30,162 nucleotides of DNA from IMG/VR virus record IMGVR_UViG_3300034072_001335, positions 1 to 30,162 of that record; one strand, given 5' to 3'. Each line of letters opens with the position of its first letter. Positions within the stretch are counted from its first letter, which is position 1. The position numbers and the translations under genes were made by a program. The notes under the pieces were generated by a model. That model was not told where the DNA came from. It made no database searches and saw only the letters and a list, made by a program, of their open reading frames with translations. The DNA is from a virus. This document shows, in pieces, positions 1 through 30,162 of the stretch.

Positions 1-176
1 CCCTAACAGGATCGCATGGAGGCTTTGTCCGGAGCCAAGATGCTAAAACCAATCGGACTCGCCCGACGATAGCCTGCCAGCTGGCGCTCATAGGGTTAAC
101 TAAATAACTGGATAAGCATGTAGTACCGACGATCTAGGTTTTTCGGACGGGGGTTCAAATCCCCCCGGCTCCACCA
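1..176 (+). ncRNA. ssrA: tmRNA (ssrA), 3' part, cut by window start
   Basis: Transfer-messenger RNA rescues stalled ribosomes. The visible part can be aligned by eye with the end of gammaproteobacterial tmRNA: the stretch around GATCGCATGGAGGC near base 11, the conserved GCATGTAGTACCGA near 117-130, a T arm with loop TTCAAAT around 154-160 flanked by G and C runs, and the acceptor end GGCTCCACCA with encoded CCA at 174-176. The 5' half and the tag reading frame lie outside the window. The 3' end of ssrA is a well-known integration site for tyrosine-integrase phages and islands, and a prophage starts directly downstream here. The recombination core is therefore probably within this 3' end, but no second copy is visible to confirm it. 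Confidence 0.95.
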
Positions 177-216
177 ATAAAGCAAAAGGCCACCGCAAGG
201 TGGCCTTTTGCTTTAT
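177..216 (+). terminator. Rho-independent terminator of ssrA
   Basis: A perfect hairpin: AAAGCAAAAGGCCACC (179-194), GCAA tetraloop (195-198), GGTGGCCTTTTGCTTT (199-214), with two further A-T pairs outside it (177-178/215-216). It sits one base after the tmRNA CCA end. The symmetry and the A-rich left flank let it work in both directions, so it can also stop minus-strand transcripts leaving the prophage. Confidence 0.93.
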
Positions 217-298
217 GTAGCGCGTCACCTAGTTTGATAAAAACGTTTCACCTAGTTGTAGCGCGTCACCTAGTTTGATAAAAACGTTTCACCTAGTT
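216..298. repeat. Two tandem 41-bp direct repeats at the prophage end
   Basis: Unit 1 (216-256) and unit 2 (257-297) both begin TGTAGCGCGTCACCTAG and end CGTTTCACCTAGT. Each unit contains two spaced copies of TCACCTAGTT, giving four in all about 20 bases apart, and a related inverted copy lies at 311-326. The position, 40-150 bases from the tmRNA end, fits arm-type integrase/excisionase binding sites beside an attachment core. Tandem transposase-binding sites at the end of a Mu-like or Tn7-like element would look similar. I favour integrase arm sites because ssrA is a known integrase target. Confidence 0.85.
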
Positions 299-326
299 TG
301 AGAAATTTATCACTTTAGGTGAAACG
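285..326. repeat. Inverted repeat, 11-bp arms, in junction region
   Basis: CGTTTCACCTA (285-295) and its exact reverse complement TAGGTGAAACG (316-326) are separated by 20 bases. The left arm is part of the second 41-bp repeat, so the same protein-binding motif is present in both orientations. This is likely a protein-DNA site rather than an RNA structure, because no gene is evident here. Confidence 0.8.
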
Positions 327-574
327 GCCAAACATCTTTAAATGTCATTTAAACGATATTTAACCGAGCAGTTCCAATCCAACCTGGTTGTTAGTTTTGA
401 GCGAATGGCAGCAGTTCAGCGCAGGCTCCGTCGAAAAAACGAATCTCTGATTTACCTTATGTGGTGACATTCTAATTTAAAAAAACACCACGCACCTTAG
501 TCAGACAACACAACCTCAGTGTGCCTGCATTACTAGATTCTAGTATCTGGCAGATTTAAAAAAATTCAAAAATT
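299..574. other. Non-coding junction region with palindromes
   Basis: No convincing gene is present between the repeats and the end of the HEPN gene. Visible elements are a 17-bp palindrome with 8-bp arms (TTTAAATG/CATTTAAA, 337-353) and a 15-bp palindrome with 7-bp arms (TACTAGA/TCTAGTA, 531-545). Both look like operator or recombination-protein sites. The region is AT-rich like the adjacent cassette. Confidence 0.6.
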
Positions 575-588
575 TTATAAATTGAATT
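563..588 (-). terminator. AT-rich hairpin at end of HEPN operon (possible terminator)
   Basis: On the minus strand AATTCAA (from 588-582) can pair with TTGAATT (69-63 of the 500s, i.e. 569-563) and is followed by a T-rich run (562-556). It overlaps the stop codon of the HEPN gene at 575-577. The stem has almost only A-T pairs, so termination would be weak. The bidirectional ssrA hairpin further downstream is a stronger backstop. Confidence 0.35.
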
Positions 589-1411
589 CTGTATTGACTT
601 GATTGCGACATTTAATCCAACTCATCTTCACAGGAATAGTTCCGTTGCTTGCATCTCTTTGCGAATAGAACATACTCCAAACGATTTTGAATTTTTTATC
701 TGCCAGACTCGGAATCCAAGACGGTGTTTCTCTCCATTTAATAGCCCATCTCTCAATAAGCTCTTCAAACATGAGGTTGTTTGAGGCCACAACCAAGGCA
801 TTGCAAACTGCCAACAATTCTTGGAACTGTGCAAACTCAATTTTTATTTTGGTGAGGTCTTTACTGCCTGGTAGCTGAAGCTTAATTCCATTTTTACCTG
901 CTAGAGTTTTACCGGAGTGCACAACGCCATGTCTCAATTCACAAATCTTATCAAACTCATCCAGAACTGGAGATAAGCCCAAAGCTTTAAAATCTATACC
1001 AATAAACTTTTTACCGGTGTTTATTATATTTTCTGCTGACGCTAACGAAATATGCTCGAATGCCCCCCGTTCAATCTCTTTATTAGGGTGCCAGATCACA
1101 GAACCAAGATTGATGGTGTTTAGAGAAGAAGTTTTTTGCGAGTAGCTACATACTTGCAAGATTAGACTGAATATCTGGCGATAGTAATTTTCAACACTTG
1201 AAACTACAGCAATCATGGCAAGTGGACCAGCCCAGCTACCAGCGTGCCAAGAGCCCGTAGGAAACAGATGTAAAATACTCTGTATTTCTGAGTAAAAAGT
1301 ATCAATCGGAGATTGCGAATTAACTGCAGTATACGAAACGTAACTGTTAAGATCGTTTATACGCTCTACCCCAACTGGTTGGGTGATGCTATTGCGCCAG
1401 CTTTGAATCAT
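575..1411 (-). CDS. Predicted HEPN-domain protein (putative RNase effector)
   Basis: This 278-residue protein has no recognised full-length family. It contains the HEPN signature Rx4H as RHGVVH at residues 160-165, directly after a helical stretch (about 147-160), and another helical segment around 64-90 and 190-222. In HEPN RNases the Arg and His of this motif form the dimer active site that cuts RNA, and HEPN domains are common effectors of toxin-antitoxin, abortive-infection and CRISPR systems. The start codon overlaps the stop of the upstream ATPase gene by four bases (ATGA, 1408-1411), so translation is probably coupled and the two products probably act together. Its AT content is clearly higher than that of the phage structural genes. 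It could instead be a non-catalytic HEPN-like partner, since the call rests on a short motif plus context. Confidence 0.6.
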   Translation of the reverse strand: MIQSWRNSITQPVGVERINDLNSYVSYTAVNSQSPIDTFYSEIQSILHLFPTGSWHAGSWAGPLAMIAVVSSVENYYRQIFSLILQVCSYSQKTSSLNTINLGSVIWHPNKEIERGAFEHISLASAENIINTGKKFIGIDFKALGLSPVLDEFDKICELRHGVVHSGKTLAGKNGIKLQLPGSKDLTKIKIEFAQFQELLAVCNALVVASNNLMFEELIERWAIKWRETPSWIPSLADKKFKIVWSMFYSQRDASNGTIPVKMSWIKCRNQVNTEFNL

Positions 1412-3087
1412 GCTATAAATTCTTCCGCATAACTTCTAATTTTTCTCGCCCAAATAGGCCCGATCATGCTCACGCTTCTCAATTCTTTATTGTCGTGATC
1501 CATTAAAATATCTTTTACAGTCTTTATATTAGAGTTACTTTTTATGGAAAGCGCTCTCTTTGATGTAATTGGCAAGCAAAGTATGTCTTGACTTACAATG
1601 TCTTCAAACACTGAAGCATCCTTAAGCTTCGCGCCACAATTCATGCAGAATTTAGCATCATTTGAAATTCTAGGCGTTTTACACACATCACATGGAGGAA
1701 GAGCTAACGAAAAAACCTCATCGACACTCTTGTTTGAAAGTAATGATGATTCAGTGTGTCTTGGATAATGATGATTAGGGCGATTCAAAAAAGCATAACA
1801 ATAATTTTCAGAATTTATAGCTCGACTACTGAAAAAAACATTTCGTTCAATCAATGCCGAATAGTGCAATTCAAATAGCTCATAAACTCCTTTTTCTCCT
1901 CTGTTGCTAATGCCATTTCTCGACAAAAGTCCCGCATACTGAAAAAATCCAACGACTTTTGTCAGTTCGGAGGATATAGGTCTTTTGACTGCAATAATTG
2001 AACTCTGCTTTTTTATGTCGCCTCCTTTATTAAATTCTTTTATTATTTTAAGTGAACCTTCGTAAAAGCTTGAGCCTGCATCAACGAAATTTCTATACAT
2101 GGGCAGTTTTATTTTTAAAGATTCGTAAACCGCATAAGTCTCATTAAAATTATTCTTAATTGCTTTAAGGACCTTTTTATTATCTAGTTTTAAAGGTTTA
2201 TCATCCTCTTCGTCGTAAAATGATGAAATCATGTTTAATAATGATCTAGGGATTCCGTATGCAGCAAAACACAATAAATTTAACAAGTTTTTTTCACTCA
2301 TCAACCTGCTAAACACATCTTTTTCAAATCTAGATTCCAAAAGTGAATGCATGAATTCTAGATAACCCTCACTCCCAGGTTTAACCCAAACATCAATTTC
2401 CTCAGCATCATGTCCAATATGAAAGGATGATGAATAGTTAATTACACCTGGATAAACGGCCGCCTTGGGAGATATGCTTCTGGACTTTACTTGCCTAAAA
2501 AATTCAAAAAAATCTTTTTGTTGATCCGAAGAAAACGCATGTCCGGCATCGTCAAGTAGAAGAATACATCTAGTTTTTTCTAATGCTTCACAGCATTTAT
2601 CCGTAAAATCATGAATATCTGTTACTGTTACCCTTTCTTCTTCACTTCTTAATAAATCGATCCTTCCTAGTTCAAGTAGTTCAATATTCTTCCTAATCAA
2701 AAAAACATTTAGTCTAAATAAAACTCTGTTATTTGATAGTTCATCGAGGGTTTCATATATACCCAATAGGATTTTCATCAAAATCCACTGATTAAACCAA
2801 TAAGCAGCATTGGTATTATTCTTATAAAGTGGTTCCAGCTTTAAAGATGACTTAAAATTCACATATACAGGAAAACCTGTGGAACCACTCCCTTTGAGCA
2901 GACGGTTATATGCTTTCAGCATTAAGGTTGTTTTTCCACAACCTCTTGGACCGGTAATTAACTTCGCACCAGCCTGAGTTAGTTTTCTAATAATTTCTGA
3001 CTCGTTCTGGTGGCTTATTGACCACTTTCTAAAAAGTGCCCCCGATAGATATTCAGCCTGCTCTGTAAAAATTTCAGAATCAATCAT
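1408..3087 (-). CDS. ORC/CDC6-like P-loop ATPase with zinc ribbon and HhH C-terminus
   Basis: This is a 559-residue ATPase. Walker A is TGPRGCGKTT (residues 45-54) and Walker B is CILLLDD (174-180), followed by a conserved-looking KAAVYPGVINYSSSFHIGHD (208-227) that recalls the bacterial ORC-CDC6 family of AAA+ ATPases. GIPRS (278-282) could be a sensor-2 type motif. The middle part (about 300-420) is helical and may be a winged helix. A C4 zinc ribbon follows (C466xxC469, C481xxC484). The last 55 residues resemble the helix-hairpin-helix domain of RNA polymerase alpha CTD, with MIGPIWARKI at 541-550. The zinc ribbon and HhH suggest nucleic-acid or RNA polymerase contact. It is the first gene of a two-gene operon with the HEPN gene, has its own promoter region, and is AT-rich. 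I infer the role of sensor/switch in a defence or toxin system. Confidence 0.7.
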   Translation of the reverse strand: MIDSEIFTEQAEYLSGALFRKWSISHQNESEIIRKLTQAGAKLITGPRGCGKTTLMLKAYNRLLKGSGSTGFPVYVNFKSSLKLEPLYKNNTNAAYWFNQWILMKILLGIYETLDELSNNRVLFRLNVFLIRKNIELLELGRIDLLRSEEERVTVTDIHDFTDKCCEALEKTRCILLLDDAGHAFSSDQQKDFFEFFRQVKSRSISPKAAVYPGVINYSSSFHIGHDAEEIDVWVKPGSEGYLEFMHSLLESRFEKDVFSRLMSEKNLLNLLCFAAYGIPRSLLNMISSFYDEEDDKPLKLDNKKVLKAIKNNFNETYAVYESLKIKLPMYRNFVDAGSSFYEGSLKIIKEFNKGGDIKKQSSIIAVKRPISSELTKVVGFFQYAGLLSRNGISNRGEKGVYELFELHYSALIERNVFFSSRAINSENYCYAFLNRPNHHYPRHTESSLLSNKSVDEVFSLALPPCDVCKTPRISNDAKFCMNCGAKLKDASVFEDIVSQDILCLPITSKRALSIKSNSNIKTVKDILMDHDNKELRSVSMIGPIWARKIRSYAEEFIA

Positions 3088-3405
3088 AGGGAACCACCAA
3101 AAATATCATTAAAAACATGAGGTTTAAGCGTTACACATTTAGCTTAAAAATTTTATTTGAACCTAAACTATTGTTCAAACTACTTCAACATATTTAATCA
3201 GCTTTTTATTAAGAATTCGATTATCCTTTATCCGAAATTAACACCAATCTCGTGATGAGATTTTCAGGAACATCTGCTTTCAGTGAAAAGCTTCGATTAG
3301 ATAGCATTCAGAGCCATCGTCCGCAAATAGCTCTTAGCTGACCGTCAGATTTGCTCAAGCCAGCTCATGAAAAATATCAGATGACATTCAGTTTCACCGT
3401 CACTA
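3088..3405 (-). promoter_or_regulatory. Promoter/operator region of the ATPase-HEPN operon
   Basis: On the minus strand a -35 box TTGAAC (3178-3173) and a -10 box TAAAAT (3155-3150) are separated by 17 bases, which is close to the sigma-70 consensus. The -35 box is one half of an inverted repeat (TTGAAC at 3178-3173, GTTCAA at 3162-3157). A second inverted repeat (TTTAAGC/GCTTAAA, 3123-3129 and 3142-3148) covers the expected start point near 3143. This arrangement suggests repression or autoregulation. No gene and no clear terminator for the tail operon was found in 3180-3405. The ribosome binding site before the ATG at 3087 is weak (GGTGG). Confidence 0.5.
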
Positions 3406-3774
3406 CTACTCACCAATGCTGATATTCAGTCCAGCAAATGAAAAGCGCTGCTCAGCTGGCAAATGAGCATTGATTTGCTCTTCAGTCACCACCCATTCAC
3501 CGCTTACATCAAAAACGACTTCACGCTCTGCTACGCCATCCACAAAATCAAACATAAAGGTTTTGCCCTGGGCTCCAAATAGGCCAGCCAGCGGGACCGC
3601 AAAACTGTCGGTGATTGGAAGTGAACACTCCACACGAAAGACTGCGGGAACTGCACGTTTGCCAACAAAACGAGATGCTGCAGAGCCATTGACCTGAACG
3701 TTCATCAGCCCGACATAGACTTTTGGCTGCGCGACCTGAGTTGTTCTGTTTGGTCTATACAATTGCTTACTCAT
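3406..3774 (-). CDS. Small phage tail protein of unknown function
   Basis: This 122-residue protein is the last gene of the tail operon. It looks beta-rich, with no membrane segment, signal peptide or known motif. Its start overlaps the stop of the fibre-like gene by one base (position 3774), so it is part of the same operon. Position at the end of the tail module suggests a tail fibre accessory or tail tip component. I do not recognise the family. Confidence 0.7.
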   Translation of the reverse strand: MSKQLYRPNRTTQVAQPKVYVGLMNVQVNGSAASRFVGKRAVPAVFRVECSLPITDSFAVPLAGLFGAQGKTFMFDFVDGVAEREVVFDVSGEWVVTEEQINAHLPAEQRFSFAGLNISIGE

Positions 3775-5249
3775 TATTCGACCCTCATGTATTTAGTGGT
3801 GTGGCCCTCAGTCTGCTCAACGGGGATACCTGCATAGATGCTATTGAGTAGCGTGATTGATTTACCCATTCCGCTAGAGCCTGACTTTGCGAACAGGTAT
3901 TTGTTATCAGCAATAGCGACGCCGCCCTGAGCGAATGCTGCATTCGGTGTTGGTGCAGATGCTCCGTCAGAAATGTCTGCCAAGAGCCTGAAACTTGTAA
4001 AGTCTGTGGTTTCGTAAAAGACAGTGCCATGACTACCGTTTTGCTGGGACAGCAGCAGTATGTGTTTAGAACCGACCTTACTATGGCCCCACACACCATG
4101 AAACGCAGTGGCATTTCCGGCCAACAGTGCATAACTATTTTTTGTCCAGGTACTGCCTGAATCCGTTGATTTGTAGACGCTCAGCACATTGCCGCCACTG
4201 ACGATCTGAGCGATGTAGATAGTCGCGCCATCGACATGCATCACTCTGCTGTACACATTCCCTGATTGAGCTTCAGTATCCGTATACCGAAGCGTCAGAG
4301 CGCCCGCAGCATCTATGGTCCAAAGTTTTAAAATGTTGCTACCAGAGCTAAGCTCTATACCCGCAATAACGGCTAAGGTGTCAGTGACTTTCACGATATT
4401 CCGAAAGCGAAGAGAATTGCTTCCCGAACCTGCCGGACCCACATACCCGCCCCAGCTGGCATTGGTGCTTTGGATCACCATACCTTCACCAGTTGATGAT
4501 CCCCCGATGGCCCACCATTTATCGCCCATAAACACCATGTCAAATATCGTATTCACCGCATTGGGAGTGAGCATTGGGATTTGTACCCAGCTCCCTGCGG
4601 CTCCAGTTGCGGATACCCGAATGTTGTGTCTGGAGCCAGATAGAGTGTCCTCGCCCCACATTACAAACTGGCCACCCGCATAAGCAGTGCCATAAACCGA
4701 TAAATGCGACGTCCCTATATTTGTCAGGGGACTAAACGAAATACCATTGTTAGTACTCACAAGACACTGCAGATTGGTGTCTCCGGCACACACTATCGTC
4801 GAGCCCGATTTTGAAAATGTTTTTACGCGCACAAATGCAGTGGGTGAATTGATCGGTAAGTTTGCATCTGGATAGGTTTCCCAGAGTGTGCATTCACTGC
4901 CAGCCCATTTTGTGGGATCCTTTGGCGCTAAATCCACAACGCCAGAGCGCAACCAGCGACCATTCGAGTAAATCTCATCTGGGGCGTATTCTGAGAACCA
5001 ATGGGTGCTCTGAACAGGGAATGCTCCGGCGGATAAACCTTTCGATGCTTGAGCCAATGCAAACAGCTCTGATAAGGGCGTGTCTGTGGTGACCTCATCG
5101 GCTAGCGTGTTGACCGCTGCATCCAGTTCAGTTTCATCCAGCAGCAAACCCGCAGCCAGTACCTTTAATTTTTGCAGTGTATGCGCTGGTGTTGCGCCAT
5201 CTGTTGCATCAAGCAGGGTTTGAATGGTCGTTTTTAAATTTGCGTTCAT
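3774..5249 (-). CDS. Tail fibre/receptor-binding type protein with sialidase-like repeats
   Basis: This is a 491-residue protein. The first 70 or so residues form a helical segment that could attach it to the tail. The rest is beta-rich and contains BNR/Asp-box-like pieces such as STDSGSTWTK and STNNGISF, in keeping with a beta-propeller of the kind found in sialidase-like phage fibres. No glycosidase active site could be assigned, so binding rather than cleavage of surface sugars is the safer reading. It overlaps the upstream gene by four bases (5246-5249). As the likely host-range determinant it is expected to vary between related phages. Confidence 0.6.
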   Translation of the reverse strand: MNANLKTTIQTLLDATDGATPAHTLQKLKVLAAGLLLDETELDAAVNTLADEVTTDTPLSELFALAQASKGLSAGAFPVQSTHWFSEYAPDEIYSNGRWLRSGVVDLAPKDPTKWAGSECTLWETYPDANLPINSPTAFVRVKTFSKSGSTIVCAGDTNLQCLVSTNNGISFSPLTNIGTSHLSVYGTAYAGGQFVMWGEDTLSGSRHNIRVSATGAAGSWVQIPMLTPNAVNTIFDMVFMGDKWWAIGGSSTGEGMVIQSTNASWGGYVGPAGSGSNSLRFRNIVKVTDTLAVIAGIELSSGSNILKLWTIDAAGALTLRYTDTEAQSGNVYSRVMHVDGATIYIAQIVSGGNVLSVYKSTDSGSTWTKNSYALLAGNATAFHGVWGHSKVGSKHILLLSQQNGSHGTVFYETTDFTSFRLLADISDGASAPTPNAAFAQGGVAIADNKYLFAKSGSSGMGKSITLLNSIYAGIPVEQTEGHTTKYMRVE

Positions 5250-5644
5250 AGCGCGCCACCTAATGCATAAATTTCAAATTCCGTGAGCCTGTCTTCCAGT
5301 CCTGCCACTGCAGCAATGGCAACGACAGCCCCTTCGGTTCCATCTGTTTTCTTCCAGGCACTCGCGGCCCCGTTGGTGACAAACACCGCTCCGGCTTTGC
5401 CTGTCTGATTTGGCAATCCTGAATCGGATATGGCCTTTGCATCGGTGACCGCTTGCTGTGCCAGGGCAACCAGTTCTTGTACTTGTGCTTTGATACCTTC
5501 AGCGGTTGCTGCTGCATCGACCTGCTGATTAAACGCAGCAATGGACGTATCAATTGCTGTGGCCAGTTGCTGCAGCTTCACCAGGTAGCTACCGCCTCGG
5601 TCTAGCGTGGAAAATGTGACGTTGGGTGCTGCTAGGCGCTCCAT
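5246..5644 (-). CDS. Short tail fibre or coiled-coil tail protein
   Basis: This 132-residue protein has an alanine- and glutamine-rich helical part (about residues 20-75) likely to form a trimeric or dimeric coiled coil. A short segment containing GKAGAVFVTNGAASAWKK follows, of a type common in phage fibre proteins. It lies between the 281-residue tail protein (its start at 5644 is next to that gene's stop) and the fibre gene, which it overlaps by four bases. It is likely a fibre shaft or connector, but the exact role is not known. Confidence 0.55.
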   Translation of the reverse strand: MERLAAPNVTFSTLDRGGSYLVKLQQLATAIDTSIAAFNQQVDAAATAEGIKAQVQELVALAQQAVTDAKAISDSGLPNQTGKAGAVFVTNGAASAWKKTDGTEGAVVAIAAVAGLEDRLTEFEIYALGGAL

Positions 5645-6490
5645 TTATGCCTCCCTCACAACATATTTGGTCGTGTAGTTGTTGTTTGCTGAATGAATAA
5701 GGGCGGGCAGAGTCGTAAACTTTGCCGCCATTGCGTGTTCAATTTCTTTGATGCCGCCCACCTCTGGATAGAGGCTGATAAACCAGTCTTTGGATAGTCC
5801 AACGTATTGAAAGGACTCGGACAGGTGTGGACGCTCTGATTCGAGGATGTAGTTCAGGCTAAAGGCCAGCTGGCGGGTTTTCGGTTTATCCGCCGCAAAG
5901 ACTGAGCCTGCAGCTGTCTCTTTTTGTTTGGCCGTGGTCTGCCAGGCAAACTCACTATTCCAGCTAAAATTGACTGAAGGCTGGAACGTCACGCCCATGT
6001 AGATGCGGTCAAATTCGTGCAGTCCATCGCGGGCTTCGTGGTCCAAAAGTGTAAGCCGACCTGAGAATGCAAAGGTGTCGCTAAACCACAGCTGACTAAA
6101 TTTAAAGGGCCATGCATCAAAGGCACTGGCGACCAGTGGGTCAACCAACCAATCCAGTTCGCCCAGGGTTTTCGTCGGCACCGCATCGATAAGATGAGAA
6201 TCAAAAAGCAGTATGCCGCTGCAATTGAGCCCGTCAAAAAGCTCCAGCCGCCACTTTGCGCTATTGCTTAACCAATGACGGTACAGCACAAAACCACTTA
6301 AAAGCGTCAGCTCCGGCAAGTTAAATTCAATCGCCGTGACGCCCGTTTCATCGGGTAAAATCCCCGTCGTCAGGCTGCGGCCATAGAGCTGACTATGCGT
6401 TAAAGGCAGTGTTGGGATGGCCGTGCCAGTGACGATTTTAAGCTCAGCCTCATCCCATTTGTTTTCAAGTAACATGCGAACATTACTCAC
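5645..6490 (-). CDS. Phage tail protein, possibly with carbohydrate-binding-like fold
   Basis: This 281-residue protein starts with a pattern (LLENKWDEAEL ... LPELTLLSGFVLYRH ... WRLELFD) often seen in phage tail proteins with a discoidin/galactose-binding-like N-terminal sandwich. Its tail contains many aromatic residues. It overlaps the upstream 477-residue gene by four bases (ATGA, 6487-6490). It is probably a tail tip or fibre-base structural component. The fold suggestion is by eye only. Confidence 0.55.
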   Translation of the reverse strand: MSNVRMLLENKWDEAELKIVTGTAIPTLPLTHSQLYGRSLTTGILPDETGVTAIEFNLPELTLLSGFVLYRHWLSNSAKWRLELFDGLNCSGILLFDSHLIDAVPTKTLGELDWLVDPLVASAFDAWPFKFSQLWFSDTFAFSGRLTLLDHEARDGLHEFDRIYMGVTFQPSVNFSWNSEFAWQTTAKQKETAAGSVFAADKPKTRQLAFSLNYILESERPHLSESFQYVGLSKDWFISLYPEVGGIKEIEHAMAAKFTTLPALIHSANNNYTTKYVVREA

Positions 6491-7920
6491 CGGATCACCT
6501 CCAGCGTGGCTGTGTCATACAACAAATCATCGGTAATGCGGGTGATCACCGCACGTTGGCCAGCGGTGAAATAGCGCGGGTACTCAATGGTCACGGTCTG
6601 TCCTAAGTCCAGGTTAAAAGGGGCAGTAAATGCCGATAGCTCGTAGACATGGCGAGGAACTGCGACCCATGCGGCGCGGCGTGCGGCCTCAGTTGCTGCA
6701 TCGGACTGCAGCACAATTAAGGTGCTGTCTGTAAGGGTCGTTGCATCAGGGTGGTCCACAACAACAGTCGGGTTCTCCAGGGTGATGCTGCTTTCTTCTT
6801 TTTCATAGGCTGTGGCCAAGGCGGGTGTGGTTTCACGGACCGAACCTGCCAGACCATCGGCTTGTGGCGTCCAGTTCCTGCGATACCCAAGCGTCACGGC
6901 TTTGGCTGGCACAATACGGCGACGTGGCCACAAGGTATCGTCCTCAATGGTGTCTGCACTCACTCCTTGCGTGGGTTCGCCGACACCGTTAAACCAATGC
7001 CACTGAAGCTGGCCAGTGCGACTGTAAAACCAGGCTGCGCCGACACTGACACTAATTTCGTCCAGGGCATCTGATAACGTGGTTTCATCGCTGATGTAGT
7101 AGCCAAGCATATAGGTAGGCAAGCTGGATAACTGAGCAGGTTCTGCCAGGCTAAACCGTGCGGTCAGGTAGCTAATCATATGGGCCGCCGTGTGAAGCCA
7201 GAGGCCCGCTGGCTTGGCTCCGTCCACATCCGCCGTCACACGGCCTTTGGCGTTGTTGGTCAGTGTAAAGGTGCCGGATGCCAGGTTCGCGGTGAACGGG
7301 ATGGACACACCATTTTCACGTACTGCCGTAATAGCATGAATAGCGCCATCGTGGACCTGATAGGTTTTGGTCGCGTCATCTATAAGTACAGGCGATACAT
7401 TAAAGCAGCGGCCCAGGCAAATCGGCACGGGCTGGCCAGCATTCGGGCCTACAGTTATCAGCGTGCTTTGCAGCTTCTGGCGCAATAACGCAGAAGGGTC
7501 TCGCAAGGTCAACTGGGCCGTGTCGTAACTGGTTGCAGTCAACGCTTCAGCAACCGCACTTATCACAACGCCAAACTGAGTGAGCGGCCAGCGGGCATCG
7601 CCACACCGGATCACCACAGGCAATCCGCCGACCGTCGCGAATTCGATGAATGACTCCAGCTCGTCATCCATAAAGAACTCAATGCTACTTTGCGCCGTGG
7701 TGCTAAAACCCGTAAAAAGTTCTGTCAGTTCACGGCCCCAGCTGCCTACAGACAAAATCGTATCAGGATACGGGGTCAGCGCCGGAACATCGTCAGGCGC
7801 TGAACGATAAGGATGCGTTGAACGGCGAATAGTCCGAAGCACACCGCTTTGGCGCACCTGAAACTCGACAACATAGCAGCGGTCCAGACCTGGCGTTTTA
7901 ATCCACTCTGAAAAGGTCAT
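6487..7920 (-). CDS. Tail tip/baseplate-hub-like protein after the tape measure
   Basis: This 477-residue protein is encoded directly downstream of the tape measure gene, with a one-base overlap at 7920. That is where siphoviruses encode the distal tail, hub and tail tip proteins. The sequence is beta-rich with a C-terminal part (about 415-477: LDLGQTVTIEYPRYF, AVITRITDDL) resembling a tail-hub barrel that closes the tube. No enzymatic motif was seen. The role is inferred from position. Confidence 0.6.
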   Translation of the reverse strand: MTFSEWIKTPGLDRCYVVEFQVRQSGVLRTIRRSTHPYRSAPDDVPALTPYPDTILSVGSWGRELTELFTGFSTTAQSSIEFFMDDELESFIEFATVGGLPVVIRCGDARWPLTQFGVVISAVAEALTATSYDTAQLTLRDPSALLRQKLQSTLITVGPNAGQPVPICLGRCFNVSPVLIDDATKTYQVHDGAIHAITAVRENGVSIPFTANLASGTFTLTNNAKGRVTADVDGAKPAGLWLHTAAHMISYLTARFSLAEPAQLSSLPTYMLGYYISDETTLSDALDEISVSVGAAWFYSRTGQLQWHWFNGVGEPTQGVSADTIEDDTLWPRRRIVPAKAVTLGYRRNWTPQADGLAGSVRETTPALATAYEKEESSITLENPTVVVDHPDATTLTDSTLIVLQSDAATEAARRAAWVAVPRHVYELSAFTAPFNLDLGQTVTIEYPRYFTAGQRAVITRITDDLLYDTATLEVIR

Positions 7921-10900
7921 CAGGCACGCCTCATGGTTTCATACATCAGCTGTTGGGTGCGCTGCAGCTCGCTTTGCAGTATGCGGTTCTGCTGCTCCGC
8001 TTTGGCCGTTGCCGCAGAGGATTGTTGCAGCTGCTGTTGCAGCAATTCGTTGGTGCGCTCCAGGATCGGATTGGTCACAGGTTCACCTACGTAAACGGGC
8101 TCAGTGCCGCTAATGGGGGATACAGGGGCTGGCTGGACTACAACGGGCGGAATAACCACGGGCGGTGGTGTCACCACAACCACTGGCGCAGGCATGGCCG
8201 CTATTGCATCTGCAATCGACTGCATGCCGCCATTGAGGGCATGGATGGCGCTGATTTGTTTCTCTGCAGAGGCCAGCAGATCCTTTTTCGCGCTTTCAAA
8301 GCTGGCTGTCAGTTTATCCATCTCCTGCGCCTGCTCAGCGCGGACTTTTGCATCCAAGTCCGACAGCAGCAACTGCAGCTGCTCCAGCTCGCTAATAGCC
8401 GCCGCTTGTAGCTCTGCATCCAGTTTCTGATACGCCAGCACTTCGCCTGGCACAGTGGGTGCAGCCCCAATGGAACTGCCAAACGAGCGATACGCCGCCT
8501 GAACCTGTGCAAAAATTGCGGCATACTCACTGCTGCCACTGGCCAGATAGTCCTGAGCCAATCCCAGATAGGTCGAGCCTACGGATTCGAGTTGCTTGGC
8601 CGCATCAGCGTCACCGCCTCTGGCCTTGCTCAGTAAGTCGTTAAACTGCTTTTGCGCTTCAGTAAACTGCTCGCCCATTTTCGCCGGACTTAACTCGGAC
8701 AATAGCAGTGCATCTGCAGCGCTCGACAGCTGTTTTGCCGCATCTTTTAAGGCGTTGTATGACGCTAAATCTGCATCGTAACGCTCTTTTGCTGCAGCAC
8801 TGAGCGTTTGGTGTGCAGCCATCTCTGCCGTGTAGCGGTCCACGATCGCTTGCTGCAATTGGCCAATGGTGTTGATTTGGTCGAGCACTGAGCCTTTACC
8901 GAGCTCGGAGCGCAAACCACCCACCAGATTCTTCTGGTAGCCCACTTCATCCCAGCCCGCCATTTGTCGGCGAATACCGAGCACGGACGCGCTAATGCTC
9001 TTGCTGGTGGTGGCAATACTGTCGGTTAAATTCTTATAGGTAGACTGCAGCTCACTGACGGCACGGTCATGTTCGCTGGTCAGCGTCTGCAGGCGCTGTG
9101 CGGTGTCTTCGTTAATAGACTCCAGCTCTGCGGCAATCAGGTCAGCCCGTTTACGGGCATAGAGTCGTTCCAGTAAGGTGGTGTCTGCACCGAATTCTGC
9201 CGCCTCTGCGATTTGTGCGTCATACCAGGATTTTAACTCTACCAGGCTGCGCTGAAATGGACTCATATCAAGCCTTGCCAGCTCATCACTTATCGATTGC
9301 GTCCATGACTCCAGCTCTTTTGCCTGCTGCTCCGCCTTGTCATAAAACTGATCCATCGCTTCATTGAGTTTCATCATGGCCGCAAACATCTGCTGGCCAG
9401 ACTCGGTGGTTAAATCCAGACCACTGACAAACTGCTTGAACGCATCGCGGTTGGCAGGAAGTGCGACACCAAGGCTGGCAAATTGCTGCTGGACCTGCTT
9501 GGTCAGAAACGCCATTTGCTCCTGTTCGCTGTAGAACTCGGTGAAATAGTCACTGGTTGCCGTGCTGAACTCTTCAATACCGCCCATCAACTCGATAAGC
9601 GTCTGGGCGACATCGATTTCCAGCGCTTTGGTCATGCCGTTAAAGCGGCTCAGAGCAAGGCCCAGACTATCCATTGCGCCGTTGAATACGGACTGTTCCT
9701 GCGCCACACGGATAAGCGTGTCATACAAGCCTTCACCCATGTGCTGAAACTCAGCAATACCTGGCACCAGGTATTTCACCATCAAGTCGCCTTGCTGGGA
9801 AAAAATGGCCTGCAGCTCTTCTTCGATTTCATCGCCGCTCAAATCTTTAAATGACACATTCGGCAGCTGGATCACAAAGTTCTCTAACGACTTGGTGGTC
9901 TCTAATCCCAAGAGCTTTACAGAGTCCGTGACACTGGTGCCGATGAAGCTAAAAATACGGCCAAATTCGGCTTTGATGTCATCATCCAGCGATTTGTAAG
10001 AGGTTTCCTCGTAGGTCTTTTTACTCAACCCGAAGGCTTTTTTCTTGGTGACTTTGATGGTGTCGTACAGCGTTGCATTGACAAGGCCGGTACTTAAAAT
10101 GTCGCCCAGCTCCTGTGCCGCAAAACTAATGCCGCTATCGACCAGCTCTTTTTTAGTCGAGCCAAAAAGGCCACCCAGTACTTTGTTGGTAATGCCGGAT
10201 AGCAGCCCGCCCAGCATGTTATCCACAGCAGCACCTATGACACCGCCAAGCACAAGCGCTGCCGCTTTATCTCCCAGTTGCAGGTTGTAATCTTTGCCAA
10301 GTTCGCCCTCGTAATTGGCTTCATCAAAGCGGCCATAGTTGGCCACCAGATTGACGGCCAGATTTTTAATCCCTGCAGACAATTCACGAATGGCCGTGTT
10401 GATACTTCGAAGCTCTGCATACTGGTCCAGCTCCAACGATTCGATGCGCTCTACACTGTTGGCAATCGATTCAGATTTCGCTGAGCTATCACCCAGCACG
10501 GTGCCAGTGCCCTGTGATTCCTGGCGACTTGTAGAACTTGTACCACTTGCTGAAGAGCCGCCACTGAATGCAAATCCTAATCCAGCCATCACGGCCATCA
10601 TGGCGGCAATGCGGCCAAAAGCGGTGTAGGGATCACCACTTCCCTGATTCGTAATTGCGGCGATGGCATTGGCTGCTGCTTTTTTAAGGGCTAATGCGGT
10701 TTCGATGGCGGCAAAGGTCGTTTCCATCCGGTGCAGTACCTGACGGCCTTTGCTGTTTTCGCTAAACATCTTGCTGGCAGCGCCTGTTAAGGTGGCATAA
10801 CCACCAATCTGCATACGCAGCTGGTCCTCCATCAAGGAGCGTTCTACGGCATCAGCTTTCTCCAGGGCTTTGGTGCGACGGGCCGGATCCGTTTCCTTTT

Positions 10901-13490
10901 CCGCTTTCTTGCGTGCTTCAGACAGGGTGAGAAACTTCTTAGTAAATTCGTCCTGCTGCTCTGCCATGTTGGCAAACTGGTCAGCGACAGAGCCAAAGGC
11001 GTCCACCAGAGCATTGCCTGCAGCACCGCCCGCATCGCCGATTTGAGTCAGGCCGTCCAGTACGTCGTCATAGGTGCCGTCTGTTAAATACTTGCGTACA
11101 TCAAGCTGCTCGTTCAGTTGTCGCTGACGGTCTATCTCTAGATCAAGCTGAGTGATGACAGCCGGATCTGTGACCTTGAGCGCTCGGATCATCTTTTGCA
11201 GCTGATACTCAGATTCACCGTGTTCCAGGCGAATTTGCAGCAGTTCGTTTTCATTCTTTAATGCATTGAGGGCATCGTCTTCACTCTTTACCTGGTTGAG
11301 TTCGCGCTGCAGCACTACCAAGGATTGCAGGGACGCCAGCTGTTTTGGATCCGTGATTTTCTGGCTAGAGACCGCTTTGGCCAGCTCATACTCTTGTTCA
11401 CCTAACTGCACTCGGATCTGCTGCAGGCGGACTTCTTCGGTCAGGCCCGCTAAGTACTTGTCGTTTGTGGACAGCTGAGCAGCAGCGTCCGCTGCTTTCA
11501 TCCAGGCGCGGATAGAAGCTTCTGCATCGACGGGTAGTTTGGTTGCCTCTTTAAACGTGGCTTTAAACAGCTCTAAATCAACACCGTTTAAGGCTCTGCC
11601 CTGGGCATCAATGGCCTGAGCGTTCAGCATCTGAGTGTTGTAGAGTTTTAATAACGATTCGTTTAAGGCATCGGCTTTGGCTTTGTCGTCGTTGATGCCA
11701 GACTGTGCTGGGTTGACCACCGTATCCAGCTGCTTGTTGGCTGTGACCAATGCGTCCTGCTGCATCTTGGCGGACTTGATCTTCGCCTCTAAATTCACGA
11801 TTTTTTGCACAGCAACGTCGTAGTGACGCCACTGGGTTTCAGAGCGTGGTGTGCCTATGGCGTCCATTTGTTTTTTCGCGTTGGCCAGTTGCCGCTCTAG
11901 TGCTGCCAAATCAGCGTTTACATCGCTGAGCTGCGCCAGGTTCTCTGCAATTTTCGCAGAGGCAGACTCTTTGCCGACGTCTTTAAAGCCACCTGCAGCA
12001 TCGCCCAGGGCTTTTGCCATCAGCTGTGCTTTTTGCTCGGCTTCACTGGAGCTGCTGGCAAATTCATAAATTCCCCAGGCGGCCAGAGCAGCTAAACCTA
12101 CCGGACCGCCAATTAAGGCGAGTGCGCCTCTGGCCGCGCCTGCGCTTGCGGTCAGAACACTAAAAGACCTCGCCGCATTCATGTTGGCTGCGACGGTCAG
12201 ATTAGTCATGGTGGCTGCGTTATAGACTGTTGCCGTCGTAGCCACCTGAACAGTGCGATAGCTGTTCAGCCAGCCCGTCAGCGCCTGATAGCCTGCGCCC
12301 ACACTGGCTAAACCAATGCCATATTTACTCAGGATCACCAACGCCGCACCGCCGCCCGCGATAGCAAGCAATGCCGCAATCGAGTTGTTTAACTCGGATG
12401 CATCCATACCATCCAATGTTTCACTGATGCTCACCAGAGTGTTCGCCCACACAGAGGTGACGCCAGAGGCTTCATCCAGTCTTGCCAGGGCTGCTGAGAT
12501 TGCATTGTCGACCATCACACTGGCGCGGCCCATGCTCACAGGCATGGCTGCAAACTCTTTAGATATTTCAGGCAACTGAGCCAGGATGGATTTGAGCACA
12601 TCATCAGACAGCAGCTTTCCTTCGAGCACTAATTTGCGCAGATCGCCAAGGCCCAGCTCGTTGTCTGATTTGCCAATATCGTCCATCCCTTTACCAATGC
12701 GGACCGCAAGTTCAGGGATGTTTTCCAGAATGGAGTTGAATTCTTCCGCACGTAAAATGCCACCCGATAAGCCCTGGCTCAGCTGCAATAGGCCGTTTTC
12801 CATCGCCTGGTTGCTGGAGCCACCAATGACACCGAGCTTTTGAACGGTGTCGGTAAAATCCAGCATCTGCTCGTTGGTGGCTTTTAAGTCCTTGCGACTG
12901 GAACTTAAGCGCTGGAATAGCTCGACAGTTGGCGCAAGGGCTGCGCCATTCTCCTGTGCAATGGCATACATGCGGGCGCTGACCTGGTTATAGTCGCCAG
13001 TCTCTTTGGTGGCCGTTTTAATGCGCTGCTGCAGCACGTTAAAATCATCAGCTTGCTGAGCTAAACCACGCACCTGTTCAAAGGCTGCAAAGCCCGCATA
13101 AAGGGCCGCACTGACACCGACCAACGTCAACATTTGGCCGCGCACATGGTTTAAATCAACATCGTTTTGCTTGAGGGACTGGGACAGCGATTTGCTGCCA
13201 GTCGCTGCCTGATCAAAACCACGACCAGCGGCGTTACTTGCACCTGCAGAGCGCGCTAAGTCGTTCACCACCCGCTGCAGATGCTGATTTTGCTCTTTTA
13301 AATGCTTAGACAATACATCGCTGCTATCCGATGCATTGTCTAAGCCTTTACCTGCGGACTGCCCAGCCGATTGAATGCGGTCCAGGCTATCCGCTGCCTT
13401 GTTGCTGCTCTGGACAATAGTCGATAAGTCTTTGACGACCACCTGGCCGCCTTCCGTCGTTAACTTGATCGCTAATGTTAAGTCATTCAT
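7920..13490 (-). CDS. Tail tape measure protein
   Basis: With 1856 residues this is the longest gene in the window. It sets tail length and is packed inside the tail tube, later helping DNA entry. Residues about 140-345 match the conserved tape measure N-terminal domain, with FNVLQQRIKTATKETGDYNQ and GLSGGILRAEEFNSILENIP. Most of the rest is helical and coiled-coil. Hydrophobic segments lie at about 370-390 and 450-475, with further Ala/Gly-rich ones near 975-1000. The C-terminus has a proline/valine-rich linker (PPPVVIPPVVV) and ends in a Gln-rich coiled coil. At roughly 1.5 angstrom per residue the tail would approach 280 nm if the protein is not trimmed. The gene follows the G/GT chaperones, as is usual in siphoviruses. 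Confidence 0.93.
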   Translation of the reverse strand: MNDLTLAIKLTTEGGQVVVKDLSTIVQSSNKAADSLDRIQSAGQSAGKGLDNASDSSDVLSKHLKEQNQHLQRVVNDLARSAGASNAAGRGFDQAATGSKSLSQSLKQNDVDLNHVRGQMLTLVGVSAALYAGFAAFEQVRGLAQQADDFNVLQQRIKTATKETGDYNQVSARMYAIAQENGAALAPTVELFQRLSSSRKDLKATNEQMLDFTDTVQKLGVIGGSSNQAMENGLLQLSQGLSGGILRAEEFNSILENIPELAVRIGKGMDDIGKSDNELGLGDLRKLVLEGKLLSDDVLKSILAQLPEISKEFAAMPVSMGRASVMVDNAISAALARLDEASGVTSVWANTLVSISETLDGMDASELNNSIAALLAIAGGGAALVILSKYGIGLASVGAGYQALTGWLNSYRTVQVATTATVYNAATMTNLTVAANMNAARSFSVLTASAGAARGALALIGGPVGLAALAAWGIYEFASSSSEAEQKAQLMAKALGDAAGGFKDVGKESASAKIAENLAQLSDVNADLAALERQLANAKKQMDAIGTPRSETQWRHYDVAVQKIVNLEAKIKSAKMQQDALVTANKQLDTVVNPAQSGINDDKAKADALNESLLKLYNTQMLNAQAIDAQGRALNGVDLELFKATFKEATKLPVDAEASIRAWMKAADAAAQLSTNDKYLAGLTEEVRLQQIRVQLGEQEYELAKAVSSQKITDPKQLASLQSLVVLQRELNQVKSEDDALNALKNENELLQIRLEHGESEYQLQKMIRALKVTDPAVITQLDLEIDRQRQLNEQLDVRKYLTDGTYDDVLDGLTQIGDAGGAAGNALVDAFGSVADQFANMAEQQDEFTKKFLTLSEARKKAEKETDPARRTKALEKADAVERSLMEDQLRMQIGGYATLTGAASKMFSENSKGRQVLHRMETTFAAIETALALKKAAANAIAAITNQGSGDPYTAFGRIAAMMAVMAGLGFAFSGGSSASGTSSTSRQESQGTGTVLGDSSAKSESIANSVERIESLELDQYAELRSINTAIRELSAGIKNLAVNLVANYGRFDEANYEGELGKDYNLQLGDKAAALVLGGVIGAAVDNMLGGLLSGITNKVLGGLFGSTKKELVDSGISFAAQELGDILSTGLVNATLYDTIKVTKKKAFGLSKKTYEETSYKSLDDDIKAEFGRIFSFIGTSVTDSVKLLGLETTKSLENFVIQLPNVSFKDLSGDEIEEELQAIFSQQGDLMVKYLVPGIAEFQHMGEGLYDTLIRVAQEQSVFNGAMDSLGLALSRFNGMTKALEIDVAQTLIELMGGIEEFSTATSDYFTEFYSEQEQMAFLTKQVQQQFASLGVALPANRDAFKQFVSGLDLTTESGQQMFAAMMKLNEAMDQFYDKAEQQAKELESWTQSISDELARLDMSPFQRSLVELKSWYDAQIAEAAEFGADTTLLERLYARKRADLIAAELESINEDTAQRLQTLTSEHDRAVSELQSTYKNLTDSIATTSKSISASVLGIRRQMAGWDEVGYQKNLVGGLRSELGKGSVLDQINTIGQLQQAIVDRYTAEMAAHQTLSAAAKERYDADLASYNALKDAAKQLSSAADALLLSELSPAKMGEQFTEAQKQFNDLLSKARGGDADAAKQLESVGSTYLGLAQDYLASGSSEYAAIFAQVQAAYRSFGSSIGAAPTVPGEVLAYQKLDAELQAAAISELEQLQLLLSDLDAKVRAEQAQEMDKLTASFESAKKDLLASAEKQISAIHALNGGMQSIADAIAAMPAPVVVVTPPPVVIPPVVVQPAPVSPISGTEPVYVGEPVTNPILERTNELLQQQLQQSSAATAKAEQQNRILQSELQRTQQLMYETMRRA

Positions 13491-13522
13491 ACTGCGGAAA
13501 ATCCCGTTGTAAGGTACTGAAA

Positions 13523-13600
13523 ATGAATTTATTAATTGCTGCGGCTGTGGTGGTTGGGTTGTGTATGGCGGCGTTTCTGGTCTGGTTTTTTAAACGCTAA
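13523..13600 (+). CDS. Possible 25-residue single-TM peptide on the opposite strand
   Basis: A plus-strand reading frame starts ATG at 13523 after an AAGGT box (13511-13515) and ends TAA at 13598-13600. The peptide is almost entirely hydrophobic (IAAAVVVGLCMAAFLVW) and ends FFKR, which fits one membrane helix. It fills the unusually long gap between the tape measure gene and the GT chaperone reading frame, and its stop overlaps the stop of the latter. It is too short for statistical support and may be chance. Confidence 0.25.
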   Translation: MNLLIAAAVVVGLCMAAFLVWFFKR

Positions 13601-13962
13601 TCCTCAGACCGCCATACGTTCAGTGCAGTGGCTTCCATCCGCTGCAGTCCTTCCCACACCAGATTTTGTTCTTCAGAATTCAACAGGCGATACTCCGGCA
13701 TTTTTGAGGCCCGGACATCGACCGCCTGATAATTCAGGCCCGTCCTGACTCCGGCCATTCCGGCGTACACCCACTGCGTAGCACACGCAAAAAAGACCTG
13801 GACTGTGATTTGATTCGCGGGCTGGACCTCCGGTAGTCCGCTTTCTTTTGTCACTATCTGGTCAATCAGGGCTTGAGGTGCGCCCAACTTCTGCATGCGC
13901 TCTTTGACCGCATCGCTTTTGCTCTCTGCACCTCCAGCCCACCAGCTGGCTACGGCTTCGAG
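13597..13962 (-). CDS. Tail assembly chaperone T-part (DUF1799-like), made as a -1 frameshift fusion
   Basis: The C-terminal 121 codons of the GT fusion. The sequence FFACATQWVYAGMAGVRTGL followed by NYQA fits the DUF1799 family of phage proteins, which sit between the tail tube and tape measure genes. Although an ATG exists at 13896, the frame is open back to the slippery site at 13962-13968 and encodes KKLEAVASWWAGGAESKSD, so the product is most probably made only by frameshifting from the upstream gene. The predicted fusion is about 264 residues. Chaperones of this type coat the tape measure protein during tail tube assembly and are absent from the virion. Confidence 0.75.
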   Translation of the reverse strand, partial: LEAVASWWAGGAESKSDAVKERMQKLGAPQALIDQIVTKESGLPEVQPANQITVQVFFACATQWVYAGMAGVRTGLNYQAVDVRASKMPEYRLLNSEEQNLVWEGLQRMEATALNVWRSED

Positions 13963-14390
13963 TTTTTTGCTAATACATCGCTGTTACGGGCGTTTTTGTA
14001 GGACTCTTCCACCGCATCGCGGATTTCTTTGACGCTCAGCAGGTCATCAATCAGCGCTGGGGAACTGGCTATCGGCTGACCGTCATCACCTAAAAACGGG
14101 TAGTCATAAGAGACATGCTTGGCGATACCCACCAGGCACTGTTTAAGGTTCTGACGAACCTCATCAATGATTTGTGCATGGGTCGTGTTCGGATCTTTGC
14201 GCAGGTTCTCAATCTTTTCTAAGTGGGCGCGGATCTCTTCATCGGGAAGCGCACGAAACTCACCGACAAAGGTCAATGTGTCCGTTTTTAATGTGCCATC
14301 GGCATTGAGTTCATCACTTGCGAAAAAGGCAGTGACTGGAGCTTTAAAGCGGCGGTCTTTTAATGCAGATATTTTAATTTGGATGCTCAT
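13950..14390 (-). CDS. Tail assembly chaperone G-part
   Basis: This 146-residue protein is encoded just before the tape measure gene and upstream of the DUF1799-like frame. It starts with MSIQIKISALKDRRFKAPV and is rich in charged helices (FRALPDEEIRAHLEKIENLR). A good ribosome binding site (GAGGT) precedes the ATG at 14390. The last codons GCA AAA AAC TCG AAG CCG TAG contain the slippery heptamer A AAA AAC in the right phase. The equivalent lambda proteins G and GT act together in tail assembly. Confidence 0.8.
   Translation of the reverse strand: MSIQIKISALKDRRFKAPVTAFFASDELNADGTLKTDTLTFVGEFRALPDEEIRAHLEKIENLRKDPNTTHAQIIDEVRQNLKQCLVGIAKHVSYDYPFLGDDGQPIASSPALIDDLLSVKEIRDAVEESYKNARNSDVLAKNSKP
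13962..13968 (-). promoter_or_regulatory. Slippery heptamer A_AAA_AAC for -1 programmed frameshift
   Basis: Read on the minus strand and in the phase of the G chaperone, the site is A AAA AAC, the most efficient type of -1 slip site in bacteria. Only four sense codons remain before the frame-0 stop at 13950-13952. About 12 bases downstream a short stem (CCAGC/GCTGG) could form as a stimulator. The new frame continues directly into the DUF1799-like protein. Confidence 0.85.
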
Positions 14391-14467
14391 AGTTACCTCT
14401 GTTTAAACGGGTTTTAAAATAGGTGTAAAGGGGGGACGTCCTTGTCCGGTTATCCTGGTGAACGGTG

Positions 14468-15418
14468 CTATTTGGTGACGAAGGTATGGCCGCTGTTTTT
14501 GGTCAACGGCACAATGGTCAGCTTTAAATCAAGGTACAAACGGCCATCCCGCTTTTGACGGCTTGGCGCTGTGGCCAGCTGCAGATTGGGAATATCGACC
14601 AGGAAAATCTCGCCGACAGAAGCAGTTTTTCCTTGCTGGAATACCAGAGGTCCTTGATCCCCTTTTTTGGCTTTGCTCCAGTAGTTGATGGTCGTTGGAT
14701 CCGGCTCAACAATGGAAATGTCCACACTACCGACCACATCGGTTTTGACGATTTCTTCCTGATTGGTCACATGCATATGGCCAACAGTAAAGCCTGGCGT
14801 GACAGTCATTGTGGACATACCGACAGGTGCACCGAACAACGTCATGGTCTGCACATTATTTGCGGCCGTGTGCAGAGGGACGGTTAAGCCTGACCAATCC
14901 ACATTAGGGTAAGCACCTGCAGGAACCGGATCGTTATCCAGGCCCATCGCGGTAAATTCCCAATAGGCCAATGCGCCTACCTTCGCCACAAACTTGCAGG
15001 ACATCCGCACCCCCGTCAGCTTGTGCAGTACGCCGTTTACACCACCGACGTAGTACCAAAGGGTGCCGTGCTCCAGCGATTCACTGACAGGGCTGTAGGT
15101 CACTTCGGTGACGCTGATGTCTTCGCGATGGCCAGCAGCTCGAAGAAGCGGACCATACACAGGCGGCGTATCCGGCTCACCATCTGCAGAGCCACGCAAA
15201 TAGCATTTGAACGTAATTTGCTGATAACCGCCGACAATTTTTGAGGCAGATGCACCATCAAAGCCTTTGGATTCGTTGGTTTGCTCTGTCTGCAGTTCAG
15301 GCGAGTAATTCAAGTCAGCTGCAGGGATAGCGTGCACCGCAGTTAACGCCTGCGCTGAGCCATACACACCAGGATTGAGCTGGAATAAAATAAACTCTTC
15401 TTTATCTGATAATGACAT
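14468..15418 (-). CDS. Major tail tube protein
   Basis: This 316-residue, beta-rich protein without membrane segments is encoded between the tail terminator/connector genes and the G/GT chaperones, which is the fixed place of the siphovirus tail tube gene. The second half includes a domain with repeated beta strands (VDISIVEPDPTTINYWSK, RLYLDLKLTIVPL). The gene overlaps the stop of the 49-residue gene upstream by one base. It is likely the most abundant tail protein. The assignment is by position and size rather than by a sequence motif. Confidence 0.75.
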   Translation of the reverse strand: MSLSDKEEFILFQLNPGVYGSAQALTAVHAIPAADLNYSPELQTEQTNESKGFDGASASKIVGGYQQITFKCYLRGSADGEPDTPPVYGPLLRAAGHREDISVTEVTYSPVSESLEHGTLWYYVGGVNGVLHKLTGVRMSCKFVAKVGALAYWEFTAMGLDNDPVPAGAYPNVDWSGLTVPLHTAANNVQTMTLFGAPVGMSTMTVTPGFTVGHMHVTNQEEIVKTDVVGSVDISIVEPDPTTINYWSKAKKGDQGPLVFQQGKTASVGEIFLVDIPNLQLATAPSRQKRDGRLYLDLKLTIVPLTKNSGHTFVTK

Positions 15419-15567
15419 TAGCCATTACTCCCTTTGTCTTGGACTGCTGCTTTGGCCGCAGGCTTTGCCGCTTTGGCTTTTGCTTTCGCAGCCTGGTATT
15501 CATCTTTGGTGACGTCTTTGCCATCAATCACAAAGCTGCTGCCACCGGTATGTTTTTTGGTATTCAT
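15418..15567 (-). CDS. 49-residue lysine/alanine-rich phage protein
   Basis: A short gene between the tail terminator-like gene and the tail tube gene, reading MNTKKHTGGSSFVIDGKDVT followed by KDEYQAAKAKAKAAKPA and ending in DKGSNG. Its stop TAA overlaps the ATG of the tail tube gene (TAATG), and its ATG lies three bases after the stop of the gene at 15571. The first half contains a likely beta hairpin with the IDGKDVT motif; the second half is a basic Ala/Lys helix. The tight packing supports translation. The function is unknown. Confidence 0.7.
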   Translation of the reverse strand: MNTKKHTGGSSFVIDGKDVTKDEYQAAKAKAKAAKPAAKAAVQDKGSNG

Positions 15568-15570
15568 TGC

Positions 15571-16008
15571 TTACGCTCCCTGGTGCACGCGTACCATTGT
15601 TTTAAAGCGGTATAAAATCCAGATCCCGTTCTCCTTAATGCCTATCGGGTCAATGCGGCTGAGTTCTATGCGCTCGGCGTACTCTGAGGGCTGCTGTCCC
15701 ATCAGCGCGGCAATCATCGACTTACTCAGCGCGTCCATCACCTGGTTGCCTTTTTCGCCTCTGGGGTCGTCGATAAGCTTTGCCCCGACCACCACACCAA
15801 ACTCAAACTGACCTGTTTGCAGTAGCGGCCCCAAGTCTTTGGTGCCAGGTGCAAAGCTCGAAGGCAAAGGCACGACGTATGCCTGGCGCGGTTTACTCAA
15901 ACCGTCTTTCATAGCCAGAGCGACACTGAATGCACTGCCAACGACGGGAAAGGCGGCTTTACCGTCTTCCTGATAGGCTTTTAACAACCGCTCGATAGGC
16001 AACAGCAT
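15571..16008 (-). CDS. Tail terminator/completion-type protein (Mu gp37-like position)
   Basis: This 145-residue protein lies between the gp36-like gene and the tail tube gene, with a one-base overlap at 16008. In Mu-like phages and siphoviruses this slot encodes the protein that caps the tail tube and joins it to the head. The N-terminal helix (LLPIERLLKAYQED) and the later ELSRIDPIGIKENGIWILYR are compatible with a tail terminator fold. The family call is by position and general look. Confidence 0.6.
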   Translation of the reverse strand: MLLPIERLLKAYQEDGKAAFPVVGSAFSVALAMKDGLSKPRQAYVVPLPSSFAPGTKDLGPLLQTGQFEFGVVVGAKLIDDPRGEKGNQVMDALSKSMIAALMGQQPSEYAERIELSRIDPIGIKENGIWILYRFKTMVRVHQGA

Positions 16009-16427
16009 CAGATAAAGCCTTTGCTGGCATCACGATGCCACACGTTGCCACCGCTTTTGATTTCGATAGCCGCCTCTGTTTCAGGGGCTTTCTGTTCACT
16101 GCTGAGTCCAAGCGTGGCTTTACCGTCCGCCACATCCCGCAAGTACTTGAGCGCGGCCTGGTATTTGTCTTTCACCAGCTCCGGCACCGCATTGCGATAG
16201 AGGTTGTAGCGGGTTAAGTCGGCGCACACGCCGTTTAAGACCACAGGCACCACAGCCAGAGGTAACGGGTAGCGACCTGCCAGATAGCTGTCTATCAAGG
16301 CACTGGCGGAGTCCAGCTCTGCCAGGGCAATCGACTCATTCGCGCCGCTGCCGTCAGGGTCAATCAGTTGATTGATTTCATCAGCACCAAAGCGCGTTTT
16401 AAGTTGTGTCAGGTCGCAATAGCTCAT
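16008..16427 (-). CDS. Mu gp36-like protein (DUF1320), head-tail connector
   Basis: This 139-residue protein fits the DUF1320/Mu gp36 family: MSYCDLTQLKTRFGADEINQ at the N-terminus, LDSASALIDSYLAGRYPLPL around 38-57, and VCADLTRYNLYR in the middle. Such proteins are head completion or connector proteins analogous to gp6 of HK97. A GGAG ribosome binding site lies about nine bases before the ATG at 16427. It overlaps the next gene by one base. Confidence 0.85.
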   Translation of the reverse strand: MSYCDLTQLKTRFGADEINQLIDPDGSGANESIALAELDSASALIDSYLAGRYPLPLAVVPVVLNGVCADLTRYNLYRNAVPELVKDKYQAALKYLRDVADGKATLGLSSEQKAPETEAAIEIKSGGNVWHRDASKGFI

Positions 16428-16442
16428 TCCTGGGCGCTCCGT

Positions 16443-16883
16443 TTATTGAGCCGCCTGAGCTTTGAACTCAGCGAACGCAGGATCACGCTCTGCAGCCGTG
16501 ACACGACGGCCTAACAGCGTGCTAAGCGCCTCCAGCTGCGGCACACCGCCGCCCGTGAAATGTTCAGTATTCGCCGGATCCAATAGCGCAAAGGCTTCAG
16601 CCAAGGTGGCTACGGTTTGGACGCCCTGGCTTTGCTCGCCATCACCTTGCGTCTGTTTCGTGGCTGCCAATGCAGCCGAGTACGCAATGTGAGCGCCTGC
16701 AGGTATCTGGTCCTCAGTAATTTCACGTAGGGACAGACGTGGCTCATTGACGATTTGCTGGTACTGCTCATCAGTGAACTGTTCGCGCAGCAGGGCGGTG
16801 CCTTTGTTGGTAAATCCAAATCCAGCGCGACGAAAACTTTCCGCCACCGCTGTGACCAGGACGACTTTTAAAACGTGAGTCAT
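16443..16883 (-). CDS. Mu gp35-like (HI1506-related) head protein
   Basis: This protein of 146 residues is encoded directly after the capsid gene, where Mu-like phages have gp35. It starts MTHVLKVVLVTAVAESFRRA and continues with a GFGFTNKGTALLREQFTDEQ segment typical of HI1506-related proteins, which read like a short beta domain with a 'pattern of sensing capsid' role not known in detail. A longer frame from a TTG at 16904 exists, but the ATG at 16883 follows a strong AGGAGA box and the longer start would lie inside a hairpin. The C-terminal half (about residues 70-146) is Ala-rich and helical. Confidence 0.75.
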   Translation of the reverse strand: MTHVLKVVLVTAVAESFRRAGFGFTNKGTALLREQFTDEQYQQIVNEPRLSLREITEDQIPAGAHIAYSAALAATKQTQGDGEQSQGVQTVATLAEAFALLDPANTEHFTGGGVPQLEALSTLLGRRVTAAERDPAFAEFKAQAAQ

Positions 16884-16894
16884 GGGGTTCTCCT

Positions 16895-16919
16895 CGCCAG
16901 GCAAAATACTTGCCTGGCG
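16895..16919 (-). promoter_or_regulatory. 10-bp hairpin between capsid and gp35 genes
   Basis: CGCCAGGCAA (16895-16904) and TTGCCTGGCG (16910-16919) form a perfect stem with a five-base loop. On the minus-strand mRNA it lies eight bases after the capsid stop codon and directly before the AGGAGA box of the gp35-like gene. There is no T run, so it is more likely an mRNA 3'-end protector or processing site that raises capsid yield than a full terminator. Confidence 0.65.
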
Positions 16920-16927
16920 GTTAAGGG

Positions 16928-17857
16928 TTACAGGAAGTCAGCGACCAGAACGTCAAACTTGTTGCGAAGCTCATTACTGACTGTCGCGCCCGTGCCGTCG
17001 TTGATGTTTTCGCGCTCTTTAAGCTGCAGGGCTAATTGCTCCATGCTCGAAGGCACCACCAGTAGCAATTTGCCTTTGCCCAGACCTAATGGACGGCCAC
17101 CATCGGCTTTAAAGCCTTTCATCATGCCGATGGCATCCCACAGCGTTTGATAACCCAGCGCTTTTTTGACACCTACTGCCATTTGCCAGAAGCCGTAACC
17201 TGCATTGGCCCGAAGGTCTACCCCATAGCGGAATTCTTTGTTGGTGAATACACGCTCATCATTCGGGTTATCCATCGCCACAAACTGCGGCTTTTTGCGG
17301 TCCTGATAAATCAGTGGCTTTAAGGAACGGCTCACATCCAACAAGAACCAGGGCTGACCTGTGTAACCCGCATCAATGATGGCGTTAGAAACAGAGGTGT
17401 TCGCACCCGTACCATCGACTTTGGAATTGACAGGGTGGTCGGTGTCAAAGAAATACTGACCGTCGTAACACAGGTTGGTAAAACCAGCGTTTAACAGCGG
17501 GAATACCAGCTCGTCAGGGAACACGTCCGAGGCATACCCCATTTCGTTAAACATGGGGCTATAGACGCCAATGGTGTCGTCTTCGATGTCGTTTCGGTCC
17601 ACAGCCACTGTGCTTTCAAAATCTTTGTTGGTGATGGCGTAACTGTGTTCTTTCATCGAATTCAGAACACGATCACCCACCCATTCACGAAAGCGCGGCC
17701 ACTGACCTAACCAGCCATAGGTGTTACTTTTTGCGCTGGATGGCACAACGGTAGCAACGGCTTTGTACTGCGGTTGAGCCTTGGCTTTACCTTCTTCAAA
17801 CGCTTTATTAAACCCAACGCGCAGAGCGTTTAAGGTTGCTGAATTGACAATCGCCAT
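16928..17857 (-). CDS. Major capsid protein, Mu gpT family
   Basis: This 309-residue protein matches the Mu-like major head subunit gpT family: starts MAIVNSATLNALRVGFNKAF, then VVPSSAKSNTYGWLGQWPRF, REWVGDR near 58-64, VDRNDIEDD near 87-95 and GQYFFDTDHPV near 133-143. It has an HK97-like fold in this family. The start overlaps the protease stop by one base and has an AGGAG box nine bases upstream. The preceding protease/scaffold gene and the following gp35 gene give the Mu order I/Z-T-gp35. No cleavable N-terminal delta domain is apparent, consistent with a separate scaffold. Confidence 0.93.
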   Translation of the reverse strand: MAIVNSATLNALRVGFNKAFEEGKAKAQPQYKAVATVVPSSAKSNTYGWLGQWPRFREWVGDRVLNSMKEHSYAITNKDFESTVAVDRNDIEDDTIGVYSPMFNEMGYASDVFPDELVFPLLNAGFTNLCYDGQYFFDTDHPVNSKVDGTGANTSVSNAIIDAGYTGQPWFLLDVSRSLKPLIYQDRKKPQFVAMDNPNDERVFTNKEFRYGVDLRANAGYGFWQMAVGVKKALGYQTLWDAIGMMKGFKADGGRPLGLGKGKLLLVVPSSMEQLALQLKERENINDGTGATVSNELRNKFDVLVADFL

Positions 17858-18426
17858 TACGCTGTTGCTCCTAATTGTTTTGCCATGTCTTCATGGGACA
17901 CGCCCATTTGGTCGGCTATGGTTTTCTGATCAGCCGTCAGAGCAGCAAGCGCGGTCTTGTCGTCAGCATCTGGGGCTTTGTTGCTTGCGGTGGTCGTCGT
18001 GGTTTGTTTGCCTTTTAAAGCTGCTACCACAGGGCGGCTATCTAACACTGCTTTTAAAGCAGCCATGCTTTGGTTGCCTAAATTGGTCAGATAGTCTTTT
18101 TCGCTCACCAGGATCATCTTGCCGTCCTGCTCAGCCTTTTCGATTAACTGGCCGACAGTAAGCTGCTCATTGCTGGCCTTTAAAGCGGCCAGCTCAGTTA
18201 ACACCTGGTTGTAATTCGCAGCAGGCACAAACTTGCTTAAATCCACATTGCCGGTATCGGCTTTTAATGCGGCGACTTCCTGCTGCAGACCATCGGCACT
18301 GGCGGCTTTGGTCATTAAGGCCGTCAATGCTGCGGTAGCAGCTGCTGTTTGTTCTGCCGTGGGTTCACTGCCATCGGTGACGGTAATGCCAAGCAGCCCA
18401 AGCAGCTTTTTCATTGCTTCGGACAT
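17857..18426 (-). CDS. Nested scaffold protein (Mu gpZ-like) from an internal start
   Basis: An in-frame ATG at 18426 (residue 192 of the protease) is preceded by a good AGGGAG box eight bases upstream and starts MSEAMKKLLGLLGITV. The 189-residue product is helical and Ala-rich, as expected for a scaffold. Co-terminal protease and scaffold products from one frame are known for Mu (I and Z) and lambda (C and Nu3). The capsid gene follows immediately. Confidence 0.75.
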   Translation of the reverse strand: MSEAMKKLLGLLGITVTDGSEPTAEQTAAATAALTALMTKAASADGLQQEVAALKADTGNVDLSKFVPAANYNQVLTELAALKASNEQLTVGQLIEKAEQDGKMILVSEKDYLTNLGNQSMAALKAVLDSRPVVAALKGKQTTTTTASNKAPDADDKTALAALTADQKTIADQMGVSHEDMAKQLGATA

Positions 18427-18999
18427 AGGGGTTACTCCCTGATTGGTTGGGTTAGTGGTTGAGTAGTGCTGGGCCGCTAAAGAGGCCAGCGCCTCCATAC
18501 CGTCAGCGCCAGGGTAATTGGTGAGTGCCGCCATATTGATTTGCAGGACTTCGCCTGTGGTCTTGTCGTATGGAAAGACGGCAGACAAGTAGCGGTATTC
18601 TTTGGCGTCGATATGCGCCTGAGCTGGAGGTGTCCAGATTGGTCGGATAAACAAACCTTTTCCTTCGCGATACTCCATATCCGCACCTTTGAACCAGCCG
18701 CTGGCAGGGGCTTTGGTGCCTTTGTCTGTGCTTAGGGTTTGGTGCTCGTAATCAATGACAAAATCAGTTTTGCGCAGCTTGGCTTTGGCAATAACTCTGG
18801 CCGCTATTTCAGCGTTCATTTTCCATTTGCCATCTGGTACATCATGCGGACGGCCATCAATGGCACTGAATTCGCCATCAGGCAGCAATTGCGCCCACCC
18901 GTCAGAGTCAGTCAGCTCGCCCGTTAAAACAGCAAAGCCCAACTGGCCAGTAGTGGTGGCACTTAATACAGCGATGGCAACAGCAGATGTGGAAAACAT
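17857..18999 (-). CDS. Mu gpI-like prohead protease with scaffold domain
   Basis: This 380-residue protein has an N-terminal protease domain of the Mu gpI family (WAQLLPDGEFSAIDGRP, FVIDYEHQTL with a likely catalytic His, and ASGWFKGADMEYREGKGLF). A linker around 175-195 follows and then a helical scaffold region. In Mu, gpI matures the head and cleaves the scaffold. The start ATG at 18999 has no clear Shine-Dalgarno sequence and directly follows a hairpin (19003-19029), so its translation may depend on the moron upstream or on mRNA structure. An internal start at 18426 encodes the scaffold alone. Confidence 0.88.
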   Translation of the reverse strand: MFSTSAVAIAVLSATTTGQLGFAVLTGELTDSDGWAQLLPDGEFSAIDGRPHDVPDGKWKMNAEIAARVIAKAKLRKTDFVIDYEHQTLSTDKGTKAPASGWFKGADMEYREGKGLFIRPIWTPPAQAHIDAKEYRYLSAVFPYDKTTGEVLQINMAALTNYPGADGMEALASLAAQHYSTTNPTNQGVTPMSEAMKKLLGLLGITVTDGSEPTAEQTAAATAALTALMTKAASADGLQQEVAALKADTGNVDLSKFVPAANYNQVLTELAALKASNEQLTVGQLIEKAEQDGKMILVSEKDYLTNLGNQSMAALKAVLDSRPVVAALKGKQTTTTTASNKAPDADDKTALAALTADQKTIADQMGVSHEDMAKQLGATA

Positions 19000-19002
19000 A
19001 AA

Positions 19003-19029
19003 AGCCCAGGGTTAAAAACTCACTGGGCT
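19003..19029 (-). terminator. Terminator-like hairpin after the moron, abutting the protease start
   Basis: AGCCCAG (19003-19009) pairs with CTGGGCT (19023-19029). On the minus strand it is followed by TTTATGTTTT, which includes the ATG of the protease gene. It could terminate part of the moron transcript or mask the protease start. The loop of 13 bases and short U run make it weak. Confidence 0.45.
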
Positions 19030-19057
19030 GATTTTGGGGGATAGACGTTAGACTTGT

Positions 19058-19079
19058 GGATTAAAGGGTTTTGCTAATT
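19058..19079. repeat. 22-bp direct repeat, copy 1 (moron 3' edge)
   Basis: The sequence GGATTAAAGGGTTTTGCTAA plus TT is identical to 28245-28266. This copy overlaps the last codons and stop of the gene at 19074. Both copies lie at the downstream edge of an AT-rich membrane-protein gene inserted in the late operon. Confidence 0.9.
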
Positions 19080-19901
19080 GATAGCGCAGCAATCAAAAAC
19101 AGCTTGTTCGATACTCTCATCATCATATATCGGGAATTCATGCTCCACAGCTTCTCCCTCAATTTTAATTAGTTGAGCCCTACCTTTGATCAATTCGTGA
19201 TTTATTAAGCTGTCGACCATCCTTATAAATCCCAATATATGCTTTCTATTTATATGTACCTGCTTAACGGTATTTTCGATAAGGTTTTCCGTATATTGCG
19301 CCAAAGTGATAATCGGTTGAGGACCTAATGCCTCAACATACTTTTGGATGATAAGATTGTTATAACTTGTACGCAGCGGCTCTTTTTTGATCAGGTTAAA
19401 TTGTTTTAACAACTCTTTGTGAATGTTGTCTCTCTCATTCCAACTGCCAACATATGAGTTAGAGTGCGTTAATATTGATGAGTACAGCAATGGATCAGAA
19501 AGACTACTTAGTTCCTCTTCAGAATAGCTACTTTCAGTTATAAAACTTAACCTGGCACAATCGAAGTCTGATGATTCTCCCTTATACATTCTGGCTCCGG
19601 CCAAAAACCCCCTCAACTCAGGTACAGAAAATTTACCTGAATGATAGTTGTCAAGGCAAAACTCCATTGTGCGAGTAAGTTGTATCATTGAAATGATAAA
19701 TTGATTACTTGCTTTCACTTTCTCAACCTCATCATCAATTCTCTGCTTGGTCTGAATATTTCTGAGAGCAAGCGACGCACCGATATAAACACACAGGATA
19801 GTAAGTGAACCTTTTAACAACGCAAAAGTAACATCGTATAGAGGCTTAAAATCAAAAAGCTCCAGGAGGGCGTAATAAAATCCGATACAGGTCTCAATCA
19901 T
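19074..19901 (-). CDS. Inserted membrane-anchored protein of unknown function (moron)
   Basis: This 275-residue protein has one clear hydrophobic helix near the N-terminus (about 25-47, TFALLKGSLTILCVYIGASL) followed by a basic stretch (RNIQTKQR), which predicts a cytoplasmic C-terminal domain of about 225 residues that is mostly helical. I recognise no family. It sits between the gp31/G gene and the protease, where Mu-like phages have no gene, and it is much richer in A+T than both neighbours. An AAGGA box precedes the ATG. A TATACT box about 80 bases upstream could be a private promoter but lacks a good -35. The features fit a moron, perhaps superinfection exclusion or abortive infection, which is an inference. 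Confidence 0.75.
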   Translation of the reverse strand: MIETCIGFYYALLELFDFKPLYDVTFALLKGSLTILCVYIGASLALRNIQTKQRIDDEVEKVKASNQFIISMIQLTRTMEFCLDNYHSGKFSVPELRGFLAGARMYKGESSDFDCARLSFITESSYSEEELSSLSDPLLYSSILTHSNSYVGSWNERDNIHKELLKQFNLIKKEPLRTSYNNLIIQKYVEALGPQPIITLAQYTENLIENTVKQVHINRKHILGFIRMVDSLINHELIKGRAQLIKIEGEAVEHEFPIYDDESIEQAVFDCCAIN

Positions 19902-20027
19902 GGTGAAGCGTCCTTTCTCATTCGTTAAATGCCCGTTTAAATCACCTCAAAAGCGTTTAAACCAGATTACCCAATACGTCCATCGCAGTATAACGCACTC
20001 AATCGCTTAAAATGCGTTTCAGGGACT

Positions 20028-20474
20028 TTAGCTCGTTTGTAGATGGTCTTGCAGAATAGCCAGTATTTCTTCGCCGTCATTCCAGGGGCCAGATGTTAAG
20101 CCAAGGAACTCGCGTTGCACTATGCCGCCCTCTTCTCGGCCAAATTGGTGAGTTGCGGCATATTCCAAATTCGAACCAAACAGCAGCTGGTTCAATGTGG
20201 TTTCGTAGCTCAGTTGATCACGCAGATACCCCTTGTCCTGCAGGATCCTGTCTTCGCCTTTTTTACGCTTGATAGTTTCAGGGGCCAGTGGCTCCCAGGG
20301 CGTGCCATCTGGGGCGACTTCTAATTGAAAGCGGGCATGATGCGATGCCTGCAGGTATTCACCAATTTGAGATAGGGCTGGTGTTAAGTCTGAGCTGTTT
20401 TTCATCATCTGGTTTAACGTGGCCACAAGTTCTGCCTGGCCTGTTAACTTTACCTGGATAAACGCGCCCGCCAC
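20028..20474 (-). CDS. Mu gp31/G-like virion morphogenesis protein
   Basis: This 148-residue protein matches the phage virion morphogenesis family (Mu gpG, P2 gpS related): VKLTGQAELVATLNQMM near the start, FQLEVAPDGTPWEPLAPETI (53-72), KGYLRDQLSYE and EYAATHQFGREEGG. These proteins take part in head completion or tail attachment. It overlaps the 87-residue gene by one base. In Mu it directly precedes the protease gene, but here the AT-rich moron intervenes. Confidence 0.9.
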   Translation of the reverse strand: MAGAFIQVKLTGQAELVATLNQMMKNSSDLTPALSQIGEYLQASHHARFQLEVAPDGTPWEPLAPETIKRKKGEDRILQDKGYLRDQLSYETTLNQLLFGSNLEYAATHQFGREEGGIVQREFLGLTSGPWNDGEEILAILQDHLQTS

Positions 20475-20737
20475 TACTCAGCGTCCTCGAACATCAATTT
20501 GATTTGTTCTTCAGTGGCATCAGCATAAATCGACTCGACTACCCAACCAAAGCGGCTGGCATCTTCACCAGCTGCAGCGCTCGCCAGCTTCTGCAGTTCG
20601 CGGATTTGTTTTAACTTTTCCGGAAAAGGCAGCTCGGTTTTTAACAGTGCAAATGCCTGGTCGCTATAAGGCGTTGGCTCAGGCTTGGGATAAGTGCCAT
20701 CGGCCAGCATTTGCTGCACCTTTTCTAAAATATCCAT
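20474..20737 (-). CDS. Small hypothetical phage protein
   Basis: This 87-residue, acidic and helical protein (MDILEKVQQMLADGTYPKPE ... DATEEQIKLMFEDAE) is encoded between gp30 and gp31-like genes, adjacent to the stop of the former (20738) and overlapping the latter by one base. No motif is recognised. Tight packing shows that it belongs to the late operon. Confidence 0.7.
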   Translation of the reverse strand: MDILEKVQQMLADGTYPKPEPTPYSDQAFALLKTELPFPEKLKQIRELQKLASAAAGEDASRFGWVVESIYADATEEQIKLMFEDAE

Positions 20738-22159
20738 CTACTGCAGTACCTGTTTCATTAAGTTGTCGAAGTATAGCGCAATGTCTTTATTCCAGGACTC
20801 TAACGCTTTGCGATTTAATACCCACATCACAAACAACTCCGCATGCCATTCCTTATGATTGGTCTGGCCGTAGGTGGTGAGCCAATCATATAGCCGACTG
20901 TGGGGCAAACCAGCCTTATAGTGCACCTGATGCCCCATTTCATGCAGCCAGTTTGTCAGAATCGCGGCATCTTGCCCATGTGTATTAAAGCGTTTGATAA
21001 AGTCTGACAACGTGAATGCTGGTTGACCACTTTGCTTTAAAAGGACCACGGCGTCCACGCTTCGGCGCATTTCGTTTATCACTGTCCTGCTCAATGCCAT
21101 ATCAGCGTTTGTTTTGATTACCACATGGTTAAAGACTCTTGACGTAAAACCATCGGCGCTGAGGTAGCCCGTTGTTGTCATCAGGTTCATCGGATGATAA
21201 CCAGCAAGTGGGCCTACATAACTCTGCACATCAGCCAGTATTTTTGTGGCCGCAACCGCTTTAGGGTTCATTTCTGCTTGCTTGATAAACAGCGTTTTTA
21301 GATCGTGCTTTTTGATAAAAGCGCTGAGCTGGGTTACTTCCGGTGCTGCTGATGTCTCCATTAACTCCTGTAGCTTTTCATTGAGTCGATGCACGTTTAC
21401 ACCAGGCACTGTACTAAAGGCCGATGGCACCAGACGCTCAGGTAAACGCTCAGCCAAAGGCGGTTGCTCTGCAGCTTGTAGCTTAGCCCTCTCGCTACTG
21501 CTTATTTTCCCTGGTGCGTAGTCGAAGCCCGGATCAATACCTTTGGCGACCCAGTGCACTTCGCCAGTTTTCTTGTCTGTCCACTCGCGCATTTCAATCA
21601 CAGGCTCAGGTGAGACCTGCAGTTTTTTTCGTGCTAGGCTTTGCTTGGTTTCACCGACCACACGGCACTTACAGCCCCAGCCATTTTGTGGAAACCACAC
21701 ATCCCACCAAGGACTGGTGCGGGGCAGTACTTTGTTGTGATTGGCCTGATGCGCTGGACGTGGGTAGCGGCTATCGCCATGCACGTAACGCCAGAACTCA
21801 AAGTTTTGCAGTTGCTGGTAGCGTCCGGCATTGTAGCTTTGGCGCATATTAGTGTCGTAAATCACACCAGCCCGCCAGGCAGCATCGCCTGTATGATCCC
21901 AGCCCGTGCGTTTAACTATGTTTTTAAACTCGCGTTTAAACCAGTTTAAACTCTTACCTTCAGCGATGGCTGAATCCACGGCGTTGCGTAAATCACCCAG
22001 CAAACTGGTGGTCATGGCTCCGGCGACGGTAAAGGCAGTGTTGTGCTGCTCCTTCCATACATCCGTCCAGCGTTCACCAGGCACATTAAGCTTGGCCCTG
22101 AAAAACGCGATGGCCTCTTTAAATGGCAGTGAGCCATACTGAGCTTTGCCGATGGCCAT
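20738..22159 (-). CDS. Mu gp30/F-like minor head protein with C-terminal zincin-like domain
   Basis: This is a 473-residue protein. Residues about 50-170 match the Mu F-like head morphogenesis family: WRAGVIYDTNMRQSYNAGRY, a HGDSRYPRPAHQANHNKVLP segment and the ending FPQNGWGCKCRV. These proteins bind the portal and help start head assembly. Beyond residue about 280 there is an additional domain with a zinc-protease motif HEMGH (406-410) and a possible third ligand in EWHAELF (437-443), a pattern of gluzincin-like peptidases. The fused domain may be injected with the DNA or act in head maturation. Start overlaps the portal stop by one base. Confidence 0.88.
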   Translation of the reverse strand: MAIGKAQYGSLPFKEAIAFFRAKLNVPGERWTDVWKEQHNTAFTVAGAMTTSLLGDLRNAVDSAIAEGKSLNWFKREFKNIVKRTGWDHTGDAAWRAGVIYDTNMRQSYNAGRYQQLQNFEFWRYVHGDSRYPRPAHQANHNKVLPRTSPWWDVWFPQNGWGCKCRVVGETKQSLARKKLQVSPEPVIEMREWTDKKTGEVHWVAKGIDPGFDYAPGKISSSERAKLQAAEQPPLAERLPERLVPSAFSTVPGVNVHRLNEKLQELMETSAAPEVTQLSAFIKKHDLKTLFIKQAEMNPKAVAATKILADVQSYVGPLAGYHPMNLMTTTGYLSADGFTSRVFNHVVIKTNADMALSRTVINEMRRSVDAVVLLKQSGQPAFTLSDFIKRFNTHGQDAAILTNWLHEMGHQVHYKAGLPHSRLYDWLTTYGQTNHKEWHAELFVMWVLNRKALESWNKDIALYFDNLMKQVLQ

Positions 22160-23757
22160 TAGTCACCTTGCTCAACATCATAACGGCCAGCAAGCTCAGC
22201 AGCTGCCAAGGCTAATTGCAGTAGCTCCTGCAGTTCGGTGTCATTGAGCTTGCCTTCCAATTCCAGCAGTTGCTGCATCAGCTCTTCCAGGCTGGATGCG
22301 TTTTGTACCAGCTCTTCAATCGGCTTCATCAGTTTGGCCATCACTGGGGCGGCTTTGCTTTTCAGCTGCTTTGCCAGTAAATCAGCCGTGTCTGGCTCTT
22401 CCACTGAATTCGTCGCTTTGAGCGAGGCTAACGCAAGACGCAAAGACGCGGTTTTATCTTTTGGTTCAGGCGTTACAGACTGGATAGGCGCTGCAGCTGG
22501 AACCCCTAATACAGGCTCGTTATTCTCTGGCTGTGGGATCATCAATTTGGTGTGAGCCCAGCTCTGTGGAATTTGCATTCCCACACCCACCAGCTTAGGC
22601 AAGGCTTCTGAGAAGGTCTGAATGTCTTCCGGCGTTTCAGTATCAAACACCAGGCGCGGCATACGGCGCGGATCACCGTTGTAGGACTTGCCGTTTAGCA
22701 TGTGCATAGGCCACAGCACATGGTTGTTTAAGGTGCTAGCGATTTGACGCAGGTCATGATCACGAATATCTAACCGGACTTCATTATGCACATTACCCAG
22801 TGCCTGGCTGCCGGTGCTATCGACCTGAGCAGTTAATGTCTGCCCCAGGATAACTTTCGACTGGATCCGTTCACACCAGCTCATCATGGTCATAAAGGGC
22901 TCACCGCCACCTTTGGCCGCTTCGATAAAGTCCATTTCCATGCCTTTGGGCATAATGCCAGCACTGTTATGGCCAACACTCCATACCGCCTGCAGCAGCT
23001 TGTTTTTTTCATCTGGCGTGGCACCAGAGGGGTATTTACCTATACGAATCGGAATACCGTAAATCTCTAAAAACTCCGCCAGGTCGCGCACTGAATAGTT
23101 TTTAAAAACAAAAGGCCAGGCTAACTGACGCACTAAACCTGTACGGGCCACATAACCGCTTTTGCTGGCGTGGCGATGCTGGATCCAATTCAAGGGCTGC
23201 AGTTCTTCACCTTCAGCCGTGCCATTACGCAGCACGATTTTATTCTGGTCACAGAGCGACAACTGAAACCAGGTGGCCAGACGGTGCTCAAAGGCTGACG
23301 GGATCCGAAAGTTGTTATAGCTTTCCCAGCAGAACTCGGTATTACTAAACCCCTTTAAAATGGCGTCGGACATATTAAAAATGACGTCTTCAAAATCTGG
23401 GATGTCAGCAATAATGTCGGCATAGTTTGCAGCGTCTTTTTTCTCCTGGGCCGAAGCGTTACGGGGTGGTTTGATTTGAAAAGGGATGCTGGTCAACGCC
23501 ATGCGGCGTTTAAACAACTCGGCATGAATATGGCCGTCTTTCTCTTCAATATCTTCTGCCAGGTAACACTGGCCTAACAGATTGCCTTGCTCTGCATCCG
23601 TTAAAATGGCCGCCAAGGTGGCTGGGGTTAAGCCACGGCTTGGATGCTCAGCGAACTCACGGCGCAGCTGAATAATGCGCGGGCTGTTATCGGTTTGTTT
23701 TGTGGCTAGTTCTTTTTCGCGCACTCGGTACAGAGTGCCATTTTTATCCTGGTGCAT
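22159..23757 (-). CDS. Portal protein, Mu gp29-like (DUF935)
   Basis: This protein of 532 residues fits the DUF935 portal family: LTPATLAAILTDAEQGNLLG near the N-terminus, HIHAELFKRRMALTSIPFQI, FKNYSVRDLAEFLEIYGIPI in the middle, and GQTLTAQVDSTGSQALGNVH. The portal forms the dodecameric vertex for DNA packaging and tail attachment. I chose the ATG at 23757, which overlaps the terminase TAA by one base and has an AGGA box about eight bases upstream. The ATG at 23766 would place that box on the start codon itself. The C-terminal third is helical and Leu/Glu-rich. Confidence 0.92.
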   Translation of the reverse strand: MHQDKNGTLYRVREKELATKQTDNSPRIIQLRREFAEHPSRGLTPATLAAILTDAEQGNLLGQCYLAEDIEEKDGHIHAELFKRRMALTSIPFQIKPPRNASAQEKKDAANYADIIADIPDFEDVIFNMSDAILKGFSNTEFCWESYNNFRIPSAFEHRLATWFQLSLCDQNKIVLRNGTAEGEELQPLNWIQHRHASKSGYVARTGLVRQLAWPFVFKNYSVRDLAEFLEIYGIPIRIGKYPSGATPDEKNKLLQAVWSVGHNSAGIMPKGMEMDFIEAAKGGGEPFMTMMSWCERIQSKVILGQTLTAQVDSTGSQALGNVHNEVRLDIRDHDLRQIASTLNNHVLWPMHMLNGKSYNGDPRRMPRLVFDTETPEDIQTFSEALPKLVGVGMQIPQSWAHTKLMIPQPENNEPVLGVPAAAPIQSVTPEPKDKTASLRLALASLKATNSVEEPDTADLLAKQLKSKAAPVMAKLMKPIEELVQNASSLEELMQQLLELEGKLNDTELQELLQLALAAAELAGRYDVEQGD

Positions 23758-25451
23758 TACCAACATCCTGAAGTGTGTGAATATGCAGAGGGCTCATCGC
23801 CCTGGTGAAGTGCCGTAACTGGGGTAAAGTCGATAGCGCCGCCTTCCATCCAACTGGCTCGAATGGCCATTACCAACGCGACAGCAAAGTCGCCGTGACG
23901 CTTGCCTTTGCCCGTATTTGATGCCAAATCCTTTTGTCGGCCTTTATCAATCTGAGGGATGCCGTTTTCTACTTTGATATGGAGTAAATCATCCAGCACA
24001 CACTGGTGGCGCGGCAGTTCAAGATTAAAGCTTTCGAATTCTGCTTTGAGCTTCGGCATCCATTCGCCATACCAGCCCGCAGTTAAGTGCACGCAGTCAA
24101 TCGCTTCACTGCCGAATTTAAGTGCCGCTTGCTCTGCCAAATAACCACCATTACCGGTGGCATCAAAGGCACCAGAGCAGAATCGCGGTAGCCCTTGCAT
24201 GATGTATAAAAGTGCTTGCCACTGTTGGTTGTAAGTGACGTTACTTAGCTCTACAACAAACGGCACTCGTTTGCGTAAGTCAGGCTTGATAGCCAAAGGT
24301 ACAAAGACAGATAAGTCGCCTTTGCGTGCAAAGTCTTCACCCAGCACATGGCGGTCAGCCCAGCTGAGCTTTTCAAGTTCAGGCTTAACCGTGGTTTCAA
24401 GCCATGTGGCCATTTCGGCCATGCGCATTTCTTCTGTCCAGGACTCCCAGTTCTCAGGTGACTCAAAGCGGTGAATGGGGATGCTGCGGTCTGCAACCAT
24501 TGCCGTTTCGATCAGAATTCGGCTCAGGTAGTTACCGCCTGATCTCTTCGGCACACAGCCATATTCTTCGTCTGCACATTCTTTATTTGGCGCGTTTTTG
24601 TATAGTCCATCACGCCACTTTTGCTCAGCCTCAGGCGTCCATGTTTGCCCAGTGACATAGCAGATCCTTTTGTACAAGCCCTCTGCAATAGCGCTGTCTA
24701 GGGTAATGGTATGGACTGAGTAATCTTTCTTGCCCTCCCGCGCATCCTGAATGTATGAGTTAAAAGCGTTGTCTACGCCATTGTGTGTACTGATTAAACG
24801 AACCTTATTGCCCCACATGGTTAGCGCTAAAGCAGCTTTTAAAAGCTCTTCCAGTGATTCATGAAAAGCCGCTTCATCTATCACCACGTCGCCCTGCAAG
24901 CCCCGTAAGTTGCTTGGGCGCGAACTTAACGCCTGAATTTTCCGGCCAGACTTCGGAAACCGGATCATGTAGGTCAAGATTTCTTCTTTCTTGGTGTTAT
25001 CCCAGAAGGTCTGTTCATACACATCTGCTTCGGCAAGGCTATTAAATGCCTTGGCAAATAGGGCACAGGCAGCGATGTATTCCAGCGCCATTTCTTGTTT
25101 ACTGCCCACATAAAAGGTATTGCAACCACCGCGCCTGCGTGGCTTCGCTGCATTAATCACATTGCGGCCAGCCTCTGCCCAGGTTAAACCTGTACGGCGG
25201 CTTTTCTCCGCAATCATGATTTGAGATCCATCTTCAAACCAGCGCTGCTGGTAGGGTAGAAATACGGGCTCTTTGGTTGGCAGTGCATCTGCGATGTCTT
25301 GCGGAACGTCGACCCCAAGTAGATCCATTTCTTCCTGCAGGTCGATTTTTCGGGGAGCTGAAATTGCTTTCAGCCCCTTAATGCGGGCGGGTCTGGCTGT
25401 GTCAGTCTTTTTCAAACCTTTGAAGCCAGTGCTTTTTTTGGCTGCGACCAT
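23757..25451 (-). CDS. Terminase large subunit, Mu gp28-like
   Basis: A 564-residue packaging motor and nuclease. The ATPase part has a Walker A-like EKSRRTGLTW (82-91) and Walker B DVVIDEAAF (188-196), with a coupling motif RLISTHNG (218-224 region). The nuclease part has acidic residues in GEDFARKGDL (371-380), FDATGNGG (429-436) and RHGDFAVAL (518-526), the RNase H-like pattern of terminases. The basic N-terminus (KKSTGFKGLKKTD) is a usual feature of the Mu group. It directly precedes the portal gene and follows the gp27-like small subunit. Confidence 0.94.
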   Translation of the reverse strand: MVAAKKSTGFKGLKKTDTARPARIKGLKAISAPRKIDLQEEMDLLGVDVPQDIADALPTKEPVFLPYQQRWFEDGSQIMIAEKSRRTGLTWAEAGRNVINAAKPRRRGGCNTFYVGSKQEMALEYIAACALFAKAFNSLAEADVYEQTFWDNTKKEEILTYMIRFPKSGRKIQALSSRPSNLRGLQGDVVIDEAAFHESLEELLKAALALTMWGNKVRLISTHNGVDNAFNSYIQDAREGKKDYSVHTITLDSAIAEGLYKRICYVTGQTWTPEAEQKWRDGLYKNAPNKECADEEYGCVPKRSGGNYLSRILIETAMVADRSIPIHRFESPENWESWTEEMRMAEMATWLETTVKPELEKLSWADRHVLGEDFARKGDLSVFVPLAIKPDLRKRVPFVVELSNVTYNQQWQALLYIMQGLPRFCSGAFDATGNGGYLAEQAALKFGSEAIDCVHLTAGWYGEWMPKLKAEFESFNLELPRHQCVLDDLLHIKVENGIPQIDKGRQKDLASNTGKGKRHGDFAVALVMAIRASWMEGGAIDFTPVTALHQGDEPSAYSHTSGCW

Positions 25452-26035
25452 TACGCTTTACCTAGCAGAATGTTTCGGATTTTGTCTTCCAATTGCTCAC
25501 TCATGCCGTCCTCACCGCGCAACTCTTCGGTGACTGCTTTTGCAGCTTCTTCAGCAAACAACTGGCGGATCTCTTTTTCCCGCTTGTGGCTGTGCATAGC
25601 GGCGGCTTCCAGGCGCTGTGCTGCCAGCATGGCGTCTTTAATCATGCCAATGTCCATTTCCTCTTTGCTGGAATTGGTCATCATGGCTTTGAATAGCTGA
25701 GTGCGGCCTATCTCTAAAATCATCCGGCTGACATCACCAGTTGGCTTGTCGCCCAGCTGAGCCACCAGCGCATTGCTGACCTCTCGGATTTCCCGCAAGT
25801 CTTTGCCTATGGTCTCCAAATGACTGGCATAGCGATTGAGCCCAGAGCGGGAAAGCTTTAACTCTTCTTTGTCTTTTGGGGGCAGTTGGCTTTGGTCTAT
25901 CAGGTCGTTGATGTAGTCGAGAACGTCTTGCTGGGTAAGGCGGCCATCACGCAGTTTTGAATCCAGTTCCTGGCGTATTGCTTCAGGAAGCAGGTCTATT
26001 TTACTGCGGCGGCCACGGGTTACTTTATCCGTCAT
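25451..26035 (-). CDS. Terminase small subunit-like protein, Mu gp27 (DUF3486)
   Basis: This 194-residue protein is of the DUF3486 type: RGRRSKIDLLPEAIRQELD near the N-terminus, then a helix-turn-helix-like LTQQDVLDYIND, and SRSGLNRYASHLE. The N-terminal region likely binds DNA and the rest is helical and multimerising. The order gp27-gp28-gp29 is that of Mu. It overlaps the terminase start by one base. Confidence 0.9.
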   Translation of the reverse strand: MTDKVTRGRRSKIDLLPEAIRQELDSKLRDGRLTQQDVLDYINDLIDQSQLPPKDKEELKLSRSGLNRYASHLETIGKDLREIREVSNALVAQLGDKPTGDVSRMILEIGRTQLFKAMMTNSSKEEMDIGMIKDAMLAAQRLEAAAMHSHKREKEIRQLFAEEAAKAVTEELRGEDGMSEQLEDKIRNILLGKA

Positions 26036-26046
26036 GGCACACCTTT

Positions 26047-26337
26047 TTAGTTTGGGCTTGGGCGCTTAATGCCTGGGATTTTGACGCGACCTTCCGCAGC
26101 ATCTAAGCCGCGCTGGGTCAGTTTGGCGATTTGAATAGAGCCCACTTTGCTCAGCTCAATTAAACCTTGCTCTTCCAACCAGGCTAATTCGACACGCAAA
26201 CCATCACGGCTGATGCTCAGGCCCACCGCATTAATGCCGTCGTGCAAAATCGACTCGTTCAGGTCATAGCCCGTGTCTTCGGCAAGTAGCCGCAGCACGA
26301 CTAAGCGCTGATGTTCTTTCATTAAATTACCGAGCAT
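26047..26337 (-). CDS. Mu gp26-like small winged-helix protein (VpaChn25_0724 type)
   Basis: This 96-residue protein reads like a winged helix: helices in MKEHQRLVVLRLLAEDTGYD and LSISRDGLRVELAWLEEQGL followed by a wing-like IELSKVGSIQIAKLTQRGLD. The family is common at this place in Mu-like phages. The molecular role is unknown; DNA binding in packaging is possible. It overlaps the gp25-like gene by 11 bases. Confidence 0.8.
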   Translation of the reverse strand: MLGNLMKEHQRLVVLRLLAEDTGYDLNESILHDGINAVGLSISRDGLRVELAWLEEQGLIELSKVGSIQIAKLTQRGLDAAEGRVKIPGIKRPSPN

Positions 26338-26674
26338 TGGTGTTTCCCCTTAATTCGTTTTCAATCAGCAAATCCAGCTTGCCCTCGATAGAGCGCATAC
26401 GGCCATGTACGCTATCGACCTGACCCACCAGCCCTGTGACCTTGTTGTCCAGGGCGTGGAACTCGTCTTTGGTTGGGATGTATTCCAGCTTCAGCTCAAT
26501 TTTTTCTATCTGGGTTTGCTGCTCATCCACCTGAACTTTTAAGGCGTCCAAATCCTTTTTGTTTTCCTTCGGCCCTTTGCTGAGCCAGACATACAGCCCA
26601 ATGATGGCCGTGAATAACAGCTGGCCAGCATCCAGCCAGAACTTAGCGCCGGAGTAATTCATATCTTCGAACAC
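26327..26674 (-). CDS. Mu gp25-like protein (DUF2730), membrane plus coiled coil
   Basis: This 115-residue protein has a hydrophobic helix near the N-terminus (about 13-29, LDAGQLLFTAIIGLYVW) and then a long charged coiled coil (32-105). This matches the DUF2730 family. It lies between the zinc finger gene and gp26, and overlaps both neighbours. The function is not established; a lysis-associated (spanin-like) or packaging role has no direct support here. Confidence 0.85.
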   Translation of the reverse strand: MFEDMNYSGAKFWLDAGQLLFTAIIGLYVWLSKGPKENKKDLDALKVQVDEQQTQIEKIELKLEYIPTKDEFHALDNKVTGLVGQVDSVHGRMRSIEGKLDLLIENELRGNTNAR

Positions 26675-26901
26675 AGTTTTTTCCTTTCATGTTCACGGAT
26701 GCTCTGGCAGTCGATGCAGCACACTGCGCTTGGCACAGCTGCAATACGCTCAGGTGGAATTCGGACTCCGCAATCGTTGCAGTAGTGATTTCCGTCCTCA
26801 TCAATATCTTGCTCAGCAGCAGGCCGCTTTAGTGCCTGCTTTATGGCTATTTCGCGCTGGTGTTGCTCTAGCTCGCTGGCTCTGTCTAATAAATCGCTCA
26901 T
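26659..26901 (-). CDS. DksA/TraR-type C4 zinc finger protein
   Basis: This 80-residue protein has the TraR/DksA C4 finger: C41xxC44 and C62xxC65 separated by a loop (GVRIPPERIAAVPSAV), ending in the usual helix CQSIREHERKK. Short phage and plasmid TraR-like proteins bind the secondary channel of RNA polymerase and mimic DksA with ppGpp. The N-terminal coil is short, as in TraR. It is encoded between holin and packaging genes, with a four-base overlap with the holin gene. Confidence 0.88.
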   Translation of the reverse strand: MSDLLDRASELEQHQREIAIKQALKRPAAEQDIDEDGNHYCNDCGVRIPPERIAAVPSAVCCIDCQSIREHERKKLCSKI

Positions 26902-27488
26902 GGTTTTGTTGGTTTGTCCTTGCTTGATTTTCCAAATGGCGCAAAGCCGTCAATAGTGCGCAGCCCCAGGTAACCCAGTGCTGGGGTATAGACGGTCATG
27001 GCGATATACCAATCTGGGCCTGCGCCTTTACCAAAGGCTTCCAGCATGGCCATCAACAGCACATAAGCTGTGCCTGCATAGAAAGACTGGCGGGCCATCA
27101 AAGGGCGGGTGCGGCGGACGTATTCATCCGTGGCACCGTCACCGGCTCTGATGGTGGCTTGGGTTTCGGCGTGACTGGCTTGCTGGTCTGTCAGTTGAGC
27201 GTTGTAGCGCTGATTCTCCAGTTCCTGGCGGCGGGTTTGTTCTTTCTCCAGTTCAAGTTTAATGCGCTCCAGCTCAACAAACTCTGCGGGCGGTAACGCT
27301 GCGATTTGCTCTGCGACAGCAGCGACTTTATCTTGCGGCTTCAGAGTCAACTGGCCCACGCTTTCTACAATGTCGGCCACTTTGTCGGCGGTTTTATTGC
27401 CGCCAAACAAGCTGCTGATACTGCGGATCACACTGGGGCCGTATTCAACGGCTAAAGAGGCTATGCCTGTAGCTATGGCGATGGACAT
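26898..27488 (-). CDS. Holin-like protein (3-TM GTA type)
   Basis: This is a 196-residue protein. The first 45 residues contain a moderately hydrophobic helix, followed by a charged coiled coil (about 75-120), and two clear membrane helices in the C-terminal half (about 130-150 SFYAGTAYVLLMAMLEAF and 155-178 DWYIAMTVYTPALGYLGL). This layout is typical of the three-TM holins known from gene transfer agents and Mu-like phages. Its neighbourhood with the DUF5675 gene suggests a lysis role. Confidence 0.75.
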   Translation of the reverse strand: MSIAIATGIASLAVEYGPSVIRSISSLFGGNKTADKVADIVESVGQLTLKPQDKVAAVAEQIAALPPAEFVELERIKLELEKEQTRRQELENQRYNAQLTDQQASHAETQATIRAGDGATDEYVRRTRPLMARQSFYAGTAYVLLMAMLEAFGKGAGPDWYIAMTVYTPALGYLGLRTIDGFAPFGKSSKDKPTKP

Positions 27489-27490
27489 GG

Positions 27491-27748
27491 TTACAATCCT
27501 AATAATTCCCGAAGCCGCTTATTCTCTGTAAGCACTGAGCCAAGTGGTGCGGGTGGTTTGATATGACGCTGGATGTCGACAGGGGTAACACCGAACCAGC
27601 CTTTTTCGAATAAGTCCTGCATGGTGCCGTCACGGCTATGCAGAGGTGGCTTTGCCGGAACTGGAGCACCGCTTTCATAAGCTCGCTTTTCAGCTGCCAG
27701 GCGCTTTTCGCGGCCTTGCTGCAGACTCCACTCCCAGTTCTTTCCCAT
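27491..27748 (-). CDS. Small hypothetical protein in lysis block
   Basis: This is an 85-residue, basic protein without membrane segments (MGKNWEWSLQQGREKRLAAE ... GWFGVTPVDIQRHIKPPAPL ... ENKRLRELLGL). It lies two bases from both the DUF5675 gene and the holin gene, so it is in the same transcript. No family recognised. It does not look like a spanin, since no signal peptide, lipobox or TM segment is present. Confidence 0.65.
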   Translation of the reverse strand: MGKNWEWSLQQGREKRLAAEKRAYESGAPVPAKPPLHSRDGTMQDLFEKGWFGVTPVDIQRHIKPPAPLGSVLTENKRLRELLGL

Positions 27749-27750
27749 CG

Positions 27751-28185
27751 TTAGTTGCGCTCAATACGCAGTGGCACTTTGTCGTTGCCTACCAGTACCA
27801 GCAGCTGCTGCAGAGCATCTTTTGAATTCAGTACTGCCCATTCACCACTGACCACACCAAAGGCTTTACCAGGCGCAACGCAACCTTGTAATTGGCTGGG
27901 CAGATTGGCTGAATGAAATAGGCAATGAGTGCGAAGAGACGGGCCTTCTTTAGTGACGCCAAGCGTTGGGGCTGTGATGATCAGGCATGGGCCAAAGCGA
28001 GGGCTTACATGTGCTTCGACAATATAGTCACCCGCAGGTAAGCAGCTTTTGCCAGGTGCGTTATTTAACCAAGGGCATTCGACAGTGACGCAAATACGTT
28101 CCCCAGTGGTTGCGTTGAACAATTCACCAAAGGTGCCGTGGGAAAAACTATGGGTTTTAAGGTGTATACGAAGGGCTTCTGACAT
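27751..28185 (-). CDS. DUF5675 family protein, likely lysis enzyme or cell-wall protein
   Basis: This 144-residue protein matches the DUF5675 layout: TFGELFNATTGERICVTVEC (18-37), the CLPAGDYIVEAH strand, and HCLFHSANLPSQLQGCVAPG (87-106) in which the His, Asn and Cys are the conserved core. The HxxN...GC arrangement recalls the active site of L,D-transpeptidase-like folds. Its place next to a holin makes a peptidoglycan-acting role plausible, though unproven. The ATG directly follows a 43-base hairpin and has no usable ribosome binding site. Confidence 0.75.
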   Translation of the reverse strand: MSEALRIHLKTHSFSHGTFGELFNATTGERICVTVECPWLNNAPGKSCLPAGDYIVEAHVSPRFGPCLIITAPTLGVTKEGPSLRTHCLFHSANLPSQLQGCVAPGKAFGVVSGEWAVLNSKDALQQLLVLVGNDKVPLRIERN

Positions 28186-28228
28186 CTCGCCAATCCGGGT
28201 TAACGTTGGTTAACCACAGATTAGCGAG
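28186..28228 (-). promoter_or_regulatory. 43-base hairpin abutting the start codon of the DUF5675 gene
   Basis: On the minus-strand mRNA an outer stem (CTCGCTAATC with GATTGGCGAG, ten pairs including one G-U) encloses an inner stem (GGTTAAC with GTTAACC, seven pairs, loop CAAC), with a 3/2-base internal loop. The last base of the stem is next to the ATG at 28185. It should hide the translation start. The inner part is also a DNA palindrome around two GTTAAC sites and might bind a protein. Confidence 0.7.
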
Positions 28229-28244
28229 CATTTGATTTAGGTAC

Positions 28245-28266
28245 GGATTAAAGGGTTTTGCTAATT
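28245..28266. repeat. 22-bp direct repeat, copy 2 (moron 3' edge)
   Basis: Identical over 22 bases to 19058-19079, beginning GGATTAAAGGG. It lies four bases downstream of the stop codon region of the AbiC-like gene (28270-28272). The flanking sequences differ, so the identity is limited to this short element. Confidence 0.9.
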
Positions 28267-28269
28267 ATT

Positions 28270-29250
28270 TCAAATATTTTCATGCTGCAGTTTTAATAAG
28301 AACAAGTCTAGAGCCTCTCTGTAAGATACGTGACCGCAACTCTCTAACGCGCCTCTAATAATTGCCAATTCTTCTTTAATTTTTTCGAAATCTTGAGCAT
28401 TTCCTTTAATTAGCAAAGCCTCTGTTGTTGTAAACAGAGCCATACTTAACATAAAATTAGGCTGAATATGAATAGACATCGATAATTCAAAAGTTTGCCT
28501 AAACTCGCTATCTTTGGGGTACTGTGCGTACATCTTGTATAAACCAAAAAACCATGGAGCCACAACATTTGCTCTTTCCTTGAAGAAATCAATTTGTACC
28601 TCTTGTATCAAAGTTAAATTGATTGGCTCCTCCGTTTGATGCAATTGCTTAGCGAAATAAAAAAATGCTGCCTGATTGCCTGAACTTTTGATTCTTTTCT
28701 CTGAATGATCATCTTCCTCCACTACCAATTCATGAGATCGGCTTGCCTCTTCACTTATAGACTTTAATAGACTATTAAAAAGACTAAGCTTCAACTCGAA
28801 GTCCATAAGGTTTTTTTGGTCTTTCATTATCTGATTCGAATTCACAAGCTCCTGCCTAGAATCACTCAACGCCTGCTCATTTTGTTTTAGAGCAGCTTCA
28901 TTTTGAGCCAATGCTAATTGGCTTTGCTTAAGCGCTGTTTGGTTCTGTCGAATTGAATACATCACAAGAAAAATTGTTATTAACCCTATGATAGGATTAA
29001 GCACCCCGCCAAAAAAGTCACCTATCTGCCCCCATTGCTCCATACCAGCAGAGTACAAACACCATAGATCAGGGCTTGAATCAGACATGTTTGGTACTAA
29101 ATCATTTTTAGTACAAACACCAAAACGCCAGTAATAAGTGATAGCCATAACAATAGCCATCGCTATGGGTGTTAGAGCAAAAATCCAAATTGCTTTACCC
29201 AAACTAGGGGTTAGATTTGTTTTGTTATCGTTTTTACTGTTGGTAGGCAT
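28270..29250 (-). CDS. AbiC-like putative phage abortive infection protein
   Basis: This is a 326-residue protein. It has a first membrane helix at about 20-41, then WGQIGDFFGGVLNPIIGLIT (73-92) leading into a second helix (83-100), which is the hallmark of the putative phage abortive infection (putAbiC) family. A Gln-rich coiled coil with repeats of the type ALKQNEAAL/QALxxS follows (102-150), then a helical cytoplasmic domain. The gene is AT-rich and stands between the terminator of the ATPase gene (29306-29329) and the lysis block, with spacer sequences on both sides. This fits a cargo gene with its own promoter rather than a phage core gene. A function in excluding other phages is inferred from the family. 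Confidence 0.75.
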   Translation of the reverse strand: MPTNSKNDNKTNLTPSLGKAIWIFALTPIAMAIVMAITYYWRFGVCTKNDLVPNMSDSSPDLWCLYSAGMEQWGQIGDFFGGVLNPIIGLITIFLVMYSIRQNQTALKQSQLALAQNEAALKQNEQALSDSRQELVNSNQIMKDQKNLMDFELKLSLFNSLLKSISEEASRSHELVVEEDDHSEKRIKSSGNQAAFFYFAKQLHQTEEPINLTLIQEVQIDFFKERANVVAPWFFGLYKMYAQYPKDSEFRQTFELSMSIHIQPNFMLSMALFTTTEALLIKGNAQDFEKIKEELAIIRGALESCGHVSYREALDLFLLKLQHENI

Positions 29251-29305
29251 AACATACTCTGTTACCTGTCTTTATTTCATTTGCAATCTACCCCGTTCAC
29301 AGAAA

Positions 29306-29329
29306 CAAAAAAAGCCCCTTAACGGAGCT
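29306..29329 (-). terminator. Rho-independent terminator after the early ATPase gene
   Basis: On the minus strand AGCTCC-GTTAA-GGGGCT (29329-29313) forms a six-pair stem with one wobble pair, followed by TTTTTTTG (29312-29305). It separates the ATPase transcript from the AbiC-like and late genes. Phage late transcription may need antitermination or a separate promoter to pass. Confidence 0.75.
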
Positions 29330-29339
29330 TTCTGCAAGT

Positions 29340-29395
29340 GCTACAAGTCTTACAATTGGCTTACTGCAAAGGGCTTGTAGCGCTGGTAAGACTTG
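29340..29395. repeat. Two overlapping, interleaved inverted repeats
   Basis: GCTACAAG (29340-29347) is complementary to CTTGTAGC (29374-29381), and CAAGTCTTAC (29344-29353) to GTAAGACTTG (29386-29395). The two pairs are interleaved and share CAAG, so they are mutually exclusive or pseudoknot-like in RNA. They span the stop codon of the ATPase gene (29361-29363) upstream of its terminator. Confidence 0.6.
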
Positions 29396-30162
29396 GATCT
29401 GAAACCACCTGATAGGTATAGATGCCTTTAACTTTAATAGATTTCCAGTGGATCCCTTCAAATTCGTCCAGCCTGTTTCTGGCTGTTTTGTCGTCTTGCT
29501 CATAGCCTAATTCCTGCAATAGCTCTTTTTTATTGATGCCAGGCTGGGTCGTAACAATGGCTTTAGCGCGGGTTACAAAATCCAGCTCGTCAGCATTTAA
29601 TCGAGCTGTTTCCAGATTGATTCCCTGCAGGCTTAGGCTACCGCAATCCACCGCAAAGGCGCACTCTTCGATGCTGGCTCGCTCTTTGGTTGGAGTAAGC
29701 ACAAAGCTGATTTGGCCTTCTGGGGCATCGGCTCTGGCAAGCCGATACATATTGTCTACTGAGTTTCTAATATTGTTACTGCCCTGATAGTTTTTGCCGT
29801 CTTTATTGGCATGCGACAGCAGCAGAACGGTTGCTCCTGCTTCACGCAAGTTCATAAACTTGTTCATGATTTGCATAGCTTTGGCGTCATTCATTACATC
29901 ACCAAAATTACGCAAGCTATCCACCACCACAAGGGTATTTGCATAGGCAGTACCACTAGCTTTTTCGTCTAACGCATCCAGCATTTCGGGTGCTGTCATG
30001 GTTGTTTTGGAACGCTGAACATAATAAATACCTGGTAAAGCGATTAGCTTTTCCGATACGCCACGGTCTTTCAGTACGTTTAGCGGGTTGTCAAAGTCCA
30101 GGTAAATGACTTTGCCAAAAGAGCGACAATGCTTAGCCACCGCAAAGGCCAGCCAGCTTTTG
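29361..30162 (-). CDS. RecA-fold ATPase (RepA/AAA_25-like), 5' end beyond window
   Basis: The frame is open to the window edge, where it reads KSWLAFAVAKHCRSFGKVIY: the Lys-Ser is the end of a Walker A motif, so the glycines and start codon lie outside. GKVIYLDFDN is a strand after the P loop, and NTLVVVDSLRNFGDVMND is the Walker B segment. TVLLLSHANKDGKNYQGSN resembles motif 3 of RepA/KaiC/DnaB-type ATPases. The C-terminal 70 residues look like a winged helix (PGINKKELLQELGYEQDDKT). Such proteins serve as replicative helicases or helicase loaders in phages and plasmids. A GTG at 30140 is inside the motif region and is not the real start. Early replication role inferred. Confidence 0.8.
   Translation of the reverse strand, partial: KSWLAFAVAKHCRSFGKVIYLDFDNPLNVLKDRGVSEKLIALPGIYYVQRSKTTMTAPEMLDALDEKASGTAYANTLVVVDSLRNFGDVMNDAKAMQIMNKFMNLREAGATVLLLSHANKDGKNYQGSNNIRNSVDNMYRLARADAPEGQISFVLTPTKERASIEECAFAVDCGSLSLQGINLETARLNADELDFVTRAKAIVTTQPGINKKELLQELGYEQDDKTARNRLDEFEGIHWKSIKVKGIYTYQVVSDPSLTSATSPLQ

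What the first reader, a model, noticed from the sequence alone, without database searches (positions are those of the whole stretch)
20738..21620. Zinc-metalloprotease-like domain fused to the minor head protein
The F-like domain ends near residue 170, but the protein extends to 473 with HEMGH at 406-410 and a possible third ligand in EWHAELF. The minor head protein is a few copies per virion and may enter the cell with DNA. A fused peptidase could act on capsid, host defence proteins or the cell wall.
Basis: partly seen in the sequence, partly recalled or inferred. Interest (0 to 1): 0.55.

Follow-up and report, generated by a model that had tools for sequence, protein, structure and literature searches.

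The report
Phage head protein with protease module
A Mu-like phage carries, on a minor protein of its head, what looks like an intact zinc protease of the anthrax-lethal-factor / Pro-Pro-endopeptidase fold, nearly always paired with a small neighbouring gene that is probably its inhibitor, which suggests a protease brought in by the virus and kept off until needed.

Summary
The F (minor head) gene, window 22159-20738 (-), codes for 473 aa: a MuF domain (Pfam 57-167) and a C-terminal domain (about 241-473) with HEMGH at 406-410. AlphaFold gives that domain at pLDDT about 97; it matches the anthrax lethal factor catalytic domain (Z 11.8) and Pro-Pro endopeptidases (Z 9.8); other metal hydrolases come at 5.9 or less. 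H406, E407, H410, Y430 and E437 are invariant in 58 of 58 relatives. In a sample chosen by the N-terminal domain alone, 31 of 31 complete relatives with this domain keep the full site; other relatives carry a PBECR nuclease-like domain or no extension.

An 87-aa helical gene follows F directly. Its family stands next to 143 of 149 such F genes and to 0 of 53 F genes scored as lacking the domain; 23 of 23 hits found by the small gene alone sit behind a metallopeptidase domain. Homologous pairs occur in cyanophages. I read it as a two-gene module: a virion-borne, probably injected protease and its cognate inhibitor. The domain assignment is firm; delivery, target and inhibition are inferred. MuF-metallopeptidase fusions are a known kind; the fold assignment and partner family are the additions.

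The parts
20738..22159 (-). F gene, Mu-like minor head protein, 473 aa
   Evidence: ORF; PF04233 E 2.1e-12 at 57-167; phrog_220 'minor head protein and DNA pilot' E 2.7e-83 over 5-454
21659..21991 (-). MuF core domain, residues 57-167
   Evidence: Pfam PF04233
21440..21520 (-). variable linker, residues about 214-240
   Evidence: pLDDT 59-69 in blocks 211-240; median identity 0.30 against 0.59 for MuF and 0.35 for the domain
20741..21439 (-). C-terminal gluzincin metallopeptidase domain, residues 241-473
   Evidence: model pLDDT mostly above 94; LF catalytic domain Z 11.8, PPEP-3 Z 9.8; 58-sequence alignment
20930..20944 (-). HEMGH, residues 406-410: two His ligands and catalytic Glu
   Evidence: on helix 395-415
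20870..20872 (-). Y430, invariant, catalytic-Tyr position 7 residues before E437
   Evidence: 58 of 58
20849..20851 (-). E437, candidate third zinc ligand, on helix 435-456
   Evidence: 58 of 58; helix
20474..20737 (-). partner gene, 87-aa helical protein; its ATG follows the F stop codon directly
   Evidence: phrog_18304 E 1.4e-5, unknown function; family association; model pLDDT 92.9, five helices
20028..20474 (-). G gene (virion morphogenesis, Phage_tail_S), overlaps the partner gene by one base
   Evidence: ORFs; PF05069 E 1.5e-24
22159..23766 (-). portal gene (Mu type), upstream of F
   Evidence: PF06074 E 8.8e-98

Best explanation
The F protein of this Mu-like phage carries a zinc endopeptidase domain of the LF/PPEP-like gluzincin type with an intact active site at its C-terminus (shown by sequence conservation and predicted structure). 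F is encoded beside the portal as a minor head protein (shown by family and synteny; presence in virions is shown in print for the F of a relative), so a few protease copies probably ride in each particle and enter the host with the DNA, where they cut a limited set of host proteins, for example defence or regulatory proteins (inferred). The 87-aa helical protein encoded directly behind F is the cognate partner (shown as a near-obligate association), most likely an inhibitor or immunity protein that binds the domain and keeps it off in the producing cell until packaging (inferred). The pair is a swappable cassette on the F gene (shown).
For: Fold. Weak sequence support: profile against PDB chains, LF 2l0r E 0.0018; Pfam ATLF in 8 of 12 domains, best E 2.6e-4, but 0 families for the window's own domain. 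Active site: H, E, H, Y, E in 58 of 58; 31 of 31 in the N-terminally selected sample; 61 of 61 complete cyanophage relatives. Swapping at a shared N-terminal domain: of 10 F proteins picked from those without the domain, 4 have PBECR2 clearly, others are short F of 232-264 aa. Partner: adjacent in 143 of 149 loci, 0 of 53 without the domain; of the 6 exceptions 3 have it displaced downstream, 1 has a small ORF that the profile does not recognise, 2 lie at contig ends; reverse search 23 of 23. Homologous partner in cyanophages: hhalign P 2.4e-6 against a best P of 0.034 for 35 decoy families. Precedent: the MuF toxin gene apk2 is followed by iapK, whose product occludes the toxin's active site (PMC12226406, passages); [quoted passage not shown] Virion presence of a relative's F: MuM16-1 p29 found by mass spectrometry (PMC8541194, passages; p29 is the Mup30 homologue).
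Against: No activity, delivery, target or interaction data. MuM16-1 F lacks the metallopeptidase domain, so virion presence is by analogy. Head genes are late, so a classical immunity role in a quiet lysogen is doubtful, and a chaperone or packaging role for the small protein fits the association equally well. Partner divergence correlates with domain divergence (rho 0.39) hardly more than with MuF divergence (0.37). The partner's model has no PDB match.
Confidence: 0.57

Rival explanations
1. Morphogenetic protease: the domain trims F itself or head proteins during assembly, as suggested for metallopeptidase domains of polyvalent phage proteins, and the small protein regulates this.
For: Iyer et al. 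propose processing roles for such domains, citing phage P1 DdrB (PMC5512222 section 8). The linker between MuF and domain is flexible.
Against: A Mu-type head protease I is present (PF10123). Near relatives with the same head genes lack the domain. No conserved cleavage-like motif in the linker: position 233 is P in 22 and 234 is P in 17 of 58.
Confidence: 0.17
2. Interbacterial toxin in the strict sense: particles kill or arrest non-lysogenic competitors, and the small gene is the lysogen's immunity gene.
For: MuF polymorphic toxin model of Jamet et al., with small downstream ORFs (PMC5576092, passages).
Against: A head-gene operon would not be expected to be expressed in a quiet lysogen (general knowledge). 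Pelagibacter phage Kolga, with no annotated integrase, carries a similar F domain.
Confidence: 0.17
3. Structural or binding domain that has kept a zinc site without proteolysis; the small protein is a head-assembly chaperone.
For: F is a structural protein; the small gene sits inside the head gene run.
Against: The catalytic Glu and Tyr, not only the ligands, are invariant in 58 of 58.
Confidence: 0.09

Closest known systems
MuF polymorphic toxins (Jamet et al. 2017, PMC5576092), e.g. Apk2-IapK (PMC12226406)
   Same: MuF N-terminus, swapped enzymatic C-terminus, head module, small gene directly downstream; 20% of 191 MuF toxins were said to carry a metallopeptidase domain
   Different: Here the enzyme is an LF/PPEP-type gluzincin in Mu-like phages of Gammaproteobacteria, and the downstream gene is a specific family of its own, with homologues behind the same kind of domain in cyanophages
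Anthrax lethal factor catalytic domain (peptidase family M34, family number recalled) and Pro-Pro endopeptidases
   Same: Fold (Z 11.8 and 9.8), HExxH, downstream Glu ligand, Tyr seven residues before it (LF and PPEP ligand numbers partly recalled)
   Different: 15% identity; fused to a phage head protein; substrate unknown
Metallopeptidase domains of polyvalent phage proteins (Iyer et al. 2017, PMC5512222)
   Same: Zincin domain on a virion protein thought to be delivered; their N4 RNA polymerase example also pointed to lethal factor
   Different: Two-domain protein, not a large polyvalent one; dedicated partner gene
PBECR / MuF_C C-terminal domains of Mu-type F proteins
   Same: Same place at the end of F
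   Different: Nuclease-like domain; no adjacent partner of this family

Membership tests
LF/PPEP-like gluzincin metallopeptidases | HExxH on a helix | tested here: met
   H406, E407, H410 in 58 of 58; helix 395-415
LF/PPEP-like gluzincin metallopeptidases | Glu third ligand on a following helix | tested here: met
   E437 in 58 of 58; helix 435-456
LF/PPEP-like gluzincin metallopeptidases | Catalytic Tyr seven residues before that Glu | tested here: met
   Y430 in 58 of 58; exact spacing in 146 of 149 loci; the comparison numbers for LF and PPEP are partly recalled
LF/PPEP-like gluzincin metallopeptidases | Fold | tested here: met
   Z 11.8 LF 1pwv_B, rmsd 3.0, 158 aligned; Z 9.8 PPEP-3 9g0j; edema factor's domain 7.7, then 5.9 and below; predicted model only
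Pfam ATLF (PF07737) | Curated sequence profile above cut-off | tested here: not met
   No Pfam or NCBIfam peptidase model hits the window protein; ATLF weak in 8 of 12 relatives. So I claim fold and site, not membership of PF07737
LF/PPEP-like gluzincin metallopeptidases | Zinc-dependent proteolysis | not testable with these tools
   needs protein
MuF polymorphic toxins | N-terminal MuF domain | tested here: met
   PF04233 E 2.1e-12
MuF polymorphic toxins | C-terminal extension of at least 100 aa, polymorphic at a shared N-terminus | tested here: met
MuF polymorphic toxins | Small ORF directly downstream | tested here: met
MuF polymorphic toxins | Toxicity neutralised by the partner | not testable with these tools
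   needs an expression test
MuF polymorphic toxins | Temperate phage | tested here: inconclusive
   Mu-like late genes and relatives inside bacterial genome contigs, but no transposase was identified in the 30-kb record and none was searched for specifically

The most novel reading that the evidence does not exclude
A mobile two-gene cassette, a virion-carried LF/PPEP-type protease and a dedicated small helical inhibitor encoded directly behind it, is shared between Mu-like phages and cyanophages, so that particles inject a self-restrained protease that is freed from its inhibitor only on delivery and disables a host protein at the start of infection.
Probability: 0.4. Interest if true: 0.72.

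Novelty: new variant of a known kind. Interest (0 to 1): 0.5.

Why it matters
Most C-terminal extensions of phage MuF proteins have no known role. Here one common type gets a fold, a complete active site and a near-obligate partner family, which makes a bench test simple: express the domain with and without the 87-aa protein and look for toxicity, binding and cleavage products. If it is an injected protease, its substrate would point to a host process that phages attack on entry.

Tried and rejected
Autocleavage at a Pro-Pro in the linker (PPEPs cut Pro-Pro): the linker is variable, P233 in 22 and P234 in 17 of 58; not supported. Third ligand E441: D in one relative of the 58, so E437 preferred. 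Pfam, NCBIfam and PADLOC scans of the F protein gave nothing for the domain; a PDB sequence search with the single protein gave nothing. Homology of the Pelagibacter phage Kolga small ORF to the partner family: 4.5 bits, E 1.9, not significant, and only 2 relatives were found, too few for a profile. The 7rdr hit matches 19 residues of the MuF part and passes in no stretch; taken as chance. Fold search of the partner found nothing at E <= 0.001; this is no evidence of a new fold. L131 was a weak locus with no F gene found and is not counted. The gene at 19074-19901 shows no relation to MuM16-1 p31 (E 0.32) and has no match in the phage collection. Print searches; their listings and the passages I read named neither this domain in Mu-like F proteins nor its partner gene, but supplements (for example Table S7 of PMC5576092) could not be read, so some of these proteins may be listed there.

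Limits of the counts: the 149 and 53 loci hold repeats of the same contigs; by distinct complete F proteins the figures are 100 with the domain, 95 of them with the partner adjacent, and 48 without the domain. Three of the 53 (L062, L086, L174; the last two one contig) are F genes broken in frame whose domain and partner follow in a separate ORF. Loci were found by a pattern holding HExGHQ, so HExxH conservation in them, and in most of the 58, is partly built in; Y430 and E437 were not in the pattern. One of the six patterns also held the motif.

Full report
What is there. The window is a 30,162-base virus record with Mu-like late genes on the minus strand: portal (PF06074), F, a small ORF, G (PF05069), protease I (PF10123) and major head protein T (PF10124). 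F is 473 aa. Pfam finds only the MuF domain at 57-167; phrog_220, 'minor head protein and DNA pilot', aligns over 5-454. HEMGH lies at 406-410 and EWHAELF at 437-443; the expected number of HExxH in a protein of this composition is 0.03.

The domain is a metallopeptidase by fold. An alignment of 58 F proteins gave a model with mean pLDDT 87.9; from residue 241 on it is mostly above 94. HExxH sits on helix 395-415 and E437 on helix 435-456. Foldseek's ten best PDB matches are all anthrax lethal factor, the best at E 5.6e-4; the low whole-chain TM scores I put down to the multi-domain query. VIA-align places residues 241-473 on the LF catalytic domain with Z 11.8, rmsd 3.0, 158 aligned, 15% identity; Pro-Pro endopeptidases follow at 9.8 to 8.6, a stretch of anthrax edema factor at 7.7, then other metal hydrolases at 5.9 and below. 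The pTM of the whole chain is only 0.58, which I read as two domains on a loose linker. By sequence the kinship is weak: LF at E 0.0018 from the profile, Pfam ATLF in 8 of 12 relatives and M90 in 4 of 12, none in the window's own domain.

The site is complete and kept. H406, E407, H410, Y430, E437 and A440 are identical in 58 of 58; E441 is D in one. PPEP-1 mutants named (E143A, Y178F) mark the same catalytic Glu and Tyr; that the ligand Glu of PPEP-1 and LF follows the Tyr by seven residues is recalled, and it fits Y430/E437. Most of the 58 were found through a pattern with the motif, so I took a sample chosen by the MuF part alone: of 80 loci, 75 have a complete F ORF, 31 carry the domain, and 31 of 31 have HExxH...Y-x6-E. 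Among 53 complete F ORFs scored as without the domain, one has a stray HExxH. Of the 34 genome loci, 33 have both the MuF part and the domain, and L131 has neither in an F gene; they lie in Shewanella, Colwellia, Alteromonas, Pseudoalteromonas, Aeromonas, Photobacterium and others.

The end of F is swapped. With the same N-terminal domain, relatives have this domain, a PBECR2 nuclease-like domain (4 clear of 10 scanned), an unassigned extension, or nothing (F of 232-264 aa). Median pairwise identity among 87 distinct relatives is 0.59 for MuF, 0.35 for the metallopeptidase, 0.42 for G and 0.23 for the small gene.

The partner gene. The F stop codon is followed at once by the ATG of an 87-aa ORF, which overlaps G by one base. 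Its family was built by iteration: 143 of 149 complete F loci with the domain have it within 60 bases of the F stop, 0 of 53 without. Of the six exceptions, L093, L120 and L168 have it a few hundred bases further on, L106 has a small ORF that the profile does not recognise, and L021 and L051 lie at contig ends. In the N-terminal sample it is 30 of 31 adjacent plus L168 displaced, and 0 of 44 without the domain, one of which (L174) is a frame-broken F with domain and partner further on. Searching IMG/VR with the small gene alone returned 23 confirmed loci, and 23 of 23 lie behind a complete metallopeptidase domain. Named phages fit: YPCBV-1 (short F), phiSHP3, Fc02, CF78a, Mu and MuM16-1 have F followed directly by G, while HS6, ZX4290 and the Aeromonas plasmid prophage have a small gene between. 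The family is acidic (median net charge -7 over 87, range -15 to 0); the window's member is predicted as five helices, pLDDT 92.9, without a PDB match.

Beyond Mu-like phages. Tblastn with the domain alone reached cyanophage head proteins at E 2e-3 and pelagiphage ones at 0.9. A scan with the cyanophage domain gave 62 loci. With L017 added, 61 of 63 were complete, all 61 with the full site, and 60 of 61 had a small gene of one family directly downstream. Profile comparison of the two small families gives probability 89%, P 2.4e-6; 35 other small-ORF families from the same loci gave at best P 0.034. So the pair is shared, by transfer or common descent, between two phage groups whose other head genes I did not compare. 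The Pelagibacter phage small ORF could not be linked.

Mechanism. Shown: a domain with an intact gluzincin site on a head protein and a near-obligate small partner. From print: F of the Mu-like siphophage MuM16-1 is in the virion (PMC8541194, passages), though that F lacks this domain; MuF toxins as a class, including metallopeptidase ones, are proposed to be injected (PMC5576092 passages; PMC5512222 passages and section 8); Apk2, a MuF toxin, is held by IapK, encoded next to it, which covers the active site (PMC12226406, passages); the prophage toxin Bxa has two immunity proteins (PMC11699363, abstract). Inferred: that this protease enters the cell, that it cuts host rather than head proteins, and that the partner inhibits it. 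The accessory, swappable nature of the domain and the separate head protease speak against a core assembly role. Because head genes are late, the partner is better seen as a restraint in the producing cell than as immunity of a quiet lysogen.

Novelty. The kind (MuF protein with enzymatic tail, sometimes a metallopeptidase, small ORF downstream) is in print. The LF/PPEP-type fold with its full site in Mu-like F proteins, and the partner family bound to it in two phage groups, I did not find in the searches; supplementary tables could not be read.

Noticed in passing
window 19074-19901 (-): 275-aa ORF between G and protease I, matching only phrog_21267 of unknown function (E 7.8e-11), no match in the phage collection. 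The same gap holds an SGNH/GDSL hydrolase in HS6, a reverse transcriptase cassette in MuM16-1, and nothing annotated in ZX4290: a likely cargo site.
   Followed up: partly
window 575-3087 (-): Two ORFs at the far end of the late genes: a 559-aa ORC-CDC6-like / AAA ATPase (Pfam E 9.4e-14; weak PADLOC PDC-S01 E 1.5e-4) and a 278-aa ORF without a match; possible defence or cargo pair.
   Followed up: no
window 20735-20740 (-): The F stop codon TAG is followed in the same frame by the partner's ATG; reading through would fuse the two. The same offset is seen in L002 and L003, but many relatives use an overlap in another frame.
   Followed up: partly
L086/L174 (one contig) and L062: F broken in frame, with the metallopeptidase domain in its own ORF followed by the small gene.
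   Followed up: partly
L093, L120, L168 downstream of F: Insertions of some 200 to 560 bases between F and the partner gene.
   Followed up: no
L304 45152-47207: Pelagibacter phage Kolga, with no annotated integrase, has a head morphogenesis protein with a similar metallopeptidase end and a 56-aa ORF overlapping its stop, unlike the published link of MuF toxins to temperate phages.
   Followed up: partly
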